From NCBI RefSeq assembly GCF_000019165.1, contig NC_010337.2, forward strand, positions 2,409,501 through 2,473,500: DNA of 64,000 bases, written 5' to 3'. The position numbers were made by a program, and so were the translations under genes. The stretch's first letter is position 1, and every line of letters begins with the position of its first letter. This document shows, piece by piece, positions 1 through 64,000 of this stretch. This DNA comes from Heliomicrobium modesticaldum Ice1 (GTDB taxonomy: Bacteria > Bacillota > Desulfitobacteriia > Heliobacteriales > Heliobacteriaceae). The notes under the pieces are model-generated. The model did no database searches and was not told the DNA's origin. It saw only the letters and a program-made list of their open reading frames with translations.

Positions 1-1
1 A

Positions 2-160
2 GGTGGCGTGCTTGGGACCCTTGTGGGCGCCTTGATCATCGGGGTGCTCGACAACGGCCTGAACATCCTCAATGTTTCTTCCTTCTACCAGCAGGCGGTA
101 AAAGGCATCGTGATCCTGATCGCGGTGCTGTTAGACCGGCGCAATGCCGCAAGGGGGTGA
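2..160 (+). CDS. rbsC: Ribose ABC transporter permease, C-terminal fragment
   Basis: Reading frame open from the window edge and ending at TGA 158-160, giving 52 residues of a membrane permease C-terminus. It includes a GALIIGVLDNGLNIL segment, an SSFYQQAVKG loop and a final hydrophobic helix followed by LDRR, the typical tail of RbsC/AraH-type sugar permeases. It would form the membrane channel for the sugar captured by the binding protein encoded next. The start lies outside the window. The assignment to ribose rather than another pentose or hexose is inferred from family resemblance and the neighbour. Confidence 0.8.
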   Translation, partial: GGVLGTLVGALIIGVLDNGLNILNVSSFYQQAVKGIVILIAVLLDRRNAARG

Positions 161-250
161 GCGAAAAAGGTTTCCCACTATGAGTCGCAGAGGGTCACGA
201 AAGAGACGGGTAACATTGAAAGAAAGATGGAACAAATAGGAGGTAATCTC

Positions 251-1192
251 ATGAAAAGGTACTTAAAAGCAGCATCCCTCGTCGTAGGCTCCCTCTTCAT
301 AGTCGGTATGCTCGCTGGCTGCAGCGGTTCCAAGGAACCGCCCAAACCGGCCGAAAAACCGGCAGATTCGACGAAACAGATGACTGTCGGGATCGCCCTC
401 TCGACGCTGAATAACCCCTTCTTTGTCGATATGCGCGATGGCGCTCAAGCTGCCGCCGATAAAATAGGCGCCAAGCTGATCGTCATGGACGCCCAGGACG
501 ATGCCTCCAAGCAAGTTTCCCAGGTTGAGAACCTGATCCAGCAAAAAGTGGACATCATCCTGCTCAACCCGACCGATAGCGATGGTCTTGTCGCCGCTGT
601 TAAAGAGGCCAACAAAGCGAATATACCGGTCATCACCCTAGACCGCAGCGTCAGCGGCGGTGATGTCATCTCTCACATCGCCTCCGACAACGTATCCGGC
701 GGAAAACTTGCTGCCGATTTTGTCATCAAGTCCCTGAACGGCAAAGGCAAAGTAGCTGAACTGGAAGGCATTGCCGGCACCTCCGCCGCCCGTGATCGCG
801 GACAGGGCTTCCACAGCCTCATCGACAGTGAAAAGGAAATCAAGGTCGTAGCCAAGCAGCCTGCCGATTTCAACCGCTCCAAGGGGATGACTGTCATGGA
901 GAACATCCTTCAGAGCCAGCCCGACCTTCAAGCCGTCTTCTGTCACAACGATGAAATGGCTCTCGGTGCCCTGCAAGCCCTGCAAGCAGCCAAGAAGAAC
1001 GTAATTCTCGTCGGCTTTGACGGCGGTGCTGACGCGGTTAAGGCCGTTCAAGAAGGCAAGATGTCGGCCACCGTCGCCCAACAACCCAAGTTGATCGGCG
1101 AAATAGGCGTGCAGACTGCGGAAAAAGTGGTCAAGAAAGAAAAAGTGGAAGCGAAAATCCCTGTTGCGCTAAAGTTGATCACCAAGCAATAA
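251..1192 (+). CDS. rbsB: D-ribose-type periplasmic-binding lipoprotein
   Basis: A 313-residue solute-binding protein of the RbsB/LacI-like fold that delivers a sugar, probably ribose, to the ABC permease. The N-terminus is a lipoprotein signal with lipobox LAGC, so Cys24 would be lipidated and anchor the protein on the outer face of the membrane. A Lys/Pro-rich linker follows, then the mature domain starting near MTVGIALSTLNNPFF. Start chosen at ATG 251 because AGGAGGT (238-244) precedes it by 6 nt; an in-frame ATG at 227 has no ribosome site. It is the last gene of the operon, followed by a hairpin at 1210. Sugar specificity is inferred. Confidence 0.88.
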   Translation: MKRYLKAASLVVGSLFIVGMLAGCSGSKEPPKPAEKPADSTKQMTVGIALSTLNNPFFVDMRDGAQAAADKIGAKLIVMDAQDDASKQVSQVENLIQQKVDIILLNPTDSDGLVAAVKEANKANIPVITLDRSVSGGDVISHIASDNVSGGKLAADFVIKSLNGKGKVAELEGIAGTSAARDRGQGFHSLIDSEKEIKVVAKQPADFNRSKGMTVMENILQSQPDLQAVFCHNDEMALGALQALQAAKKNVILVGFDGGADAVKAVQEGKMSATVAQQPKLIGEIGVQTAEKVVKKEKVEAKIPVALKLITKQ

Positions 1193-1209
1193 AGAAGAAT
1201 AGAAAACTC

Positions 1210-1260
1210 GGAGGCTGTGACCAACGTCTAGCGTTTGGTTTGCGGCCTCCCGTTTTGTTT
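1210..1260 (+). terminator. Terminator after rbsB
   Basis: GGAGGC at 1210-1215 pairs with GCCTCC at 1245-1250, and ACCAACG in the left arm can pair with CGTTTGGT in the right arm. A T-rich tract (CGTTTTGTTT) follows. It sits 17 nt after the rbsB stop. Confidence 0.6.
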
Positions 1261-1393
1261 AGCTCTATCGCGATAGGGGTAAAATGGAGAAGATTGTCCG
1301 TTGAAGGAAACTCTTTTTTTGGTGTCGATGAAATGGATGTTCGGCAGATGAGACTTGTCTCGGCAACGAAATCGGTGTAAGCTGAAATTACAA

Positions 1394-1409
1394 ATAAGAA
1401 TAATCTTAT
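1394..1409. promoter_or_regulatory. Palindrome, candidate Fur/Zur-family operator
   Basis: ATAAGA-ATAA-TCTTAT is a perfect 6-4-6 inverted repeat in an A+T-rich patch about 70 nt before the metal ABC transporter. Fur-family operators are A+T-rich palindromes of about this size, and a Fur-family gene lies at the end of the same cluster. The link is inference; the sequence is not an exact match to the Bacillus Zur or PerR consensus. Confidence 0.35.
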
Positions 1410-1477
1410 AACGTATCAGTCATGGTTGAAATATAGCCGATGGCATTCACGTCGAGTGTCTGAAAGGGGGATAGACC

Positions 1478-2287
1478 GTGTCCATTCGCAAAAAGGGGAT
1501 TGTGCAGGCACCTCCGCCTCTTTGGCAGTCTGATAAAGATCTGCTCGTCGAGGCCCGCAATCTCTCTTTTCGATACGGTCATCAAGAGACCCTGAGTGAC
1601 ATCCAGTTGAACATCTACCGAGGAGATTTTCTCGGCATCATCGGTCCAAACGGTTCGGGCAAGTCAACGCTCTTGCGGCTGCTCCTCGGTTTGTTGACGC
1701 CCGAACAGGGACAGGTGCTGCTCTGGGGAGAACCGTTGGCGCAGTTTCGCCAGTGGAGCCGGATCGGTTATGTGCCGCAAAAGGCGACTGCCTTTAACGC
1801 CGCTTTTCCCGCTACTGTACGCGAGGTCGTCGCCGCTGGAAGGCTGGGACGGAAGGGACTCTTCGGGCGCTTGAACAATGCTGACCGGGCGGTCATCGAC
1901 CAGTCCCTGGCCACGGTGGGGATGGACACCTTCGCCGATCGGCTGATCGGTCACCTGTCCGGTGGTCAGCAGCAGCGGGTCTTTATTGCTCAGGCGCTCG
2001 CCGGAGAACCGGAGATCCTCTTTTTAGACGAGCCGACTGTGGGTGTCGACGCGGAGCAGGAAGAGCAGTTTTACAGCCTCCTGGAACGATTGAACAGCAA
2101 ATCAGCCATGACGATTGTCATCGTCTCCCACGACATCGGCGCTGTGACGGAGCGAGTCAACAAGCTCGTCTGCCTGAACCGCCGCCTTTTTTTCCATGGC
2201 GAGGTGAGCGGCTTTAAGGCGCGCCAGTCGGAAATCCTCTCACTGCTCTACGGTCACCCTGTTCAGATGATTCGGCACGGCCATTAA
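1478..2287 (+). CDS. znuC: Zinc-type ABC transporter ATP-binding protein
   Basis: A 269-residue ABC ATPase that would power metal uptake with the membrane protein encoded next. Walker A GPNGSGKST lies at about residues 56-64, the signature LSGGQQQR near 160, Walker B ILFLDEPT near 180 and the H-loop IVSHD near 217. GTG 1478 is used, after a purine-rich AAAGGGGG. The final residues (HPVQMIRHGH) are rich in His. The combination with a ZnuB-like permease and a Fur-family regulator suggests zinc, although manganese or iron uptake by the same family cannot be excluded. No metal-binding lipoprotein gene is adjacent, so it must be encoded elsewhere. Confidence 0.85.
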   Translation: MSIRKKGIVQAPPPLWQSDKDLLVEARNLSFRYGHQETLSDIQLNIYRGDFLGIIGPNGSGKSTLLRLLLGLLTPEQGQVLLWGEPLAQFRQWSRIGYVPQKATAFNAAFPATVREVVAAGRLGRKGLFGRLNNADRAVIDQSLATVGMDTFADRLIGHLSGGQQQRVFIAQALAGEPEILFLDEPTVGVDAEQEEQFYSLLERLNSKSAMTIVIVSHDIGAVTERVNKLVCLNRRLFFHGEVSGFKARQSEILSLLYGHPVQMIRHGH

Positions 2288-2300
2288 GGGGGGGAGCCTC

Positions 2301-3161
2301 ATGCCCGAAATGCTCCAACACGATTTCATGGTCCGGGCGCTTTTGGCTGGCGTTATGGTCGCCGTCATCTGTCCGGCCATCGGACTTTTTCTCGTCCTGC
2401 GCCGTCTTTCCCTGATCGGTGATACGATTTCCCACGTTTCCCTCGCCGGTGTCGCCGGGGGGATGCTGCTCGGCCTTTACCCGCCCTTGATGGCTCTAGG
2501 CTTTTCTATCGTCGCCGTTCTCGGTTTGGAGCGGTTGCGCCGCCGCTTTCAAAACTACGCCGAGATCTCCATCGCCGTTTTTTTGTCCGGCGGCGTCGCC
2601 CTGGCGGTCATCCTGTTGAGCATGAAAAAATCGGCCTCTTCCGATATCTTGAGCTATCTCTTTGGCAGCATTGTTGCCGTCACTGATCGCGATCTGACCA
2701 TTCTGGCCGTCGTCACCATCACTGTGTTGCTGATAGTTGGTCTCTTTTACCATCGCTTTTTTTATATCACCTTAAACGAGGAAAAGGCGAGGTTGAGCGG
2801 GCTGCCCGTTAATGGCCTCAACCTGATGATTATGGTATTGACAGCCCTTGTCGTGGCCGCTTCTATGCGGATCGTCGGTATCCTGCTCGTATCGTCCATG
2901 CTTGTTCTGCCTGTGGCCGCCAGCCTGCAGGCGGCGAACAGCTTCCGGAAGGCCTTCTGGCTGGCGCTGCTCTATGCCTTAGCGGAAGTCAGCGTCGGGC
3001 TGACGGCTTCTTATTATCTCGATCTCGCCCCGGGCGGGACCATCGTCTTGCTGGCAGTCGTGCTGCTGGTGGCAACCATCGCCTTGCGCGCCGCCGCTGA
3101 TCGCTTTCTTCGCCGCCAGTCCAGAGAAGAGGCTGCGGTGCGCGGACTGGTGAATCACTGA
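2301..3161 (+). CDS. znuB: Zinc-type ABC transporter permease
   Basis: A 286-residue polytopic membrane protein of the ABC-3 family (ZnuB/MntB/TroC), with about eight hydrophobic segments. The conserved stretch LVLRRLSLIGDTISHVSLAGVAGG near residues 32-55 is the family hallmark. It begins 13 nt after the ATPase gene, with GGGGGAG just upstream. The C-terminus is a short Arg-rich cytoplasmic tail. It forms the channel partner of the ATPase; the metal is inferred from the neighbouring Fur-family regulator. Confidence 0.87.
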   Translation: MPEMLQHDFMVRALLAGVMVAVICPAIGLFLVLRRLSLIGDTISHVSLAGVAGGMLLGLYPPLMALGFSIVAVLGLERLRRRFQNYAEISIAVFLSGGVALAVILLSMKKSASSDILSYLFGSIVAVTDRDLTILAVVTITVLLIVGLFYHRFFYITLNEEKARLSGLPVNGLNLMIMVLTALVVAASMRIVGILLVSSMLVLPVAASLQAANSFRKAFWLALLYALAEVSVGLTASYYLDLAPGGTIVLLAVVLLVATIALRAAADRFLRRQSREEAAVRGLVNH

Positions 3162-3233
3162 TCGATGACTTGCAAGCGGGCAGGAGCTTTCTGCGATAGA
3201 AAAAAATAAAACTTAGAATCGATGGGAGGCGTC

Positions 3234-3695
3234 ATGGCGATAGAGGAAACGAAACAGACGCAGACAGAGAATGTGCTTGATCTGCTTAAGGAAAAGGGGT
3301 ACAAGTTTACACCTCAGCGCCGGGCGGTGATCGGCACCCTGATTGAAGCAAAAGAACCGCTTTCCGTGAAGGAGATGGTCGACCGCCTTCGCGAGGACTA
3401 CCCCGATATGAGCGCCGACACGGTCTACCGCAACCTGAAGGTGCTTTACGACCTGGGGGTGGTCAGCTTGATCAGCCAGCAGGGGAAAGAGGGCGCCCGG
3501 TATGAATTGGATGGGAGGCCCCACCACCACCACCTGGTTTGTGTGTCTTGCGGCAAATCATTCTGTCTGCCCTATTGTCCCATGGAGGAGAAGATGGAGG
3601 AACTGGCTCGGCAAGCGCATTTTCAAGTTCTCGGGCATACGTTCGAGGTATTCGGCTACTGTTGCGATTGCCAAAAGGGGGAAGCGACCTCCTGA
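3234..3695 (+). CDS. zur: Fur-family metal-responsive repressor, Zur-like
   Basis: A 153-residue Fur-family repressor with an N-terminal winged helix (GYKFTPQRRAVIGTL to MSADTVYRNLKVLYDLG) and a C-terminal dimer and metal domain. An HHHH cluster is followed by CVSCGKSFC and later CCDC, giving the paired CxxC structural zinc site. Start ATG 3234 has GGGAGG 4 nt upstream; ATG 3222 overlaps that ribosome site and is less likely. Position after znuC-znuB suggests it senses zinc and represses that pair. Fur or PerR function is possible; the choice rests on context. Its 3' end overlaps the convergent comEC gene by 40 bp. Confidence 0.82.
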   Translation: MAIEETKQTQTENVLDLLKEKGYKFTPQRRAVIGTLIEAKEPLSVKEMVDRLREDYPDMSADTVYRNLKVLYDLGVVSLISQQGKEGARYELDGRPHHHHLVCVSCGKSFCLPYCPMEEKMEELARQAHFQVLGHTFEVFGYCCDCQKGEATS

Positions 3696-6301
3696 TCTGT
3701 AGAGATGAGGGAGTGTTCCGGCTGCCTCTGCCGGCGAGTTGTATTCCATCGCCACTGCTCGCCGTCGCTTGTTGCGATGACGGCGCCGCAGGTATCGGTG
3801 CGCAAGACCTCAGCACACTGTTCTCCCCAACGTTGTAAGACTTCCGGCGCGGGGTGACCGAAGCTGTTCCGGCCGACAGAGACGACAGCCAGGTCCGGTT
3901 CGCCGAGTGCGCCCATAAATGTTGGTTCCAGGTTATGCCGGCTGCCATGGTGAGGGATTTTAACCACCCCCGCCGTCATGGGAAAAAGATCGCTTCCGAA
4001 ACGGGAAACGAGATAGGCCTGTCCTTCCCGCTCCAGGTCGCCCGTCAGCAGCAGGCGGCAACGGCCGTGTTCGATCAGCAGCGCCAGGGAAGAATCGTTG
4101 ACTGTCCGGGGCGGAAGGTCTGGCGTCGGGTATAGAACCGTCATCCGGACAGCCGGATCAGGGCTGATGTCGATGCCCGGTTCCGGCGCTTCCAGGACGG
4201 AAACAGCTCGTTGTTCAGCCAGTTCCCTCAGTGCCAGGTAAACTGTTGGTGCAGGACCGGGAGGGGTGGAAAGCACCAGTCGGCGCACCGGGAACTCGTT
4301 CAACAGATAGGGAAGGCCGCCGATGTGATCCTGATCGGCATGGGTATTGACGATCAAGTCCAATCGGGTGATCCCCTGGCGGTGAAAAAAGGGGGTTACG
4401 ACCTGTTCACCGGGGTCGTAGCTTTTTTTAGGCTGCTCCTCTGCGTTTCTGAGGATGAAGAGCGGCGGTCCGGGTGTATCGACCAGCACCTTCTTGCCGC
4501 CTGGTGTCTCAATCAGGATGCCGTCACCTTGTCCCACATCCATAAAGGTGATCCGCAGTTCTTCCGGCGCCAGAAGACGGAAGGCGAGAAAGAGGATGAA
4601 CAGGACCGGGGCTAGCCGTACAGACCAATCCTGGATGTAGGCAGCCGTTTTTGGACGGAGATGGCCGGTGAGGCTTTCCCGAAAAAAGATGAGGACCAGG
4701 TAGTAAGCGGTCAGAAGCAAAGGAGAAGGTGTGGCCACTGTCAATGCAGCCCCCGGCAGGCCGGCCAAGCTGTGAAGGAATGTGTTCAGGAGACTGACGG
4801 CAGCTGCTGAAACGAGGGTGAAACTCAGCGCGCCTGTGGACCAGATGGGCAACAGCAGGAACGAGACGAAACCCAAGATCGTCACTAGGGCGATGATCGC
4901 CCCGCCGGCAAGGTTGGCCAGAAGGCCGACGATAGAAAACAGGTTGAAGTAGTAGAGGCCGAGGGGTGATACTGCCAGTTGCGCCGCCAGGGAGACAAGC
5001 AAGGCATCGCTGATCAGCCTTATCCCACTGCGCACAAAGCTGCCTGCGATGGTCAAAGGGACATCCAATCGTCGCTCCAGTGACCGCACGAGACGCTCAT
5101 TGGCAGGTTGGAGCGCCCGGTGCAGCGTGGGGAAGAGGTACAGGATGCCCCAGGTGGCCGCAAAGGATAATTGAAAACCGGGGTCAGCGAGCATCAGGGG
5201 ATTGACGAGCAGGATGGGCAGCGCGGCCGCAGCCAGGAGTGTCGGCGGATCGGCTCTGCCTTGGAATCCGTAGGCCAGGAGCCCGCCTAGCGCCATCAAT
5301 AGCGCCCGCTGCACCGATGCGGGAAAACCGGTCATGAAACTGTAAAACACGATAGCGGCAGCTGTTACGGCGATACTCGGCCAGAGGGGCGCCCGCCAGC
5401 GCCGACTGCCGCGCAGTAGTGTCAACACCGTCCCGGCGATCACCCCGATGTTGGAGCCAGATACGGCGAAGGCATGGGCGACACCGGTGATGCGGTAGAC
5501 TTGTCGATCCGCTTCCGATAAATCGCCCTGACCGCCGAAGAGGATCCCATTGATAATACCTGCCGTTTCCAGAGGGAGTTGCGAAAAGAGAAAAGCCTCC
5601 ATTTGTCCGCGCAGGCCGTATGCAGCACCCGCGATTCCGTCGATGATGCTTTTGCCAGAAAAACCATCCTCCTTATCGACAACAATCTCACCTTCTGCAT
5701 CGGTGATGAGGGAGCGGAGCCGCCCGATCGCATCGCCGCTGCGACAGTGGAGTTCTACGGCGATACCTTGTCGCCACAGATAGGAACGGTAGTCAAAATC
5801 TCCAGGGTTGCGCCGTTCTGTCGGGAGACGCAACTGCCCTGTCACCTCTATCCATTCGAAAGGATGAAGCGCAAGCCCCGACGGCGCTCGCTGGGATCTC
5901 ACGCGGATCAATTCCCCCTCAATGGTCCGCAGATCCATGAGCAGGGGGGCATCTTTCGAGACGATCTGTTCCACCCTGCCAGCCAGCGTGACCGTTCGCT
6001 CCAGTGACGGGTACAGTCCGGAAATGGGCGCTGCTCCCAAGAAAGCGTAGACGGCCCCAGCGGCAATGACGGCAGCATACAAGGCAGATCGTTTCCAGAG
6101 GCTCGGCAGGATCTGCACCGTTGACGCATCAAACAGATGCCGATCTCCCCAGATCAGCATCGCCACCCCGTTAACGGCCAGCGCCAGGCCCATTTGGACC
6201 GTTTCATCGGAGACGGGATAGGCTTTGATTTCATAGATGAAAAGCCCCAGCGCGACGCCGGCAGCATAGAGGCAAACAAAAACCACCAAAGGACGCTTCA
6301 T
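3656..6301 (-). CDS. comEC: ComEC/Rec2 competence DNA-uptake channel
   Basis: An 881-residue multi-pass membrane protein. The N-terminal third has an OB-like extracellular segment between hydrophobic helices, the middle is the Competence domain (GILFGGQGDLSEADRQ followed by AFAVSGSNIGVIAG near residues 250-285), and the C-terminal third is a metallo-beta-lactamase-type domain with HADQDHIGG near residues 650-660. The family carries single-stranded DNA across the membrane during transformation. ATG 6301 follows GGAGGT by 6 nt. No comEA is visible immediately upstream, where a CotS-like gene lies instead. The last 13 codons overlap the Fur-family gene tail to tail. Confidence 0.92.
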   Translation of the reverse strand: MKRPLVVFVCLYAAGVALGLFIYEIKAYPVSDETVQMGLALAVNGVAMLIWGDRHLFDASTVQILPSLWKRSALYAAVIAAGAVYAFLGAAPISGLYPSLERTVTLAGRVEQIVSKDAPLLMDLRTIEGELIRVRSQRAPSGLALHPFEWIEVTGQLRLPTERRNPGDFDYRSYLWRQGIAVELHCRSGDAIGRLRSLITDAEGEIVVDKEDGFSGKSIIDGIAGAAYGLRGQMEAFLFSQLPLETAGIINGILFGGQGDLSEADRQVYRITGVAHAFAVSGSNIGVIAGTVLTLLRGSRRWRAPLWPSIAVTAAAIVFYSFMTGFPASVQRALLMALGGLLAYGFQGRADPPTLLAAAALPILLVNPLMLADPGFQLSFAATWGILYLFPTLHRALQPANERLVRSLERRLDVPLTIAGSFVRSGIRLISDALLVSLAAQLAVSPLGLYYFNLFSIVGLLANLAGGAIIALVTILGFVSFLLLPIWSTGALSFTLVSAAAVSLLNTFLHSLAGLPGAALTVATPSPLLLTAYYLVLIFFRESLTGHLRPKTAAYIQDWSVRLAPVLFILFLAFRLLAPEELRITFMDVGQGDGILIETPGGKKVLVDTPGPPLFILRNAEEQPKKSYDPGEQVVTPFFHRQGITRLDLIVNTHADQDHIGGLPYLLNEFPVRRLVLSTPPGPAPTVYLALRELAEQRAVSVLEAPEPGIDISPDPAVRMTVLYPTPDLPPRTVNDSSLALLIEHGRCRLLLTGDLEREGQAYLVSRFGSDLFPMTAGVVKIPHHGSRHNLEPTFMGALGEPDLAVVSVGRNSFGHPAPEVLQRWGEQCAEVLRTDTCGAVIATSDGEQWRWNTTRRQRQPEHSLISTDQEVASPFWQSQQ

Positions 6302-6368
6302 AGCGACACCTCCAGTGGTTTTTTCTACATATATACAACAAATCCCTTTTTACCCCAATAGAAGAAAA

Positions 6369-7634
6369 TTAAGACTGCTTGAAAAAACGCTTGTATAACT
6401 CGAGCCGATAGGCAAGACCCCAAGAACCTGCCCGTATGTCCCGCCTCTTCCCAATAGCCATGTCCTTCTCCTCTATACTCCCTGCCTTTACAATACCTTC
6501 TTTCGCGATATGCTCCGCCTGCACAATAGCCCCTTCCTCTGCCAAAAGGCCCTCTTCATTCAAAAAAGTTTCAGCCTCCACGATACAATCGAAACCATGA
6601 CGGTGCAAAAAACCCCAACAGTATTCCTCGGCGAAACGGCGGAGGAAGAAGCCCTTTTGTCTTTGTTCCGCTTGCAGTTGCCGCAGGTCGCGGCTAAATT
6701 CGGAGGCATCCGATATAAAACCGTCGTAACGGCGGCGGTAAAGGCGCCAGAAGCGCTGCGGAAAGAGCAGGAAGGCGAGGAGCACAGGGTATTCGCTCGG
6801 TTGCAGGGGAGTTGTTTCCTCATAGACGGAGAGGATCTTCTGCCCGAGCGAATAGGACCAGCGGTGGTACCGCAACACCCGCTCGAGAAGGCGGGCTATG
6901 TCGACAAGGTGCAGGTCACAACGGCAATAGTCAAAGTCGATTAAGTGCGCCTCATCACGGTAGTTGAGGACAAAGTTACGGGCGGCGATATCGCGATGGA
7001 CGAAGGTTTTTTCCATCTGCGATGCGGCAGCGATGCGCCCAAACTCCGATCTTTCCAGCACAGCCAGCGCCCTTTGCGCTTGCCGGATCTGTGTTTTTAG
7101 CAGCTCCCGCTCAATGGGCGCCCTTGCGCCCAGCGTCTCATAGCGGTGCAAATCGGCGGTTCGTCCCGCCAGCAACCGAGGCCAACGCATCCAGTGGCCC
7201 CGCCGCCGGGACAAGTCGGGAGACGTCAGTCCCTTCGCGTACTGGTGGAACTCGGCTAAGGTCGCCGCTGCGGCGAGGATGTGGGCTTCCTCAGAAAAAT
7301 TGCAGGGCCGGTCAGCAACCCAGTCGGTCAAGAACAACCAACCATCCCTGCCAGTATCCCGGTAATCTCCACGCATGTCCAGATCTGGGATCCATAGCCG
7401 CCCCTCCCGCGAAGGGAGCAAGACAGGTGAACGGGTAAAGCCTTGCCTACGCAGATGTTCCATGGCCGCACAGATAAAGCCCAGCTTCCCTTCATCATAG
7501 CCCACTCTTTTTAAACAGAGGGGCCCTATATCGGTCTCCAGCCGCCAGACCGGCGTCAGCCGCTGGATCGCCCGGACATGCAGACCGTACTCCCGCCGGA
7601 TCAGTTCGACCAGTTGTTCCGCCGTCTCTGCCAA
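6369..7634 (-). CDS. CotS/aminoglycoside-phosphotransferase-like spore coat protein
   Basis: About 421 residues with the bacterial protein-kinase-like fold of the CotS/YsxE family. Catalytic loop VHRDIAARN is near residues 210-219 and the metal-binding DFD near 231, so both key kinase motifs are intact. CotS-family members are spore coat or coat-assembly proteins in Bacillus and Clostridia; the substrate is unknown. A C-terminal extension of about 80 residues, rich in Glu and Lys, follows the kinase core. The start is uncertain: AAGGTGG directly abuts TTG 7643, so TTG 7634, 9 nt further in, is preferred. It lies divergently 100 nt from holA. Confidence 0.75.
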   Translation of the reverse strand: MAETAEQLVELIRREYGLHVRAIQRLTPVWRLETDIGPLCLKRVGYDEGKLGFICAAMEHLRRQGFTRSPVLLPSREGRLWIPDLDMRGDYRDTGRDGWLFLTDWVADRPCNFSEEAHILAAAATLAEFHQYAKGLTSPDLSRRRGHWMRWPRLLAGRTADLHRYETLGARAPIERELLKTQIRQAQRALAVLERSEFGRIAAASQMEKTFVHRDIAARNFVLNYRDEAHLIDFDYCRCDLHLVDIARLLERVLRYHRWSYSLGQKILSVYEETTPLQPSEYPVLLAFLLFPQRFWRLYRRRYDGFISDASEFSRDLRQLQAEQRQKGFFLRRFAEEYCWGFLHRHGFDCIVEAETFLNEEGLLAEEGAIVQAEHIAKEGIVKAGSIEEKDMAIGKRRDIRAGSWGLAYRLELYKRFFKQS

Positions 7635-7661
7635 AGGCTGCAACCACCTTGCCGACTGCCC

Positions 7662-7689
7662 TTGCCTTTGCTCGATTTCGTTTTACAAT
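7662..7689 (+). promoter_or_regulatory. Probable sigma-A promoter of holA
   Basis: TTGCCT at 7662-7667 and TACAAT at 7684-7689, spaced 16 nt, lie 47 nt before the holA start. The divergent CotS-like gene leaves this as the only region available for a holA promoter. Confidence 0.4.
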
Positions 7690-7735
7690 ATATGAAGAGC
7701 AGTCCCCAAGGGGTCTGCAGAAAGGCGGGTTGCTC

Positions 7736-8839
7736 ATGGATTATGCCGGTATGAAGGCGACGCTCCAGCGGAATGTTTATGCTCCTGTCTACCTGATCTA
7801 CGGCGATGAACCCTACCTGATGAGCGAAATCCTGGAAGAGTTGATGGCGCGCTTTGCCGGACAACCGGGAGGGGAATTCAACATGGACCGACTGGAGGGA
7901 GACGTGACGGCCGAAATGATCGCCGAAGCGGCCCAGACCCCGCCCTTCATGGCGGAACGACGCCTCGTCATCGTGCGAGACACGCCCCTGTTGCGCGCCG
8001 CTCGCGGTTCTGATGGGGCCGATGGGGAGGGGGCCTCGTCGGGGAAAGGCAAAGGAGCCAGTCGTTTCAAGACGATGGAACCAGAGGCGCCGCTGCTCCA
8101 ATATCTCGCTGATCCATCGCGGACAACATGCCTTGTCTTTTTCTCCCCTTCGGGGGTTGATAAACGGAAACGCTTATACAAAGCGATTGAAAAGGCCGGC
8201 CATGCCGTCGAGATCAAAAAACTATCCGAATCCGACTTGCGGAACTGGGCGGCCCAGCAGGCCAAGGCGATGAAATTGCCCTTTGAAGCCGAGGCGCTGA
8301 ACCTGCTCATCGACCGCGCCGGCGACGATCTGGGTCGGCTGGTATTGGAGCTGGAGAAACTGCGCAACTTCCTTGGTGAGCCGTCCCCGACCCGGCGGGT
8401 GACGCCGGAACGAGTCCGCCGCCTCGTCCCGGCCACACCGGAAGACAATGTTTTCGCCATCGCCGACGCCCTAGGCGACGGACAGGTCGACAATGCCTTG
8501 CGCATCACCTGCGATCTCGTCCGCAACGGCCAGCATCCCATACGGCTGCTCTTCCTGATCATCCGCCATGTGCGACAATTACTGCACATCAAGGAACTGA
8601 CGGCCTCCGGTCTGCGTAAGACCGATTGGGCCAGGGAGATGAAGCTGCCCGCAGGGGTTGTGCGAAAGCTGGAGAGCCAGGCCGACCGCTTTCCCAGGGA
8701 GGAACTGCGCCGCCTCTATCATCGTCTGACGGCAGCCGATGTGGCCATCAAGACAGGCGCAGGCGAGGCCCGGCAGACGCTGGAACTCTGCCTGCTGGCC
8801 TTCGCTGGGGAAGGGATACAGTCCAACAAAAGGGCATGA
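7736..8839 (+). CDS. holA: DNA polymerase III delta subunit
   Basis: A 367-residue clamp-loader subunit that opens the sliding clamp. The N-terminus has the family pattern VYLIYGDEPYLMSEIL, followed by DNAFAIADALGDG-like residues (here EDNVFAIADALGDG) in the middle and an LRRLYHRLTAADVAIKTG segment in the C-terminal collar domain. As usual for delta, there is no working Walker A. Start ATG 7736 follows AAAGGCGGG; the longer open frame to 7649 has no ribosome site. Convergent with rpsT, from which it is separated by a two-way hairpin. The comEC-holA-rpsT neighbourhood is conserved in Firmicutes. Confidence 0.9.
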   Translation: MDYAGMKATLQRNVYAPVYLIYGDEPYLMSEILEELMARFAGQPGGEFNMDRLEGDVTAEMIAEAAQTPPFMAERRLVIVRDTPLLRAARGSDGADGEGASSGKGKGASRFKTMEPEAPLLQYLADPSRTTCLVFFSPSGVDKRKRLYKAIEKAGHAVEIKKLSESDLRNWAAQQAKAMKLPFEAEALNLLIDRAGDDLGRLVLELEKLRNFLGEPSPTRRVTPERVRRLVPATPEDNVFAIADALGDGQVDNALRITCDLVRNGQHPIRLLFLIIRHVRQLLHIKELTASGLRKTDWAREMKLPAGVVRKLESQADRFPREELRRLYHRLTAADVAIKTGAGEARQTLELCLLAFAGEGIQSNKRA

Positions 8840-8840
8840 C

Positions 8841-8873
8841 AAAAGGGAGACCGGATGTTCCGATCTCCCTTTT
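8841..8873. terminator. Bidirectional terminator between holA and rpsT
   Basis: AAAAGGGAGA at 8841-8850 pairs with TCTCCCTTTT at 8864-8873; the stem extends by CCGGA/TCCGA with one mismatch. Flanking A and T runs let it stop transcription from both convergent genes. Confidence 0.8.
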
Positions 8874-8920
8874 CAATTTCTTATTTTTGACGCCGTAAAA
8901 ACTGCCTGGCAGAATCGGCC

Positions 8921-9187
8921 TCACACCACAGCCTTGTTGAAACGCTTCGTGATACGGGACTTTTTGCGAGACGCCGTATTCTTGTGGATCAGACCTTTGG
9001 CGGCGGCTTTATCGAGAGCCCGAACTGCCTTGGCAAGGGCGGCGCGAGCATTGTCCACGTCGGCGGAGGCCAAGGCGGCTTCGAAACGCTTCAACGTCGT
9101 CCGCAGCGCCGAACGGGCAGAGGCGTTTTTCAACGTCCGCTCACGGGCGATCTTGACCCGCTTGATCGCTGATTTGATATTGGGCAC
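8921..9187 (-). CDS. rpsT: 30S ribosomal protein S20
   Basis: An 88-residue basic ribosomal protein with the S20 pattern PNIKSAIKRVKIARERTLKN at the N-terminus and HKNTASRKKSRITKRFN at the C-terminus. It binds 16S rRNA early in small-subunit assembly. GTG 9187 is chosen because AAGGAGGTGAGG lies just upstream and because S20 proteins begin MPNIKSA; a longer in-frame start at 9214 would add nine residues not found in the family. It is a single-gene unit with its own promoter and a terminator shared with holA. Confidence 0.95.
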   Translation of the reverse strand: MPNIKSAIKRVKIARERTLKNASARSALRTTLKRFEAALASADVDNARAALAKAVRALDKAAAKGLIHKNTASRKKSRITKRFNKAVV

Positions 9188-9219
9188 ACTCCTCACCTCC
9201 TTGCCACTCAACAAAAGCT

Positions 9220-9248
9220 ATTCTACCATGTGACAGCGTGAGAAGCAA
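9220..9248 (-). promoter_or_regulatory. Sigma-A promoter of rpsT
   Basis: On the minus strand, TTGCTT (plus 9243-9248) and TAGAAT (plus 9220-9225) are spaced 17 nt. The -10 box is about 33 nt before the rpsT start. Confidence 0.6.
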
Positions 9249-9393
9249 GAAAGACTTTGCGCTCCAGCCAGAAAATGACGGTTTTTTCGTGGTGTAAGGT
9301 TTTTTTGCTAAAAAAAGGAGAGGCGGATGTATGAATCGGGAAGGAGAGGAGAAACTATGGGCGAAATGTTCCAAAAGGAGGAAACAGCCAATC

Positions 9394-9753
9394 ATGTTTT
9401 CAATGGTCGTCCGCTTTCTCGTCTCCGCCGTTGTCCTCTTGGTGGCCAGTTGGTTCATTCCTTTCTTCGTCATCAACGGCATTGTCGGCGCTGTTGTGGC
9501 CGCCCTGGTTATCGCCCTGCTGGGTTATGCGGCGGAGGCCCTGTTCGGAGACCGGATCACCGGCATGCATCGCGGTATCGTCGGGTTTCTCGTTTCCGCA
9601 GCCGTCATCTGGCTGAGCCAACTGCTGGTGCCGAACGCGATCCAGACCAGTATCATCGGCGCTTTGATTGCAGCGTTGATCATCGGCGCCATCGATGCCG
9701 TGTTGCCGACGCCGCTGACGCCGAGAGCGCTTCCCGGCGGAGGAAAACGGTAA
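9394..9753 (+). CDS. Small four-helix membrane protein of the phage-holin-like family
   Basis: About 119 residues, almost all hydrophobic, with four predicted membrane segments. The mixed Gly/Ala/Ile/Val composition resembles the superfamily IV holin-like proteins (Phage_holin_4_2/YvlD type) that are common single genes in Firmicutes and have no proven lytic role. ATG 9394 is preferred since AAAAGGAGG lies upstream at 9373-9381, although the 12-nt gap is long; an in-frame ATG at 9331 would add a charged 21-residue leader. It precedes spoIIP, so a role in spore envelope work is possible but only inferred. Confidence 0.65.
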   Translation: MFSMVVRFLVSAVVLLVASWFIPFFVINGIVGAVVAALVIALLGYAAEALFGDRITGMHRGIVGFLVSAAVIWLSQLLVPNAIQTSIIGALIAALIIGAIDAVLPTPLTPRALPGGGKR

Positions 9754-9817
9754 GGCGGAGTCATAGCTGGCGAGCCCCCGACATACCCATATATTGGGTA
9801 AGAAGGGGGTTTTTATT

Positions 9818-11002
9818 TTGCGCATTCGCCGGACAAACCCATGGGGGCGCACAGGCCCGAGTCGCTTTTGGGTCGTCGTCTTGCTCGTCTCGTTCGCGCT
9901 GTTTGGATGGATGTGGCGGGCCATGCCGGCTTTTTGGACATGGTTCCCGCCTTTTGATATTCTTCGGCTGGCTTTGCCTATCCTTTCATCGCCATCTTCG
10001 GCGACCCCGACCGATCAAGGCGACGGCGCGGACATGAATGACAAAGAAGAAGCACCGACGACCTCCAGTTCGAGGGGCTTTAGGGCCGGTCAACTTAGTC
10101 GTCTGCTCGAAGGGCAGCTCCCCTTGCTGAGCACAACACTGCAGCAGGCCACCTCGATGTCCGGCCAGGAAAACACAGTGGCTTCCGGCGAAAAAACCAG
10201 CGTCGCCAATCTAAAGGGGGCTGTGGAACAAGAGGGGGATGATTACCCTGATCTTGATATCCTTCGCGAGGACCCTCGCGGAGAGCGCAGCAGCGATTCA
10301 GGCCAAAACACAGAGAAGAGTTTCTTTGATCCGCCGGCTTCCGATGTTCCTCCCCAGCCGCCTTCAGGGGAGCCAAACCCTGTTGTCTTGCTTTATCACA
10401 CCCACAATGCTGAAAATTACGGCGCTGACGGCGGTTCGTCCCGGCTTGACGGGCGCAACGCCGGCGTCTTCATGGTCGGCAAGCGCCTGGGAACGCGGCT
10501 TCAAGAGAAGCAGAAGCTAACGGTTGTTCATTCTGACGCCATTCATGACTACCCCTCTTATGACCTGGCCTATGTCCAATCGCGAAAGACACTCCTGGCG
10601 TTGCTGCAGCGCTACCCCAATCCTCTGGCGATCATCGATCTCCATCGCGACGCCGTTCCTCTGCGGGAAACGGTGACGGTGGGCGGTCGAAAGGCAGCGC
10701 GGATCCTGATCGTTGTGGGGACTGACGCCCGGGCTGCCCATCCTCGCTGGAAGGATAACCTCCGGTTTGCCGAAGCTGTGGCAGCCAAACTGGATGAAAA
10801 AGCGCCGGGACTGTGTAAGGGGGTCATCACTAAGGCTGGTCGCTACCACCAGCAGCTGCATCCCAGGGCACTGCTCGTGGAAATCGGTGGAGATCGCAAC
10901 AGTGTGGCCGAGGCCCAGGCGGCGGCGGAGATCTTCGCTGACGCCCTGGCGAAGGTGATTCAAGAGAAGGGTTTGCTCCACAATGCGAAAAGAGGAGGAT
11001 GA
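9818..11002 (+). CDS. spoIIP: Stage II sporulation protein P (cell-wall amidase/endopeptidase)
   Basis: A 394-residue protein with one N-terminal membrane anchor, a low-complexity linker of about 130 residues, and a catalytic amidase domain starting near residue 190 with LLYHTHNAENY. Further family landmarks are IIDLHRDAVPLRETV and RALLVEIGGDRNSVAEAQAAA with the catalytic Glu. SpoIIP cuts peptidoglycan with SpoIID and SpoIIM to drive engulfment of the forespore. TTG 9818 is chosen because AAGGGGG lies 8 nt upstream; TTG 9794 has none. The usual neighbour gpr is absent; murJ follows. Confidence 0.9.
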   Translation: MRIRRTNPWGRTGPSRFWVVVLLVSFALFGWMWRAMPAFWTWFPPFDILRLALPILSSPSSATPTDQGDGADMNDKEEAPTTSSSRGFRAGQLSRLLEGQLPLLSTTLQQATSMSGQENTVASGEKTSVANLKGAVEQEGDDYPDLDILREDPRGERSSDSGQNTEKSFFDPPASDVPPQPPSGEPNPVVLLYHTHNAENYGADGGSSRLDGRNAGVFMVGKRLGTRLQEKQKLTVVHSDAIHDYPSYDLAYVQSRKTLLALLQRYPNPLAIIDLHRDAVPLRETVTVGGRKAARILIVVGTDARAAHPRWKDNLRFAEAVAAKLDEKAPGLCKGVITKAGRYHQQLHPRALLVEIGGDRNSVAEAQAAAEIFADALAKVIQEKGLLHNAKRGG

Positions 11003-11146
11003 CGACTTCACCGTCGGAAAGAATGGCCCGTACCCAGGTAGAAGCTTTTTTAACTTCTCGCCGGAGATTTGACGGAAATACAGTTGTCAAAGCAAAAAAA
11101 GTTACTACAATTAGGGAGGAAGCCAGCCAGGAAAGGGAGTCGGACA

Positions 11147-12739
11147 GTGAACCACATCGACAACGATGGATCGCCGCCTTCCCGGGGCGGTCAGCGCATC
11201 GCCAAGGCGGCCGGATCGATCATGCTGGCCATGTTGATCTCCCGCCTCCTCGGTTTTGTCCGGGAAGCGGTGATCGGGGCCAAATTTGGACAGAATGCTG
11301 TCACCGATTCATACATCGCCGCCTTCGCGCTGCCTGATTTTCTTTATTTCTTGCTCGTCGGAGGCGCCCTCTCGACGGCCTTTATCCCGGTCTTTTCCTC
11401 CTACGTCGCCACCGACAAAGAGGATGACGGCTGGATCGTGGCGTCCACCTTTATCAATGCCATGCTCCTGTTGCTTACGCTCGGCATTATCATCGGCGAG
11501 ATTTTCACCCCCCAGTTGATCCCCCTGGTTGCCTATGACTTTGAGGGAGAGACGCTGGAACGAACGATCTTCTTGACGCGGATCATGTTTCCCTCCGTCT
11601 TGTTCACCGGCCTGGCCGGGTTAGCCATGGGGGTGCTGAACTCCTTCCAGCACTTCCTGATGCCTTCTATCGGGGCGATCCTCTATAACGTGGTCATCAT
11701 CCTCTGCGGCTATTTCTTTTCTGACACCTTCGGCATCGCCGCCTTTTCCGTCGGCGTTGTTCTCGGCGCCATTGCCAACTTTCTCGTGCAGGTGCCCATG
11801 CTGCTGCGCATCGGCCTACGCTACCAGTTGGTGATGCGGCTTGACCATCCCGGCGTTCGCCAGATCGCTACATTAATGGGTCCGGCCCTCCTCGGTCTGT
11901 CGATCGGTCAGGTCCAGGACATCATCAACCAAAACCTGGCATCCGCTTTGGAACCAGGATCGATCACAGCCCTCCGCTTCGCCAACCGTCTGATGCAACT
12001 TCCGCTCGGGGTCTTCGCCATCGCCATTTCGGTGGCTGTTTTTCCTAGTCTGACGAGCGCCGCCGCCCGCAGGGAATGGACCGATTTTCGCCGCAACCTG
12101 TCGCTGGGGTTGCGGACCGTCATCTACATCACCGTCCCTGCTGCCGTCGGCATGGCCACCCTGCGCGTTCCCATCGTGCAGGTCCTTTTCGAGCGTGATA
12201 AATTCGATCATGGCGCCACCTTGGCGACAGCGTCCGTATTGCTGTTCTTCCTCATCGGCCTCTTTGCCCAAGGCGCCAATCAGTTGCTGCCTCGTGTCTT
12301 CTATGCCTTGCAGCGGCCTTCCATCCCGGTCCGTGTCAGCTTGATCGTTCTCGTCCTCAACACGGCGCTCAGCCTGGTCCTGATCCGTTACTGGGGGGCA
12401 GAAGGGTTGGCCATGGCCTTCTCCCTCAGCGCTGTCGTCGCCTTCGCCATTTTCCTGCTCCTGGCGCGGCGGGCGCTGCGCTCTATCGACGGTGGGCGGC
12501 TATTGGCGTCGCTGTTGAAAACGCTGGTGGCCTCGGCGATCATGGGAGGTGTGATCAGGGCCTTGCAGGGGTTCATGGCCGTCATGGTGGATATAACCGT
12601 CCTTACAGGTCAATTGATCCTGTTGACGGTTACCATATCAGCCGGCGCTGGCGTCTACGCGCTGGTAACCTACTTCATGAAGATGGAGGAGGCGGACATG
12701 GTCGCCCGCACCTTCCTCGGCCGGTTTATGGGGCGTTAG
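11147..12739 (+). CDS. murJ: Lipid II flippase MurJ/MviN
   Basis: A 530-residue polytopic protein of the MOP superfamily with about 14 membrane segments. The N-terminal SIMLAMLISRLLGFVREAVIGAKFG and the internal NRLMQLPLGVFAIAISVAVFPSLT are strong MurJ/MviN signatures. It moves the cell-wall precursor lipid II across the membrane. GTG 11147 is preferred, with AGGGAG 7 nt upstream; TTG 11069 would add 26 basic residues without a ribosome site. About 145 nt separate it from spoIIP and no gene is evident there. A hairpin terminator follows. Confidence 0.9.
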   Translation: MNHIDNDGSPPSRGGQRIAKAAGSIMLAMLISRLLGFVREAVIGAKFGQNAVTDSYIAAFALPDFLYFLLVGGALSTAFIPVFSSYVATDKEDDGWIVASTFINAMLLLLTLGIIIGEIFTPQLIPLVAYDFEGETLERTIFLTRIMFPSVLFTGLAGLAMGVLNSFQHFLMPSIGAILYNVVIILCGYFFSDTFGIAAFSVGVVLGAIANFLVQVPMLLRIGLRYQLVMRLDHPGVRQIATLMGPALLGLSIGQVQDIINQNLASALEPGSITALRFANRLMQLPLGVFAIAISVAVFPSLTSAAARREWTDFRRNLSLGLRTVIYITVPAAVGMATLRVPIVQVLFERDKFDHGATLATASVLLFFLIGLFAQGANQLLPRVFYALQRPSIPVRVSLIVLVLNTALSLVLIRYWGAEGLAMAFSLSAVVAFAIFLLLARRALRSIDGGRLLASLLKTLVASAIMGGVIRALQGFMAVMVDITVLTGQLILLTVTISAGAGVYALVTYFMKMEEADMVARTFLGRFMGR

Positions 12740-12742
12740 CAA

Positions 12743-12776
12743 CCTGCACGCTGATTCGTGCGGGTCTTCTTTTTTA
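12743..12776 (+). terminator. Terminator after murJ
   Basis: CCTGCACG at 12743-12750 pairs with CGTGCGGG at 12757-12764 with one G-T pair, followed by TCTTCTTTTTT. Confidence 0.75.
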
Positions 12777-12820
12777 AGCGGGTCTTTTTTAAAATGCAGG
12801 GATTGGCTTTTCGATTCACG

Positions 12821-12850
12821 TTGTTTGCTCTCCGTGAAATGAGTTATAAT
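12821..12850 (+). promoter_or_regulatory. Sigma-A promoter of lepA
   Basis: TTGTTT at 12821-12826 and a perfect TATAAT at 12845-12850, spaced 18 nt, lie about 45 nt before the lepA start and downstream of the murJ terminator. Confidence 0.6.
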
Positions 12851-12896
12851 ATATTGCATATGTCTGTGCGATTGGCAAGGGAGGATTCATAGAATT

Positions 12897-14702
12897 ATGG
12901 GAAAGGCGCAAGCCAACATTCGAAATTTCTGTATTATCGCCCATATTGACCACGGCAAATCGACCCTTGCCGACCGCATCCTGGAGTTTACCGGGGCGCT
13001 GACGGAGCGTGAGATGGAGGACCAGGTCCTCGACTCGATGGACCTGGAGCGGGAACGGGGCATCACGATCAAGCTGCAAGCTGTTCGTCTCCAATACAAG
13101 GCGAAGGACGGTCAGGTCTATACGCTGAACCTGATCGACACCCCGGGCCACGTGGATTTCACATATGAGGTTTCCCGTTCCCTCGCCGCCTGCGAGGGGG
13201 CCTTGCTGGTCGTTGACGCCGCACAGGGCATCGAGGCCCAGACGCTTGCCAACGTTTATCTGGCGTTGGAGAATGATCTGGAGATCATCCCCGTCGTCAA
13301 CAAGATCGACCTGCCCAGCGCCGAGCCTGACCGGGTCAAGCAGGAGATCGAGGATGTTATCGGTTTGGACGCCTCCGACGCCATCCTGGTTTCCGCGAAA
13401 GCCGGCATCGGCATCGAAGAGACACTGGAGGCGATCGTGGCCAAGATCCCGCCGCCGGAGGGCGACCCGACAGCGCCGCTACAGTGCATGATTTTTGATT
13501 CCTTTTACGACGCTTATAAGGGTGCCATTTCCTATGTCCGTGTCGTCGAAGGCACCGTGAAAAAAGGCACGAAAATCAAAATGATGTCCACCGGCAAGAC
13601 CTTTGAGGTGACCGAAGTGGGCGTTTTTACCCCGGCGCCCCGGCAGGTGGAGAAGCTCTCCTCCGGAGAAGTCGGCTTTATTGTCGCCTCGATCAAAAAC
13701 GTCAAGGACACCCGCGTAGGCGACACGATCACCGACGCCGACCATCCGGCCAAAGAGCCGCTGCCCGGCTATCGCCAGGTGACGCCCATGGTCTACTGCG
13801 GCCTCTATCCTGTGGAAGGCGCCGGTTATGAAGATCTGCGCGATGCCCTGGATAAACTGCGTCTTAACGATGCAGCCCTCATCTATGAACCGGAAACGTC
13901 GGTGGCTCTCGGTTTCGGCTTTCGTTGCGGCTTCCTTGGGTTGCTGCATATGGAGATCGTTCAGGAGCGGCTGGAACGGGAGTTTGATCTTGACCTGATT
14001 ACGACGGCGCCGAACGTCATCTACAAGGTCAACCAGACAGACGGACAGGTGGTATTCGTCGACAACCCGACCAAACTCCCGCCGAACCAGAAGATTGAGA
14101 CCATCGAAGAGCCTTATGTCAAAGCCTCTGTCATGGTGCCTTCTGACTTCGTTGGCGCTGTCATGGAACTTTGCCAGGAAAAACGGGGCGTCTTCATCAA
14201 TATGGACTACATCGCCGCACAGCGGGTGATGCTGATCTATGAACTGCCTCTGGCGGAGATCATCTTCGACTTTTTTGACCAGTTGAAGTCCCGCACCAAG
14301 GGGTATGCCTCCCTGGACTATGAGCTGATCGGCTATCGCGTCTCCGAACTGGTCAAACTGGACATCCTGCTCAACGGGGATCTCATTGACGCTTTCTCCA
14401 TCATCGTCCACCGCGACCGCGCCTATAACCGTGGCCGGGCGCTGGCTGATAAACTCAAAGACCTCATCCCTCGGCAGATGTTCGAGGTGCCCATCCAGGC
14501 CGTCATCGGCAACAAGGTCATCGCCCGCGAGACGATCAAGGCCATCCGCAAAAACGTGCTCGCCAAGTGCTATGGCGGTGACATCTCGCGAAAACGCAAG
14601 CTCCTGGAAAAGCAAAAAGAGGGCAAGAAGCGGATGAAACAGGTGGGAAGCGTCGAAATCCCGCAGGAAGCTTTCATGGCCGTCCTCAGCATAGATAAGT
14701 AG
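12897..14702 (+). CDS. lepA: Elongation factor 4 (LepA GTPase)
   Basis: A 601-residue translational GTPase. G1 AHIDHGKST lies at residues 15-23, G3 DTPGH near 81-85 and G4 NKID near 135-138. The C-terminal domain unique to LepA ends with [22 protein letters not shown] and [11 protein letters not shown]. It acts on the ribosome, probably under ionic or initiation stress. ATG 12897 follows AAGGGAGGA. The length is normal. It begins a transcription unit that continues into hemW, as in other Firmicutes. Confidence 0.97.
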
Positions 14703-14753
14703 GGCCGATTTGGGATGACGAACACCCGAGATTGTCGCCAGGAAACATCTTCA

Positions 14754-15941
14754 ATGCCAAGCTTAAAAGCAGATTGGGGCGTCTACATCCACGTCCCTTT
14801 CTGCCGCAGCAAATGCGCCTACTGTGACTTCTATTCCCATCCGGCCGGCAGCGAATTCCGGATGGCTTATGCAAATGCCGTCATCGGCCAGATGGAAAGG
14901 GAGGCGGATCAATGGCGGCACCGCCTTCCCTCTGGGCCGGCGACGGTTTTTTTCGGTGGCGGAACGCCTACGCTGCTGCCGGCTGACGCCGGGGTGCGGA
15001 TCCTGGAAACCTTGCGGCGCTGTTATGGATGGGATGACCTAGGCAAGCGATCGGGCATTCCGATGGAAATCACTATCGAAGCCAACCCTGGGACCGTCGA
15101 TGAGCGCGAACTGGCTATCTGGGCTGAGGCCGGCTGCAATCGCCTTTCCCTGGGGGTGCAGGCTTTCCAACCGCGTTTGTTGACCTTCTTGGGCCGTTGC
15201 CAGCGTCTTAACGATGTGACAGAGGCGTTAGCGGCAGCCCGCAAGGCTGGTATCGACAACATCAGCCTCGATCTGATCTACGGCATCCCTGGTCAGACCC
15301 TGGAGGATTGGCGTCTTTCCCTCAAACTGGCCCTAAGCCTTTCGCCTGCTCACCTTTCTCTTTATAACCTGAAAACCGAACAGGGGACCCGGCTGGCAGA
15401 ATGGATGATGCGCGGCCTGGCCGAACCCTGTGTAGAAGATCTTGAAGTGGAAATGTACGAGGAAGCCCAGCAAACTTTACAGTCGGCCGGCTTTCTCCAG
15501 TATGAACTGTCCAATTTCGCTCAGCCGGGATGGGAGTGCCGCCACAACCTGAACTACTGGCGACGGGGAGACTACCTCGGTTTTGGCAGCGGCGCCGTCT
15601 CGACAGCAGGCTTGCGGCGCTGGTCCTGGCCAGCCGACAGCAGCGCCTTCGTGCTTTCTTTTGAAAAAGGTGAAGAGATACAGCCTGTTGAGGAAGAATG
15701 CCTTTCTCCGGAGTTGGCCGCCCGGGAGGCGATCATCCTCGGTCTGCGCACAAGGGCTGGTGTTAATTTGTCGTCGGTGGTCGACGAGTACGGCCTCGGT
15801 AGCGCAACGTTGGAAAAATGGCATAGACTGTCAGCAGAGCTCTTCCGGCAGGGATGGATACACTATGATGGGACAAATATCTCCCTTGCGTCGCGATCCT
15901 ATCTGATCGCCAATGAGATCATGGCCCGCTACCTGGATTAA
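14754..15941 (+). CDS. hemW: Radical SAM heme chaperone HemW (HemN-like)
   Basis: About 395 residues. The radical-SAM motif CRSKCAYC gives cysteines at about 17, 21 and 24, and FFGGGTPTLL, EANPG and SLGVQAF follow in the order of the HemN/HemW family. The CxxxCxxC motif without the extra fourth cysteine of true coproporphyrinogen oxidase fits HemW, which inserts heme into target proteins. ATG 14754 begins just before the conserved start (WGVYIHVPF); ATG 14715 would add 13 residues and has an AGTAGGG 10 nt upstream, so it is also possible. Its position between lepA and hrcA is conserved in Firmicutes. Confidence 0.9.
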   Translation: MPSLKADWGVYIHVPFCRSKCAYCDFYSHPAGSEFRMAYANAVIGQMEREADQWRHRLPSGPATVFFGGGTPTLLPADAGVRILETLRRCYGWDDLGKRSGIPMEITIEANPGTVDERELAIWAEAGCNRLSLGVQAFQPRLLTFLGRCQRLNDVTEALAAARKAGIDNISLDLIYGIPGQTLEDWRLSLKLALSLSPAHLSLYNLKTEQGTRLAEWMMRGLAEPCVEDLEVEMYEEAQQTLQSAGFLQYELSNFAQPGWECRHNLNYWRRGDYLGFGSGAVSTAGLRRWSWPADSSAFVLSFEKGEEIQPVEEECLSPELAAREAIILGLRTRAGVNLSSVVDEYGLGSATLEKWHRLSAELFRQGWIHYDGTNISLASRSYLIANEIMARYLD

Positions 15942-15965
15942 GAGGATGACGGGGTTCCCCAAGTA

Positions 15966-15994
15966 TTGACAAGCGATTTTTCCGATGGTATTTT
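15966..15994 (+). promoter_or_regulatory. Sigma-A promoter of the hrcA heat-shock operon
   Basis: A perfect TTGACA at 15966-15971 and TATTTT at 15989-15994, spaced exactly 17 nt. Transcription would begin near 16001, so the CIRCE element at 16006 falls at the start of the transcript, where HrcA can block it. Confidence 0.75.
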
Positions 15995-16005
15995 TACGGT
16001 AGAGG

Positions 16006-16032
16006 TTAGCACTCGCCTTCATTGAGTGCTAA
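16006..16032. promoter_or_regulatory. CIRCE operator (HrcA binding site)
   Basis: TTAGCACTC, a 9-nt spacer, then GAGTGCTAA: a perfect match to the canonical CIRCE inverted repeat. It lies 20 nt before the hrcA start. This is the only CIRCE in the window and controls hrcA, the chaperonin, grpE, dnaK and dnaJ as one regulated unit. Confidence 0.97.
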
Positions 16033-16051
16033 CAACGGGAGGTGTTCCGGG

Positions 16052-17095
16052 ATGCAAATGAATGATCGCAAGCAGAAGGTTCTCTGGGCTATTATTCAAG
16101 ACTACGTATCCACAGCGGAACCCGTCGGCTCCCGCACTATTGCCCGCAAGTATGACCTCGGCGTCAGTCCCGCCACCATCCGCAACGAGATGTCCGACCT
16201 GGAGGAACTGGGCCTGATTGAGCAACCCTATACATCCTCCGGTCGCATCCCTTCCGATTACGGATACAGGTACTTTGTCGATTGCTTGATGGAGCGGGAG
16301 ACCCTCAACCCAGAGGAACTCCGGAAGGTGAAACGGGCCATGTCGGAGCGTCTGCAGGAAGTCAACAGCATCATGCAGCAGACGACCAACCTACTAGCCG
16401 AGTTGACCAACTACACCGCTGTCGCGCTGGGGCCTCAGGTAGGGAAGACGACCTTTCAGCAGATTCACTTTTTTCCTGTCATGCCGACGAAGGCGGTTGC
16501 CGTCGTCGTCACCTCTGCCGGTGTTATGGAGAACAAAATCCTCGACATTCCGGAGTCGATGACGCCGGAAGACCTGCAGAAGGTATCGGTGATGATCAAT
16601 GAACGCTTGCAGGGATTGACGATGGCTCAGGTTCGGGCCTCTCTCTGCATGGAACTGAACGAGGCGTTGAAAAAACAGAAGCAGGTGCTCTCCCGTTCGC
16701 TAGAACTCATCGATGAAGCATTGCATGGGGACAGCGGAGAACGGTTTTTTCTGGCGGGCATGATGAACATCTTCAAACAGCCTGAGTTCAAAGATGTGGA
16801 AAAACTCCAGAACCTTTTGGGCATACTAGAACAACACCAAACTATGCGTGAACTGATGCATGACCATCCTGAACCAGGCATTCATATCAAGATCGGCGCA
16901 GAAAACCGGCACGAGGGTGTCCGCAATTGTTCCATGGTGACAGCTTCTTATCATTTGGACGGCGAAGTCCTCGGCGTCATCGGCCTGATTGGACCGACCC
17001 GGATGGAGTATTCCAAAGCCGTTGCCGTTGTGGAAGAGTTAACGGAACAGCTTTCGGCGGTCTTGAAAAAATGTTTAATCGTTAGAGGCATCTAA
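16052..17095 (+). CDS. hrcA: Heat-inducible transcription repressor HrcA
   Basis: A 347-residue repressor with an N-terminal winged helix ([26 protein letters not shown], then [17 protein letters not shown]) and a GAF-like effector domain. It binds CIRCE and is kept active by chaperonin. ATG 16052 follows GGGAGGTG by 7 nt; the longer frame would start inside CIRCE. First gene of the heat-shock operon, so it represses its own synthesis. The downstream chaperonin here is not GroEL, which raises the question of which chaperonin folds HrcA. Confidence 0.95.
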
Positions 17096-17100
17096 AAGGG

Positions 17101-17130
17101 TAGGGGCTTTTTCTCCGCAAAAAGTCCCTA
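17101..17130 (+). other. Hairpin between hrcA and the chaperonin gene
   Basis: TAGGGGCTTTTT at 17101-17112 pairs with AAAAAGTCCCTA at 17119-17130 around a 6-nt loop, with one G-T pair. Only TTTCCC follows, so it is more like an attenuator or RNA-processing site than a full terminator. It starts 5 nt after the hrcA stop and could lower expression of the downstream genes or stabilise their processed mRNA. Confidence 0.6.
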
Positions 17131-17167
17131 TTTCCCTGCCTTTTCGGAAGACTTGGAGGAATCAGCG

Positions 17168-18739
17168 TTGAGTGTCAAGCAAGTGAGCAACAACACCGAA
17201 GTGGATGAGCGATTAGCGGCATTGATGACCAATGCCAACGCCGTCCGCGCTATCGCCAGCGCCGTCGAAGGCACCCTCGGTCCGAAAGGGCTCGATACGA
17301 TGCTTGTCGACAAGTTTGGCGATGTGGTCATCACCAATGACGGCGTCACGATCCTTCAATTAATGGAGGTTAACCATCCGGCAGCGCGCATGCTGATCAA
17401 GATGGCCAAGGCCCAGCAGTCTGAAATCGGCGACGGGACGACGACGGCGACCGTCCTCGCCGGCAGCCTGATCAGCGAAGGCGTCAACCAAGTGACCAAG
17501 GGTGTTCCCGTCTCCCGAGTCATCGAAGGTTTGAAGGCGGGCGTCAAAAACGCTGTCGAGATGTTCCAACGCCATGCCCGTCCCGTCCAGGGGGTCCTGG
17601 ACCCCATGCTAGAGAAGGTAGCCCTGGTAGCCGGACGGGAACACCAGGATATCGCCCGTCTCGTCATCGAAGCGGCCCGCCTCGTCGGGGAAGAGAAGCT
17701 GCGCGAGTCCGGCTTCAAGCTCTCTGAGACGATTCGCGCCCGTGAGGGCGCCGACAACCAGGTGCTCTCTGGCGTGATCATCAACAAGACGCCCATGAAT
17801 GAGGACATGCCTAAAAAGCTGGAAGAGGCGCTCGTCCTCGTCATCGACGATGCCCTTGAGCCGGAGGAATTGGAAGAGGAGGCCCTCAGCACCGAAGCCG
17901 GCTTCAACTGGTACCGCCAGAAGCAGCAGGAGTTCCTAGAAAACGTCCGCAAGATCGTCGCCCTCGGCGTCAAGGCCGTCCTCGTCGATCGGGGCGTGGA
18001 AGATATCGCAGAAGAGATCCTCACTGACGCCGGTGTGCTTGTCATCCAGCGCGTCGCCAGCCGGGAATTGAAAAAGGCAGCCGAACATACAGGCGCCCGG
18101 GCGATCAAGCGTACGGGGCTCAAGCGCGACCCTGTCGACTTGATGCGTTACCTAGGCAAGGCAGGCACGATCACTGTCGATGAGAAACTGGAGCACGTCT
18201 GCATCTTGCAAGGGAGCGGCAAACCGGTAGCTACGGTGCTCGTCGGTGCTGCCACCGAGGAGGTTGTCGGCGAGCGAGAGCGCATCGCTAAGGACGCTGC
18301 CTCGGCCGTCCAAGCAGCCATCAAGGGTGGACTCGTCCCTGGAGGAGGCGCTGTGGAGCTGGCTGTGGCCCGCCAGATGGAGGAAGTGCGCCGGGAGACG
18401 CGGGGCATGGCCGCCTATGGCCTCGACTGTGTCGTCGCCGCTTTGAAGAAGCCTTTTGCTCAGATCATCACCAACGCCGGCTTTAACCCCCTCGAAAAAC
18501 TGGGCGACGTGATCGCCGCTCAGATGGAGCAGAACAGCGACACCCTCTCGATCAACTGTGACAACGGCGAGCTGGCCGATATGTGGGCCATGGGGGTTAT
18601 TGATCCGGCACTGGTGAAGATGCATGCCTTGAAGGCAGCCGGCGAGGTGGCCGAAGCCATCCTGCGCATCGACACGATCATCAAGAAGCGGGAGGAACGT
18701 GCCGATGGAGGCAATAACCGTGGGGAGGGAGACTGGTGA
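17168..18739 (+). CDS. Archaeal-type (group II/III) chaperonin, thermosome-like
   Basis: A 523-residue chaperonin that resembles thermosome/CCT rather than GroEL. The ATP site has [20 protein letters not shown], then [13 protein letters not shown], and [12 protein letters not shown] near residue 88; the C-terminal part has [24 protein letters not shown] and [12 protein letters not shown]. No GGM tail is present. Bacterial homologues (described from Carboxydothermus and relatives as group III chaperonins) form rings with a built-in lid and need no GroES. TTG 17168 follows GGAGGA by 7 nt. It sits between hrcA and grpE under CIRCE control and overlaps grpE by 4 nt (GTGA). Ancient transfer from archaea is a reasonable inference. 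Confidence 0.93.
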
Positions 18740-19413
18740 CCATCGAAGAAAAAGAGAGCAAAAAGGGCGAAGTTAGCGAAATGATGGAAACTGAAGCCGC
18801 CGGGATGACCAGTGAGGTTGCGAAGGATGAAGAGACCGGTGCAGTAACACCGTCGACCGGCGGAGAAGGCGATACCGCCACCCTGACTGATGAGAAAACG
18901 ACATCCCATGCAGCGGAAGAGTTGGGACGACTCCTTTCCGAGATGGCGAAAACCAAAGAAGCGTTGGATAAAGCCAAGCAGGATTTGCAGGACTGGGAAA
19001 ATCGCTATCTCCGTTTGCAGGCCGACTTCGATAACTTCCGCCGTCGGACGCGTCAGGAAAAAGAGGAACTGGGGACCTACGCTAATGAGGGACTCGTCAA
19101 GAAGCTCCTGCCTGTTCTGGATAACTTCCAGCGCGCCCTGGGGGCAATGGCAAAGGCCGGCGCTGCCGACAATTTGCTCGCCGGCGTCGCCATGATCGAG
19201 CGACAGTTTTCCGATATCCTGACCAAGGAAGGTTTACAACCCCTTGAGGCCGTTGGCAAGGAATTCGATCCACAGTCCCATGAGGCCGTCCTGTTCGGCG
19301 AAGCCGATGAGGTCTATCCCGACGGGATCGTCATGGAAGAGATGCAAAAAGGTTACCTCTTTAAGTCGAAGGTGATCCGACCGGCCATGGTCAAGGTGGC
19401 AAAAGGCGGCTGA
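18736..19413 (+). CDS. grpE: Nucleotide exchange factor GrpE
   Basis: A 225-residue DnaK cochaperone. An acidic, low-complexity N-terminus of about 60 residues leads into a coiled coil (RLLSEMAKTKEALDKAKQDL), and the conserved RLQADFDNFRRR precedes a beta domain ending FDPQSHEAVLFGE and LFKSKVIRPAMVKVAKG. It releases ADP from DnaK. GTG 18736 overlaps the chaperonin stop codon, which implies translational coupling. About 160 nt lie between it and dnaK, with no clear promoter or terminator. Confidence 0.95.
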   Translation: MTIEEKESKKGEVSEMMETEAAGMTSEVAKDEETGAVTPSTGGEGDTATLTDEKTTSHAAEELGRLLSEMAKTKEALDKAKQDLQDWENRYLRLQADFDNFRRRTRQEKEELGTYANEGLVKKLLPVLDNFQRALGAMAKAGAADNLLAGVAMIERQFSDILTKEGLQPLEAVGKEFDPQSHEAVLFGEADEVYPDGIVMEEMQKGYLFKSKVIRPAMVKVAKGG

Positions 19414-19572
19414 GCCCTTTTCACATACATCAAAAATCAATCAAGGGCCTGCCCCCCCAGATCCGTCTACACAAAAGGCAAGGCGGACAAAGGGGGTCCT
19501 CAATAGGAGTGTACCCGAACAAATCAAATACCTGGAACGATGAAAGGGCAAAGAAAATAGGAGGTTACACAC

Positions 19573-21423
19573 ATGGGTAAAATCATCGGTATCGACCTGG
19601 GCACAACCAACTCCTGTGTCGCCGTATTGGAAGGCGGCGAGTCAGTCGTCATCCCTAACAAAGAAGGCGCCCGGACCACCCCCTCGGTCGTCGGTTTTTC
19701 CAAAACGGGCGAGCGTCTCGTCGGTCAGGTGGCTAAACGGCAGGCCATCACCAACCCTGACCGGACGGTCATCTCAATCAAACGACACATGGGCACTGAT
19801 TATAAAGTAAAAATCGATGACAAGAACTACACCCCTCAAGAGATTTCGGCCATGATCCTCCAGAAGTTGAAGGCTGACGCTGAAGCCTACCTGGGTGAGC
19901 CGGTCACCCAGGCTGTCATCACCGTCCCGGCCTACTTCACCGATTCCCAGCGGCAGGCCACGAAAGACGCCGGCGCCATTGCAGGCCTGGAGGTCATGCG
20001 CATCATCAACGAACCGACGGCAGCCGCCCTGGCCTATGGTATCGATAAGGGAGAAGACCAGACCATCCTCGTTTATGACCTGGGCGGCGGCACTTTCGAC
20101 GTGTCCATCCTCGAACTGGGCGACGGCCTCTTTGAAGTAAAAGCCACCTCCGGCAACAACCGGCTCGGCGGCGATGACTTCGATGAAAAGATCATCAATT
20201 GGATGATTGCCGAATTCAAGAAAGAGACAGGCGTCGACCTGCGCGGCGACAAGATGGCCATGCAGCGTCTCAAGGAAGCCGCTGAAAAGGCCAAGATCGA
20301 ACTGTCCGGCGTCATGTCGACGAACATCAACCTGCCCTTCATCACCGCTACCGCCGATGGCCCTCAGCACCTGGACATGACCCTCACCCGAGCCAAGTTT
20401 GACGAGCTGACAGCCGACCTTGTGGAGATGACCATGGGGCCCACCCGCCAAGCTCTGCAAGACGCCAAGTTGGAACCGAAAGACATCGACAAGGTCATCC
20501 TCGTCGGCGGCTCCAGCCGGATCCCTGCCGTACAGGAAGCCATCCGCAAATACCTGGGCAAGGAGCCCTTCAAAGGCATCAACCCCGATGAGGTTGTCGC
20601 CATGGGGGCTGCTATCCAAGCTGGTGTGCTCGGCGGCGAGGTTAAAGGCATCGTCCTGGCCGACGTGACGCCTCTCTCCCTGGGCATTGAGACACTGGGC
20701 GGCATCTGTACCGTCCTTATCCCCCGCAACACGACCATCCCCACCAGCAAGAGCGAGACCTTCACCACTGCTGCTGATAACCAGACTTCTGTTGAGGTGC
20801 ATGTCCTTCAGGGTGAGCGCAAGTTGGCCTCCCAGAACAAGACCTTGGGCCGCTTCCACCTGAGCGGCATCGCACCGGCGCCGCGCGGTATCCCTCAGAT
20901 CGAAGTCAAATTCGACATCGACGCCAACGGCATCGTTCACGTCAGCGCCAAAGACAAGGCCACCGGCAACGAGCAGAAGATCACCATCACCGCCTCGACA
21001 GGCCTCTCCAAGGAAGAGATCGAGAGGATGATCAAAGACGCTGAACTGCACGCTGAAGAAGACCGCAAGCGCCAGGAAGAGGTGGAGATCCGCAACCAGG
21101 CTGACTCCATGGTCTACCAGGCGGAAAAGACCTTGAAAGACCTGGGCGATAAGGCGGAGGCTGCCGATAAGGCAAAGATCGAGTCTGCCAAGGAAGAACT
21201 GAAAAAAGCCCTCGAGGGCACAGACATGGAAGAGATCAAGAAAAAGACGGAAGCCCTGACGACCGTCGTCTATGAACTGTCCACCAAGCTTTATCAGCAA
21301 GCCAGTGCCCCTGGCGCGGGACCGGAAGGCGCCTCCGGCGGCTTTGGCGGAGAAAATAAAAAAGATGACAATGTGGTCGACGCCGATTATACTGTCATCG
21401 ATGACGATAAGAAAAAAACCTGA
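19573..21423 (+). CDS. dnaK: Chaperone protein DnaK (Hsp70)
   Basis: A 616-residue Hsp70. The nucleotide domain begins [13 protein letters not shown], with [11 protein letters not shown] near residue 146 and [10 protein letters not shown] near 175; the substrate domain follows from about residue 380, and the C-terminal lid ends in a Gly-rich stretch and an acidic tail. It folds and protects nascent and heat-damaged proteins in an ATP cycle driven by DnaJ and GrpE. ATG 19573 follows AGGAGGT. Its length and domains are ordinary for a Gram-positive DnaK. Confidence 0.98.
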
Positions 21424-21434
21424 TTCAGGCGACC

Positions 21435-21451
21435 GGGGGGCTTAGCCCCCC
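21435..21451 (+). other. Short GC hairpin between dnaK and dnaJ
   Basis: GGGGGG at 21435-21440 and CCCCCC at 21446-21451 enclose CTTAG. There is no T-run, so it is not a terminator by itself. It may separate the stability of the dnaK and dnaJ parts of the message. Confidence 0.4.
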
Positions 21452-21484
21452 TGTCGATGCTTTTACCGGAGGGAGGGGACAAGG

Positions 21485-22606
21485 ATGAGCAAACGTGATT
21501 ACTATGAGGTGCTAGGCGTTGGGCGGGACGCCGGGGAGACGGAGATCAAAAAGGCCTACCGCCGGTTGATCAAGGAATTCCACCCCGATGTCCACTCCGA
21601 CAAAGCATTCGCTGAAGAGAAGACCAAAGAGATCAATGAGGCTTACGAGGTGCTCTCTGATCCGGAAAAGCGCGCCCGCTATGACCAGTTCGGCCACGCC
21701 GGTCCCGGCGGTTTTGGCGGATTCGGCGAAGGCGGACCGGATATGGGTGGTTTCGGCGACATCTTCGACATGTTTTTCGGCGGCGGCTTCGGCGGCGGCC
21801 AGCGGCGCGGTCCCCAGAAAGGGGCCGACCTGCGGTTCAACTTGTCCATCACCTTTGAAGAAGCTGCTTTCGGCGTGGAGAAAGAGGTCGACATCCCGCG
21901 TCTGGAAGCTTGTGATGTCTGCGGCGGCAGCGGCGCTGAGCCGGGTACTTCGGCGACCACCTGTTCGACCTGTCACGGTTCTGGGCGGGTGACCACCGTT
22001 GCCAAGACGTTGCTGGGTAACATGCAGACGGTCCGTACCTGTCCCACCTGCGGCGGTGACGGAAAGATCATCAGCAAGCCCTGCCTTCACTGCGGCGGCC
22101 ACGGGAAGGTCCGCAAAAGGAAGCGCATTAAAGTGAAGGTGCCCGGCGGCGTCGATACGGGAACGCGGATCCGCGTCTCCGGCGAAGGTGAGGCCGGCGA
22201 CAGGGGTGGACCGCCGGGCGACCTCTATGTATTTATCGAGGTGCAACCGCACTCCTTCTTTGAACGCGACAACGACGACGTGACCTGCCAGGTTCCCATC
22301 AACTTTGTCCAGGCGGCCTTGGGTGCTGAGATCGAAGTGCCGACGTTGGACGGCAAGGTTTCCTTGAAGATCCCTGAAGGGACCCAAACGGGCGCCGTCT
22401 TCCGCATTCGCGGCAAAGGCATCAAACGCCTTCGGGGTACCGGGCGGGGCGATCAGCGGATCGAGGTCAAGGTGACCGTGCCGACCCGGTTGAGTGAAAA
22501 ACAAAAGGAATTGCTGCGGGAGTTCGGGCGCACCCTGAAGGCGGAAAACATTGAGTCAGAGAAAGAGAAGTCTTTCTTTGAGAAAATGAAAGACGCCTTC
22601 ATGTGA
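21485..22606 (+). CDS. dnaJ: Chaperone protein DnaJ (Hsp40)
   Basis: A 373-residue type I Hsp40. The J domain occupies residues 1-70 with the HPD motif at 33-35, followed by a Gly/Phe-rich linker to about 120 and four CxxCxGxG repeats (CDVCGGSG, CSTCHGSG, CPTCGGDG, CLHCGGHG) forming two zinc centres, then the substrate-binding C-terminal domains. It delivers clients to DnaK and stimulates its ATPase. The fourth repeat reads CGGHG. ATG 21485 follows GGAGGGAGGGG. Last classical gene of the CIRCE operon; prmA follows 36 nt later. Confidence 0.97.
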   Translation: MSKRDYYEVLGVGRDAGETEIKKAYRRLIKEFHPDVHSDKAFAEEKTKEINEAYEVLSDPEKRARYDQFGHAGPGGFGGFGEGGPDMGGFGDIFDMFFGGGFGGGQRRGPQKGADLRFNLSITFEEAAFGVEKEVDIPRLEACDVCGGSGAEPGTSATTCSTCHGSGRVTTVAKTLLGNMQTVRTCPTCGGDGKIISKPCLHCGGHGKVRKRKRIKVKVPGGVDTGTRIRVSGEGEAGDRGGPPGDLYVFIEVQPHSFFERDNDDVTCQVPINFVQAALGAEIEVPTLDGKVSLKIPEGTQTGAVFRIRGKGIKRLRGTGRGDQRIEVKVTVPTRLSEKQKELLREFGRTLKAENIESEKEKSFFEKMKDAFM

Positions 22607-22642
22607 GGACCGGCTTAACCGGCGGGGAAGGGTGAATCGCTG

Positions 22643-23593
22643 TTGAAATGGCGTGAGATCGCCATCACCACCCGGCAGGAAAATGCCGACGCGATGGCCG
22701 AGATTTTTGAAGCAGTCGGGGCTATGGGGATGGTCATCGAGGATCCCCAACTGATTGCCAGCTATATTGAAAGCAATGTCTGGGACCTTCATGATGTGGA
22801 GATCCCCGATGTGCCGGAAGGCATGATCCGGGTGAAGACATACCTCGCCATCGACAATACCCTGGAAGAGCGGCTTGCGGCGTTGCAGGAAGAACTGTCG
22901 GCCCGGGAACGATCCGAAAAATGGCCCGCCCATGCCTGGACGATGACGGACCTCCATGAGGACGACTGGGCTCATGCCTGGAAAGCCTTTTTTAAACCGG
23001 AAAAAGTCGGTCGCCGTGTCGTCATCCGGCCGACCTGGGAAGAATATGTCCCTAAAGAAGATGACCTTGTCATCTCCATCGACCCGGGGATGGCCTTCGG
23101 AACCGGCACCCATCCTACGACGGTCATGTGTATCCGCGCCCTTGAGGACTATGTCCACGCCGAAGCTCACGTCCTCGATGTAGGCACCGGCTCCGGCGTA
23201 CTTTCCATTGCTGCCGCCTTGCTGGGCGCGAAAAGAGTGCTCGCCGTCGACAATGACCCGGTGGCTGTGGCCACAGCCCAAGAAAACGTGATCTTGAATC
23301 AGGTTGATGAGATTGTGGAAGTTCGCCGTAATGACCTGTTGAGCGGGTTGTCGGAACAGGCTGACATCCTGGTGGCCAACATCATCGCCGATGTGATCAT
23401 CCGCTTGGCCCCTCAAGCGGCGGCTTTGCTCGCTCCTGAGGGGATCATGATTGCTTCAGGCATCATACAGAACCGTCTCGATGATGTGGTGGCGGCGATG
23501 ACGGAAAAAGGTTTTTCCATCGAAGAACTGATCAGCCACGGCGAATGGGCCGCCATTGTCGCCCGCAGGGCCGGCGTCTCAGCGGAAGGCTGA
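22643..23593 (+). CDS. prmA: Ribosomal protein L11 methyltransferase
   Basis: A 316-residue SAM-dependent methyltransferase. The N-terminal substrate domain is followed by FGTGTHPTT near residue 153 and the SAM-binding VLDVGTGSGVLSIAAA near 177, with the NPPY-like equivalent VANIIADVI. It trimethylates ribosomal protein L11. TTG 22643 is the best start, with GGGAAGGG upstream. It is placed directly after dnaJ, the usual order in Firmicutes, so heat-shock transcripts may read into it. Confidence 0.93.
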   Translation: MKWREIAITTRQENADAMAEIFEAVGAMGMVIEDPQLIASYIESNVWDLHDVEIPDVPEGMIRVKTYLAIDNTLEERLAALQEELSARERSEKWPAHAWTMTDLHEDDWAHAWKAFFKPEKVGRRVVIRPTWEEYVPKEDDLVISIDPGMAFGTGTHPTTVMCIRALEDYVHAEAHVLDVGTGSGVLSIAAALLGAKRVLAVDNDPVAVATAQENVILNQVDEIVEVRRNDLLSGLSEQADILVANIIADVIIRLAPQAAALLAPEGIMIASGIIQNRLDDVVAAMTEKGFSIEELISHGEWAAIVARRAGVSAEG

Positions 23594-23608
23594 ACCGGGG
23601 CGTGACTG

Positions 23609-24373
23609 ATGTATCGATTTCTCTTTGAACCTAGGAATCTGACCGGTGCTCGCGTCTGCCTCGATCGAGAAGAGAGCCAGCATCTCTCTAAGGTGCTGCG
23701 CCTGCGCGCCGGTGATGCTGTGCTTGCCTTTGACGGGCAGGGGAATGAGTATGAAGCCATCGTCGCCGAGATCAATGGCGACAAGGCTTTTCTCGAAAGC
23801 CTGCGCCCTACCGGTGCTTCGCGGGAGGCGCCGATCCGCCTCTGGTTGCTTCAGGGCGTCGCTAAGGGAGAAAAGATGGAGCTGGTGATCCAAAAGGCTA
23901 CCGAGCTTGGTGTGGAAAAAATCTTTCCTGTTCTGACCGAACGGTCTGTCGTGCGTTTCGACGCCGCCAAAGCGAAGGAACGGCGCGATCGCTGGCAGAA
24001 GATCGCCCGTGAAGCAGCCAAACAGTGCTGGCGCACGGTTATTCCCGAGGTGCAGCTCCCGGCAGCATGGGCAGAAGTCATCACCGATTGGGATATGACG
24101 ATGCCCCTCCTGATCCCCTGGGAGAAAGAGCAGGGAAAGGGGCTAAAGCAGGTGCTCACTGTCCTGAAAAAGGAGGGGCTCCTTCACGACAGCCCCGCTA
24201 AAGTCATCGGCCTCGCCATCGGCCCTGAGGGCGGATTAACGGCGGCAGAGGTGGCCCTCGCGCGAGACCGAGGCGCTCGGACTGTCAGCCTCGGTCCCCG
24301 GATTTTGCGGACCGAGACGGCTGGCATCGCCGCCCTGGCCGCCATCATGTACGAACTGGGGGATTGGGGATGA
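23609..24373 (+). CDS. rsmE: 16S rRNA m3U1498 methyltransferase
   Basis: A 254-residue SPOUT-class methyltransferase with an N-terminal PUA-like domain (ESQHLSKVLRLRAGD) and a knotted C-terminal domain containing IGPEGGLTAAE near residue 203 and LGPRILRTETAG. It methylates U1498 in the decoding region of 16S rRNA. It begins 15 nt after prmA and its stop overlaps the start of mtaB (ATGA), so the three genes are probably cotranslated. Confidence 0.93.
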   Translation: MYRFLFEPRNLTGARVCLDREESQHLSKVLRLRAGDAVLAFDGQGNEYEAIVAEINGDKAFLESLRPTGASREAPIRLWLLQGVAKGEKMELVIQKATELGVEKIFPVLTERSVVRFDAAKAKERRDRWQKIAREAAKQCWRTVIPEVQLPAAWAEVITDWDMTMPLLIPWEKEQGKGLKQVLTVLKKEGLLHDSPAKVIGLAIGPEGGLTAAEVALARDRGARTVSLGPRILRTETAGIAALAAIMYELGDWG

Positions 24374-25710
24374 ATCCCGGAGAACCCACCGCTGCATTTC
24401 ACACCCTTGGCTGCAAGGTCAACCAGGGCGAGACAGACGCTATCGCCGGCATGTTTAAAGCCCGCGGATACGCTATCGTGCCTTTTGACGCGCCGGCTGA
24501 TGTCTATGTTGTCAACACCTGCACCGTCACTCATCTCAGTGATCGCAAATCCCGCCAGGCCATCCGCAAGGCCAACCGGCAGAACCCTGACGCAGTCGTC
24601 GTCGTGACCGGTTGCTATGCCCAGACAGCCGCTGATGAGGTCCAAGCCATCGAGGGGGTAGATATCGTCGTTGGCACCGATCGGCGCAGTGCCATTGTCG
24701 ATCTGGTGGAGGAGCATCGGCGAAGCGGGGAGACAGTGAATACCGTTTATGACTCATGCCGGATCGAGCGCTTTGAGGAGCTCCCTGCCGCACCAGAACG
24801 CTCACGTGCCCGGGCGACGATAAAGATCCAGGATGGTTGTGATCTCTACTGCACATACTGCATCATCCCTTATGCGCGCGGTCCCGTGCGCAGTCGCAGG
24901 ATAGAGAGTGTTGTCGAGGAGGCCACAAGACTTACCGGTGAGGGGTTTAAGGAGATCGTTCTTTCTGGGATCCATCTGGGCGCATACGGGAGTGATTTCA
25001 ACGCAGACCTGGCCAAGTTGATCGTTGAACTCTGCCGCATCCCCGGTCTGCGGCGCATCCGTGTCGGTTCTGTGGAACCCCAGGAGTTTACGCCAGAACT
25101 GTTGGAGGCCGTCGTCCATCCCCGTGTCTGTCCTCACTTCCACATCCCCTTGCAATCGGGATCAGATGCGGTGTTAGAACGAATGGGCCGCCGGTACCGG
25201 CGGCAGGATTTTCTTGATGTGACACGGAAGATCCAACAAATGATCCCTGGCGTGGCGATCACCAGCGATGTCATCGTCGGTTTTCCCGGAGAGCGAGAAG
25301 CGGATTACCTGTTGTCGGAGGAACTCTGCCGCGCCACCGGGCTCGCCGGTCTCCATGTCTTTCCCTATTCACCGCGTCGCGGAACGCCTGCGGCAACCTT
25401 CCCCGATCAAATTCCTTCGGCTGTCAAGCAGGAGCGGGCGCAGCGACTCGCCAAACTGGCCCGCGAATTGGCCAGCGATTACGCCAAGGGCTTTGTCGGT
25501 CAAATTCGAGAAGTGCTGGCAGAAGAACAGGTCGACGGCGTTTGGACTGGACATACGGACAACTACCTGAAGGTCTTTTTCACAGATCCGGCTGGAAGCT
25601 CGCCAGAGGAGACGGTGCCGGTGATTAAACGGGAGGATTTGGTCCGCCTTCACTTGCGCCGCATCCGGCCTGACGGCGCCCTCGAAGGGCTTCCCATCGA
25701 GCTGGCTTGA
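24370..25710 (+). CDS. mtaB: tRNA t6A37 methylthiotransferase
   Basis: A 446-residue radical-SAM methylthiotransferase that converts t6A to ms2t6A at tRNA position 37. The N-terminal UPF0004 domain carries its three cluster cysteines in LGCKVNQGE, NTCTVT and TGCYAQ. The radical-SAM motif CDLYCTYC places cysteines near 157, 161 and 164, and a TRAM domain closes the protein. LGCKVN and the phrase YARGPVRSR mark it as the MtaB rather than MiaB or RimO branch. ATG 24370 overlaps the rsmE stop. Confidence 0.92.
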   Translation: MNPGEPTAAFHTLGCKVNQGETDAIAGMFKARGYAIVPFDAPADVYVVNTCTVTHLSDRKSRQAIRKANRQNPDAVVVVTGCYAQTAADEVQAIEGVDIVVGTDRRSAIVDLVEEHRRSGETVNTVYDSCRIERFEELPAAPERSRARATIKIQDGCDLYCTYCIIPYARGPVRSRRIESVVEEATRLTGEGFKEIVLSGIHLGAYGSDFNADLAKLIVELCRIPGLRRIRVGSVEPQEFTPELLEAVVHPRVCPHFHIPLQSGSDAVLERMGRRYRRQDFLDVTRKIQQMIPGVAITSDVIVGFPGEREADYLLSEELCRATGLAGLHVFPYSPRRGTPAATFPDQIPSAVKQERAQRLAKLARELASDYAKGFVGQIREVLAEEQVDGVWTGHTDNYLKVFFTDPAGSSPEETVPVIKREDLVRLHLRRIRPDGALEGLPIELA

Positions 25711-25742
25711 CGGAGCGAAACCTGGCAAAGGGGGTGAATCTG

Positions 25743-26087
25743 TTGAGCGAATGTATCTTTTGCAGGATCATCCGGCGGGAGATCCCGGCCCAATTCGTCT
25801 ACGAAGATGAACAGGTTGTCGCCTTTCGGGACATCAACCCGGTGGCACCGACTCATATCCTGATCATCCCCCGTGAACACATCGCTTCTGTGGCAGAGGC
25901 CACCCCCGAACATCAGGCGCTTTTGGGTCAAATCCTCTTAGCAGCCCCCAGGATCGCTGAAAAGATCGGCATCGAGAAGGATAATTTCCGGCTTGTGATC
26001 AACACCGGCGCTGACGCCGGTCAGACCGTCTTTCACATCCACGTCCATCTCCTGGCCGGAAGAGCCTTGGCTTGGCCGCCGGGATAA
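25743..26087 (+). CDS. hinT: HIT-family purine nucleoside phosphoramidase
   Basis: A 114-residue HIT protein with CIFCRIIRREIPA at the N-terminus and the catalytic histidine triad HIHVHLLAG near the C-terminus. The family hydrolyses AMP-linked phosphoramidates. TTG 25743 is chosen, 8 nt after AAAGGGGG; the longer frame would start inside mtaB. The C-terminus is a little longer than usual, ending in WPPG. It closes the mtaB transcription unit before the rpsU promoter. Confidence 0.9.
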   Translation: MSECIFCRIIRREIPAQFVYEDEQVVAFRDINPVAPTHILIIPREHIASVAEATPEHQALLGQILLAAPRIAEKIGIEKDNFRLVINTGADAGQTVFHIHVHLLAGRALAWPPG

Positions 26088-26106
26088 AACGGCAATAACT
26101 CCCCTG

Positions 26107-26135
26107 TTGACGCTTTCACTCCCTGGAAGTATAAT
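26107..26135 (+). promoter_or_regulatory. Sigma-A promoter of rpsU-yqeY
   Basis: TTGACG at 26107-26112 and a perfect TATAAT at 26130-26135 with a 17-nt spacer. The message would carry a leader of about 90 nt before rpsU. Confidence 0.8.
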
Positions 26136-26231
26136 GTAGTCTGTGTGCATCTTGTTTGCACACGACCGTTCACCGCACCATGCACAGCCTGGACCCGGCA
26201 TCTTAGATACCAGCGGGGGGAGGGAAGCGGA

Positions 26232-26408
26232 ATGAGCGAAGTACGAGTAGGTAAAAATGAGACTTTAGATAGCGCCCTGCGGCGTTTTAAGCGCTCCTGC
26301 CAGAAAGCGGGCGTTTTGTCGGAATGCCGCAAGCGTGAACACTATGTCAAACCCAGTGTGAAACGGAAGAAAAAATCAGAGGCAGCCCGGAAACGGAAGT
26401 CCACCTGA
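26232..26408 (+). CDS. rpsU: 30S ribosomal protein S21
   Basis: A 58-residue basic protein with the S21 pattern [18 protein letters not shown] followed by a Lys/Arg-rich tail ([13 protein letters not shown]). It contacts the 3' end region of 16S rRNA and helps initiation. ATG 26232 follows a strong purine-rich stretch GGGGGGAGGGAAGCGG. Followed 14 nt later by yqeY, the common Firmicute pairing. Confidence 0.97.
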
Positions 26409-26422
26409 GGAATGGTGACGTT

Positions 26423-26872
26423 ATGTCGCTGAAGGAACGTTTGATGGAGGACATGAAGCAGGCGATGAAGGACAAAGAGGCTGGCAAGTTCCGCCTCTCT
26501 GTTATTCGCATGGCTCGGTCCGCCATTCAGAAAGTGGAAATCGATAAACGGCGCGATCTCACGGAAGAAGAGACTATCGATGTGCTTGCCCGGGAAGTGA
26601 AGCAGCGCCGCGATTCCATCGCTGAGTATGAAAAAGCGGGTCGCTCCGATGCCGTGGAAGCGCTGAAAGAAGAAATCGCGCTTCTGACCGCGTATCTTCC
26701 CCAACAACTTTCCGAAGAAGAGGTCCGCGCGCTGGTGCGGGAAGCTGTGGCGGAGACAGGCGCACAGAGCCCCAAAGACATGGGCAAGGTCATGGGGATT
26801 CTGATGCCGAAGGTCAAAGGTCGCGCTGACGGTAAACTGGTCAACCAGGTCGTCAAGGAGTTCCTTGGCTAA
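26423..26872 (+). CDS. yqeY: GatB/YqeY domain protein
   Basis: A 149-residue helical protein. The N-terminus has LKERLMEDMKQAMKDKE, the centre QRRDSIAEYEKAGR, and the C-terminus GRADGKLVNQVVKEFL, the shared tail domain also found on the amidotransferase subunit GatB. The stand-alone protein is thought to interact with tRNA or tRNA-dependent enzymes, but its exact job is unsettled. ATG 26423. It ends the rpsU unit and is followed by a strong terminator. Confidence 0.92.
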   Translation: MSLKERLMEDMKQAMKDKEAGKFRLSVIRMARSAIQKVEIDKRRDLTEEETIDVLAREVKQRRDSIAEYEKAGRSDAVEALKEEIALLTAYLPQQLSEEEVRALVREAVAETGAQSPKDMGKVMGILMPKVKGRADGKLVNQVVKEFLG

Positions 26873-26902
26873 CCATTGATTGTACAACCCCGGAAACGGA
26901 TG

Positions 26903-26940
26903 AAGAGCCCTTGCGGATACCGACCGCAGGGGCTCTTTTT
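26903..26940 (+). terminator. Strong terminator after yqeY
   Basis: AAGAGCCCTTGCGG at 26903-26916 pairs with CCGCAGGGGCTCTT at 26924-26937, followed by TTTTT. The stem is almost perfect over 14 positions. Confidence 0.9.
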
Positions 26941-27047
26941 CGTGTGCGCCCTGCGTCACGTCATGGCTCTGTCTCGCTTACGTCGCCGGGTCATGTTCCC
27001 CAAACTTTCCGCATAGGTATGGACAAGGATGGAAAGGAGTGCGGAGC

Positions 27048-27332
27048 ATGGCCTGGGAACGGGGCAAGCAGCGATTGCAGAAGGCATTGGCCGGATTCCT
27101 CGAAATGCCGAAAGATGTGCTTTTGGATTACCCGAAGATCACCATGATCGGGAATGTGCAACTGGTGCTGGAAAACCACCGGGGCATAGTCGAGTATGCC
27201 GACGAACGCATCCGCGTCGGCATCACCGGAGGTCAATTAGAGATTATCGGGGAACAACTGGTGCTACGAACGATCCTTCCCGAGGAACTGGTTGTGGAGG
27301 GACGCATCCGTCAACTGAACTACTTTAAATGA
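27048..27332 (+). CDS. yqfC: Sporulation protein YqfC
   Basis: A 94-residue protein of the YabP/YqfC family, which are mother-cell-expressed sporulation proteins of unknown biochemical role. The pattern DVLLDYPKITMIGN, then VENHRGIVEY-like residues and IRVGITGGQLEIIG is typical. ATG 27048 follows AAAGGAG by 8 nt. The stop overlaps the first possible start of yqfD. In Bacillus this pair is under sigma-E; no obvious sigma-E promoter was confirmed here. Confidence 0.88.
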   Translation: MAWERGKQRLQKALAGFLEMPKDVLLDYPKITMIGNVQLVLENHRGIVEYADERIRVGITGGQLEIIGEQLVLRTILPEELVVEGRIRQLNYFK

Positions 27333-27349
27333 TCCGGGGGGAGAAGGCC

Positions 27350-28582
27350 ATGTTGCGCCGTTGGTGGTCTTTTTGGATCGGCTTTTTGGGCATCAGAATA
27401 GAAGGATCGCAATTGGAGAAGTTCATCAACATGGCGGCAAGCCGGGGCATCCCTCTGTACGACCTGCGGCGGGAACCGTCAGGCCGCATATCGGCGAAGG
27501 TGCGGATGGATGGCTTTCGTTCCCTCCGCCATGTGGCCCGCAAGTCAGGCAGCCGGATGCGCATCGAGTCGCGCTACGGCTTGCCTTTTTACGCGTCATC
27601 GTTGAAGCGGCAGCGATCTCTCGTCATCGGTGTCATTTCGTTTGTGCTGACGATTTTGATTATGTCCACCTTTGTCTGGGATGTGGAAGTCATCGGCAAT
27701 GATCGGGTGGACAAGCAGCAGCTTTTGCAGGCAGCCGCCGAGAAGGGGATTCGTTTAGGACGATGGCGTCCCCTGATCGATGTGCGGGAGGCGGAACAAG
27801 CGATCATGGGCGCCGTTCCAGGGCTGGAATGGGTGGGCATCACGGCGAAAGGAACCCGCGTCGTTATAGAAGTGCAGGAAAAAGTGTTGCCCAAAAAACC
27901 GGCTGTAGACGGACCTTGCAATATCATCGCAACGAAGGACGGTATCATTCAACGCCTGATGGTGCTCGTTGGGGAGGGAAAAGTCGTTGAGGGTGAACGA
28001 GTCGTCAAGGATCAGGTGTTGATCTCCGGGCTCATTTTCCAACACAAGCCAACAATACGATCACAAGCAGAAGATAAGCCCGAACCGCCTAAACTAATCG
28101 ACAAGGTGCAAGCCCGAGGGGAAGCATGGGCCAAGGTGTCATACGATCAATGGATCGAGGAACCTGTTGTGCTGGAAGGGACGGTTCCAACAGGAGCTGT
28201 GAGCGAACAATGGCGCATAAAATGGGGAAATAAAGAGATCATCATAAAAGGTCCGCCTAGCAACCCCTATCCTGTCGGCGTTGAAGAGGTTTCTCTGAGA
28301 ACTCCTTCATTATGGAGGAATCTAGGCTTACCCGTCGAAATAATAAAAGCAGAGTATCATGAACTGCGCGCCTTCCGTCATGAACGCACTGCTCAGGAAG
28401 CGATGACAGCGGCGCAGGAGAAAGCCAGGCAGGCTGTCAGTGTTCTGCTGCCGCCGGGCGCCCGGGTGTTGCGGGAGATGGTACTCCCCCAACCGGCGCC
28501 CCCGGGAATGGTCAAGGTGAAAGTATCCGTGGAAACGCTGGAAGACATTGGCCAGCCCCAGCCGATCGAAACAAGCACATAA
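27350..28582 (+). CDS. yqfD: Sporulation protein YqfD
   Basis: A 410-residue protein with a short N-terminal domain, one membrane segment near residues 86-106 (SLVIGVISFVLTILIMSTFVW) and a large extracytoplasmic part that begins with a POTRA/FtsQ-like stretch (VEVIGNDRVDKQQLLQAAAEKGI). In Bacillus it is a mother-cell sporulation protein. ATG 27350 follows GGGGGGAGAAGG; an ATG at 27329 overlaps the yqfC stop and lacks a ribosome site. It ends in VETLEDIGQPQPIETST. Directly precedes phoH, as in Bacillus. Confidence 0.88.
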   Translation: MLRRWWSFWIGFLGIRIEGSQLEKFINMAASRGIPLYDLRREPSGRISAKVRMDGFRSLRHVARKSGSRMRIESRYGLPFYASSLKRQRSLVIGVISFVLTILIMSTFVWDVEVIGNDRVDKQQLLQAAAEKGIRLGRWRPLIDVREAEQAIMGAVPGLEWVGITAKGTRVVIEVQEKVLPKKPAVDGPCNIIATKDGIIQRLMVLVGEGKVVEGERVVKDQVLISGLIFQHKPTIRSQAEDKPEPPKLIDKVQARGEAWAKVSYDQWIEEPVVLEGTVPTGAVSEQWRIKWGNKEIIIKGPPSNPYPVGVEEVSLRTPSLWRNLGLPVEIIKAEYHELRAFRHERTAQEAMTAAQEKARQAVSVLLPPGARVLREMVLPQPAPPGMVKVKVSVETLEDIGQPQPIETST

Positions 28583-28615
28583 CAGGCGCGAGGCGTCACA
28601 GGAGGTTGGACGAAC

Positions 28616-29599
28616 CTGTCGGTATCCGGCCAAGAGCAAAGAATCCATCTGAAAGATAACTGGGAAGCGGTCGAGCTTTTCGGCCAGCGTGATGAGAATC
28701 TGCGGTTGATCGAGCGCCTGAGTGGAGCCAAGATAGTGGCTCGCGGCGCTGAGATCATTGTCACAGGCAACGAGTCTGCTGTCGAGGCATCGACCCGGCT
28801 GATTGAACAAGCGATCGCCTTGGTTCGGTCTGGACGAAAAGTGGGACAGGGCGAGATCGAGTATGCCTTTCGACTGGTCAACGAAGGCCATCAACCGCTG
28901 ATCGCCGAGGTGCTTGGTGATGTAGTCATGACGACGCCGCGAGGAAAGCAGATTAAGGCGAAAACCTTGGGGCAACGGAAATACCTGCAACTCATCCGCC
29001 GAAACCAGATCATTTTCGGCATCGGACCGGCAGGAACTGGCAAGACTTATTTAGCCGTCGTCATGGCCGTGCAGGCGCTGAAGAACAAGGAAGTGAACCG
29101 GATCATCTTGACCCGCCCGGCCGTCGAGGCGGGGGAAAAACTTGGCTTTCTTCCGGGAGACCTGCAAGAGAAGGTGGACCCCTACCTGCGCCCTCTGTAT
29201 GACGGACTTTTTGACACCATGGGCGCCGAACCGACCCAAAAATACATGGAGCGGGGAATCATCGAGATCGCGCCGCTGGCGTACATGCGCGGACGCACCC
29301 TTGACGATTCCTTCATCATCCTTGATGAGGCCCAAAACACAACACCGGAACAAATGAAGATGTTTCTAACCCGTATCGGTTTCGGCTCAAAGGCCGTTGT
29401 AACTGGTGACATCACACAGGTAGATTTGCCCCGGGGCGCGAACTCGGGGCTTGTGACTGTGCAGAAGATCCTGCAGGGTATCGAAGGACTCGTTTTTCAT
29501 TTCTTCACCACGGAAGATGTGGTGCGCAACCCGCTCGTCGGTCGGATCATTCGCGCCTATGAGGATTATGAAGGCCGTTTGGGACAGGGAAATGAATGA
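28616..29599 (+). CDS. phoH: PhoH-family ATPase with probable CTG start
   Basis: A 327-residue PhoH-like P-loop protein, thought to act on RNA together with YbeY. An N-terminal KH-like domain holds LFGQRDENLRLIERLSGAKIVARG; Walker A GPAGTGKT is near residue 138 and Walker B FIILDEAQN near 233. Between the yqfD stop (28580-28582) and the conserved N-terminus there is no ATG, GTG or TTG in frame. The best start is CTG 28616, nine nt after GGAGGT (28601-28606). TTG 28706 would delete the conserved LFG-D-NLR segment. A sequence error is the alternative. Confidence 0.9.
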   Translation: MSVSGQEQRIHLKDNWEAVELFGQRDENLRLIERLSGAKIVARGAEIIVTGNESAVEASTRLIEQAIALVRSGRKVGQGEIEYAFRLVNEGHQPLIAEVLGDVVMTTPRGKQIKAKTLGQRKYLQLIRRNQIIFGIGPAGTGKTYLAVVMAVQALKNKEVNRIILTRPAVEAGEKLGFLPGDLQEKVDPYLRPLYDGLFDTMGAEPTQKYMERGIIEIAPLAYMRGRTLDDSFIILDEAQNTTPEQMKMFLTRIGFGSKAVVTGDITQVDLPRGANSGLVTVQKILQGIEGLVFHFFTTEDVVRNPLVGRIIRAYEDYEGRLGQGNE

Positions 29600-29610
29600 G
29601 GTGAAATCGG

Positions 29611-31866
29611 GTGGCCTACAGCCAAATGGCGGCCCTGTTGACGTTGGCGCTGCGAAAGTTTTGGCAATACCGGATAGTACGCCGAGTCGTTTTTGGCTTC
29701 ACTTTTTTTCTGATCTATACGGTGATCCTGGCGTTGCCCCACCTGTCTTCTCTTGAAACGCTGGAAGTAGGGCAAAAAAGTCAGAAAGATATCAAATCAC
29801 CGATCACGAAGGAGATCGTTGACGAGGAACGAACCCGGTTGGCTCGCGAACAAAAGGTGAATGCCACACCGCCTGTCTACACCCACGATCCCAACGTGGT
29901 CGGACGAAGCCAACAGGATATCGACCGGTTGTTTAAAGCCATCTCTGACTATCAACGGTCGGACGGCGAAACAGCCAACTCATCTGAACCGGCGTCTTCA
30001 GGCACCCCGGCGGAACAACGCCGGTGGGAGCAGCTAAAAGTGCAGATGAATGTCCCTATTCCGGAAAACGTGCTGCGCAAACTCGTTTCCATGCGGCCGG
30101 AATCGCTCGCTTTTATTCAGACGGAGACGCAGAATCAAATCGCCGATCTGTCTGGCATGCCCGGCTTGACCGATACCCTCGATGAGCTGCCGGAGGGGAT
30201 GCCGCTCACGCGGTCTGCCGGCAGGGTGCTGCCCTACAGCATGCAGGAAGCGCGGGCCATCGTCCTCGAACGGATCGACGGGTCGGTCCTCACGCAGGAA
30301 TCGAAAGAAATCCTGCGCAACCTGATTCCGCTTTTCTTGCGGCCCAACTCGACCCTCGATGTGGACGCTACCAAGCGGTTGCGCAATGAGGTGCGCCAGA
30401 GCGTCGCCCCGATCACCTTCCTTGTCCGCAAGGATGACGTGATCGTGCGCGCCGGTGATATCGTGACAGAAGAACAGATCCAACTCTTGTCCCAGCTGGA
30501 ATTGTTGCGGACAGGGTCAGCTTGGCTGAAGCCGGCTGGAATAGCGCTGCTGGTCCTTGTGAACATGATGATCGTGCTCTGGTATCTGCGCACCTACCGG
30601 CGCGATCTCTATCTGGATGAACGCATGCTCCTGCTGCTGGCGCTAATGTCCATGTTATCCTTGTTGACGGCGCGGAGCATCGCTTCCATCAACCTCCATG
30701 AACAGAGGGAGATCTACAACCAACTGCTTTACGTGATTCCGGCGGCGACAGGACCCATGCTGATCGCCATCCTGCTCGACACCCGCGTGGCCATCTTCAT
30801 GTCCTTTGTGATCAGTGTCTTTATCGGCGTCATTGCCGACGGCTCAATCCCTCATGCCATCGTGGCTTGGATTGGCTCCCTTGTCGGTGTCTACAGTGTT
30901 TCCCGTTTCAGTCAGCGAATGGACTTTGCCCGGGCCGGTTTGACGATGGCTGTGGCCAATGCGTTCACTGTCTTTGCCATCGGTTTGGCCACAGGTGTCA
31001 AGCTCCCCCTTATCGCCACCTATGGGTTGCCGATGGCCCTTGTTAACGGGATCCTGTCATCGGTGTTCATGATCGGTTCATTGCCTTACCTGGAGTCTGC
31101 TTTTAAGCTGACCACTTCGGTCAAACTGCTTGAACTGGCCAATCCAAACCACCCCTTGCTGCGGCGGCTGCTCATGGAAGCGCCGGGCACCTATCACCAC
31201 AGCCTGCTCGTGGGCAACCTGGGCGAGGCGGCCGCCGAGATGATCGGCGCTGATGCCTTGTTGGTCCGTCTGGGCGCCTATTACCACGACGTGGGAAAGA
31301 TCCGCCGGCCGGCATTTTTCATTGAAAACCAGGCGCAGGGGCAAAATCCCCATGATAAGATCGCCCCCTCCTTGAGCACCCTGATTATCACCTCCCATGT
31401 CAAAGACGGCGCTGAACTTTGCCGTGAGGCGGGCCTGCCATCTCAGGTGATCGATTTAGTCGAACAGCACCACGGGAACACCCTCGTTTCTTACTTTTAT
31501 CACCGGGCGCGGGAGGCGGATCGCACTGAATCGGTGCAGGAAGGTGATTTCCGTTACGACGGTCCGAAGCCCCAGAGCAAAGAAGCCGCCTTGATCATGC
31601 TGGCCGACACGGTGGAAGCAGCCGTCCGCTCGTTACCCCAACCCACATCGGGCAAGATCGAGGGGCTGGTGCGCAAATTGATCAGAGAGAAACTGAATGA
31701 TGGGCAGTTGGAGGAGTGCGATCTCACCTTCAAGGACCTTGATCGCATCGCCCAGGCCTTCTGCCGCGTTTTCAACGGGATCTACCATATGCGGATCGAG
31801 TATCCGGAGGGTGTCTCCAAAGAATTGGACGGGAGGAAGCGCAGTGGAACTGTATATAGTGGATGA
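29611..31866 (+). CDS. pgpH: 7TM-HD cyclic-di-AMP phosphodiesterase PgpH (YqfF)
   Basis: A 751-residue membrane phosphodiesterase. One N-terminal helix leads into an extracytoplasmic domain to about residue 300, then seven membrane segments to about 490, then a cytoplasmic HD domain with HHSLLVGNLGEAA and YYHDVGKIRRP near residue 558. The family degrades c-di-AMP, a regulator of osmotic balance and cell-wall homeostasis. GTG 29611 lies 12 nt after phoH, with GAGGTGAA upstream. The 3' end overlaps ybeY by 23 bp. Confidence 0.93.
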   Translation: MAYSQMAALLTLALRKFWQYRIVRRVVFGFTFFLIYTVILALPHLSSLETLEVGQKSQKDIKSPITKEIVDEERTRLAREQKVNATPPVYTHDPNVVGRSQQDIDRLFKAISDYQRSDGETANSSEPASSGTPAEQRRWEQLKVQMNVPIPENVLRKLVSMRPESLAFIQTETQNQIADLSGMPGLTDTLDELPEGMPLTRSAGRVLPYSMQEARAIVLERIDGSVLTQESKEILRNLIPLFLRPNSTLDVDATKRLRNEVRQSVAPITFLVRKDDVIVRAGDIVTEEQIQLLSQLELLRTGSAWLKPAGIALLVLVNMMIVLWYLRTYRRDLYLDERMLLLLALMSMLSLLTARSIASINLHEQREIYNQLLYVIPAATGPMLIAILLDTRVAIFMSFVISVFIGVIADGSIPHAIVAWIGSLVGVYSVSRFSQRMDFARAGLTMAVANAFTVFAIGLATGVKLPLIATYGLPMALVNGILSSVFMIGSLPYLESAFKLTTSVKLLELANPNHPLLRRLLMEAPGTYHHSLLVGNLGEAAAEMIGADALLVRLGAYYHDVGKIRRPAFFIENQAQGQNPHDKIAPSLSTLIITSHVKDGAELCREAGLPSQVIDLVEQHHGNTLVSYFYHRAREADRTESVQEGDFRYDGPKPQSKEAALIMLADTVEAAVRSLPQPTSGKIEGLVRKLIREKLNDGQLEECDLTFKDLDRIAQAFCRVFNGIYHMRIEYPEGVSKELDGRKRSGTVYSG

Positions 31867-32344
31867 ACGGGAAGGTGTCACCAAGGCGCCGGAAATGGAG
31901 GAATCGTGGCAACTGATGCTGGAGCAGTTGGCCTTTGCTTGTCTGGAAGAGGTCGGTTATCCGCTGGAGGATACGGAGATCAGTCTCGTCCTGACCAACG
32001 ATGAAAAAATCCGCCGCTTGAATGCTGAGTACCGGAACATCGATCAGCCGACAGACGTGCTTTCCTTCGCCATGGAAGAAGGGCTTGACGATGAGGCGGA
32101 CTTCCACTTCGACGATCCCACAGCCGGCAAGGTGCTCGGCGACATCATCATCTCTGTTGAAACAGCAGAGCGACAGGCCCAGGAGTATGGCCATTCTCTC
32201 GAACGGGAAATGGGGTTTCTCTTTGTCCATGGCATGTTGCATCTCTTGGGCTATGACCACTGTGACGAGGAGCAGAGGAGCCGCATGCGGGCACTGGAAG
32301 AAAAGATCCTGAGAAACCAAGGACTGCAACGGGAATGGACTTGA
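31844..32344 (+). CDS. ybeY: Endoribonuclease YbeY
   Basis: A 166-residue metal-dependent ribonuclease for 16S rRNA 3'-end maturation and ribosome quality control. The zinc site HGMLHLLGYDH lies near residues 129-139 and the preceding TDVLSFAME is also conserved. GTG 31844 is seven nt after GGGAGG and lies inside the end of pgpH; longer frames run back into pgpH and are not credible. Its stop overlaps the dgkA start. Confidence 0.94.
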   Translation: MELYIVDEREGVTKAPEMEESWQLMLEQLAFACLEEVGYPLEDTEISLVLTNDEKIRRLNAEYRNIDQPTDVLSFAMEEGLDDEADFHFDDPTAGKVLGDIIISVETAERQAQEYGHSLEREMGFLFVHGMLHLLGYDHCDEEQRSRMRALEEKILRNQGLQREWT

Positions 32345-32748
32345 AAAAATGCCTCCGTTCTTTCTGCTACGCTTGGCGCGGCATCATCTGGGTGATCAAG
32401 ACACAACAGAACATGCGGATCCATCTTATCGCCGCTGTGACCGCTCTGGCCATGGCCGCCTGGTTTCAACTGGGCGGCTGGGAACTGGCCTGGGTGGTCA
32501 TCGCTGTTTTTCTGGTCCTCGCCGGCGAATCCATCAATTCCGCTATTGAAGCGGCTGTCGATCGCATCGGCCCGGAACAACACCCCCTGGCCGGCGCTGC
32601 CAAGGATGCCGCTGCCGGCGCCGTTCTACTGCTGGCGCTGCATGCGCTGATCGCAGCCCTCATCATTTTCGGTCCACGCCTCGCCGGCCTGCTCCGATTC
32701 GCGTTCATCGCTGCGATGCCGGAAGCGCACTGTCTATCATTGGTGTAA
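32335..32748 (+). CDS. dgkA: Diacylglycerol/undecaprenol kinase family protein
   Basis: A 137-residue small integral membrane kinase with three or four helices. The catalytic motif ESINSAIEAAVDRI lies near residues 65-78 and the N-terminal FCYAWRGI and NMRIHL match the Gram-positive undecaprenol kinase group, which recycles the lipid carrier for cell-wall synthesis. The C-terminus adds one more hydrophobic helix and a short tail. ATG 32335 overlaps the ybeY stop. Confidence 0.9.
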   Translation: MDLKKCLRSFCYAWRGIIWVIKTQQNMRIHLIAAVTALAMAAWFQLGGWELAWVVIAVFLVLAGESINSAIEAAVDRIGPEQHPLAGAAKDAAAGAVLLLALHALIAALIIFGPRLAGLLRFAFIAAMPEAHCLSLV

Positions 32749-32821
32749 CACTTACGCTGCGCCAAAATTTCTCTCAGCGGAAATCCTATGAATGACTTGA
32801 CAGGAATGAAGGGAGGACGCC

Positions 32822-33283
32822 ATGGTATTGACGACCGATCAACATCCGGTTCCATCGGAAGCAGCGCTGAACAATCTGATCGAAGCGGCTCGGCAAGCCC
32901 GCGAGCGCGCCTATGCGCCTTATTCGCGCTTTCGCGTCGGCGCAGCGCTGCTAGGGGAAGACGGGGTCATCTACAGCGGCTGCAACATCGAAAACGGCGC
33001 CTATGGCTTGACCAATTGTGCCGAACGGACAGCGCTATTCAAAGCCGTATCGGAAGGCTGTCGCCGTTTTAAGGCCCTTGTCTTGACTTCTGACGCGCCG
33101 TCGCCGGTTACACCCTGTGGCGCCTGCCGCCAGGTCTTAGGCGAGTTTGCTCCCCTAATGCCTGTCTATATGGTCGATGACCGGGGACGCCGGGAGGTCA
33201 GCAGGGTAAGTGACTTGCTTCCGGGCATCTTCCGGCTTTCTGAAGCCATCAAATCGACACAACCGGAATCATGGAAAGACTGA
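32822..33283 (+). CDS. cdd: Cytidine deaminase
   Basis: A 153-residue zinc deaminase of pyrimidine salvage that converts cytidine and deoxycytidine to uridine forms. The zinc and proton-relay motif NCAERTA is near residue 65 and PCGACRQVL near 98. The start region NLIEAARQARERAYAPYSRFRVGAAL is standard. ATG 32822 follows GGGAGGACGCC. Located between dgkA and era, as in Bacillus. Confidence 0.95.
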   Translation: MVLTTDQHPVPSEAALNNLIEAARQARERAYAPYSRFRVGAALLGEDGVIYSGCNIENGAYGLTNCAERTALFKAVSEGCRRFKALVLTSDAPSPVTPCGACRQVLGEFAPLMPVYMVDDRGRREVSRVSDLLPGIFRLSEAIKSTQPESWKD

Positions 33284-33293
33284 GGTGGTCCCT

Positions 33294-34301
33294 ATGGCGG
33301 AAACATATCGGTTTGTACGGCGGTACCAACGAGAAAAAGCGACCCCTCCGTTAGGGAAAGCAGATGCCAAGGTTCCCGCGCCGGATCTCGCTGAAAGAAA
33401 GGTGGAAAAACTCCGTTCCGGTTTTATCAGCATCATCGGTCGTCCCAACGTGGGCAAATCGACGCTGATGAACCAACTGATCGGCAAAAAAGTGGCCATC
33501 ATGTCTGATAAGCCCCAAACGACGCGCAACCGCATCGTCGGGGTGCTCAACGCGCCAAAAGGACAGGCCATCTTTCTCGACACCCCCGGCATTCACAAGC
33601 CTAAGCACAAACTGGGCGAGATCATGGTGACAACAGCACGCAAGACCTTGGGTGAGGTGGACCTGATCCTCTATGTCGTAGACGCGTCGGAAGAACCGGG
33701 CGGAGGAGAACAGTTCATCAGCCAAATGCTCAAAGACATCAAGACGCCCGTCTTTCTCGTCGTCAACAAGATGGACACCGTCAGCCGTGAAGAGGGGCTG
33801 AAGAAAATCAGCCAGTACAGCCAGATGGTGGCTTGGCAAGAACTGATCCCTGTCTCAGCGAAGGAAAAGACCAACCTAGACCGGCTCAAAGACCTGATCT
33901 TCGCCAAACTGCCGGAAGGCCCTCTTTACTACCCGGCAGGCTCCTTCACAGATCAGCCGGAACGACAGCTGATGGCAGAAATGATCCGGGAGAAGGTGCT
34001 CCATGCCACCCGGGAGGAGATCCCCCACTCGGTAGCCGTCATCATCGAACACCTGCAAGAGACGCCCAAGGGTGGCATGGTCGTCCATGCCACCATCTTT
34101 ACGGAACGGGATTCCCAAAAGGGGATCCTCATCGGCAAAGGCGGTTCTCTGCTTAAAGAGGTCGGTCAGAAGGCCAGGCAGGAGATCGAGGCACTGCTGG
34201 GAACTTCGATCTATCTTGAACTCTGGGTGAAGGTAAAGAAAGACTGGCGCCAGCGCCCCGACGTGTTGCGATCCTTCGGTTTTGACGAAAAAATGGAGTG
34301 A
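33294..34301 (+). CDS. era: GTPase Era
   Basis: A 335-residue GTPase for 30S assembly. The G1 motif GRPNVGKST is near residue 48, G3 DTPG near 98, G4 NKMD near 160, and a C-terminal KH domain contains GKGGSLLKEVG. An N-terminal extension of about 35 residues rich in Lys and Arg precedes the G domain and is not typical of the family. ATG 33294 follows GAGGTGG. Ten nt separate it from cdd, and it abuts deoC. Confidence 0.94.
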   Translation: MAETYRFVRRYQREKATPPLGKADAKVPAPDLAERKVEKLRSGFISIIGRPNVGKSTLMNQLIGKKVAIMSDKPQTTRNRIVGVLNAPKGQAIFLDTPGIHKPKHKLGEIMVTTARKTLGEVDLILYVVDASEEPGGGEQFISQMLKDIKTPVFLVVNKMDTVSREEGLKKISQYSQMVAWQELIPVSAKEKTNLDRLKDLIFAKLPEGPLYYPAGSFTDQPERQLMAEMIREKVLHATREEIPHSVAVIIEHLQETPKGGMVVHATIFTERDSQKGILIGKGGSLLKEVGQKARQEIEALLGTSIYLELWVKVKKDWRQRPDVLRSFGFDEKME

Positions 34302-34306
34302 TAGCC

Positions 34307-35023
34307 GTGAGCTTCCAAACAGGGGATAGGTGGACCCGCGAGAGGGTTGCGCCGCTTATCGACCATACGCTGTTGAAGCCGGATGCCAAGGAGGTGCAGA
34401 TTGAAGCCCTCTGCCGCGAAGCAGCAACCTATGGTTTTGCCGCTGTCTGCGTCAACCCCGTCTGGGTGGAAACCTGCGCCGCCCTCTTGCAGGGCAGCCC
34501 AGTCAAGGTGGCTACTGTCATCGGCTTCCCCCTCGGCGCCTCCCTGAGCCGCGTGAAAGCCCTGGAGGCGCGAGAAGCATTGCGAAGCGGCGCGCTCGAA
34601 TTGGATATGGTGATGAACATGGGCTGGGCCAAGATGGGACGTTGGGACGCCATAGAGGCGGATATCGCTGCTGTCGTTGAAGAAGCCCGCCGAATGCCCG
34701 GCGCCGTTGTCAAGGTGATTCTGGAGACGGCGCTGCTCACCGACGAGGAGATCACAGTCGCCTGTCATCGCGCCTTGAACGCAGGCGCCGATTATGTGAA
34801 AACGTCGACGGGCTTTGGGCCTGGAGGCGCTACAACGGCTCATGTGTCGCTCATGGCGGAGACAGTGCGAGGGCGCGCCCGTGTTAAGGCCTCCGGGGGC
34901 ATCCGGACGGCGGAAAGGGCTGTGCGCATGCTGGAAGCCGGCGCCGACCGCCTGGGGACGAGCGCCTCGCTGGTCATCCTCGACGGCCTCCCCGGCGCCG
35001 CCGGCGTCTCCCTATCGAGGTAG
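34307..35023 (+). CDS. deoC: Deoxyribose-phosphate aldolase
   Basis: A 238-residue class I aldolase that splits deoxyribose 5-phosphate into glyceraldehyde 3-phosphate and acetaldehyde. Family motifs include LIDHTLLKPDA, VIGFPLGA, ELDMVMNMG and YVKTSTGF, whose Lys near residue 165 is the Schiff-base residue. GTG 34307 has GGAG 8 nt upstream; GTG 34298 overlaps the era stop and is possible. Its placement between era and recO is not the Bacillus order, but it forms a nucleoside-salvage link with the nearby cdd. Confidence 0.93.
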   Translation: MSFQTGDRWTRERVAPLIDHTLLKPDAKEVQIEALCREAATYGFAAVCVNPVWVETCAALLQGSPVKVATVIGFPLGASLSRVKALEAREALRSGALELDMVMNMGWAKMGRWDAIEADIAAVVEEARRMPGAVVKVILETALLTDEEITVACHRALNAGADYVKTSTGFGPGGATTAHVSLMAETVRGRARVKASGGIRTAERAVRMLEAGADRLGTSASLVILDGLPGAAGVSLSR

Positions 35024-35033
35024 GAGGGCGGAT

Positions 35034-35855
35034 ATGCGCCTTTACCGTGCCCAGGCGCTGGTCCTGCGTAGCCGGAGCTATGGCGAAGCGGACCGTCTGC
35101 TTACACTGCTCACCCGTGAAAGGGGAAAGTTATCAGCCATCGCCAAAGGGGTGCGCAAACCGACGAGCCGTCTCCGCGCCGGCACGCAGCCGCTAACCCA
35201 TAGCCAACTCGTCCTTTATGAGGGCAAGAACCTGCAGACGGTGACCCAGGCGGAACCGGTCGAATCCTTCGCTGCCCTTCATGGCGATGTGGTTCGTTTC
35301 AGCCATGCCTCCTCTATGGCCGAATTGGTCGACCGGCTCAGCCCTGATCACAGCGGGGCTGACCTTTTCCCGCTGCTCCTGACGGGGTGGCACCTGCTCT
35401 CCGTCTTTCCGGGCGATCTGGTTGCCTGTCTGTTTCAACTGCGCCTGCTCGACCGGTTGGGCTATTGCCCAGAGCTATCTCTCTGCCTGGACTGTGGCGA
35501 ACCGGTCGAAATCGCCGATTCGGGACCTTGGCCGGCCTATTCGCCAGAAATGGGCGGGTTGGTAGGAAACTGTTGCCGCCATCGCCACAGTGAGATGGGT
35601 CTGATCGCTCCCGGGGCACTTGCGCTGCTGCGCCATCTGTTGCAGATGGATCCGCGCGATCTCGGCCGTTTGCGAGTCGGTCCCAAACTGCTGCGCCACG
35701 TTTCCGCAGTGCTTAAGGAAACCATCCGCTGTCGTTCTGAAGGGAATATGCGTTCCTGGTCGGTCATAGAATCAGTCGGACGTTCCCTGACCGAGGAACC
35801 GGAGCTTAAGGCGGAACAGACGGAAGCAGAAAAAGAGTCCCAGAGACCTCGCTAA
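35034..35855 (+). CDS. recO: DNA repair protein RecO
   Basis: A 273-residue RecF-pathway protein that helps load RecA on SSB-coated DNA. An N-terminal OB fold (RLYRAQALVLRSRSYGEADRLLTLLT) is followed by a helical domain and a cysteine zinc region with CLDCGE near residue 150 and CCRH about 33 residues later. ATG 35034 follows TAGGAGGG. It ends inside the left arm of a terminator, and the transcription unit stops here because the next gene is convergent. Confidence 0.92.
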   Translation: MRLYRAQALVLRSRSYGEADRLLTLLTRERGKLSAIAKGVRKPTSRLRAGTQPLTHSQLVLYEGKNLQTVTQAEPVESFAALHGDVVRFSHASSMAELVDRLSPDHSGADLFPLLLTGWHLLSVFPGDLVACLFQLRLLDRLGYCPELSLCLDCGEPVEIADSGPWPAYSPEMGGLVGNCCRHRHSEMGLIAPGALALLRHLLQMDPRDLGRLRVGPKLLRHVSAVLKETIRCRSEGNMRSWSVIESVGRSLTEEPELKAEQTEAEKESQRPR

Positions 35856-35876
35856 TTTGGTTTCCGGGACTCTTTT
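35831..35876. terminator. Terminator after recO, two-way
   Basis: AAAAGAGTCCC at 35831-35841 pairs with GGGACTCTTTT at 35866-35876. The left arm lies in the last recO codons. With A and T runs on both sides it can also serve the convergent gene ending at 35931. Confidence 0.8.
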
Positions 35877-35930
35877 CATTTAAACAGGCTTATGTATCAG
35901 AAATCGGAAGCCATTTCCTTGAGCTGGCTT

Positions 35931-37301
35931 TCACTGAACCCGTTTTTCTTGCACCGGTTTGTGACATGCTTTCAGATAGGCTTCTGTCGGCAGCAGTTGT
36001 ACAGCTGTGCAGCGAATGACATAGTCGCCGTCTTCCGCCGTCACCCAGGGAGAGCAATAGACGAAAGGACGCTGCGGATCAGGATATAGTTCCATCCCTT
36101 TGAACGTAATGATTTCGCCTTCCATCAAGGGCGTTAAAGCGTCTTCCGCGTCGTTAGGGCCGAAGACGCGCCCCCGGATGACCGCCGCGCCCGGTTCCTC
36201 GGCCCGCTCCTCGATACGAACCCAGAACCCCGGATAGGCCGGAAAAAGAGCACCGCCGGGGACGAGGACAGGCGAACCGCCCCAGAGGGAGCGCACCGTG
36301 ATGGCGCCGTCTTTCCAGAAGGGGAAGGTGGCGATCACCGGTTCCCCGATTTTCAAACCGCCTACAGAATCAACAGCAATAAAAGTCAGTTCAGGCGGAG
36401 CATCGGGATCGACTGGTGGCGGGTCGTTATCGGCCCAACTGGCTTCAACAGCCCTGCTCACGACATTGACGGCCATGATCAGGTCAGGCAAACCCATCCG
36501 GCGATCGCGCGGGCTTTCGGCGATGCCGGGGCGACCGCCAGCGCCGGAACCCCAGAGTTCGCGCACGATCAACCGAGCGTCAAATTGACCGCCTTCACAG
36601 GCGACGGTGATCGTCCCCTGCCGGGAGTCAAGGACGACCGTGGCTGGCACGATCCGGCCCAGCCGGGGTGAGTAATAGGCAGCGGAGCAACGGGGGCCTT
36701 CTGTGACAAAAACGCGGACCAGGGGACTCTCGTCGACCAGCCGTGCTTCGGAAACAGCATCATGTCCCGCCGCCCACTGCCTTCCGGCTGCGATCAGGTC
36801 CCGATCACCGCTTAAAATCGCCTGGATGGCCTCACCAGCTTTAACGACATGAACTGTCACATCGATCGTGCGTCGGAAAGGGCCGAGGGGAAGATGGGAT
36901 TCAGACCAGGAAGACCAGGCGTCCAACTGTTCCCGCACATGCTCAGGAAGATCTCCCGAGCGGTGGGGTCCGCGCACCTGAAGGTAGGCCGCGCCAGCCC
37001 AAAAGTTTTCATCTCCCGGTTTTTGCCCCATCAAGGCGAGGCAGGCGCCGATCGTATCTAGGTCCAGACGTGAGACAACGATAGTTCCCTTTTCCAGCGG
37101 TGTCAGTTCGGCGATGCATGGTGTGGGACGTCCCACGTAGGCGCCCGTACGAGTGGCAAGGGTAGGCGCGTCTCTGCCCTCGACAACGGTTGAACCATAC
37201 TCTGCTTTTACCGTTGCCACAGGGAGACCAGCCTGAGACATTTCCTCAACGATCTGAAAAGCGTCAAAGGCCGTCGGCGCCAGAAAGACAGCAACTGACA
37301 T
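35931..37301 (-). CDS. Uncharacterised protein with a DHH-like phosphoesterase pattern
   Basis: A 456-residue soluble protein, not confidently recognised. Features seen: SRLDLDTIGACLAL near residue 78, GDENFW soon after, GHDAVSEARLV near 195, and a Gly-rich GAGGRPGIAESPR near 265. This spacing recalls DHH/DHHA1 phosphoesterases (Asp cluster, His, then a GG-rich loop), but the classical DHH triplet is absent. The C-terminal 170 residues look like a separate beta-rich domain with GG and PG turns. It has its own promoter on the minus strand. It stands alone between recO and an insertion element and may be an acquired gene. No function is claimed. Confidence 0.55.
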   Translation of the reverse strand: MSVAVFLAPTAFDAFQIVEEMSQAGLPVATVKAEYGSTVVEGRDAPTLATRTGAYVGRPTPCIAELTPLEKGTIVVSRLDLDTIGACLALMGQKPGDENFWAGAAYLQVRGPHRSGDLPEHVREQLDAWSSWSESHLPLGPFRRTIDVTVHVVKAGEAIQAILSGDRDLIAAGRQWAAGHDAVSEARLVDESPLVRVFVTEGPRCSAAYYSPRLGRIVPATVVLDSRQGTITVACEGGQFDARLIVRELWGSGAGGRPGIAESPRDRRMGLPDLIMAVNVVSRAVEASWADNDPPPVDPDAPPELTFIAVDSVGGLKIGEPVIATFPFWKDGAITVRSLWGGSPVLVPGGALFPAYPGFWVRIEERAEEPGAAVIRGRVFGPNDAEDALTPLMEGEIITFKGMELYPDPQRPFVYCSPWVTAEDGDYVIRCTAVQLLPTEAYLKACHKPVQEKRVQ

Positions 37302-37360
37302 AAAATACGCTCCCTTCCCTTTGTTGACAATCCGCTCATGGAATTTATTGGTACTAAATG

Positions 37361-37389
37361 ATTATACCGAATGGGAACTTTTTATTCAA
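37361..37389 (-). promoter_or_regulatory. Probable sigma-A promoter of the DHH-like gene
   Basis: On the minus strand TTGAAT (plus 37384-37389) and TATAAT (plus 37361-37366) are spaced 17 nt, about 60 nt before the gene start at 37301. Confidence 0.6.
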
Positions 37390-37696
37390 TGCGCATCGAT
37401 TATTATTCACTTTCTGCTGGTTGCGAAAAATTCCTGCCGGCGATAAAATCAACGACCAGATTTCCCAGCGCTTTCGTATTTTTGGTCTTTTTGTCAGAAC
37501 CTACGCAATCGAAATAGCACCAAGCAAATGAGCGACCTCTTACGGTTAACCGATTTAATGGCGATACCAATTCTCTCTTTAAATGTTTAAATTATCCAGT
37601 CGACAGTTGCATTTATCCTACGCAAGTTTATGGAAAAAAACACCTTGTTTATACCAGTGCTTCGATAGGCAATCCCACCCTTTCACCCTTGGTCAG
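37390..37696. other. AT-rich gene-free stretch left of the transposase
   Basis: About 300 nt of A+T-rich sequence with no supported reading frame, RNA gene or terminator. The left end of the insertion element should lie here, but I could not find a terminal inverted repeat matching the sequence right of the transposase. Confidence 0.4.
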
Positions 37697-39058
37697 CTAG
37701 GCAGTAGATAAGCCCCACTCCCAGACCCAACGATATAGATGTAAAGATACCCACCTCGTCGCTTCGCGCATCTCATCAATGAGATATCGAAGCGGCACAT
37801 CTCGATGACGAGAGGCAGGGAGGTGGTGAAAGAAAAACAATCGCTTAAGATTAAAAGCCAGCACTTGAAATCCGATCATCGCTTTGATCGCCACCGAATC
37901 GTGCACGAAGCAGTGGTCCAAGGCGTTGAACGTCTTAAGGTTGCGAAATCCAATATTCTCAATATCCCAACGAGCGGCGGCAATTTGTGCGATCGTCTGG
38001 GTATCCGCTTTTTCGGATGAGCATGTGGTTGCTATCCAGCGCTCCACCACATCAGTGACAAAGACTTCTTTGTTTGCTTCGATGACTGTCTTGTTGGTAT
38101 GACGAATGATTTTTACGATTCGCATGGGCACGCGAACTTGCGGCCATTGTGCCAATCCCTCTTCGTCCCAAGCTTGAACGTAAACGGTATTCCCTTTTCC
38201 ATCTCTTTCTTCCCAAGTGGAGTCCGGAAGCCGGTTCGCAAAGCAGGCATTTGCCTCTTTCATTATCCGTCGACGTTCTTCTTTCATGCGAACAACTACA
38301 TGAGCGCCTGCATCCAGAGCGGCATGAATGACGGGTGCTTTGGCAAACAGCGCGTCTAACGTGTATACATCCGTTATTTTTCCATAGGTCTCGGCCATAC
38401 GTCGGATCAATCGTTGGGCGACGGTGGTTTCTCCTTCATCCTTGTCCACCCCATCCTGAGGCTTTCGCATTTCCCAGTCATAAATCAGGTTCGCGTTGCC
38501 GCCAACCTGTTGAGCGACTACGACCGCATGATAATAGTCGGTGGTTTTGTCGCGGTGTTCGCGCGTAAGGCATTCGGGACAACGATAGGCCTTGGTGTGG
38601 AATAACTCCACGCCATCGATGGCAGTCACTCGCCAACCATTGATGCTTTCCTTCTGCGGGCCGCGTTGCTCCTTATATCGCTGGATCACACAGTTATGCT
38701 GCTTTCGTTGCTCTTTTAGATCCCATTTCATCAAGGCTTGTCGCACCGTATCATGTGATGGCAATCGAATGTTTTTGGGAACCAATTGACGGAATACCCC
38801 GGTTTTTTGCCAACGGTCCATCTGCTCCATACTTTCCATACAGAAAAAGGCGCCAAAAAAAGCGACGGTAAAAATGGCTGGGGCTTTGATACGGGGTTGT
38901 TTGCGACCATCCTTTGCTTGACGGACCATCTGCGAAAAGCCATATACCTTTGAGGCGTACTGCGTAAAATGTTGAATTAGTCGGCCCGCTTTTTTTCCAC
39001 CAGGTGTTCTACAAAAAATTTTCTGGACTTCTTCGAGTGGCTGTGCTACGCTTTGCAC
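37697..39058 (-). mobile_element. IS4-like DDE transposase gene
   Basis: A 453-residue transposase, apparently intact. The catalytic pattern is AIDGVELFHTK (first Asp) near residue 147, YTLDALFAKA (second Asp) near 238, and ARWDIENIGFRNLK near 369 (the RW-IE-K form of the YREK signature), which fits IS4-type or related DDE elements. A cysteine pair CPECL lies just after the first Asp. Base composition is visibly more A+T-rich than the neighbours. The ends of the element were not defined. It separates recO from glyQS, genes that are adjacent or nearly so in related Firmicutes. Confidence 0.85.
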
Positions 39059-39173
39059 TGAGGATTCCCCCTTTGTTCAGTGTTTTGCTTTGCAACCACT
39101 CACTTCGACAAAGGTAACGGGAATCCTTTAAAATTTTCTGGAAATTAATCTAATTACATCCATTTTCCCGTGG

Positions 39174-39199
39174 GAATTGTCGCGTTTTCATGACAATTC
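39174..39199. repeat. 8-bp perfect inverted repeat right of the transposase
   Basis: GAATTGTC at 39174-39181 and GACAATTC at 39192-39199 with a 10-nt spacer, about 115 nt upstream of the transposase start. It could be an operator or part of an insertion end. Apart from this, the 317 nt from 39059 to 39375 hold only the glyQ leader; no T-box consensus (AGGGTGG) is present. Confidence 0.5.
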
Positions 39200-39375
39200 T
39201 CCAACAGCGCCTCAGACAGGGGATTAGCAGACTTTTTTATTAAAGATGCGTGGGTTCTGTCTTTTTGTGTTAAAATTGTGCTTGATTACTCGGAATGGGG
39301 GCGGCAATGGCTCGACAGTTGTGACATGAAAGCGGCGATAAATAGACGTTACCATGATAAGGAGGACGCTTGACC

Positions 39376-40293
39376 GTGAATTTTCAAGAGATCATTCTGG
39401 CGCTCAACCAGTTTTGGGGGGAACAGGGATGCATCATTCAGCAGCCCTATGACGTGGAGAAAGGCGCTGGCACGATGAATCCGGCCACCTTCCTGCGCGC
39501 CTTGGGACCAGAGCCCTGGAATGTGGCTTATGTGGAACCCTCTCGCCGTCCCACCGATGGGCGCTACGGCGAAAACCCCAACCGGTTGCAGCACTACTAC
39601 CAGTATCAGGTCATCCTCAAACCCTCTCCTGACGATGTGCTGGAGATGTACCTGGACAGCCTGCGCCGTCTGGGCATCGACCCGCTCAAGCATGACATCC
39701 GTTTCGTCGAAGATAACTGGGAATCGCCCACCCTTGGCGCATGGGGTCTCGGTTGGGAGGTTTGGCTGGACGGCATGGAGGTGACCCAGTTCACCTACTT
39801 CCAGCAGTGTGGCGGTATCGACTGTCGTCCCGTTTGTGCTGAGATCACCTATGGCATTGAACGGATCGCCATGTTCATTCAACAGAAGGATTCCGTCTAC
39901 GACATTGAATGGGTCGAGGGCATCACCTACGGCGATGTCCATCACCAGGGAGAGGTCGATTACTCCCATTACAATTTTGAAGTGGCCGATACGGCGGCGC
40001 TGTTCACCTTCTTCGATATGTATGAAAAAGAGGCGCTGCGGGTGATCGAAAAAGGGCTGGTGCAGCCGGCCTACGACTATGTCCTAAAGTGTTCCCACAC
40101 CTTTAACCTCCTTGACGCCAGGGGCGCCATCTCAGTGACGGAACGGACCAGCTTCATCACCCGTGTTCGCCACCTGGCCCGAGTCTGCGCCCAGGCTTAT
40201 GTGAAACAGCGGGAACGTCTCCGTTATCCCTTGATCAAGGATCCGGCGCAGCGCCAGCGGCTCGGTCTCGATCGGGAGAACACAGGCGAGTAG
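39376..40293 (+). CDS. glyQ: Glycyl-tRNA synthetase alpha subunit
   Basis: A 305-residue catalytic subunit of the bacterial tetrameric glycyl-tRNA synthetase. It begins [19 protein letters not shown] and has [40 protein letters not shown] and [17 protein letters not shown]-like residues, all canonical. GTG 39376 follows GGAGG by 10 nt and matches the usual family start; TTG 39370 is 4 nt from the site and less likely. Followed by glyS. Confidence 0.95.
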
Positions 40294-40347
40294 ACGACTG
40301 CTGCGGAGGGATCTCTCGGATCCCATGGATATTGAGGAGGTTGACGC

Positions 40348-42423
40348 GTGAACAGTCGCGATTTGTTATTGGAAATCGGAACAGAAGAAATCCCGGCAAA
40401 ATTCATACCTTCCGCCCTGGCCCAATTGCGCCAGTTGGCCGAAAAGGGGCTGCAGGAAGCCCGCCTGGCCTACGGCGCCGTTGAAACCTACGGCACCCCG
40501 CGGCGCCTCACTCTCTATGTCAAGCAGGTGGCGGCGCAACAGGAAGACCTGCGGTTAGAAGTGAAAGGCCCGGCTGTCAAGGCCGGCTTTGACAAAGAGG
40601 GCAACCCAACAAAGGCTGCCCAGGGTTTTGCTCGTTCTCAGGGCGTCGACGTTTCGGCTCTGGTGACCCGTGATCTGGCCGGCGTGCCCTACCTCTATGC
40701 CCTCCGTACGGAAAGCGGGCGACCTGCTCGGGATGTGCTGCCGCAACTGCTGCAAGGCTGTATCAGCGGTCTTTCCTTCCCGAAACCAATGCGTTGGGCT
40801 TGGGGAGAGACGCGTTTCGCCCGGCCTATTCGCTGGATCGTCGCCCTCTATGGCGAAGAAGTCATCCCCGTCGAGGTCGAAGGGGTTCAAGCGGGCCGAA
40901 CGACTTACGGTCATCGCTTTCTCGGCGGCGGTCCAATCGAACTGACCCGACCGTCGGAATACCTGGAACGCCTGGAGAAAGCGTACGTCATCGCCGATCC
41001 GCACAAACGCAAGGCAATGATCTGGAAGCAGATCACCGAGCTCGCCGCCGCCGTAGGCGGTCAGGTCGCCGAGGACGAAGGGCTGCTCGATGAGATCAAC
41101 TACCTGGTCGAGTATCCCACGGCCCTTTGCGGCGAGGTGGATGCCGATTACATGCACCTGCCTGAAGCGGTGCTGATCACGCCGATGAAGGAACACCAGC
41201 GCTATTTCCCTGTGAAAAGTCCCTCCGGTGGTCTGTTGCCTACATTCATCACCGTCCGCAACGGCACAGCCGAGCATCTTTCGATCGTCCGAGCCGGCAA
41301 CGAAAAGGTGCTGCGGGCGCGGTTAGCCGACGCCGCTTTCTTCTATGCAGAAGACCAAAAGACACCTTTGGACGCCCAGAAGGAGAAACTGAAAAAGATC
41401 GTCTTTCAGGAAAGCCTGGGTACCGTCTATGAGCGGGTAGAACGAGAACAAGCGCTCACCGCGTTCCTGGCTGACTGCATGAACGTCCCGGCGGTGTTGC
41501 GGGAAGGCGCTCTGCGGGCTGCCGAACTGGCCAAGGCTGATCTGGTCACCCATATGGTCTATGAGTTTCCAGAACTGCAAGGGATTATGGGGGAACGGTA
41601 CGCTCTTTTGTCGGGAGAGGCGCCTGAAGTGGCCCAGGCAATCCGTGAGCACTACCAGCCCCGCTTCTCCGGCGATGCCGTCCCGAGCACCATGGAAGGG
41701 ACCCTGGTCGCTCTAGCCGATAAGATCGACGCCATCGTCGGCTGCTTCTCTATCGGCATTATTCCGACAGGCTCCCAGGATCCCTACGCGCTGCGCCGAC
41801 AGGCCCAGGGCGTCTGCCAAATCATCATGCGAGGCAACCTGCCATTGTCTTTGGCAGCGGTGATCGAGAAGTCCTACAACCTTTACGCTGCAGCGGGCCG
41901 ACCGACACGCAGTCTGGAAGAGACACAAAAGGACCTGCTCGAATTTTTCCGCCAGCGCTTGCGCTTCCTCCTCGGTGAAGAGGGAATACGCTACGACACC
42001 ATTGATGCTGTACTGGCTGAGGGCTTTGATCAACCGGCCGAGGTGCTAAAAAGGGCCAAAGCATTGTCTGACTTCCGCCAGGCCGAGGCCTTTTCGGCGC
42101 TGATCACCGCCTACACGCGAGCAGCGAACCTGGCCAAGAAGGGCGGCAGTGAACCCATCCGGCCCGACCTCTTCGAACAGGCGACAGAAGGGGAACTCTA
42201 CAAGGCCCTGCAGGCGGCAGAAGAGCAGGTCCGACAGGCTGACGGCGACTATAGCACTATCCTAGCGGCTGTAGCCGCTTTGCGTCCGGCTGTAGACGCC
42301 TTCTTTGACGCCGTCATGGTCATGGCCGACGAGCCGGTCATCCGCGAAAACCGCCTCGCCCTCCTCAACGGTGTTATCGGACTGACCCGGGGAGTGGCTG
42401 ATCTGAGTAAACTCGTTGATTAA
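40348..42423 (+). CDS. glyS: Glycyl-tRNA synthetase beta subunit
   Basis: A 691-residue subunit that recognises tRNA-Gly. Markers are LLLEIGTEEIPAKF at the start, TYGTPRRLTLYV, VEYPTALCGEVD and LITPMKEHQRYFPV, a central HD-like region (MVYEFPELQGIMGERYA) and a C-terminal anticodon-binding domain ending FFDAVMVMADEPVIRENRLALL. GTG 40348 follows GAGGAGG. The length is normal. A terminator follows, so ccpN probably has its own promoter. Confidence 0.96.
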   Translation: MNSRDLLLEIGTEEIPAKFIPSALAQLRQLAEKGLQEARLAYGAVETYGTPRRLTLYVKQVAAQQEDLRLEVKGPAVKAGFDKEGNPTKAAQGFARSQGVDVSALVTRDLAGVPYLYALRTESGRPARDVLPQLLQGCISGLSFPKPMRWAWGETRFARPIRWIVALYGEEVIPVEVEGVQAGRTTYGHRFLGGGPIELTRPSEYLERLEKAYVIADPHKRKAMIWKQITELAAAVGGQVAEDEGLLDEINYLVEYPTALCGEVDADYMHLPEAVLITPMKEHQRYFPVKSPSGGLLPTFITVRNGTAEHLSIVRAGNEKVLRARLADAAFFYAEDQKTPLDAQKEKLKKIVFQESLGTVYERVEREQALTAFLADCMNVPAVLREGALRAAELAKADLVTHMVYEFPELQGIMGERYALLSGEAPEVAQAIREHYQPRFSGDAVPSTMEGTLVALADKIDAIVGCFSIGIIPTGSQDPYALRRQAQGVCQIIMRGNLPLSLAAVIEKSYNLYAAAGRPTRSLEETQKDLLEFFRQRLRFLLGEEGIRYDTIDAVLAEGFDQPAEVLKRAKALSDFRQAEAFSALITAYTRAANLAKKGGSEPIRPDLFEQATEGELYKALQAAEEQVRQADGDYSTILAAVAALRPAVDAFFDAVMVMADEPVIRENRLALLNGVIGLTRGVADLSKLVD

Positions 42424-42462
42424 TCATCAAAAAATCACGACGCGCCAGCAGGCGCGTTACTG

Positions 42463-42495
42463 GGCTGCTGGCTAGGTCAGCGGCCTTTTCTTCTT
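42463..42495 (+). terminator. Terminator after glyS
   Basis: GGCTGCTG at 42463-42470 pairs with CAGCGGCC at 42478-42485 with one G-T pair, followed by TTTTCTTCTT. A second small hairpin, ACGCGCC-AGCA-GGCGCGT (42440-42457), lies just before it. Confidence 0.7.
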
Positions 42496-42656
42496 AAGGA
42501 TGTAATTTTTGATTAATGTACGTGCATAGAACAAAAAATCTTCCTCTTAAGCAGGAAAAAGGGTGGTCGATATAGTATAGATCATTTTGGGCATGAAACC
42601 ATATAGTATGACATAATTCTGAACAGTGGGTGAGGACAGCAAGGTGGTGATGATGT

Positions 42657-43298
42657 ATCGAACTCTCTGAACGCCAGGTCAAAATCGTACAGATCGTGAA
42701 GGAGAAAGGGCCGATCACAGGGGAGCAGATCGCCGATCTATTGGAATTGACCCGCGCGACCTTACGTCCCGATCTCGCAATCCTTACCATGTCGGGAATT
42801 CTGGAAGCCCGTCCCCGGGTAGGCTACTATTACAACGGCAGATCGGGAAACACGCTTGTGGCCCGCGCCATCAGCAAGCTCCGTGTCAAGGACATCAAAT
42901 CCCTGCCGGTGGTGGCTCGGGAAACGGTCAGCGTCTATGACGCTGTTGTCACCATGTTCACCGAGGATGTAGGGACCCTTTCTGTCGTCGATGGCGATGG
43001 CTACCTTTCCGGCGTCGTCTCCCGAAAAGACCTTCTCAAGATCGCCATCAGTGGCGGCGATGTTCACAAGATGCCTGTCGGGATGGTGATGACCCGCATG
43101 CCGAACATCATCACTGTGACACCCGATGACACGGTCTACCTCGCGGCCAAGCGGTTGATCACCCATCAAATCGACGCGTTACCTGTCGTTCGCACCTTTG
43201 TCCAGCCTAATGGGCAGGAACGGTTGGAAGTGGTGGGACGGCTGACCAAAACAAACATCACCCGCTTCTTTGTAGAACTTGCGAACGACGAATTGTAA
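42657..43298 (+). CDS. ccpN: CcpN-like repressor (wHTH plus CBS pair), anomalous start
   Basis: A 213-residue regulator with an N-terminal winged helix (IVKEKGPITGEQIADLLELTRATLRPDLA) and two CBS domains from about residue 85 (VYDAVVTMFTEDVGTLSVVD and MVMTRMPNIITVTPDDTVYLAAK). In Bacillus CcpN represses gluconeogenic genes and its CBS domains bind nucleotides. The conserved family start IELSERQVKIVQ is encoded, but a TGA lies two codons before it and no ATG/GTG/TTG precedes it in frame. Options are ATC 42657 after GGTGG, a one-base frameshift from ATG 42650/42653, or a truncated start at GTG 42696. Next to ppsR, as in Bacillus. Confidence 0.9.
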   Translation: MELSERQVKIVQIVKEKGPITGEQIADLLELTRATLRPDLAILTMSGILEARPRVGYYYNGRSGNTLVARAISKLRVKDIKSLPVVARETVSVYDAVVTMFTEDVGTLSVVDGDGYLSGVVSRKDLLKIAISGGDVHKMPVGMVMTRMPNIITVTPDDTVYLAAKRLITHQIDALPVVRTFVQPNGQERLEVVGRLTKTNITRFFVELANDEL

Positions 43299-43343
43299 AC
43301 CGGAGCAGATGATCGTTGCTTCGAAAGCGAGGAGGGGAAGCAT

Positions 43344-44174
43344 ATCGCTAGCGCGGATGGTGGAAAACCAGTCATCTACGTAGTCTCCGATTCCATCGGT
43401 GAAACCGCCGAATTTGTCGTTCGCGCCGCCGCCAGTCAGTTTGACGGCCAGGGGTTCGAGATCAAGCGAGTGCCCTATGTGCTGGAACGGAGCCACATCC
43501 AAGAAATCATCGAGGAGGCAGCGGGGCACCGCAGCATCATCGCCTATACACTGGTCATCGACGAACAACGCGAGACACTGTTGCGCCTTGCCCAGGAGCG
43601 CCAGATCCCGACGATCGATGTGCTTGGGCCGACGATCGAGCGGCTCCAGAAATTGACTAATCTGAAACCGGCCCAAAAACCGGGACTGTTGCACCAACTG
43701 GATGAGCACTATTTCCGCAAGGTCGAGGCGATTGAGTTTGCCGTCAAATATGATGATGGCAAGGATCCCCGCGGCATCCTGCACGCCGATGTGATCCTGA
43801 TCGGCGTGTCGCGAACATCGAAGACGCCTGTCTGTATGTATCTGGCCCATAAACGGATCAAGGCGGCCAACGTGCCTCTTGTTCCCGAGGTGGCGCCGCC
43901 GGAAGAACTCTTTCAACTGCCGCGACGCAAGGTGGTGGGCCTGACGATCTCGCCGCAACTGCTCAACGGTATCCGTACGAAACGGCTGCGCGCCCTCGGT
44001 CTGGCCGGCAATGCCGACTACGCCAGTCACCAGCGGATCCTACAGGAGCTGGACTACGCCGACAGCATCATGAAACGCGTCGGCTGTCCCATTATTGATG
44101 TGACCAACAAAGCGGTGGAGGAGACTGCCGCTCGCGTGTTGGAATATTATTACCGGGGGGAACGGAATGTCTAA
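43344..44174 (+). CDS. ppsR: PPDK regulatory kinase/pyrophosphorylase, probable ATC start
   Basis: A 276-residue bifunctional enzyme (DUF299) that inactivates PPDK by ADP-dependent phosphorylation and reactivates it by phosphorolysis. Motifs are VIYVVSDSIGETAEFVV at the N-terminus, the P-loop-like LIGVSRTSKTP near residue 152, and a C-terminal IDVTNKAVEETA. From the ccpN stop to the conserved VSDS there is no ATG, GTG or TTG in frame. ATC 43344 lies 6 nt after GGAGGGG, giving M-ASADGGKPVIYVVSDS. The first GTG is 43470, deep inside the fold. It overlaps ppdK, its substrate, by 8 nt, so the two are translationally coupled. Confidence 0.92.
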   Translation: MASADGGKPVIYVVSDSIGETAEFVVRAAASQFDGQGFEIKRVPYVLERSHIQEIIEEAAGHRSIIAYTLVIDEQRETLLRLAQERQIPTIDVLGPTIERLQKLTNLKPAQKPGLLHQLDEHYFRKVEAIEFAVKYDDGKDPRGILHADVILIGVSRTSKTPVCMYLAHKRIKAANVPLVPEVAPPEELFQLPRRKVVGLTISPQLLNGIRTKRLRALGLAGNADYASHQRILQELDYADSIMKRVGCPIIDVTNKAVEETAARVLEYYYRGERNV

Positions 44175-46851
44175 AAAATGGGTCTACCTTTTTGAAGAAG
44201 GTAAAGCGGAAATGAAATCCTTGTTGGGCGGCAAAGGTGCCAACCTGGCTGAGATGACCAACATCGGCCTGCCTGTTCCGCCGGGCCTCACCATCACCAC
44301 CGAGGCCTGCAACGCCTACTACGACGCGGGAAAAAACTTTCCCGAAGGGTTGATGGATCAGGTCAAGTCCGCCCTGGCTGAGGTAGAGGCCAAACTGGGC
44401 AAGAAGTTCGGCGACGCCGAAAACCCCTTGCTCGTTTCCGTTCGTTCGGGCGCTGTTTTTTCCATGCCCGGGATGATGGACACAATCCTGAACCTGGGTC
44501 TCAATGATGTGACTGTTAAGGGCCTGGCTCAGGCAACCCAGAATGACCGTTTCGCCCTTGACTGCTACCGCCGCTTTATCCAGATGTATTCCGACGTCGT
44601 CCTCGGCGCCTCCCACGCCGACTTTGAACATATCCTGGAAGAATATCGGGAACGCCAAGGCGTTCGTTTCGACAACGAACTGTCCGTAGAGAGCCTAAAC
44701 GCCCTGATCGCAGACTACAAGGCCATGGTGCGGCGTACCACAGGCCAGACCTTCCCGCAGGATCCCATGGCCCAATTGGAAGGGGCTGTCCGCGCTGTCT
44801 TCTCTTCTTGGAACAATGATCGCGCACGCGTCTACCGCCAGATCAACCGGATCCCTGACAACCTCGGCACAGCCGTCAATGTGCAGGCCATGGTTTTTGG
44901 CAACATGGGCAACGACTGCGGAACCGGCGTCGCCTTTACCCGTAACCCTTCGACAGGGGAAAAGGCACTCTACGGCGAGTACCTGATCAACGCCCAGGGC
45001 GAAGATGTCGTTGCCGGTATCCGGACGCCGCTACATATCTCTCGCATGCAGGAAGAACTGCCCGAATGCTTTGAACAGTTCGTCGAGATCTGCGGGATCC
45101 TGGAGCGGCACTACCGCAACATGCAGGACATCGAGTTCACCATCGAACGAGGCAAGCTCTGGATGCTGCAGACCCGCAACGGCAAGCGCACTGCCGCCGC
45201 CGCCGTTAAAATCGCCGTCGACATGGTCCAGGAAGGCCTGATCAGCAAGGAAGAAGCCATCCTCCGTGTCGAGCCGGAACACCTGGATCAACTGCTCCAC
45301 CGCCGCATCGACCCGACAGCCAAACTGACCGTCATTGCCACCGGCTTGCCGGCCTCTCCCGGCGCCGCCTCGGGCAAGGTCGTCTTTGACGCCGATGAGG
45401 CGGAAGCCCTTGGTAAGGCAGGGGAAAAGGTGATCCTGGTTCGGATGGAGACGACACCGGATGACATCCATGGCATCGTCCAGGCCCAGGGGATCCTGAC
45501 CAGCCGCGGCGGGATGACCTCCCACGCCGCCGTCGTAGCCCGCCAGATGGGCAAACCCTGTGTCTGCGGCTGCGAGGCCTTGCGCATCGACTACAACCGC
45601 GGCGACTTTGCCGTCGCTACAGCTTCCGGCGGAATCAAGACCTACCGCAAAGGCGACATCATCTCCATCGACGGCGCCACTGGGCGCGTCATCGAAGGGG
45701 TAGTGCCCATGCTTGAACCGGAACTGACAAAGGAGTTCCGCGTCCTCCTCGACTGGGCCGACGAGATCCGCACCCTCGGCGTCCGCGCCAACGCCGACAA
45801 GCCGGAGGAAGCGGAAATGGCCCGCAACTTTGGCGCCGCTGGCATCGGCCTCACCCGGACAGAGCACATGTTTATGGCTCAGGATAGGCTGCCCATCGTG
45901 CAGGAGATGATCCTTGCGCAGTCTCTCGAAGAGCGCGAAGCGGCGCTGGCGAAGCTGCTGCCGATGCAGCAAGGCGATTTCTACGGCATCCTCAAGGCCA
46001 TGGCAGGCTTCCCTGTCTGCATCCGCCTGCTCGACCCGCCCCTCCATGAGTTCCTGCCGAGCCTGGAAGACCTGCTTGTCGACACGACCCGCCTGCGCTG
46101 CGCCATCGAGACAACTGATGGCGACCGCAAAGAGGCCCTGCTCGATGAACTCAATGAAAAAGAACAACTGATGAAGAAAGTCCGAGCTCTCCACGAGTTC
46201 AACCCCATGCTCGGCCACCGCGGCTGTCGCTTAGGGATCACCTATCCCGAAATCTATGCCATGCAGGCGCGAGCCATCTTCCAAGCCGTGGTTCAACTGG
46301 TCGATGAAGGGTTTGACGTAGAGCCTGAGGTCGAGATACCGCTGGTGGCCGAGGTCAAAGAGCTGGCCTACTTGCGCAAGGTTGTCGAAGAGACAGCCGC
46401 TGCCGTCATGACAGAGACAGGGACCAAGTTCCACTATACCGTCGGTACCATGATCGAGGTGCCCCGGGCTGCTCTGACGGCCGACCAAATTGCAAAAGAA
46501 GCCCAGTTCTTCTCCTTCGGCACCAACGACCTGACCCAGACCACCTTCGGCTTTTCCCGCGATGACGCCGAATCGAAGTTCTTCGGCGTCTATTCGGAGC
46601 GGAAGCTCCTGTCCGACAATCCCTTTATCGTTCTTGACCGGGATGGTGTCGGCAGTCTGATGAAGATCGCCGTCGAAAGAGGGCGTGCCACCCGTCCCGA
46701 TTTGCTCGTCGGGATCTGCGGCGAACATGGCGGTGAGCCGTCATCTATTGAATTTTGCCACCTCATCGGTCTCAACTTCGTTTCTTGTTCTCCCTACCGG
46801 GTGCCCATCGCCCGGTTGGCGGCGGCCCAGGCGGCTATCCAGAACGGATAA
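44167..46851 (+). CDS. ppdK: Pyruvate, phosphate dikinase
   Basis: An 894-residue three-domain enzyme that interconverts pyruvate, ATP and phosphate with PEP, AMP and pyrophosphate. The ATP-grasp domain begins GKGANLAEMTNIGLPVPPG; the swivelling phosphohistidine domain has GGMTSHAAVVAR with catalytic His near residue 453; the C-terminal PEP/pyruvate barrel has FFSFGTNDLTQTTFGFSRDD and ends with CGEHGGEP. ATG 44167 overlaps ppsR and follows GGGGGGAA. Length normal. Placement behind ccpN and ppsR makes a compact PEP-synthesis control unit. Confidence 0.97.
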   Translation: MSKKWVYLFEEGKAEMKSLLGGKGANLAEMTNIGLPVPPGLTITTEACNAYYDAGKNFPEGLMDQVKSALAEVEAKLGKKFGDAENPLLVSVRSGAVFSMPGMMDTILNLGLNDVTVKGLAQATQNDRFALDCYRRFIQMYSDVVLGASHADFEHILEEYRERQGVRFDNELSVESLNALIADYKAMVRRTTGQTFPQDPMAQLEGAVRAVFSSWNNDRARVYRQINRIPDNLGTAVNVQAMVFGNMGNDCGTGVAFTRNPSTGEKALYGEYLINAQGEDVVAGIRTPLHISRMQEELPECFEQFVEICGILERHYRNMQDIEFTIERGKLWMLQTRNGKRTAAAAVKIAVDMVQEGLISKEEAILRVEPEHLDQLLHRRIDPTAKLTVIATGLPASPGAASGKVVFDADEAEALGKAGEKVILVRMETTPDDIHGIVQAQGILTSRGGMTSHAAVVARQMGKPCVCGCEALRIDYNRGDFAVATASGGIKTYRKGDIISIDGATGRVIEGVVPMLEPELTKEFRVLLDWADEIRTLGVRANADKPEEAEMARNFGAAGIGLTRTEHMFMAQDRLPIVQEMILAQSLEEREAALAKLLPMQQGDFYGILKAMAGFPVCIRLLDPPLHEFLPSLEDLLVDTTRLRCAIETTDGDRKEALLDELNEKEQLMKKVRALHEFNPMLGHRGCRLGITYPEIYAMQARAIFQAVVQLVDEGFDVEPEVEIPLVAEVKELAYLRKVVEETAAAVMTETGTKFHYTVGTMIEVPRAALTADQIAKEAQFFSFGTNDLTQTTFGFSRDDAESKFFGVYSERKLLSDNPFIVLDRDGVGSLMKIAVERGRATRPDLLVGICGEHGGEPSSIEFCHLIGLNFVSCSPYRVPIARLAAAQAAIQNG

Positions 46852-46886
46852 CAATAGTTGGACCGCTCTTCGGGCATACTAGGAAC

Positions 46887-47024
46887 ATGATCGAAGTATA
46901 TGAAGACGACCTTTTTCAAGCCGAAATGCCCGGCGAACGGATTCCCACAGCCACCGAGAGAGAACTTCGAAAAAACCAACTAAAGAAAAGACATAATCCG
47001 CCGTCCCTCCTGCATAAACTATAA
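46887..47024 (+). CDS. Possible 45-residue protein after ppdK
   Basis: A short open frame starting MIEVYEDDLFQAEMPGERIP and ending in a Lys/Arg-rich tail. AGGA lies only 2 nt before the ATG, so translation would be weak. It is not recognised, and its charge pattern is the only argument for it. It lies on the ppdK transcript before the hairpin at 47074. The rest of the 46852-47216 gap holds the terminator and a TTGACA box. Confidence 0.25.
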   Translation: MIEVYEDDLFQAEMPGERIPTATERELRKNQLKKRHNPPSLLHKL

Positions 47025-47073
47025 TGGATGATCTTCCCAACGCAGGTGCGGCAGCGGAGCCACTGCGTTCTTT

Positions 47074-47099
47074 CCTTGGCAATTGCCAAGGATTTTTTT
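47074..47099 (+). terminator. Terminator of the ppdK unit
   Basis: CCTTGGC at 47074-47080 and GCCAAGG at 47085-47091 around AATT form a perfect palindrome, followed by ATTTTTTT. Confidence 0.85.
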
Positions 47100-47216
47100 A
47101 TCTTGACACAAAAGAGGCGGAAGATACATGATTAAGACCCTTTAAGCAGGAATCTTTCCATCGTATAACGAAGTGATAAGTCAGTTTGCACGATACTCTC
47201 CAAAGGAGGCAAATCC

Positions 47217-48002
47217 GTGACCGTAGTTGGAGATGAATACGAAATCTTTATCAAAAAGGTATATGCTAAAAGCGGATTAGACCTGTCCAATTACAAACGC
47301 CCGCAGATGGAGCGACGGATCCGGACATTGGCGCGGTCGCAAGGCGTCAATGACCTGCTCAGTTATTTCGCCCTGATCGACCGCGACGCAGAGCAGTACC
47401 GCAAGTTCATCGATCACCTCACGATCAACGTGTCGGAATTTTTACGCAACCCCAGCCAGTGGGAAATCTTAACCACAAAAATTCTGCCCATGCTGCTGAA
47501 AGAGAATCCTCTTTTGAAAGTATGGTCGGCCGGCTGTTCCACCGGGGAAGAGCCTTACAGCTTGGCCATGACGATGCTGGAATCACGCTGCGACATGCGC
47601 AACAAGGTGCTTGCCACCGACTTGGACACAGAGGTGCTCCGCAAAGCCCAGATCGGCATCTACTCAGACAAATCGCTGGCCAACGTCTCGCCGCAAATGG
47701 TATCCAGATACTTCGAGCCCCAGGGCAGCGGCTTCCACAGGGTAAAAGATGATCTGAAACGCCACATCCGTTTCCGGCAGCACAACCTACTGAAGGATGA
47801 CTTCGAATCCGGTTTTGACCTGATCCTCTGCCGCAATGTGGTCATCTACTTCACGGAAGAAACAAAGAGTCTTCTCTACAAGCGATTTCACAATGCCCTG
47901 CGCAAGGGGGGCATCCTCTTCACCGGATCGACCGAGCAGATTTTTCAGGCTAGGGAACTGGGCTTTGGTACGGCGGCTACCTTCTTCTATCAGAAACTGT
48001 AG
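47217..48002 (+). CDS. cheR: CheR-type chemoreceptor methyltransferase
   Basis: A 261-residue SAM-dependent protein-glutamate methyltransferase. An N-terminal helical domain (YKRPQMERRIRTLARSQG) leads into the catalytic domain with TINVSEFLRNPSQWEIL, VWSAGCSTGEEPYSLAM near residue 103, and ILCRNVVIYF near 203. It methylates chemoreceptors for adaptation. GTG 47217 follows AAAGGAGG. No receptor, cheA or cheB gene is nearby, so it is an isolated copy. A TTGACA at 47103 upstream has no convincing -10 partner. Confidence 0.92.
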   Translation: MTVVGDEYEIFIKKVYAKSGLDLSNYKRPQMERRIRTLARSQGVNDLLSYFALIDRDAEQYRKFIDHLTINVSEFLRNPSQWEILTTKILPMLLKENPLLKVWSAGCSTGEEPYSLAMTMLESRCDMRNKVLATDLDTEVLRKAQIGIYSDKSLANVSPQMVSRYFEPQGSGFHRVKDDLKRHIRFRQHNLLKDDFESGFDLILCRNVVIYFTEETKSLLYKRFHNALRKGGILFTGSTEQIFQARELGFGTAATFFYQKL

Positions 48003-48019
48003 CACAGGGGGCATTACAC

Positions 48020-48244
48020 ATGGACAGCGGCATATTTGATACCATATGGACAGCCATCACCATCGTCGGTGTCTATTTCGGTTTCGGGTACGCCTTCTGG
48101 TACTGGATGCGTGCCGACAAAACGGTAGACCGCCAGTGGAAAGAAGCGAAGCAGCATCATAAAGGACTTTTTTACATGGGCTGGCCCTTTGTCCTCATCG
48201 GTGTCCTCCTCGCTGGCGCTAAATCGAAGGTCACTAACAAGTAG
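48020..48244 (+). CDS. Small two-helix membrane protein
   Basis: A 74-residue protein with two hydrophobic segments (about residues 8-28 and 52-65) joined by a basic, His-containing cytoplasmic or external loop (KTVDRQWKEAKQHHKG). It is not recognised. ATG 48020 lies 17 nt after cheR, with GGGGG upstream, and a strong terminator follows, so it appears to be cotranscribed with cheR. Confidence 0.65.
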   Translation: MDSGIFDTIWTAITIVGVYFGFGYAFWYWMRADKTVDRQWKEAKQHHKGLFYMGWPFVLIGVLLAGAKSKVTNK

Positions 48245-48262
48245 ACTTTGAGAAGGGCGAGG

Positions 48263-48314
48263 AAAAAGCCCCATCGTCCACGGTCCGGGGACCGCGGGGC
48301 GATGGGGCTTTTTC
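48263..48314. terminator. Large two-stage terminator hairpin
   Basis: AAAAAGCCCCATCG at 48263-48276 pairs with CGATGGGGCTTTTT at 48300-48313, enclosing an inner CGGTCC-GG-GGACCG hairpin at 48281-48294. It ends the cheR unit. Confidence 0.9.
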
Positions 48315-48403
48315 TAAAATCCCCTCATGAACGACCGGTATATTGAGGGAACTGCCGGGAATGATCCAATCACAGACCTTTTTGAAAAAGGAGTCGAAAC
48401 CGG

Positions 48404-48967
48404 ATGCCCATCTTTCGATTAGGCTCGCTTGTTCCGCAGATCGACCCGGACAGCTTCATCGCTCCGAGCGCCATCGTGGGTGGTGATGTGATCGTCAAAA
48501 AAGGCGCCAGTCTCTGGTTCCATGTAGTTGCCCGTGGCGATGTGGGCCAGCCGATCATCGTCGGAGAGAATTCTAACATTCAGGATAACACGGTGCTGCA
48601 CACTGATGCCTTTCATCCCACCGAGATCGGCGATTGGGTCACTGTCGGTCATGGCGCTATCATTCACAGCGCTCGCGTAGGTGATCACTGCCTCATCGGC
48701 ATGGGCGCCGTTCTCCTTGACGGCGCCGTCATCGGCGAACATTCCGTCGTCGGCGCCCATGCCCTCGTGCCACCGGGCAAAGAATTCCCCCCTTATAGCC
48801 TGATCGTCGGCAGCCCGGCAAAAGTGGCACGGACCCTGACACCTGAGGAGGCGGAGCGGTTTAAGGGGAACGCCCGCCGCTATGTCACCCTTTGGCAGGA
48901 ACAATACAAGCAGCGTTTTCACTGGATCACGCCGCCCGGAAGTCTGTTCCCGCAAGAGGGGGATTAG
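48404..48967 (+). CDS. Gamma-class carbonic anhydrase family protein
   Basis: A 187-residue left-handed beta-helix protein with hexapeptide repeats (for example IVGGDVIVKKGASLWFHVVARGD). The three metal-binding histidines are visible: one in NTVLHTD near residue 66 and two in VGHGAIIHS near 83 and 88. Related proteins (YrdA, PaaY, Cam-like) bind zinc or iron and some hydrate CO2; activity here is not assured, since the acidic loop of the archaeal enzyme is missing. ATG 48404 follows AAGGAG by 10 nt. Monocistronic between two hairpins. Confidence 0.85.
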   Translation: MPIFRLGSLVPQIDPDSFIAPSAIVGGDVIVKKGASLWFHVVARGDVGQPIIVGENSNIQDNTVLHTDAFHPTEIGDWVTVGHGAIIHSARVGDHCLIGMGAVLLDGAVIGEHSVVGAHALVPPGKEFPPYSLIVGSPAKVARTLTPEEAERFKGNARRYVTLWQEQYKQRFHWITPPGSLFPQEGD

Positions 48968-48976
48968 AAAGGGAAA

Positions 48977-49501
48977 CTAGCGCTGGCTGCGCGTCTGCGC
49001 CCAGACCATTGTCCCGTTCGCCGTCCCTGGGAGTTTTGCCTCAGGACCGGCCAAGAGGAAAACGCGCACGGGGCGTCTGCCGAAACTGACGGCCGATTCA
49101 TGGTCGGGCAGGAAGAAATCCATGCGCCGCCCCCGAATCTTGCCACCAATGTCTTGGGCCTCAAAGACCCGACCAAAAGCGGGCACATAGACTTTTGTCC
49201 CCAAGGGGATCACATCGGGGTCGACGGCCACCGTATACCAAGGGATCGCCCTCTGTCCTGTTTTGGTGATGCCGTCGCTTTTCCCGCAGCACTGGACACA
49301 GGCGTCATATGCAGAGGCGTCGACCTCCATCGGGGCCGACAGGCGGTATCCGTTCATGGCCAACTGGGCCATCGTTCGCAGGGGCACCTGTTCGAAAAAA
49401 GGGGCTTCTTTCTCGCCTGTTCCTGAGGCGGCTTGCGCCGCAACAGGATGGACAAAGATCGCCGCAGCCAGCAGGGGAAACAGGAACCAACGGGTAAAAA
49501 T
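48977..49501 (-). CDS. Secreted 3D-domain protein with probable ATT start
   Basis: About 174 residues with a C-terminal 3D domain (three conserved aspartates: VDASAYDAC, VAVDPDVIPLGTKVYV, AQDIGGKIRGRRMDFFLPDH), the fold of YabE/YocH-type lytic transglycosylases and MltA. The only usual start, GTG 49387, gives no signal peptide. The frame stays open upstream and encodes IFTRWFLFPLLAAAIF and VAAQA, a clear signal sequence. ATT 49501 lies 10 nt after AGGAG (minus strand). Alternatively one missing or extra T in the TTTTT at 49496-49500 would put ATG at 49508-49513 in frame. Probably acts on cell-wall peptidoglycan. Confidence 0.75.
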   Translation of the reverse strand: MFTRWFLFPLLAAAIFVHPVAAQAASGTGEKEAPFFEQVPLRTMAQLAMNGYRLSAPMEVDASAYDACVQCCGKSDGITKTGQRAIPWYTVAVDPDVIPLGTKVYVPAFGRVFEAQDIGGKIRGRRMDFFLPDHESAVSFGRRPVRVFLLAGPEAKLPGTANGTMVWAQTRSQR

Positions 49502-49708
49502 GACACATCATCTCCTGCAACATAATAGATTCTCCTATGGGCATTTTCAGCAAGCTGCATCATTAGGGTATCACGGCGGCGCGCTTTTATACGCAAATCC
49601 GGTAAAAGGGAAAAATGCGGAAAAGAGGAACCGCTAAAAAAGAACCGAATGGACACAATAAGGACGAATCCTGCCGTGCCTCCAGGGGAAACTGGAGGTG
49701 ACGCTGTT

Positions 49709-49954
49709 TTGGGGATGTCCGGCCGCTTACCTACGGTGTCCGGCCTCGATGTGGCTAAGGTTCTTTCTCGCGATGGGTTCAAGCCGGTTCGGCAAAAGGG
49801 GAGCCACCTCCGCCTTGTGAAGGCAGGAGCGGGAGAACTTTTTGCTGTAACCGTCCCAGGAAACCAGAAAGACCTGAAAAAAGGCACCCTGATGGGCATC
49901 TTACAACAAGCCGGCCTCAGTAAAAACGAGTTTCTGGTACTTCTCTCGGCTTGA
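49709..49954 (+). CDS. HicA-like mRNA interferase, without HicB
   Basis: An 81-residue protein of the YcfA/HicA fold, a double-stranded-RNA-binding-like ribonuclease. It has the typical order SGLDVAKVLSRDGFKPVRQKGSHLRL (with catalytic His), then TVPGNQKDLKKGTLMGILQQAGLS. TTG 49709 is chosen since GGAGGTGA ends 7 nt upstream; ATG 49715 is close by and ATG 49649 would add a non-homologous leader. HicA toxins are normally paired with a HicB antitoxin, and none is seen on either side. The next gene is a large FtsA-like protein. Confidence 0.78.
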   Translation: MGMSGRLPTVSGLDVAKVLSRDGFKPVRQKGSHLRLVKAGAGELFAVTVPGNQKDLKKGTLMGILQQAGLSKNEFLVLLSA

Positions 49955-50080
49955 CGGCCCCTGATTGACGCCGCAGTCAGGGAAGTGGGAGGCGCGGCAG
50001 GTTCTTTTTAAACAGCAGGAAAAACATGCCGCCGGGGCGAACAAGGTCCTGCGGCATTTTCGCATGCAGGAGGACTGGAC

Positions 50081-52276
50081 ATGTCGGATCAGGATCAGTT
50101 TATCTTCGCCCTCGATATCGGCACACGAAGTGTCGTGGGGATCGTTGCCCGTGAGGTGGAAGAAGGATTAGAAATCGTACATACCGCCATGGAGGAACAT
50201 CGCCAACGGGCTATGCTGGACGGTCAGATCCATGATGTCGTTCAGGTGACTCAGGTGGTGCGGCGGATCAAGGAACGCCTGGAATCGCAGTTGGATCGCC
50301 CCCTCAGAGAGGTCTCCGTCGCTGCGGCTGGAAGGTCGCTGAAGACATCGCGGGGCCGGGCCGAGCGCAGATCGACGTCCCTTCAGGAATATACGAGGGA
50401 AGATATCCTCGGATTGGAACTGGCAGCGCTGCAACAGGCCCAAAAGGAATTGCAGAGCGCTGGCGGCGACGCCGTTCGCGACTACCACTGTGTCGGCTAC
50501 AGCGTCGTCAACCATTATCTTGAAGGTCAACCTATCGGCAATCTGGTCGGCCAACGAGGTTTAGCGGCGGAAATCGAGGTCATCGGAACCTTCCTGCCCC
50601 GGGTGGTCGTTGATTCCATGTTTTCCGTCCTCCAGCGGGCAGGGCTGGAAATGAAAAGTCTTACATTAGAGCCGATAGCCGCCATTAATGTGGTCATCCC
50701 GCCAAACATGCGCCAATTGAATCTGACCCTTGTCGATATCGGCGCCGGAACCTCTGACATTGCTATCACATCCGGCGGTACCGTGATCGCCTATGACATG
50801 GTACCTGTGGCGGGCGACGAGATCACGGAACAGATCTGCCAAAAATATCTGCTCGAGTTTGGAGAAGGAGAGCGGATCAAACGGGAACTGCAGTCCCTGG
50901 TGCAAAGCGCGCCGGGCCGGGAGGCATCCGACCTGGAAGGCAAGCAGGTTTGTGCCTGTGACGTCCTCGGCTTCGAACAGTTGTTGGACGTTCGGGATGT
51001 ACTGGCTTCGTTGGAGCCGACAGTGGAACACCTGGCCTGCCAAATCGCCGATAAGATTATCACCCTTAACGGTAAACCGCCCCAAGCGGTCATCCTCGTT
51101 GGCGGCGGTTCACTGACGCCGTTGCTCCCGGCTCGGTTAGCCCAGGCCCTCGGCCTGCCCCGCGACCGCGTCGGCGTCCGCGGCCGCGAAAGCCTCCGCG
51201 ATCTGACAGGCAACCTGGAAGACATGAAGGGTCCCGAATTCGTCACCCCCGTCGGGATCGCTGTCACCTCGATCAAGCACCAGACCCTTGGCTTTTATGA
51301 GGTATTCGTCAATGATCAGCCGGTGCGGCTCTTCAATATGCGGTTGGGCACCGTCGGCGACGCTCTCCTGGCAGCCGGCGTCAGCCTTCGGCATATTCAC
51401 GGTCTGCCAGGTCTCGCCATGACCGTGGAGGTCAACGGACAGATAAAAATCCTCAGGGGAACCCTTGGTGAACCAGCCCGGATAACCGTCAACGGTGAAC
51501 CGTCAAAACTCGACCGCTTTGTCCGGGCTGGTGATCAGATCCGCTTTGAAGCGGCCCGCAAAGGCGCTGACGGTGGCGGGCGAATCGGTGACTTGACGCC
51601 TTCCCTGACGCCTCTTGATCTGGTGATCAACGGCCAGCCTGTCCATATCGATCCGCCTGTGACCATGAATGGAAAAAAAGCCACTTTGGACACCCCATTG
51701 GAAGACGGCGCCCGGATCCGCTACTTCCACCTTAATACACTGGCCCAAGTGCTTGACGCCGTCGGCGACTTGGCGGCGCTGCAGACAGCCCATTCCATCC
51801 GCTATGTCCTCAACGGCGTCGAAAAAATCGTTCCTGTCTCGCAGCCGGAGGCGTGGATAAACGGTCGGGCGGTCAGCCTGGACAGCCCGGTCAAAACAGG
51901 TGATCACATCGATATCCGCCCATCTAAGGTGAAGGGCTTGCAATTAAAGGAGATCGTGGACTTGAAGCAGTGGGAAGGCCAACCGCTCCATGTGACCGTC
52001 AACGATGCCGAGTGGTCTTTTCCCGGACAAGCGCCAGCCTTCTTCCTCAATAACCGGCCGGCTACAGGGGAAGAACAGGTCAACGACGGAGATACCATCG
52101 TCGTCAAGGCTGGTCGTTCAGCCAACCTGATCCTTTCAGAACTGCTGGCGAGGATCAACTTCGATCCTACGCCTCCGGAGGGGAAGCATAAACTGGACAT
52201 CCGTGTCAACGGATTTCCTGCCGACTACGCCACGCCCATTCCAGATCACAGCCGCGTCGAATTGATCTGGCGGTAA
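50081..52276 (+). CDS. FtsA/PilM-like ATPase with C-terminal repeat domain
   Basis: A 731-residue protein. Residues 1-400 are an actin-like ATPase of the FtsA/PilM group: phosphate-1 FALDIGTRSVVGIV, phosphate-2 LVDIGAGTSDIAI near residue 222, adenosine motif VILVGGGSLTPLL near 336, with an SHS2-type insert near 90-190. Residues from about 405 to the end hold about six repeats of about 50 residues, each with V-NG or I-NG, then a GD-I turn (VNGQIKI, INGQPVHI, LNGVEKI, VNDAEWSF, VNGFPADY), resembling beta-grasp folds. It lacks an obvious C-terminal membrane helix, unlike true FtsA. Its partner and role are unknown. ATG 50081 follows GCAGGAGGA. Confidence 0.8.
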   Translation: MSDQDQFIFALDIGTRSVVGIVAREVEEGLEIVHTAMEEHRQRAMLDGQIHDVVQVTQVVRRIKERLESQLDRPLREVSVAAAGRSLKTSRGRAERRSTSLQEYTREDILGLELAALQQAQKELQSAGGDAVRDYHCVGYSVVNHYLEGQPIGNLVGQRGLAAEIEVIGTFLPRVVVDSMFSVLQRAGLEMKSLTLEPIAAINVVIPPNMRQLNLTLVDIGAGTSDIAITSGGTVIAYDMVPVAGDEITEQICQKYLLEFGEGERIKRELQSLVQSAPGREASDLEGKQVCACDVLGFEQLLDVRDVLASLEPTVEHLACQIADKIITLNGKPPQAVILVGGGSLTPLLPARLAQALGLPRDRVGVRGRESLRDLTGNLEDMKGPEFVTPVGIAVTSIKHQTLGFYEVFVNDQPVRLFNMRLGTVGDALLAAGVSLRHIHGLPGLAMTVEVNGQIKILRGTLGEPARITVNGEPSKLDRFVRAGDQIRFEAARKGADGGGRIGDLTPSLTPLDLVINGQPVHIDPPVTMNGKKATLDTPLEDGARIRYFHLNTLAQVLDAVGDLAALQTAHSIRYVLNGVEKIVPVSQPEAWINGRAVSLDSPVKTGDHIDIRPSKVKGLQLKEIVDLKQWEGQPLHVTVNDAEWSFPGQAPAFFLNNRPATGEEQVNDGDTIVVKAGRSANLILSELLARINFDPTPPEGKHKLDIRVNGFPADYATPIPDHSRVELIWR

Positions 52277-52332
52277 ATACTGGATAAGATTCCTGCTCGT
52301 AGGCAATGCTACCGGCAGGAGGGGATTTTTTG

Positions 52333-52743
52333 ATGCAATCCTTTATTTTACGCCTCTTAGCGGTCATACTTCCCGTCTACCTCTTCTTGTCCCTAATCTG
52401 GCCCGGTGGGCCCGGTCAGGCCTATCTGCTGGCCATGCTGGCTGCTATCTTTGTTTTTCCTTTCGTCCAACAGGTATGGCCGATTTTCAGGCAGCCGGAC
52501 CTATTGGTGGAGCAGGCGGCACCGCTATCCCTGACCCTGGGGGAAGGAAGTAGCGAAAGGGCAAATGAAATGCCCCGGTTGAAAGGGCCGATCATCCGTC
52601 TGTTTACCGTCAGCCTCTGTCTGTTCTTCCTCGGTTGGTGGTGGAACATGCCTGGTTATTACGGGTTTGTTGCGGTCGTTAACCTGATCCTGGCCGGACT
52701 GTTGCTATCGAGATCCTATGGCGGCGCATCACGGCGAATCTGA
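52333..52743 (+). CDS. Unrecognised small membrane protein
   Basis: About 136 residues with hydrophobic segments near 5-25, 30-45, 85-103 and 105-125. A polar loop of about 35 residues (rich in Glu, Ser, Arg) separates the two helical pairs. No family recognised. ATG 52333 follows CAGGAGGGGA. It is 56 nt after the FtsA-like gene and may be cotranscribed, which would make it a candidate membrane partner of that protein; this is inference only. Confidence 0.6.
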   Translation: MQSFILRLLAVILPVYLFLSLIWPGGPGQAYLLAMLAAIFVFPFVQQVWPIFRQPDLLVEQAAPLSLTLGEGSSERANEMPRLKGPIIRLFTVSLCLFFLGWWWNMPGYYGFVAVVNLILAGLLLSRSYGGASRRI

Positions 52744-52984
52744 CAAATGCCGTTCCTGTTGGATAAGCAACAGTAGGCGATGATGAAAAATAAAGAAAAA
52801 AGAACCTGGGCAGGGCAGATTCTTCGACCCGCAACCTTTAGGCGGCGTTGATCCGTCTTGCCCGTCGCATTTTAGGAAAGAACGGCGTGATGGAAGAGGA
52901 AGACAGGGTGAGCGAGAAGGAAGAACCGTAGGGCACGTCGAAATTGAAAACACTGTATACATACCGATAGAAAGGGCGTTTTCC

Positions 52985-53476
52985 ATGAAAGTACAAATAA
53001 AACGACTACATCCAGAGGCGATGATTCCCGAAAGGCAGACGAAACTGGCGAGCGGATTTGACCTGCATGTGCTCGACGCCGTTCTCCCGGAAAACGCCAG
53101 CGATCCCTATTACGATCATTTTGAGGCCATTCGGATCTTCCCGGGGGAGCGCATCTTGGTCCGTACAGGAATCGCCATTCAAATGGGGGAAGGGATGGAG
53201 GCGCAGGTCCGACCTCGCAGCGGGCTGGCCTTACGGCATGGCATCACCCTGCTGAACAGTCCCGGCACCGTGGATGCTGACTATACCGGTGATGTGGGCG
53301 TGATTCTGATCAATCTTGGCGACAAGCATGTAGATATACGAAAAAAGGACCGAGTGGCCCAACTGGTTTTTCAACCGGTCTTCCACCAGGTGGAACTGGA
53401 AGAGAGAGAAAGTTTGAATGAAACGGAACGCGGCGATGGGGGATTTGGCCACACAGGGGTCAATAGTCAACCCTGA
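52985..53476 (+). CDS. dut: dUTP diphosphatase
   Basis: A 163-residue trimeric dUTPase that keeps uracil out of DNA and supplies dUMP. Motifs are ASGFDLHV (variant of SAGYDL) near residue 22, RSGLALRHG near 79, NSPGTVDADYTGDVGVILIN near 91, RVAQLVF near 121 and the C-terminal GDGGFGHTG arm. A roughly 20-residue insert (DAVLPENASDPYYDHFEAIR) follows motif 1, not usual in the short forms. ATG 52985 follows GAAAGGGCG. It stands alone. Confidence 0.93.
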   Translation: MKVQIKRLHPEAMIPERQTKLASGFDLHVLDAVLPENASDPYYDHFEAIRIFPGERILVRTGIAIQMGEGMEAQVRPRSGLALRHGITLLNSPGTVDADYTGDVGVILINLGDKHVDIRKKDRVAQLVFQPVFHQVELEERESLNETERGDGGFGHTGVNSQP

Positions 53477-53714
53477 GATGTATCGTTCTTCTATCAGCTG
53501 CGTGTGTTTGTTCACAATTGTTCAATTCTTCGTCTATGGACTCATGGGACCGCGTCACCTTCACCGGTTTCCTTTGCGCCTTTAGCATTGCCTCATTGGA
53601 ACCTTCACCATAATCGATCGTTCGTCGGTAAGTGCCGGGCTGGAAAAACAGCTCTCCGCAGAGGAATCATAATATTTCTTCAATGACTGAACCGTAAAAC
53701 ATGAAGGTCTGTTC

Positions 53715-53743
53715 TTGACATTATATGCAATTGAAATTACTAT
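53715..53743 (+). promoter_or_regulatory. Sigma-A promoter of the spoVG pair
   Basis: Perfect TTGACA at 53715-53720 and TACTAT at 53738-53743, spaced 17 nt, 36 nt before the first spoVG-like start. The 302-nt gap from 53477 to 53778 holds nothing else that I can support. Confidence 0.8.
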
Positions 53744-53778
53744 TCTTTGTATGGGAAAAACGGTGTGAGGGTTAGGGA

Positions 53779-54102
53779 ATGGAGATAACGGACGTACAAA
53801 TCACACGAGTACAGTTGGATAAAATCAAAGCGATTGCGTCGATCACACTGGATGACGCCTTGATCATCAATGGGATCAAGGTGATCGAAGGGTCTGAAGG
53901 GTTGACTGTGGAGATGCCTCGACGCAAGCCCTTTACGGAGGGGATCCGTTATTCAGCCCATCCAACCAACAAAGAAGCCTGGGAGTATGTCACACAGACA
54001 GTCATCGACGCTTTTTATCAAATGGAGTGCAGGCAAGAATATTGCGCCATCCCACCGGTCTTCACCGGCAAGAAAGACAAAGAGGAAGGTGTGCGCCGAT
54101 GA
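53779..54102 (+). CDS. spoVG: SpoVG-family regulator, first copy
   Basis: A 107-residue protein of the SpoVG family, small DNA/RNA-binding regulators. It has the standard MEITDVQITRV opening, then IKAIASITLDDALIINGIKVIEG and YSAHPTNKEAWEYVTQTVIDAFY, a divergent form of the AHPI...R...I..AVL helix. The C-terminus adds about 20 Lys/Glu residues. ATG 53779 follows GTTAGGGA. The stop overlaps the start of the second copy (ATGA). Divergence from typical SpoVG suggests it may not be the housekeeping copy. Confidence 0.85.
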   Translation: MEITDVQITRVQLDKIKAIASITLDDALIINGIKVIEGSEGLTVEMPRRKPFTEGIRYSAHPTNKEAWEYVTQTVIDAFYQMECRQEYCAIPPVFTGKKDKEEGVRR

Positions 54103-54350
54103 AAATCACCGATGTGCAGATCCGGAAGCTCTTCGATGACAGCGAATTGAAAGCTATCGCATCCATGACGATTGACGATATGTTTGTCATTCATGACATC
54201 AAGGTCGTTGAAGGGGAGAAAGGGATCTATGTCTCTCTACCCCCCATCGCGCAGCCGGTTTCTCCTCAAATAAACTCGACGATTGCTGAGGTCGTGATCC
54301 GGAGCTATCAGAGTGCTCTGGCTGATGAAGAATTGTCTCTAAAACAGTAG
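54099..54350 (+). CDS. SpoVG-family regulator, second copy
   Basis: An 83-residue paralogue of the preceding gene: MKITDVQIRKL, then ELKAIASMTIDDMFVIHDIKVVEG and a shortened C-terminal part (AQPVSPQINSTIAEVVIRSYQSAL). The central loop between the strand region and the final helix is shorter than in SpoVG. ATG 54099 overlaps the stop of copy one, so the two are translationally coupled, with AGGAAGG upstream. The tandem arrangement indicates duplication followed by divergence. Confidence 0.8.
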   Translation: MKITDVQIRKLFDDSELKAIASMTIDDMFVIHDIKVVEGEKGIYVSLPPIAQPVSPQINSTIAEVVIRSYQSALADEELSLKQ

Positions 54351-54351
54351 A

Positions 54352-54468
54352 CGATTTAACACAAAATCCATCGCCCATCCCATCTCCCAGGAAGCTCGCA
54401 CGATTCTTTCCCAAGCAGTTCTCGAGGCTTTTCAATCAGCAGTCGGTGAGAAAGAGCAGCATGTATGA
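54352..54468 (+). pseudogene. Remnant of a third spoVG copy
   Basis: A frame just after the second copy reads FNTKSIAHPISQEARTILSQAVLEAFQSA and ends at TGA 54466-54468. This is the C-terminal helix region of SpoVG, closer to the canonical AHPIS form than either intact copy, without a start codon or the N-terminal two-thirds. It is best read as a decayed third copy or the original tail left behind after a duplication. Confidence 0.6.
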
Positions 54469-54647
54469 GGCCCTGGTGATACAGAAGATAAACAAGTGGG
54501 AGGACTTTCATCTTCGCGTTATCGCCCATGCCGCGACCGGCATGGGCGTTGTCTCTAAGGTAGAAGCCCCAAACAAATACGTTAAATGGAACAGAAAAGG
54601 GAATGATATTTCTGGAAAAGCAGAACGGAAGTGGTGAAGGAGTCTTG

Positions 54648-54887
54648 TTGAATCGTCAAAAGGAGATACGAAAAGAGCGGGAAGCCGATCAACTCGCCGC
54701 CTTGACAGGAACGCTCGTTGCCTGTGAAAATACGGCCAAAAGGATTCAGGACTTTATTGACGAGGTCAAAAAGGCCGGCATTAAGACGCCAGTAGAGGTA
54801 TACAAACTTCTGGAAGAAGAGATCGACACATTGAAAGCGCTAGCGAAGGAATTGGAAGGGGATGTCGAAAAAATGAGGCAAACTTGA
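54648..54887 (+). CDS. Small coiled-coil protein
   Basis: About 79 residues, strongly charged and helical (RQKEIRKEREADQLAALTGTL, then LLEEEIDTLKALAKELEGDVEKM). Not recognised. TTG 54648 is 5 nt after AAGGAG; a longer in-frame ATG at 54603 lacks a ribosome site. It follows the spoVG array and lies before the AT-rich cupin region. It may be part of the same transcript. Confidence 0.5.
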   Translation: MNRQKEIRKEREADQLAALTGTLVACENTAKRIQDFIDEVKKAGIKTPVEVYKLLEEEIDTLKALAKELEGDVEKMRQT

Positions 54888-55022
54888 AGCGATCAACGAG
54901 ACCTGTAGGGTGGTCAAGGCGTATCGGAGGGGCGTGGTCGCGGATAGGGTAGCCGGGGGCGGATATATGTATGATTTTCGTGGTTCAAGTCATGGTGGCC
55001 ATAGGCGTCCAATAAATCACAT

Positions 55023-55065
55023 CCTCATAATGTACATCATATGATCTTATCATAAAATTATGAGG
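55023..55065 (+). promoter_or_regulatory. Leader hairpin covering the cupin ribosome site
   Basis: CCTCATAAT at 55023-55031 is a perfect inverted copy of ATTATGAGG at 55057-55065. The right arm contains part of the GAGGGG ribosome site (55062-55067) of the cupin gene. An inner ATCATATGAT palindrome lies in the loop. Pairing would hide the ribosome site. Confidence 0.55.
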
Positions 55066-55077
55066 GGAATGAATCTC

Positions 55078-55614
55078 ATGTATTATGGCCAAAATGTGCA
55101 TCAGTGCCCTTGCTACGCTGACGTTCCGATGTGCCCCGCATATTATTATCGGAACCAGCGTTCCATCCAGTATTTTCCTTATTCTGAAGCAAGGGCTTAT
55201 CCTCCCATTAGTTTTAGGGATTATGGAAAAGAACCCTTTATTGTAAACATCGAAGCAGCAACGAAGCAAAACAATACTTTTCGCACCGCTTTATGGACAG
55301 GAAACCATTTGCAGCTTACCTTGATGAGTATCAATGTCGGTGACGACATAGGCTTGGAAATTCATCCCAATCTGGATCAATTCATACGTATTGAAGAAGG
55401 TCAAGGACTTGTCCAAATGGGTGACGCGAAAGAACGATTAGACTTTCAAGCATATGTTCGTGATGATTTCGCATTCATTATACCTGCTGGCAAATGGCAC
55501 AATCTGATCAACACAGGAAATATACCGCTTAAATTGTATTCTATCTACGCTCCACCTCAACACCCTTATGGCACAGTCCATGTAACGAAAGCAGATGCCC
55601 TAGCTGCGGAATAA
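55078..55614 (+). CDS. Cupin-domain protein with Cys-rich N-terminus
   Basis: A 178-residue protein. The N-terminal 40 residues are rich in Tyr, Cys and Pro (YYGQNVHQCPCYADVPMCPAYYYR), and residues 70-165 form a cupin: LMSINVGDDIGLEIHPNLDQFIRIEEGQGLVQMG, then FIIPAGKWHNLINTG. Two histidines and an Asp/Glu fit a metal site. Related proteins are common in Bacilli and Clostridia and have been linked to spores or stress, without a defined activity. ATG 55078 is 10 nt after GAGGGG. The gene is much more A+T-rich than its surroundings, suggesting transfer. Confidence 0.8.
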   Translation: MYYGQNVHQCPCYADVPMCPAYYYRNQRSIQYFPYSEARAYPPISFRDYGKEPFIVNIEAATKQNNTFRTALWTGNHLQLTLMSINVGDDIGLEIHPNLDQFIRIEEGQGLVQMGDAKERLDFQAYVRDDFAFIIPAGKWHNLINTGNIPLKLYSIYAPPQHPYGTVHVTKADALAAE

Positions 55615-55716
55615 GCCTGTCATCTTCCCTAACCTGCCGAGACGCTTTTTCTTTTGCCTAGGGACGGACAGCGAAAACCCGTACCCCCACCGTGTTTTTC
55701 CACCACAAAATTCATT

Positions 55717-55775
55717 ACCGGAAACGCAAAAAACCGCCGTCAGCCCAAAGCTTCCGTCGGTTTTGTTTGCGTACC
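55717..55775. terminator. Imperfect palindrome after the cupin gene, two-way terminator
   Basis: ACCGGAAACGCAAAAAACCGCCG in the left half mirrors CGTCGGTTTTGTTTGCGTACCGG in the right half with a few mismatches, around a loop of about 14 nt. It lies between the cupin gene and the convergent tRNA-Thr, and could serve both. Confidence 0.6.
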
Positions 55776-55885
55776 GGATCATTTCAACCCCATGGCTTCG
55801 CCAGAGATGCCCCTCCGTAACTACAAAGGTAACTACATTTTGGTTCTCTCTTCCACCTGGTGATCCCGCTGACCCGCATATGTTG

Positions 55886-55961
55886 TGGAGCCGGCGACAG
55901 GACTTGAACCCGCAACCTACTGATTACAAGTCAGTTGCTCTACCGATTGAGCTACGCCGGC
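55886..55961 (-). tRNA. tRNA-Thr(TGT)
   Basis: A 76-nt cloverleaf on the minus strand: acceptor GCCGGCG pairs with CGCCGGC, D-arm GCTC..GAGC, anticodon stem ACTGA/TCAGT with loop CTTGTAA (anticodon TGT, threonine), T-arm GCGGG-TTCAAGT-CCTGT region, and an encoded CCA end (plus 55886-55888). A promoter lies just upstream. Confidence 0.95.
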
Positions 55962-55974
55962 TCAAACATCATTT

Positions 55975-56003
55975 AATATAACTGATTCAGCGGAAACTGT
56001 CAA
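55975..56003 (-). promoter_or_regulatory. Sigma-A promoter of tRNA-Thr
   Basis: On the minus strand a perfect TTGACA (plus 55998-56003) and TATATT (plus 55975-55980) are spaced 17 nt, 13 nt before the tRNA 5' end. Confidence 0.8.
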
Positions 56004-56087
56004 TAGATGAATGCGAAAAGATAAAAGGGATCTCGAAAAAATCAAGGACTCCTCTGGCATGACTTTATATTTTATACCAAAAAAGTG

Positions 56088-56212
56088 TATACTGGTAATA
56101 GAATCTGATATGGAATCGCGGGATCCTTCTTGAATGCCGCTACTTCCTCGTCTGACCTCAAGCAAAAAACGCTGAAAATAGCCACGCCCACCCTTTGGGC
56201 GGGCTTTTTTTT
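56088..56212 (+). ncRNA. Candidate small RNA with its own terminator
   Basis: The 432-nt gap between tRNA-Thr and the lipoprotein gene holds TATACT at 56088-56093 (a -10-like box with only a weak TTATAT at the -35 position) and a good terminator at 56186-56212. No credible reading frame lies between. A transcript of about 110 nt could be made. Evidence is limited to these signals. Confidence 0.35.
56186..56212 (+). terminator. Terminator in the gene-free stretch
   Basis: GCCCACCC at 56186-56193 and GGGCGGGC at 56197-56204 around TTT with one mismatch, followed by eight T residues. No coding gene on the plus strand ends before it. Confidence 0.75.
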
Positions 56213-56393
56213 ACCAAAGCTATTTTCATTTCATCATCGCTTGTGACCCGACGGGGCATGAAATTTGAAAGGCATCCCCTGCGGACTGCCCTTCAGACCG
56301 TTCTGTTATCACAAAAGCACATCCTCAAAAAAGGAAAAAGACAGAAGGCGCCGAATAAATGGTATATAATGGAAAAATAGCGGAGGTGTGGGC

Positions 56394-56726
56394 ATGCTTC
56401 GGCTTACCTGGTTATCGACTGTGTTGGCGCTGGCTTTTCTGATCCTTTCCTGCGCGGCGCCGATTGAAAAAGAGGTAGAAAACCGAGGAAAGACAAAGGC
56501 CGATGAGAGGATTCAGCGCGGCGCGCCAGCTATGGTCGGTTCGCAGACCGTCGCGGTCATTATCGACGGATCTGCCGTTGCAACAGAACTGGACTTCAGC
56601 GAGAGCGCCGCTACCATCGATGACGATGAGCTCCTGGTCGTGCGCGAACCAATCATGGCGCGGGCTTGGAAAGGGCAATTTGACGAGATGTGGGAGGAAG
56701 AAGACAACTATGTGGGCGTGAAATGA
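56394..56726 (+). CDS. Small acidic lipoprotein
   Basis: A 110-residue protein with a signal peptide and lipobox LILSC, giving a lipidated Cys near residue 20, then a charged region and an acidic stretch (SAATIDDDELLVV). Not recognised. ATG 56394 is 7 nt after GGAGG; GTG 56388 is too close. TATAAT at 56365-56370 could be the -10 box, with no clear -35. It is convergent with the ferredoxin-like gene 17 nt away. Confidence 0.65.
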   Translation: MLRLTWLSTVLALAFLILSCAAPIEKEVENRGKTKADERIQRGAPAMVGSQTVAVIIDGSAVATELDFSESAATIDDDELLVVREPIMARAWKGQFDEMWEEEDNYVGVK

Positions 56727-56743
56727 GAAAATTGAATAGGAAG

Positions 56744-57943
56744 TTACCTTTTCCCCTTTCCCTGAGCGATGCGCAGCATCTGCTCTTTTTTGTCTTTCGG
56801 CGGGATATGCAGTTCACCGCGGCGGACGAGGGAGATGGCGCTGGGTCGGCAGCCCTTGACACAGGCGCCACAGCCGATGCATCGATCCGTCAAGACGAAA
56901 GCAACCTTAGTTGGTCCGGTCATCACAGCTCCAGTCCTTCCACCACCTGCCCCTGACGGCCAAAAAAGATCTCCATCACCGGAACCGGCGACCGGACGAG
57001 AGCGGTTGTCACCGCCTGTGGAACGTTCGATCAGGGAGATCGCCCGCACATGGCAGCGCTTCAGGCAGGCGCCGCAGCCGGTGCAGCGGTGTTCGTCGAT
57101 GGCAGGGATGAAGTTGCTCGGATGGACTGAGGCGATGTTATGTTCGTTGATTGTCCGCAGTACGCCGCAGCAACAACCGCAGCAGTGGCAGATGTAGGCC
57201 GGGTTTTTTTGCACATTGTCGGCCAGGTGGACAAGGCCCAGAGACTCCGTATGGTCGAGGACGCGCAACAGTTCGTCCGTGCTGGCCGGGCGGGCAAAAC
57301 CGCGCCGGATCAGCCACTCGGCCGCAGCGCCCAGGGACGTGCAGACATCGTCGATGGGGGCGTCGCAGGCCTTGCCCAGATGATCGGCCTCATGACGGCA
57401 GTAGCACATGGACAGACCGCCGCCGCCGGAGTCGCGGATCATGGCTGACGCTTTCTCATAGTCGAGGACCTCTGTCTCCACCTCATCGGGCATGACACTC
57501 TCATAAGCCCAAGTGTGAAAAAGCTTCGTATCGCCGCCGAAAAACTCGCCGGCGACGCGCCTGTCCCGGAAGTATCGCTCAAAAAGTTCAGCCAAGTCCT
57601 TCTGGGGCAGTTTGTCGGTGACCCGCATGAAGGTGTACTCGAAGAATCCGATGACGAGCGGCGAGAGGACGTACATGCTCCGTCCTTTGCGGGGAAAGTC
57701 CATGACCAGACCCTTGTCGGCCATGTTGTTTAAATGGGAGACCAGTTCTGTCTCTGCGATTCCCGTCAACTCCGCCAGCCGTTCCACCGTCGTAAAGCCT
57801 TGCGGGAACTGGCTGGCGATCTCCGCCTCCCTGTAGGTGTACATGGTGTGTAAGATCTCCATCAGCGTTTCGTTCATGGGCGCCCCGATAGGGTTTTTGT
57901 CCAACCGGCTGGCGAGCGCCCGAAGAACCTCTTCCTTTTTCAT
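56744..57943 (-). CDS. wHTH and 4Fe-4S ferredoxin-domain protein
   Basis: About 399 residues. The N-terminal third has a winged-helix-like part (TTVERLAELTGIAETELVSHLNNMADKGLV). The middle has a dense cysteine region: CYCRHEADHLGKAC, then CHCCGCCCGVL. The C-terminal part has two ferredoxin motifs, CTGCGACLKRCHV and CIGCGACVKGCRP, separated by a Gly-rich linker. It may be a redox-linked regulator or electron carrier; similar proteins occur in anaerobes with hydrogenases and CO metabolism. The start is unclear: ATG 57943 is 23 nt from GGAGG, GTG 57967 overlaps it, and ATC 57958 has ideal spacing. Confidence 0.8.
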   Translation of the reverse strand: MKKEEVLRALASRLDKNPIGAPMNETLMEILHTMYTYREAEIASQFPQGFTTVERLAELTGIAETELVSHLNNMADKGLVMDFPRKGRSMYVLSPLVIGFFEYTFMRVTDKLPQKDLAELFERYFRDRRVAGEFFGGDTKLFHTWAYESVMPDEVETEVLDYEKASAMIRDSGGGGLSMCYCRHEADHLGKACDAPIDDVCTSLGAAAEWLIRRGFARPASTDELLRVLDHTESLGLVHLADNVQKNPAYICHCCGCCCGVLRTINEHNIASVHPSNFIPAIDEHRCTGCGACLKRCHVRAISLIERSTGGDNRSRPVAGSGDGDLFWPSGAGGGRTGAVMTGPTKVAFVLTDRCIGCGACVKGCRPSAISLVRRGELHIPPKDKKEQMLRIAQGKGKR

Positions 57944-58185
57944 GCCTAAGTGACCGATGGGAAACACCTCCCTTTAACAAATTCTTTTGACGAAGAGGAA
58001 TAAAAAATGAAGAAACCCCCTGGCCATGCAACCGACCAAGAGATTCCTCCGTCTCGCGCCCAAGGGCAGTCTGATCCTATCAAAAGAAAGCACGAGATAC
58101 AAGGGGGGAGCGCCAAGTCACTTGATTGAGACCCAAAAATTTCTATATCAAAAAATCAGATGCCTTCTGCTGACCGGCATCACAA

Positions 58186-58566
58186 TTATTCTTCCTCTTT
58201 TTTGTCGCTTGCGCCTTTTTTCTCGTCGCTTCCAGCAGTGTCTTTTTTCTTCGTGGCGCCCTCGTCGTCGCCTTCCTCGCCGCTACCGCCTTCGCTGCCT
58301 TTTTCTCCGCTTTTCTCACGTCCGCCTTCTTCGTTCTCCTCGTCGCCGCCTTTGCTTTTCTTCTTCCCGCCCTCTTGCTCGCCCTCGTCGCCTTTTTTCT
58401 CCATCTCCTCGTCCTTGTCTTCCACGTTCATGCCTTTTTTCTCGCCTTGCTCACCTTTGTTCTGCTGCTGTGTCTGGTTTGTCTCCGGCGGTCGCCGTTC
58501 CGGCGTGCAGCCGGAGACGATCATATATAAAAAGAACAGGATGACCACAGTGATCTGCCGTCTCAT
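58186..58566 (-). CDS. Low-complexity Glu/Lys/Gly lipoprotein
   Basis: A 126-residue protein with a lipoprotein signal (VVILFFLYMIVSGC) followed by about 100 residues almost entirely of Glu, Lys, Gly, Asp and Ser. No globular domain is seen. ATG 58566 follows GGAGGTG. Such tails may bind metal or wall polymers, but no function is claimed. Confidence 0.6.
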   Translation of the reverse strand: MRRQITVVILFFLYMIVSGCTPERRPPETNQTQQQNKGEQGEKKGMNVEDKDEEMEKKGDEGEQEGGKKKSKGGDEENEEGGREKSGEKGSEGGSGEEGDDEGATKKKDTAGSDEKKGASDKKEEE

Positions 58567-58739
58567 CAGGCCACCTCCCGAAGCAAGTTTTCCTCAGTGA
58601 TAAGAACCCCATACCGGATCATGTGAATTCCTGCCCAACGCATTGACACTGTTCCCGGCGATCCTGTACCATCTTCTTCGAAGAAACTTTGAATCAGAGG
58701 CTGTATTCGTTTCCGGGAAAGAATAAAGGATGGGTGGCT

Positions 58740-59807
58740 ATGTCGATGGAACTTCAAATCAACCTTGCGCAGGCGAGAAAAGAAAAACCAGCCGCCGATA
58801 AGCTCGGTTTTGGTACGATTTTTACGGACCATATGTTCGTCATGGACTATTCGGTCGAACAGGGCTGGCACAATGCCCAGATCATGCCTTATGGTCCACT
58901 GCTCCTCGAACCCTCGATCATGGTCTTTCACTACGGTCAGGCTGTCTTTGAAGGCATGAAGGCCTTCCGGACCAAGGATGAGCGCGTTGTTCTCTTCCGC
59001 CCGGAACGATACATCCGCCGCATGTCCTACTCGATCCAGAAGCTTTGTATCCCTGCCTTCGACGAGGCTTTCGTTGTCGACGCCATCAAAACCCTCGTCG
59101 ATATCGAACGGGACTGGGTCTATGGCGCCGAAGGGACGGCGCTCTACATTCGGCCCTTCATCATTGCCACCGACCCCTACCTGGGCGTGCGCCCGTCGAA
59201 TACATACAAGTTCATGGTCATCCTCTCGCCGGTGGGTGCCTATTACAAGGAAGGCTTCAACCCTGTCAAGATTTACATCACCGACGAGTTCACTCGGGCG
59301 GCCAAACAAGGGCTTGGCGACGTAAAGACGCCGGCCAACTACGCAGCCAGTCTGTACGCTGGCGAACAGGCGAAAAAAATGGGCTTTACCCAGGTGCTTT
59401 GGTTGGATCCGATCGAGAAAAAATACATCGAAGAAGTGGGCACCATGAACGTCTTCTTCAAGATCGACGGGGAAGTGGTGACCCCGGCGCTCTCCGGCAG
59501 CATCCTCTCCGGCGTCACCCGCGATTCGGTGCTGCAGGTCCTAAAATCCTGGGGGATCGCCGTGTCCGAACGCGCTATCTCTGTCGATGAGATCTTTGCA
59601 GCCTATGACGAGGGACGATTAGAAGAGGTCTTTGGCACCGGCACGGCTGCCGTGATCTCGCCTGTCGGGCTGCTTCGCCACGGCGAAAGGGAGATCAGCA
59701 TCAACGGTGGCGTGACCGGCGAACTGTCGGCGCGGCTCTTTGACGCCATCACCGGTATGCAGTACGGGAAATGCAGCGATGATTTCGGATGGATTGTCGA
59801 GGTCTAA
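58740..59807 (+). CDS. ilvE: Branched-chain amino acid aminotransferase
   Basis: A 355-residue PLP enzyme of fold IV that catalyses the last step of valine, leucine and isoleucine synthesis. Landmarks are FHYGQAVFEGMKAFR, RPERYIRRM, GDVKTPANYAASL with the PLP Lys near residue 197, EVGTMNVFF and FGTGTAAVISPVG. Length and motifs fit the larger BCAT class. ATG 58740 is 9 nt after AAAGGA; the longer frame to 58689 has no ribosome site. Monocistronic. Confidence 0.93.
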   Translation: MSMELQINLAQARKEKPAADKLGFGTIFTDHMFVMDYSVEQGWHNAQIMPYGPLLLEPSIMVFHYGQAVFEGMKAFRTKDERVVLFRPERYIRRMSYSIQKLCIPAFDEAFVVDAIKTLVDIERDWVYGAEGTALYIRPFIIATDPYLGVRPSNTYKFMVILSPVGAYYKEGFNPVKIYITDEFTRAAKQGLGDVKTPANYAASLYAGEQAKKMGFTQVLWLDPIEKKYIEEVGTMNVFFKIDGEVVTPALSGSILSGVTRDSVLQVLKSWGIAVSERAISVDEIFAAYDEGRLEEVFGTGTAAVISPVGLLRHGEREISINGGVTGELSARLFDAITGMQYGKCSDDFGWIVEV

Positions 59808-59961
59808 TCGAAGCAAAAGCGATCTAGTCAAAGACAAACAGCTTCACAAGCGGTTCGCTCCGAGTTCAGAAGTAACTTGCAGGCTAGCGAGAAGCTGAGA
59901 AAATCCGCTCAGACCTGCCAATCTTAATGAATACAGTTCATCAAAAACAGTTCATCAGCAG

Positions 59962-59991
59962 AAAAAGCCAGCCCATCGGGCTGGCTTTTTT
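59962..59991. terminator. Bidirectional terminator after ilvE
   Basis: GCCAGCCC at 59967-59974 and GGGCTGGC at 59978-59985 around ATC, flanked by AAAAA and TTTTTT. It can serve ilvE and the convergent small spore-type genes. Confidence 0.9.
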
Positions 59992-60004
59992 GGTGACAAC
60001 TTTT

Positions 60005-60142
60005 TTATTTGTTCGTTTTTGGCATGGCTGTGGTGCCAGTGGCGGTCGTTCCAGCAGGGTTCATACCGCCAGCGGTGGAAGCGGTCGTTTGCGGCGCCGT
60101 GGTTCCCAAATTGGTTTTCGTCTTGTCGGCGTTCTTGGCCAT
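60005..60142 (-). CDS. Small Thr/Asn-rich protein, gamma-type SASP-like
   Basis: A 45-residue protein: MAKNADKTKTNLGTTAP, then Thr, Ala and Gly repeats, and a Lys end. Composition resembles gamma-type small acid-soluble spore proteins, which act as amino-acid stores, although it is too short for firm homology. ATG 60142 follows a strong GGGAGGTGA on the minus strand. It lies in a small minus-strand cluster after a YjcZ-like gene. Confidence 0.6.
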   Translation of the reverse strand: MAKNADKTKTNLGTTAPQTTASTAGGMNPAGTTATGTTAMPKTNK

Positions 60143-60186
60143 TGCTGCGTTCACCTCCCGCCGATAGTTTGTTCCGTCTGCCCGAA

Positions 60187-60300
60187 TCAATGCGCCCTAT
60201 CACCGGATGTAAAGAAACAGAGACTGCCAAAGAGCGCCACAATGACGATGAGCGCCACGACCAGACTGCTCTTTTCCCAACAGGCGCCATAGGTGCTCAT
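60187..60300 (-). CDS. 37-residue membrane peptide, YjcZ-like
   Basis: A very short protein with MSTYGACWEKS then a single hydrophobic helix (LVVALIVIVALFGSLCFF) and a polar tail. This resembles the YjcZ/YczI-type sporulation membrane peptides (Gly/Tyr start, one helix). GGGGGTG is upstream of ATG 60300. It lies between the beta-lactamase-like gene and the SASP-like gene on the same strand. Confidence 0.55.
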   Translation of the reverse strand: MSTYGACWEKSSLVVALIVIVALFGSLCFFTSGDRAH

Positions 60301-60368
60301 AAAGACACCCCCTCAAGGCTGACCCTAACCAATTTCATCCCCTCTGACCAGAATGTTCCTTTGATGCA

Positions 60369-61367
60369 TCATATGTCCTTTTTCTCTCTACCGTCAGTCA
60401 CAGACACACCTGAAAAAATGACTTGCGCAGCCTTTGGCTGGGACTGCTGGAACTCATAAATGATGCGGGAGATTCGGGCAATGGCCGCATTTGCCTCGGT
60501 CTCGCTGGGATGATGGCAGAGGATGGCCAGCACATAGGGACGGTTGGGGAGCAGCACGATAGCGGCGTCATGAAAAAAACCGATCTGCGATCCGATCTTA
60601 TTGGCAACCTTAATATCATCGGGAACACCTGCGGGGATGCGGTTATCGATCTTGCTGTGAAGCAAGTACTGGAATATCTCCTCCCCGAAGCCAGGGTTGA
60701 GTTGCCGGAAAACCCAAATCCCTTTGAGGTAGAGGGCCATGTCGCGGGCGCAAGTGACATTACCCTTTCCTGGACCGGCCGGCACTGTGCGTGCGCCGGC
60801 AAGTCGCAGAAAGAGGTAGAAATTGGACCGCCCGACTCGGCGCATGAGCATGTTGGCAGCCGTGTTGTCACTGTCCTCGATGACGTGCTTTGCCAGTTGC
60901 CGGAGGGTGTACTGGCGACCGGGGAGATAGCTCCAGAGCCCACCCGAACTGGGCGCCAGATCGCTCGAGGTAAGGGTCATCGTTTCATCCAGGTCGAGTC
61001 GTTTGTCAAGGGCCAAAGCATAGAGAAAGAGGACCAGCGGCACTTTGATGGCACTGGCAGCCTGAAAGTTTTTGTCCGGTTCAATGGCGAATTGGTTGCC
61101 GTTCTCGAGGTCTTCGAGAAACAAGGCATAGTCGATCCCCGATTCAGCCATTTCTTTGCGGATTCGCTGGCGCAATTTGTCATACTCCGGTCCAGTGACA
61201 ACGGTCGTTCTCTGCGTCTCTTCAAGTTGCAAGAGGAATTGCAGTTGGGCGATCTGCCGCTGCTGCCAATAAAGCCACCCCCAGGCGGTGGCGGCGAGCA
61301 GGAGCAACAAGCAGGCAATCCATAGGGCCTGTCTTTTCACTTTGGACGCCACCATCTGCGCGGCCAA
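60369..61367 (-). CDS. Class A beta-lactamase-fold serine hydrolase
   Basis: A 332-residue protein with an N-terminal membrane anchor (about residues 14-31), then a beta-lactamase class A-like domain: SAIK near residue 104 (the SxxK nucleophile motif), SDN near 163 and KIG near 254 (in place of KTG). The omega-loop Glu is not obvious. Membrane anchoring and motif changes suggest a cell-wall peptidase or spore-related hydrolase rather than an antibiotic-resistance enzyme. TTG 61367 follows AAAGGAGGGG. The first of a three-gene minus-strand set. Confidence 0.8.
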   Translation of the reverse strand: MAAQMVASKVKRQALWIACLLLLLAATAWGWLYWQQRQIAQLQFLLQLEETQRTTVVTGPEYDKLRQRIRKEMAESGIDYALFLEDLENGNQFAIEPDKNFQAASAIKVPLVLFLYALALDKRLDLDETMTLTSSDLAPSSGGLWSYLPGRQYTLRQLAKHVIEDSDNTAANMLMRRVGRSNFYLFLRLAGARTVPAGPGKGNVTCARDMALYLKGIWVFRQLNPGFGEEIFQYLLHSKIDNRIPAGVPDDIKVANKIGSQIGFFHDAAIVLLPNRPYVLAILCHHPSETEANAAIARISRIIYEFQQSQPKAAQVIFSGVSVTDGREKKDI

Positions 61368-61466
61368 ACCGACCCCTCCTTTTGAACGCCTTTCTCCATC
61401 ATACGGTAGCGCAAAAGGGAGTATGAATGAAGGAGTGTTAACGATGCCGTGTTAGGGGGACGCTTT

Positions 61467-62477
61467 GTGTTTTTCACCATTCATTTGCGAAGCCGTCGCT
61501 GGCGATGGATCGCTGGAGGACTATCTCTGTTGTTCTTGGTCCTGCTAGCCTCGGTGGCTTTCCGACTGGGCGGCGAACGGGAGGAAAACCTATCCGAGTC
61601 GCCGGGCTCCGCCTGCGCCGACCTCGATCGGCTGCTCTATCCGGCGGCGCCGCCGCTGAAAGGCAGTGATGTGGCCGAACTGCAGGAGCGGTTAAAGGAA
61701 CTTGGCTATTACAGCGGACCGCTCGACGGCCTGTACGACAGGAAAACGGTGGATGCGGTGACGCAGATGCAGCGGCAAAAAGGGCTGAAGGCCGACGGCT
61801 GCGTTTCGTCCTCCACCTGGCTCGCGCTATCACCGCCGGTGATGACGAACCAACCGGCGGAACCGCGAAAGCCCCCCTCGGCGCCCGTAGGCGTCATCAC
61901 TCTTGTCGTCGAACTGGATAAAAACACCCTCTCTGTTCTCATCGACGGGAACGTCTATAAGACCTATCCGGTGGCCACAGGAAAACGGGACACCCCATCG
62001 CCCGTCGGCGAATGGCGGATCGTTGACAAGCAGAAACATTGGGGCGACGGTTTTGGCAGCAGATGGTTAGGGTTCAACGTCCCTTGGGGCATTTACGGGA
62101 TTCACGGCACCAACAAACCCTGGTCGGTCGGCAAGAGCGTGAGCGGCGGATGCTTTCGCATGCACAACCGCGACGTTGAGGAACTCTTTGAATGGATCCC
62201 CTTACGGACTGTCGTCCGTGTCATTGACTCGCAGAAGGTCAAATTGTCTAAAAGCGCCTATAAAATCGGCATGACCGGTCAGGAGGTGGCTCGGATTCAA
62301 TTCCGCTTACAGGAGAAAGGGTTTTCGCCTGGTTTGGCTGACGGGCGTTTTGGGGCGGAGATGGAAAAAGCCGTCCGTAATTTCCAAAAACAGCAGCAGA
62401 TTAGCGAAACGGGTGTCATCGACGAAGCAACCCTCAGGCTCCTCGATTTTCAGGTGGAGAAAAAAGAAGGTACTTGA
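61467..62477 (+). CDS. L,D-transpeptidase with two peptidoglycan-binding domains
   Basis: A 336-residue secreted or anchored protein. One membrane segment near the start is followed by a PG-binding domain (VAELQERLKELGYYSGPLDGLYD), a YkuD catalytic domain with HGTNKPWSVGKSVSGGCFRMHNRDV (His near 213, Cys near 229), and a second PG-binding domain (EVARIQFRLQEKGFSPG). It would cross-link or modify peptidoglycan, perhaps in the spore. GTG 61467 is 6 nt after AGGGGGA; GTG 61449 is possible. Its stop overlaps the promoter of tRNA-Leu. Confidence 0.9.
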   Translation: MFFTIHLRSRRWRWIAGGLSLLFLVLLASVAFRLGGEREENLSESPGSACADLDRLLYPAAPPLKGSDVAELQERLKELGYYSGPLDGLYDRKTVDAVTQMQRQKGLKADGCVSSSTWLALSPPVMTNQPAEPRKPPSAPVGVITLVVELDKNTLSVLIDGNVYKTYPVATGKRDTPSPVGEWRIVDKQKHWGDGFGSRWLGFNVPWGIYGIHGTNKPWSVGKSVSGGCFRMHNRDVEELFEWIPLRTVVRVIDSQKVKLSKSAYKIGMTGQEVARIQFRLQEKGFSPGLADGRFGAEMEKAVRNFQKQQQISETGVIDEATLRLLDFQVEKKEGT

Positions 62478-62502
62478 CGGGCAAGCCAACCATAAGTATA
62501 AT
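62474..62502 (+). promoter_or_regulatory. Sigma-A promoter of tRNA-Leu
   Basis: TTGACG at 62474-62479 and TATAAT at 62497-62502 spaced 17 nt. It starts within the last codons of the L,D-transpeptidase gene, 45 nt before the tRNA. Confidence 0.8.
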
Positions 62503-62546
62503 TCACATTGTTATCGCTCAAAACAACAAAGAGCGAGAACCAAAAG

Positions 62547-62633
62547 GCGGTCGTGGCGGAATTGGCAGACGCGCTAGATTCAGGTTCTAGTGGTCGCAAG
62601 GCCGTGGAGGTTCAAGTCCTCTCGACCGCACCA
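62547..62633 (+). tRNA. tRNA-Leu(CAG)
   Basis: An 87-nt class II tRNA. Acceptor GCGGTCG pairs with CGACCGC, the anticodon stem CTAGA/TCTAG holds loop TTCAGGT (anticodon CAG), a long variable arm follows (TGGTCGCAAGGCCG), then the T-arm GGAGG-TTCAAGT-CCTCT and an encoded CCA at 62631-62633. Confidence 0.95.
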
Positions 62634-62640
62634 TTTGATG

Positions 62641-62668
62641 AAAAAGACGGGCTATGCCGTCTTTTTTT
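62641..62668 (+). terminator. Terminator after tRNA-Leu
   Basis: AAAAAGACGG at 62641-62650 pairs with CCGTCTTTTT in the right arm around GCTATG, with a T-run of seven. Confidence 0.85.
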
Positions 62669-62781
62669 GTTCTTCCGTTTGATTTTATTTGCAGTTCTCT
62701 CCCAATCCTCTCCGGGGATATTTCGTTCCTCCTGTCCCAGACTAAGAGGTAGACCGGAAGAGAAGGGGGGGAGGAAGCGGC

Positions 62782-62931
62782 ATGTGGGAACGAGACAAGA
62801 CGCTGATCCATGACTCCGGATTTGAATTCGGCCACGCCGGATGGTTCGCTTTTCATGCAGTTGCGATTCCAACCATGATGTATATCGGTTCAGTTCTGAC
62901 ATCCCGGAAAAAGCGGCGCCAGTTTCATTAA
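62782..62931 (+). CDS. 49-residue membrane peptide
   Basis: MWERDKTLIHDSGFEFGHAG, then one hydrophobic segment (WFAFHAVAIPTMMYIGSVL) and a strongly basic end (SRKKRRQFH), giving a clear inside-positive orientation. GGGAGGAAG precedes ATG 62782. Not recognised. It is followed by a terminator, which supports a short transcription unit. Confidence 0.55.
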   Translation: MWERDKTLIHDSGFEFGHAGWFAFHAVAIPTMMYIGSVLTSRKKRRQFH

Positions 62932-62984
62932 AGTCCCCTTTTGGGGATAAAGCTATCTGATGCAGACGAAACAAACAATCCCCG

Positions 62985-63011
62985 CCGGGCCGATATCGCC
63001 CGGTATTTTTT
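62985..63011 (+). terminator. Terminator of the small membrane peptide
   Basis: CCGGGC at 62985-62990 and GCCCGG at 62998-63003 around CGATATC, then TATTTTTT. A smaller CCCCTTTTGGGG hairpin lies upstream. Confidence 0.75.
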
Positions 63012-63200
63012 AAAAAAAATCCAGCGCATGCGCTGGCAGGGAGAGATATATCCACCAAAAAGCGGAGCATCAGTAGTTTGCCCGAAAGAAGAACGCTTAT
63101 TCAGGATTTTTTCAGCCGCCCTCGCTGATTGTTCGTTATATTCCGGACGATAGGGCAGGCAACGGTCTTTACAAAAATAAGTTAAATTGGCACCCTTCAG

Positions 63201-63209
63201 TGGTATAAT
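63201..63209 (+). promoter_or_regulatory. Extended -10 promoter of the phasin-like gene
   Basis: TGGTATAAT at 63201-63209 is an extended -10 box (TGnTATAAT) with a weak -35 in TTAAAT. It gives a leader of about 95 nt. Confidence 0.55.
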
Positions 63210-63311
63210 GAATAGTAGAGGCAGCGATATTGGCCCTGTCATTGCGGTTCATGTGGGGCCGGGCACCGTCCTTGGCTCCATTGGAAAAATACGATAAAAG
63301 GAGTGTTGCCT

Positions 63312-63692
63312 ATGTTGGACATCGTACGCAAAGCACTGCTGGCCGGCCTCGGCGCCGTCACCTTGACCAAAGAACGAGCCGAGGTCATCGTCGAGGAATT
63401 GGTAAAAAAAGGCGAGATGAGCAAAGAAGAAGCCGCCAAGATCATTGAAGAATTGCTGGAAAAGAGCAAAGAGCAGCGCGAGGTCGTCTCCGAAACGATC
63501 AAGAGTGAATTCAGCCGCCTCCGCAACGACTTCGGTTTAGTCACCCGGAAGGAATATGAAGCCCTCGAGGCGCGCATTGCTGCGATCGAGGAAAAGCTGG
63601 GCATCCGACCGAAGGAGGAAGTTGTCATCGACGCGGAGCCGGCCCCTGCTGAGGCTTCGGCCGCCGAAACGACAGGGGAAAAGACAGAGTAA
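63312..63692 (+). CDS. Phasin/PhaF-like coiled-coil protein
   Basis: A 126-residue helical protein: MLDIVRKALLAGLGAVTLTKERAEVIVEELVKKGEMSKEEAAKIIEEL, then a coiled coil (ALEARIAAIEEKLGI) and an acidic Ala/Pro-rich tail. This matches the family named as polyhydroxyalkanoate granule regulators or phasin-like proteins, common in Firmicutes without PHA genes, so the actual role is unclear. ATG 63312 is 8 nt after AAAGGAG. Confidence 0.75.
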   Translation: MLDIVRKALLAGLGAVTLTKERAEVIVEELVKKGEMSKEEAAKIIEELLEKSKEQREVVSETIKSEFSRLRNDFGLVTRKEYEALEARIAAIEEKLGIRPKEEVVIDAEPAPAEASAAETTGEKTE

Positions 63693-63744
63693 TTCTTAAG
63701 GAGTAGCTTTTTAGTCCTCAAAAAAAGGAGAGATAAGGAGCGCC

Positions 63745-63978
63745 ATGCCGACCTACGATTTCGAATGCACCCACTGCGGTCACCAGTTTTCCGAGTTGGT
63801 ATCCTACGATAAACGAAGCGAAGTCCCTTGCCCTAAATGTGGACAAAAAGGTGCCAAAGCGCTGATGACTGGCTTTTTTGTCGGGAAGTCCAGTTCACCG
63901 TCCCCCTGCGGACCCGGCGGATGTCCCGTGCCGACACCGGGCGCTTGCTCTAGCGGCGGTTGCGGCTGTCCTCTTTGA
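63745..63978 (+). CDS. FmdB-family zinc ribbon protein
   Basis: A 77-residue protein with the FmdB zinc ribbon [19 protein letters not shown] and [12 protein letters not shown] (CxxC-CxxC), followed by a Ser/Pro/Gly/Cys-rich tail with five more cysteines ([19 protein letters not shown]). The family includes a putative regulator of formamidase, but most members have unknown roles. ATG 63745 follows AAAAGGAGAGATAAGGAG. The cysteine-rich tail could bind additional metal. Confidence 0.88.
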
Positions 63979-64000
63979 ACGCCTTTCCAGCCCATCAATA

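Follow-up and report, generated by a model that had tools for sequence, protein, structure and literature searches.

A probable AUC start codon for ccpN in Heliomicrobium modesticaldum, with a similar putative start on the adjacent gene ppsR

Initiator fMet-tRNA is able to start translation at AUH codons (AUC, AUU, or AUA), and in Escherichia coli it is established that initiation factor 3 (IF3) autoregulates its own synthesis via infC. IF3 destabilizes non-canonical initiation complexes (PMC8266586). In Staphylococcus aureus, where translation initiation was mapped by Kohl et al. 2026, Ribo-Ret and luciferase data placed the start of ccpN at an AUA codon behind an extended Shine-Dalgarno (SD) sequence, with an output that was ~10% of that of AUG in poor medium and as much as 30% in rich medium (PMC13009471). 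The same study found that the extended SD helix favors longer spacing, and reported the non-canonical start of ccpN to be conserved to Bacillus subtilis (PMC13009471).

The counterpart studied here lies on the plus strand of a window of 64,000 nucleotides, the whole stretch of DNA that was analyzed, within the genome of H. modesticaldum Ice1 (3,075,407 bases, single contig). The gene order is glyQ, glyS, ccpN, ppsR, and ppdK, with glyQ assigned by reading; glyS (40348-42423, GTG start; TIGR00211, 889.6 bits) precedes ccpN on the plus strand, and ppdK, encoding pyruvate, phosphate dikinase (44167-46851, plus strand, ATG start; TIGR01828, 1395 bits), follows ppsR. The ccpN product, a transcriptional regulator of gluconeogenesis (42657-43298, 213 codons), matched the CcpN equivalog model NF053704 over its full length (312.8 bits, where the cutoff is 260; residues 1-211 aligned to positions 1-208 of the 208-position profile), and Pfam placed an N-terminal HTH_11 domain at residues 6-57, followed by two CBS stretches.

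Direct reading of the sequence showed that IELSERQVKIVQIVKEKGPITGE is encoded by the frame ATC(42657) GAA CTC TCT GAA CGC CAG. Upstream, a pair of in-frame stops closes this frame (TGA 42648-42650 and TGA 42651-42653), with TGT alone separating the second from the ATC. The first in-frame ATG, GTG, or TTG is GTG 42696-42698, codon 14, within the HTH_11 domain. The initial annotation had described this closed frame exactly, and it had also been right that two nearby ATGs (42650 and 42653) lie in the wrong frame; they share one other frame, ATG ATG TAT CGA ACT CTC TGA (42650-42670, plus strand), which ends at TGA 42668-42670 and would yield MMYRTL. The motif GGTGG (42643-42647) forms part of an extended SD, AAGGTGGTGAT (42641-42651, plus strand), which matches AAGGAGGTGAT at 10 of 11 positions and is overlapped by the two stops. 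Its core ends 9 nt before ATC 42657-42659, the putative start codon, in keeping with the usual aligned spacing of 7-9 in this genome, whereas its spacing is only 5 to ATG 42653 and 2 to ATG 42650. A standard start is thus barred by in-frame stops, and ATC stands at a normal SD spacing. No masking RNA fold was indicated over 42600-42720, where local structure was weaker than in shuffles (z = 1.06). The S. aureus and B. subtilis ccpN genes resemble this locus in the gene itself, the AUH start codon, the extended SD, and the appropriate spacing; they differ in that S. aureus uses AUA rather than ATC, and in that upstream starts of the heliobacterial gene are excluded by in-frame stops, unlike those of S. 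aureus and B. subtilis.

To place this codon in a wider context, 216 matches to ccpN were condensed into 198 distinct loci whose N-terminus could be placed, with lineage counts across the phylum given by group codes. The codon aligned with ATC 42657 was TTG in 60 loci, ATC in 47, ATG in 31, ATT in 29, ATA in 19, GTG in 11, and GCT in one; it was thus of a start type in 197 of 198 loci (AUH in 95), and the sole GCT locus has an ATG one codon later. Leucine at this position was encoded by TTG in 60/60 cases, as opposed to 8/176 at codon 3, and valine by GTG in 11/11, as opposed to 38/189 at codon 14. Since an internal residue would not show such a codon bias, the column is, judged by codon usage, that of the initiator. 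Exchange between AUH and NTG on the ccpN tree required at least 11 steps, and the aligned SD spacing was 8-9 at nearly all AUH loci. Furthermore, across eight heliobacteria, codons 2-13 had identities of 0.85, 0.98, and 0.52 at the first, second, and third codon positions, respectively, and this third-position variability vanished upstream of the ATC. The pattern is that of coding sequence, indicating that these codons are translated.

The strength of this evidence varied among the 95 AUH loci. In 27 of them, no NTG stood in frame anywhere from the stop to codon 1; for 20 of the 27, this stop preceded codon 1 by 2-5 codons and in most cases fell within the SD (AGGTGA). A stop just before ATC, ATT, or ATA was found in many unrelated Firmicutes. 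Another 51 had no NTG in the nine codons upstream except one embedded in the SD, and these loci cannot alone exclude a start at that GTG or other NTG. The remaining 17, with some other upstream NTG, are ambiguous and may not be AUH starts; four of them carry an ATG directly before the isoleucine codon. As far as the alignments tell, a non-AUG start of ccpN, acting as a brake on protein synthesis, appears to be conserved across Firmicutes.

The closed frame, the SD, its spacing, and the conservation are all properties of the sequence itself, and together with the S. aureus Ribo-Ret and reporter data (PMC13009471) they strongly support the proposal, made in the initial annotation, of initiation at ATC 42657 behind GGTGG. 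Two alternatives offered alongside it, a +1 shift and a wrong base, were not supported by the comparative data considered below. We consider it very probable that ccpN is translated from the near-cognate AUC 42657, with its output held low, and that ppsR and infC use the same device. One point against the AUC start is possible competition from ATG 42653, a standard start codon lying 5 nt downstream of the SD core.

In the least improbable alternative, the mini-ORF at 42650/42653-42670 is a built-in decoy that further lowers AUC initiation or feeds the AUC by termination-reinitiation. The ORF of five to six codons (MYRTL/MMYRTL) overlaps the AUC, and its second ATG is kept within the genus, but only there; the mini-ORF is absent from other heliobacteria, and the longer spacing favored by the extended SD helix in S. 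aureus (PMC13009471) also speaks against it. Such a role seems rather improbable, and it is in any case compatible with the AUC start and no replacement for it. For a +1 shift, programmed or spontaneous, ribosomes initiating at ATG 42653 would have to skip T42656 to reach the ATC frame, and the arrangement ATG-T-ATC is indeed found in three genomes of the genus. However, the loci of the Heliobacterium, Heliophilum, and Heliorestis type lack the ATG (GGTGACAACT ATC, GGTGACAATT ATC, and GGTGACAGCG ATT) while keeping ATC or ATT. Because ATG-T-ATC is confined to the genus, a shift offers no general solution. Moreover, neither a slippery repeat nor a stop-based shift site was visible, and a spacing of 5, as at ATG 42653, is used by only about 5% of SD-led ATG starts in the genome; we regard the shift as very improbable. 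The same low standing applies to a start at GTG 42696, which no other standard start codon precedes in the frame but which would give a repressor lacking its first 13 residues and part of the HTH domain. This GTG is replaced by GTT, GTT, GTC, GTC, GCG, and GTA in six of seven other heliobacterial loci and has no SD at a usable spacing, and codons 2-13 upstream of it are under protein-level constraint. Finally, although the layout taken by itself could be accounted for by an additional base following ATG 42653, which would put a normal ATG in frame, a sequencing or assembly error is scarcely credible, because nucleotide comparison with close relatives revealed the same closed frame in G001 and G002 (loci L002 and L003), both independent genomes from the genus, and many unrelated Firmicutes have a stop just upstream of their own AUH codon.

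Downstream, ppsR also lacks a standard start, a point overlooked in the initial annotation. It encodes a bifunctional kinase/pyrophosphorylase regulating PPDK (43344-44174, plus strand; NF003742, 329.1 bits with the cutoff at 225; PF03618), and it shares with other ppsR/PDRP (DUF299) kinase-pyrophosphorylase genes both the family and the position beside ccpN and ppdK. No ATG, GTG, or TTG occurs in its frame from the ccpN stop (TAA 43296-43298) to GTG 43470, codon 43. The putative start codon, ATC 43344-43346, lies 8 nt after an AGGAGG (43330-43335, plus strand). Among 184 distinct ppsR upstream regions, an in-frame AUH at an SD spacing of 7-9 was present in 93, from about 39 taxonomic groups, and NTG in another 42. 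AUH was present in only 5 and 8 of the 184 in the two codon bins that follow. In 49 regions, the best SD was followed by another codon, and start placement is less certain there. A strict criterion (frame closed no more than 30 codons from the motif, no NTG before the motif, and AUH at SD spacing) left 22 regions. Related loci differ at this position by exchange of ATA for ATG or of ATT for TTG (Sporomusa L099 and L103; L078 and L088). From these comparisons, ppsR appears to start at ATC 43344, and AUH starts of this gene appear to recur across Firmicutes. No report of an AUH start for ppsR was found in the literature searched, which comprised open-licence PMC papers only, so that an earlier report could be missed; Kohl et al. 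2026 names neither ppsR nor Clostridia (PMC13009471). The AUH start of ppsR is the new element here. The start of ccpN in S. aureus having been published (PMC13009471), the heliobacterial ccpN is a further member of a kind already known from S. aureus and B. subtilis.

The infC gene of this genome (L223; G000:C1:1790401) has the same architecture as ccpN, with AGGGGGTGA ACATTT ATC AGC AAG and a stop inside the SD, and ATC or ATT stood at the infC start position in 21/21 genomes examined. For infC, autoregulation by IF3 is part of the described system; IF3 may also act on ccpN and ppsR. By analogy with these systems, we infer the use of AUC in this species, fMet as the first residue, dependence on IF3, and a physiological purpose; the lower output compared with AUG is likewise extrapolated from the S. 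aureus homolog (PMC13009471). In the proposed mechanism, the extended SD AAGGTGGTGAU would pair with the 3′ end of 16S rRNA and set AUC 42657 in the P site at the normal spacing of the genome. Initiator fMet-tRNA would read AUC with a third-position mismatch, and CcpN would most likely begin with fMet rather than isoleucine. Destabilization of AUC complexes by IF3 would then keep CcpN synthesis low and make it responsive to IF3 and to the conditions of initiation. AUC 43344 of ppsR and, elsewhere in the genome, infC, the gene of IF3 itself, may rely on the same device. In this way, CcpN and PpsR, linked regulators that act at the pyruvate/PEP node, would both be set at a low, initiation-limited, and adjustable level.

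A second layer of control may act on transcription. The operator-like sequence TAGTATGACATA (42604-42615, plus strand), a possible CcpN site upstream of ccpN, has its sole exact match in the window there, and TAGTATGNCAYA was found exactly in 55 of 195 ccpN upstream regions, from many Firmicutes, versus 0 in shuffles. This enrichment suggests transcriptional autoregulation added to the AUC start. CcpN control of ccpN itself has been predicted in Lactobacillales (PMC3616900).

The frequency of such starts was assessed in a genome sample of 464 kb (400 kb of it as sampled stretches) with 283 likely coding ORFs, of which 260 had a standard start with an SD. Under a strict test, in which no SD-backed standard start was available, a strong SD preceded ATC in three of the 283 ORFs, all of them in the window: ccpN, ppsR, and a minus-strand gene for a 4Fe-4S protein. 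AUC-start genes are otherwise rare among the sampled ORFs. A looser genome test, based on the one best SD within the first 60 codons, gave no excess of AUH codons (7, with about 7.5 expected by chance), and this test is too noisy. As a possible AUC case, grpE at 18718 was dropped, since GTG 18736 has a normal SD.

The ccpN finding is real, mostly explained, and conserved; the part worth following is its extension to ppsR. Gene finders limited to ATG, GTG, and TTG will truncate or mis-start both genes, and the mechanical ORF call for ppsR indeed began 42 codons late. The AUH pattern also offers a testable set of genes whose output would be expected to follow IF3 activity and, through a second gene of the operon, access to a connection of carbon control with initiation of which S. 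aureus gave a hint. It is conceivable, if somewhat doubtful, that AUC, AUU, or AUA starts on ccpN and ppsR, with infC and a few more genes, form a conserved translational regulon of Firmicutes that ties the pyruvate/PEP switch to initiation stringency (IF3 level and fMet-tRNA supply) and that has been extended in heliobacteria to, for example, 3D-domain and 4Fe-4S genes.

In their sequence layout, the genes for these last two proteins, both located in the window, look similar to ccpN and ppsR. The 4Fe-4S protein gene (57973-56744, minus strand) reads AGGGAGGTGTTTCCC ATC(57958-57956), and its only upstream GTG lies inside the SD; two homologs (L240 and L241) have ATG at the codon matching this ATC. 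The frame of the 3D-domain secreted protein (49507-48977, minus strand) opens with TGT GTC ATT(49501-49499) behind AGGAGATGA and has no NTG until codon 40. This frame is closed in three genomes of the genus (including L248 and L249), and ATT or ATC is kept at the same place in L248, L249, and the Heliobacterium locus L250; another heliobacterial genus has ATT there. In addition, two other ORFs, L271:7433-9718 (plus strand) and L271:15676-16371 (minus strand), have CTG behind a strong SD, lack any standard start backed by an SD, and are possible cases of CTG initiation.
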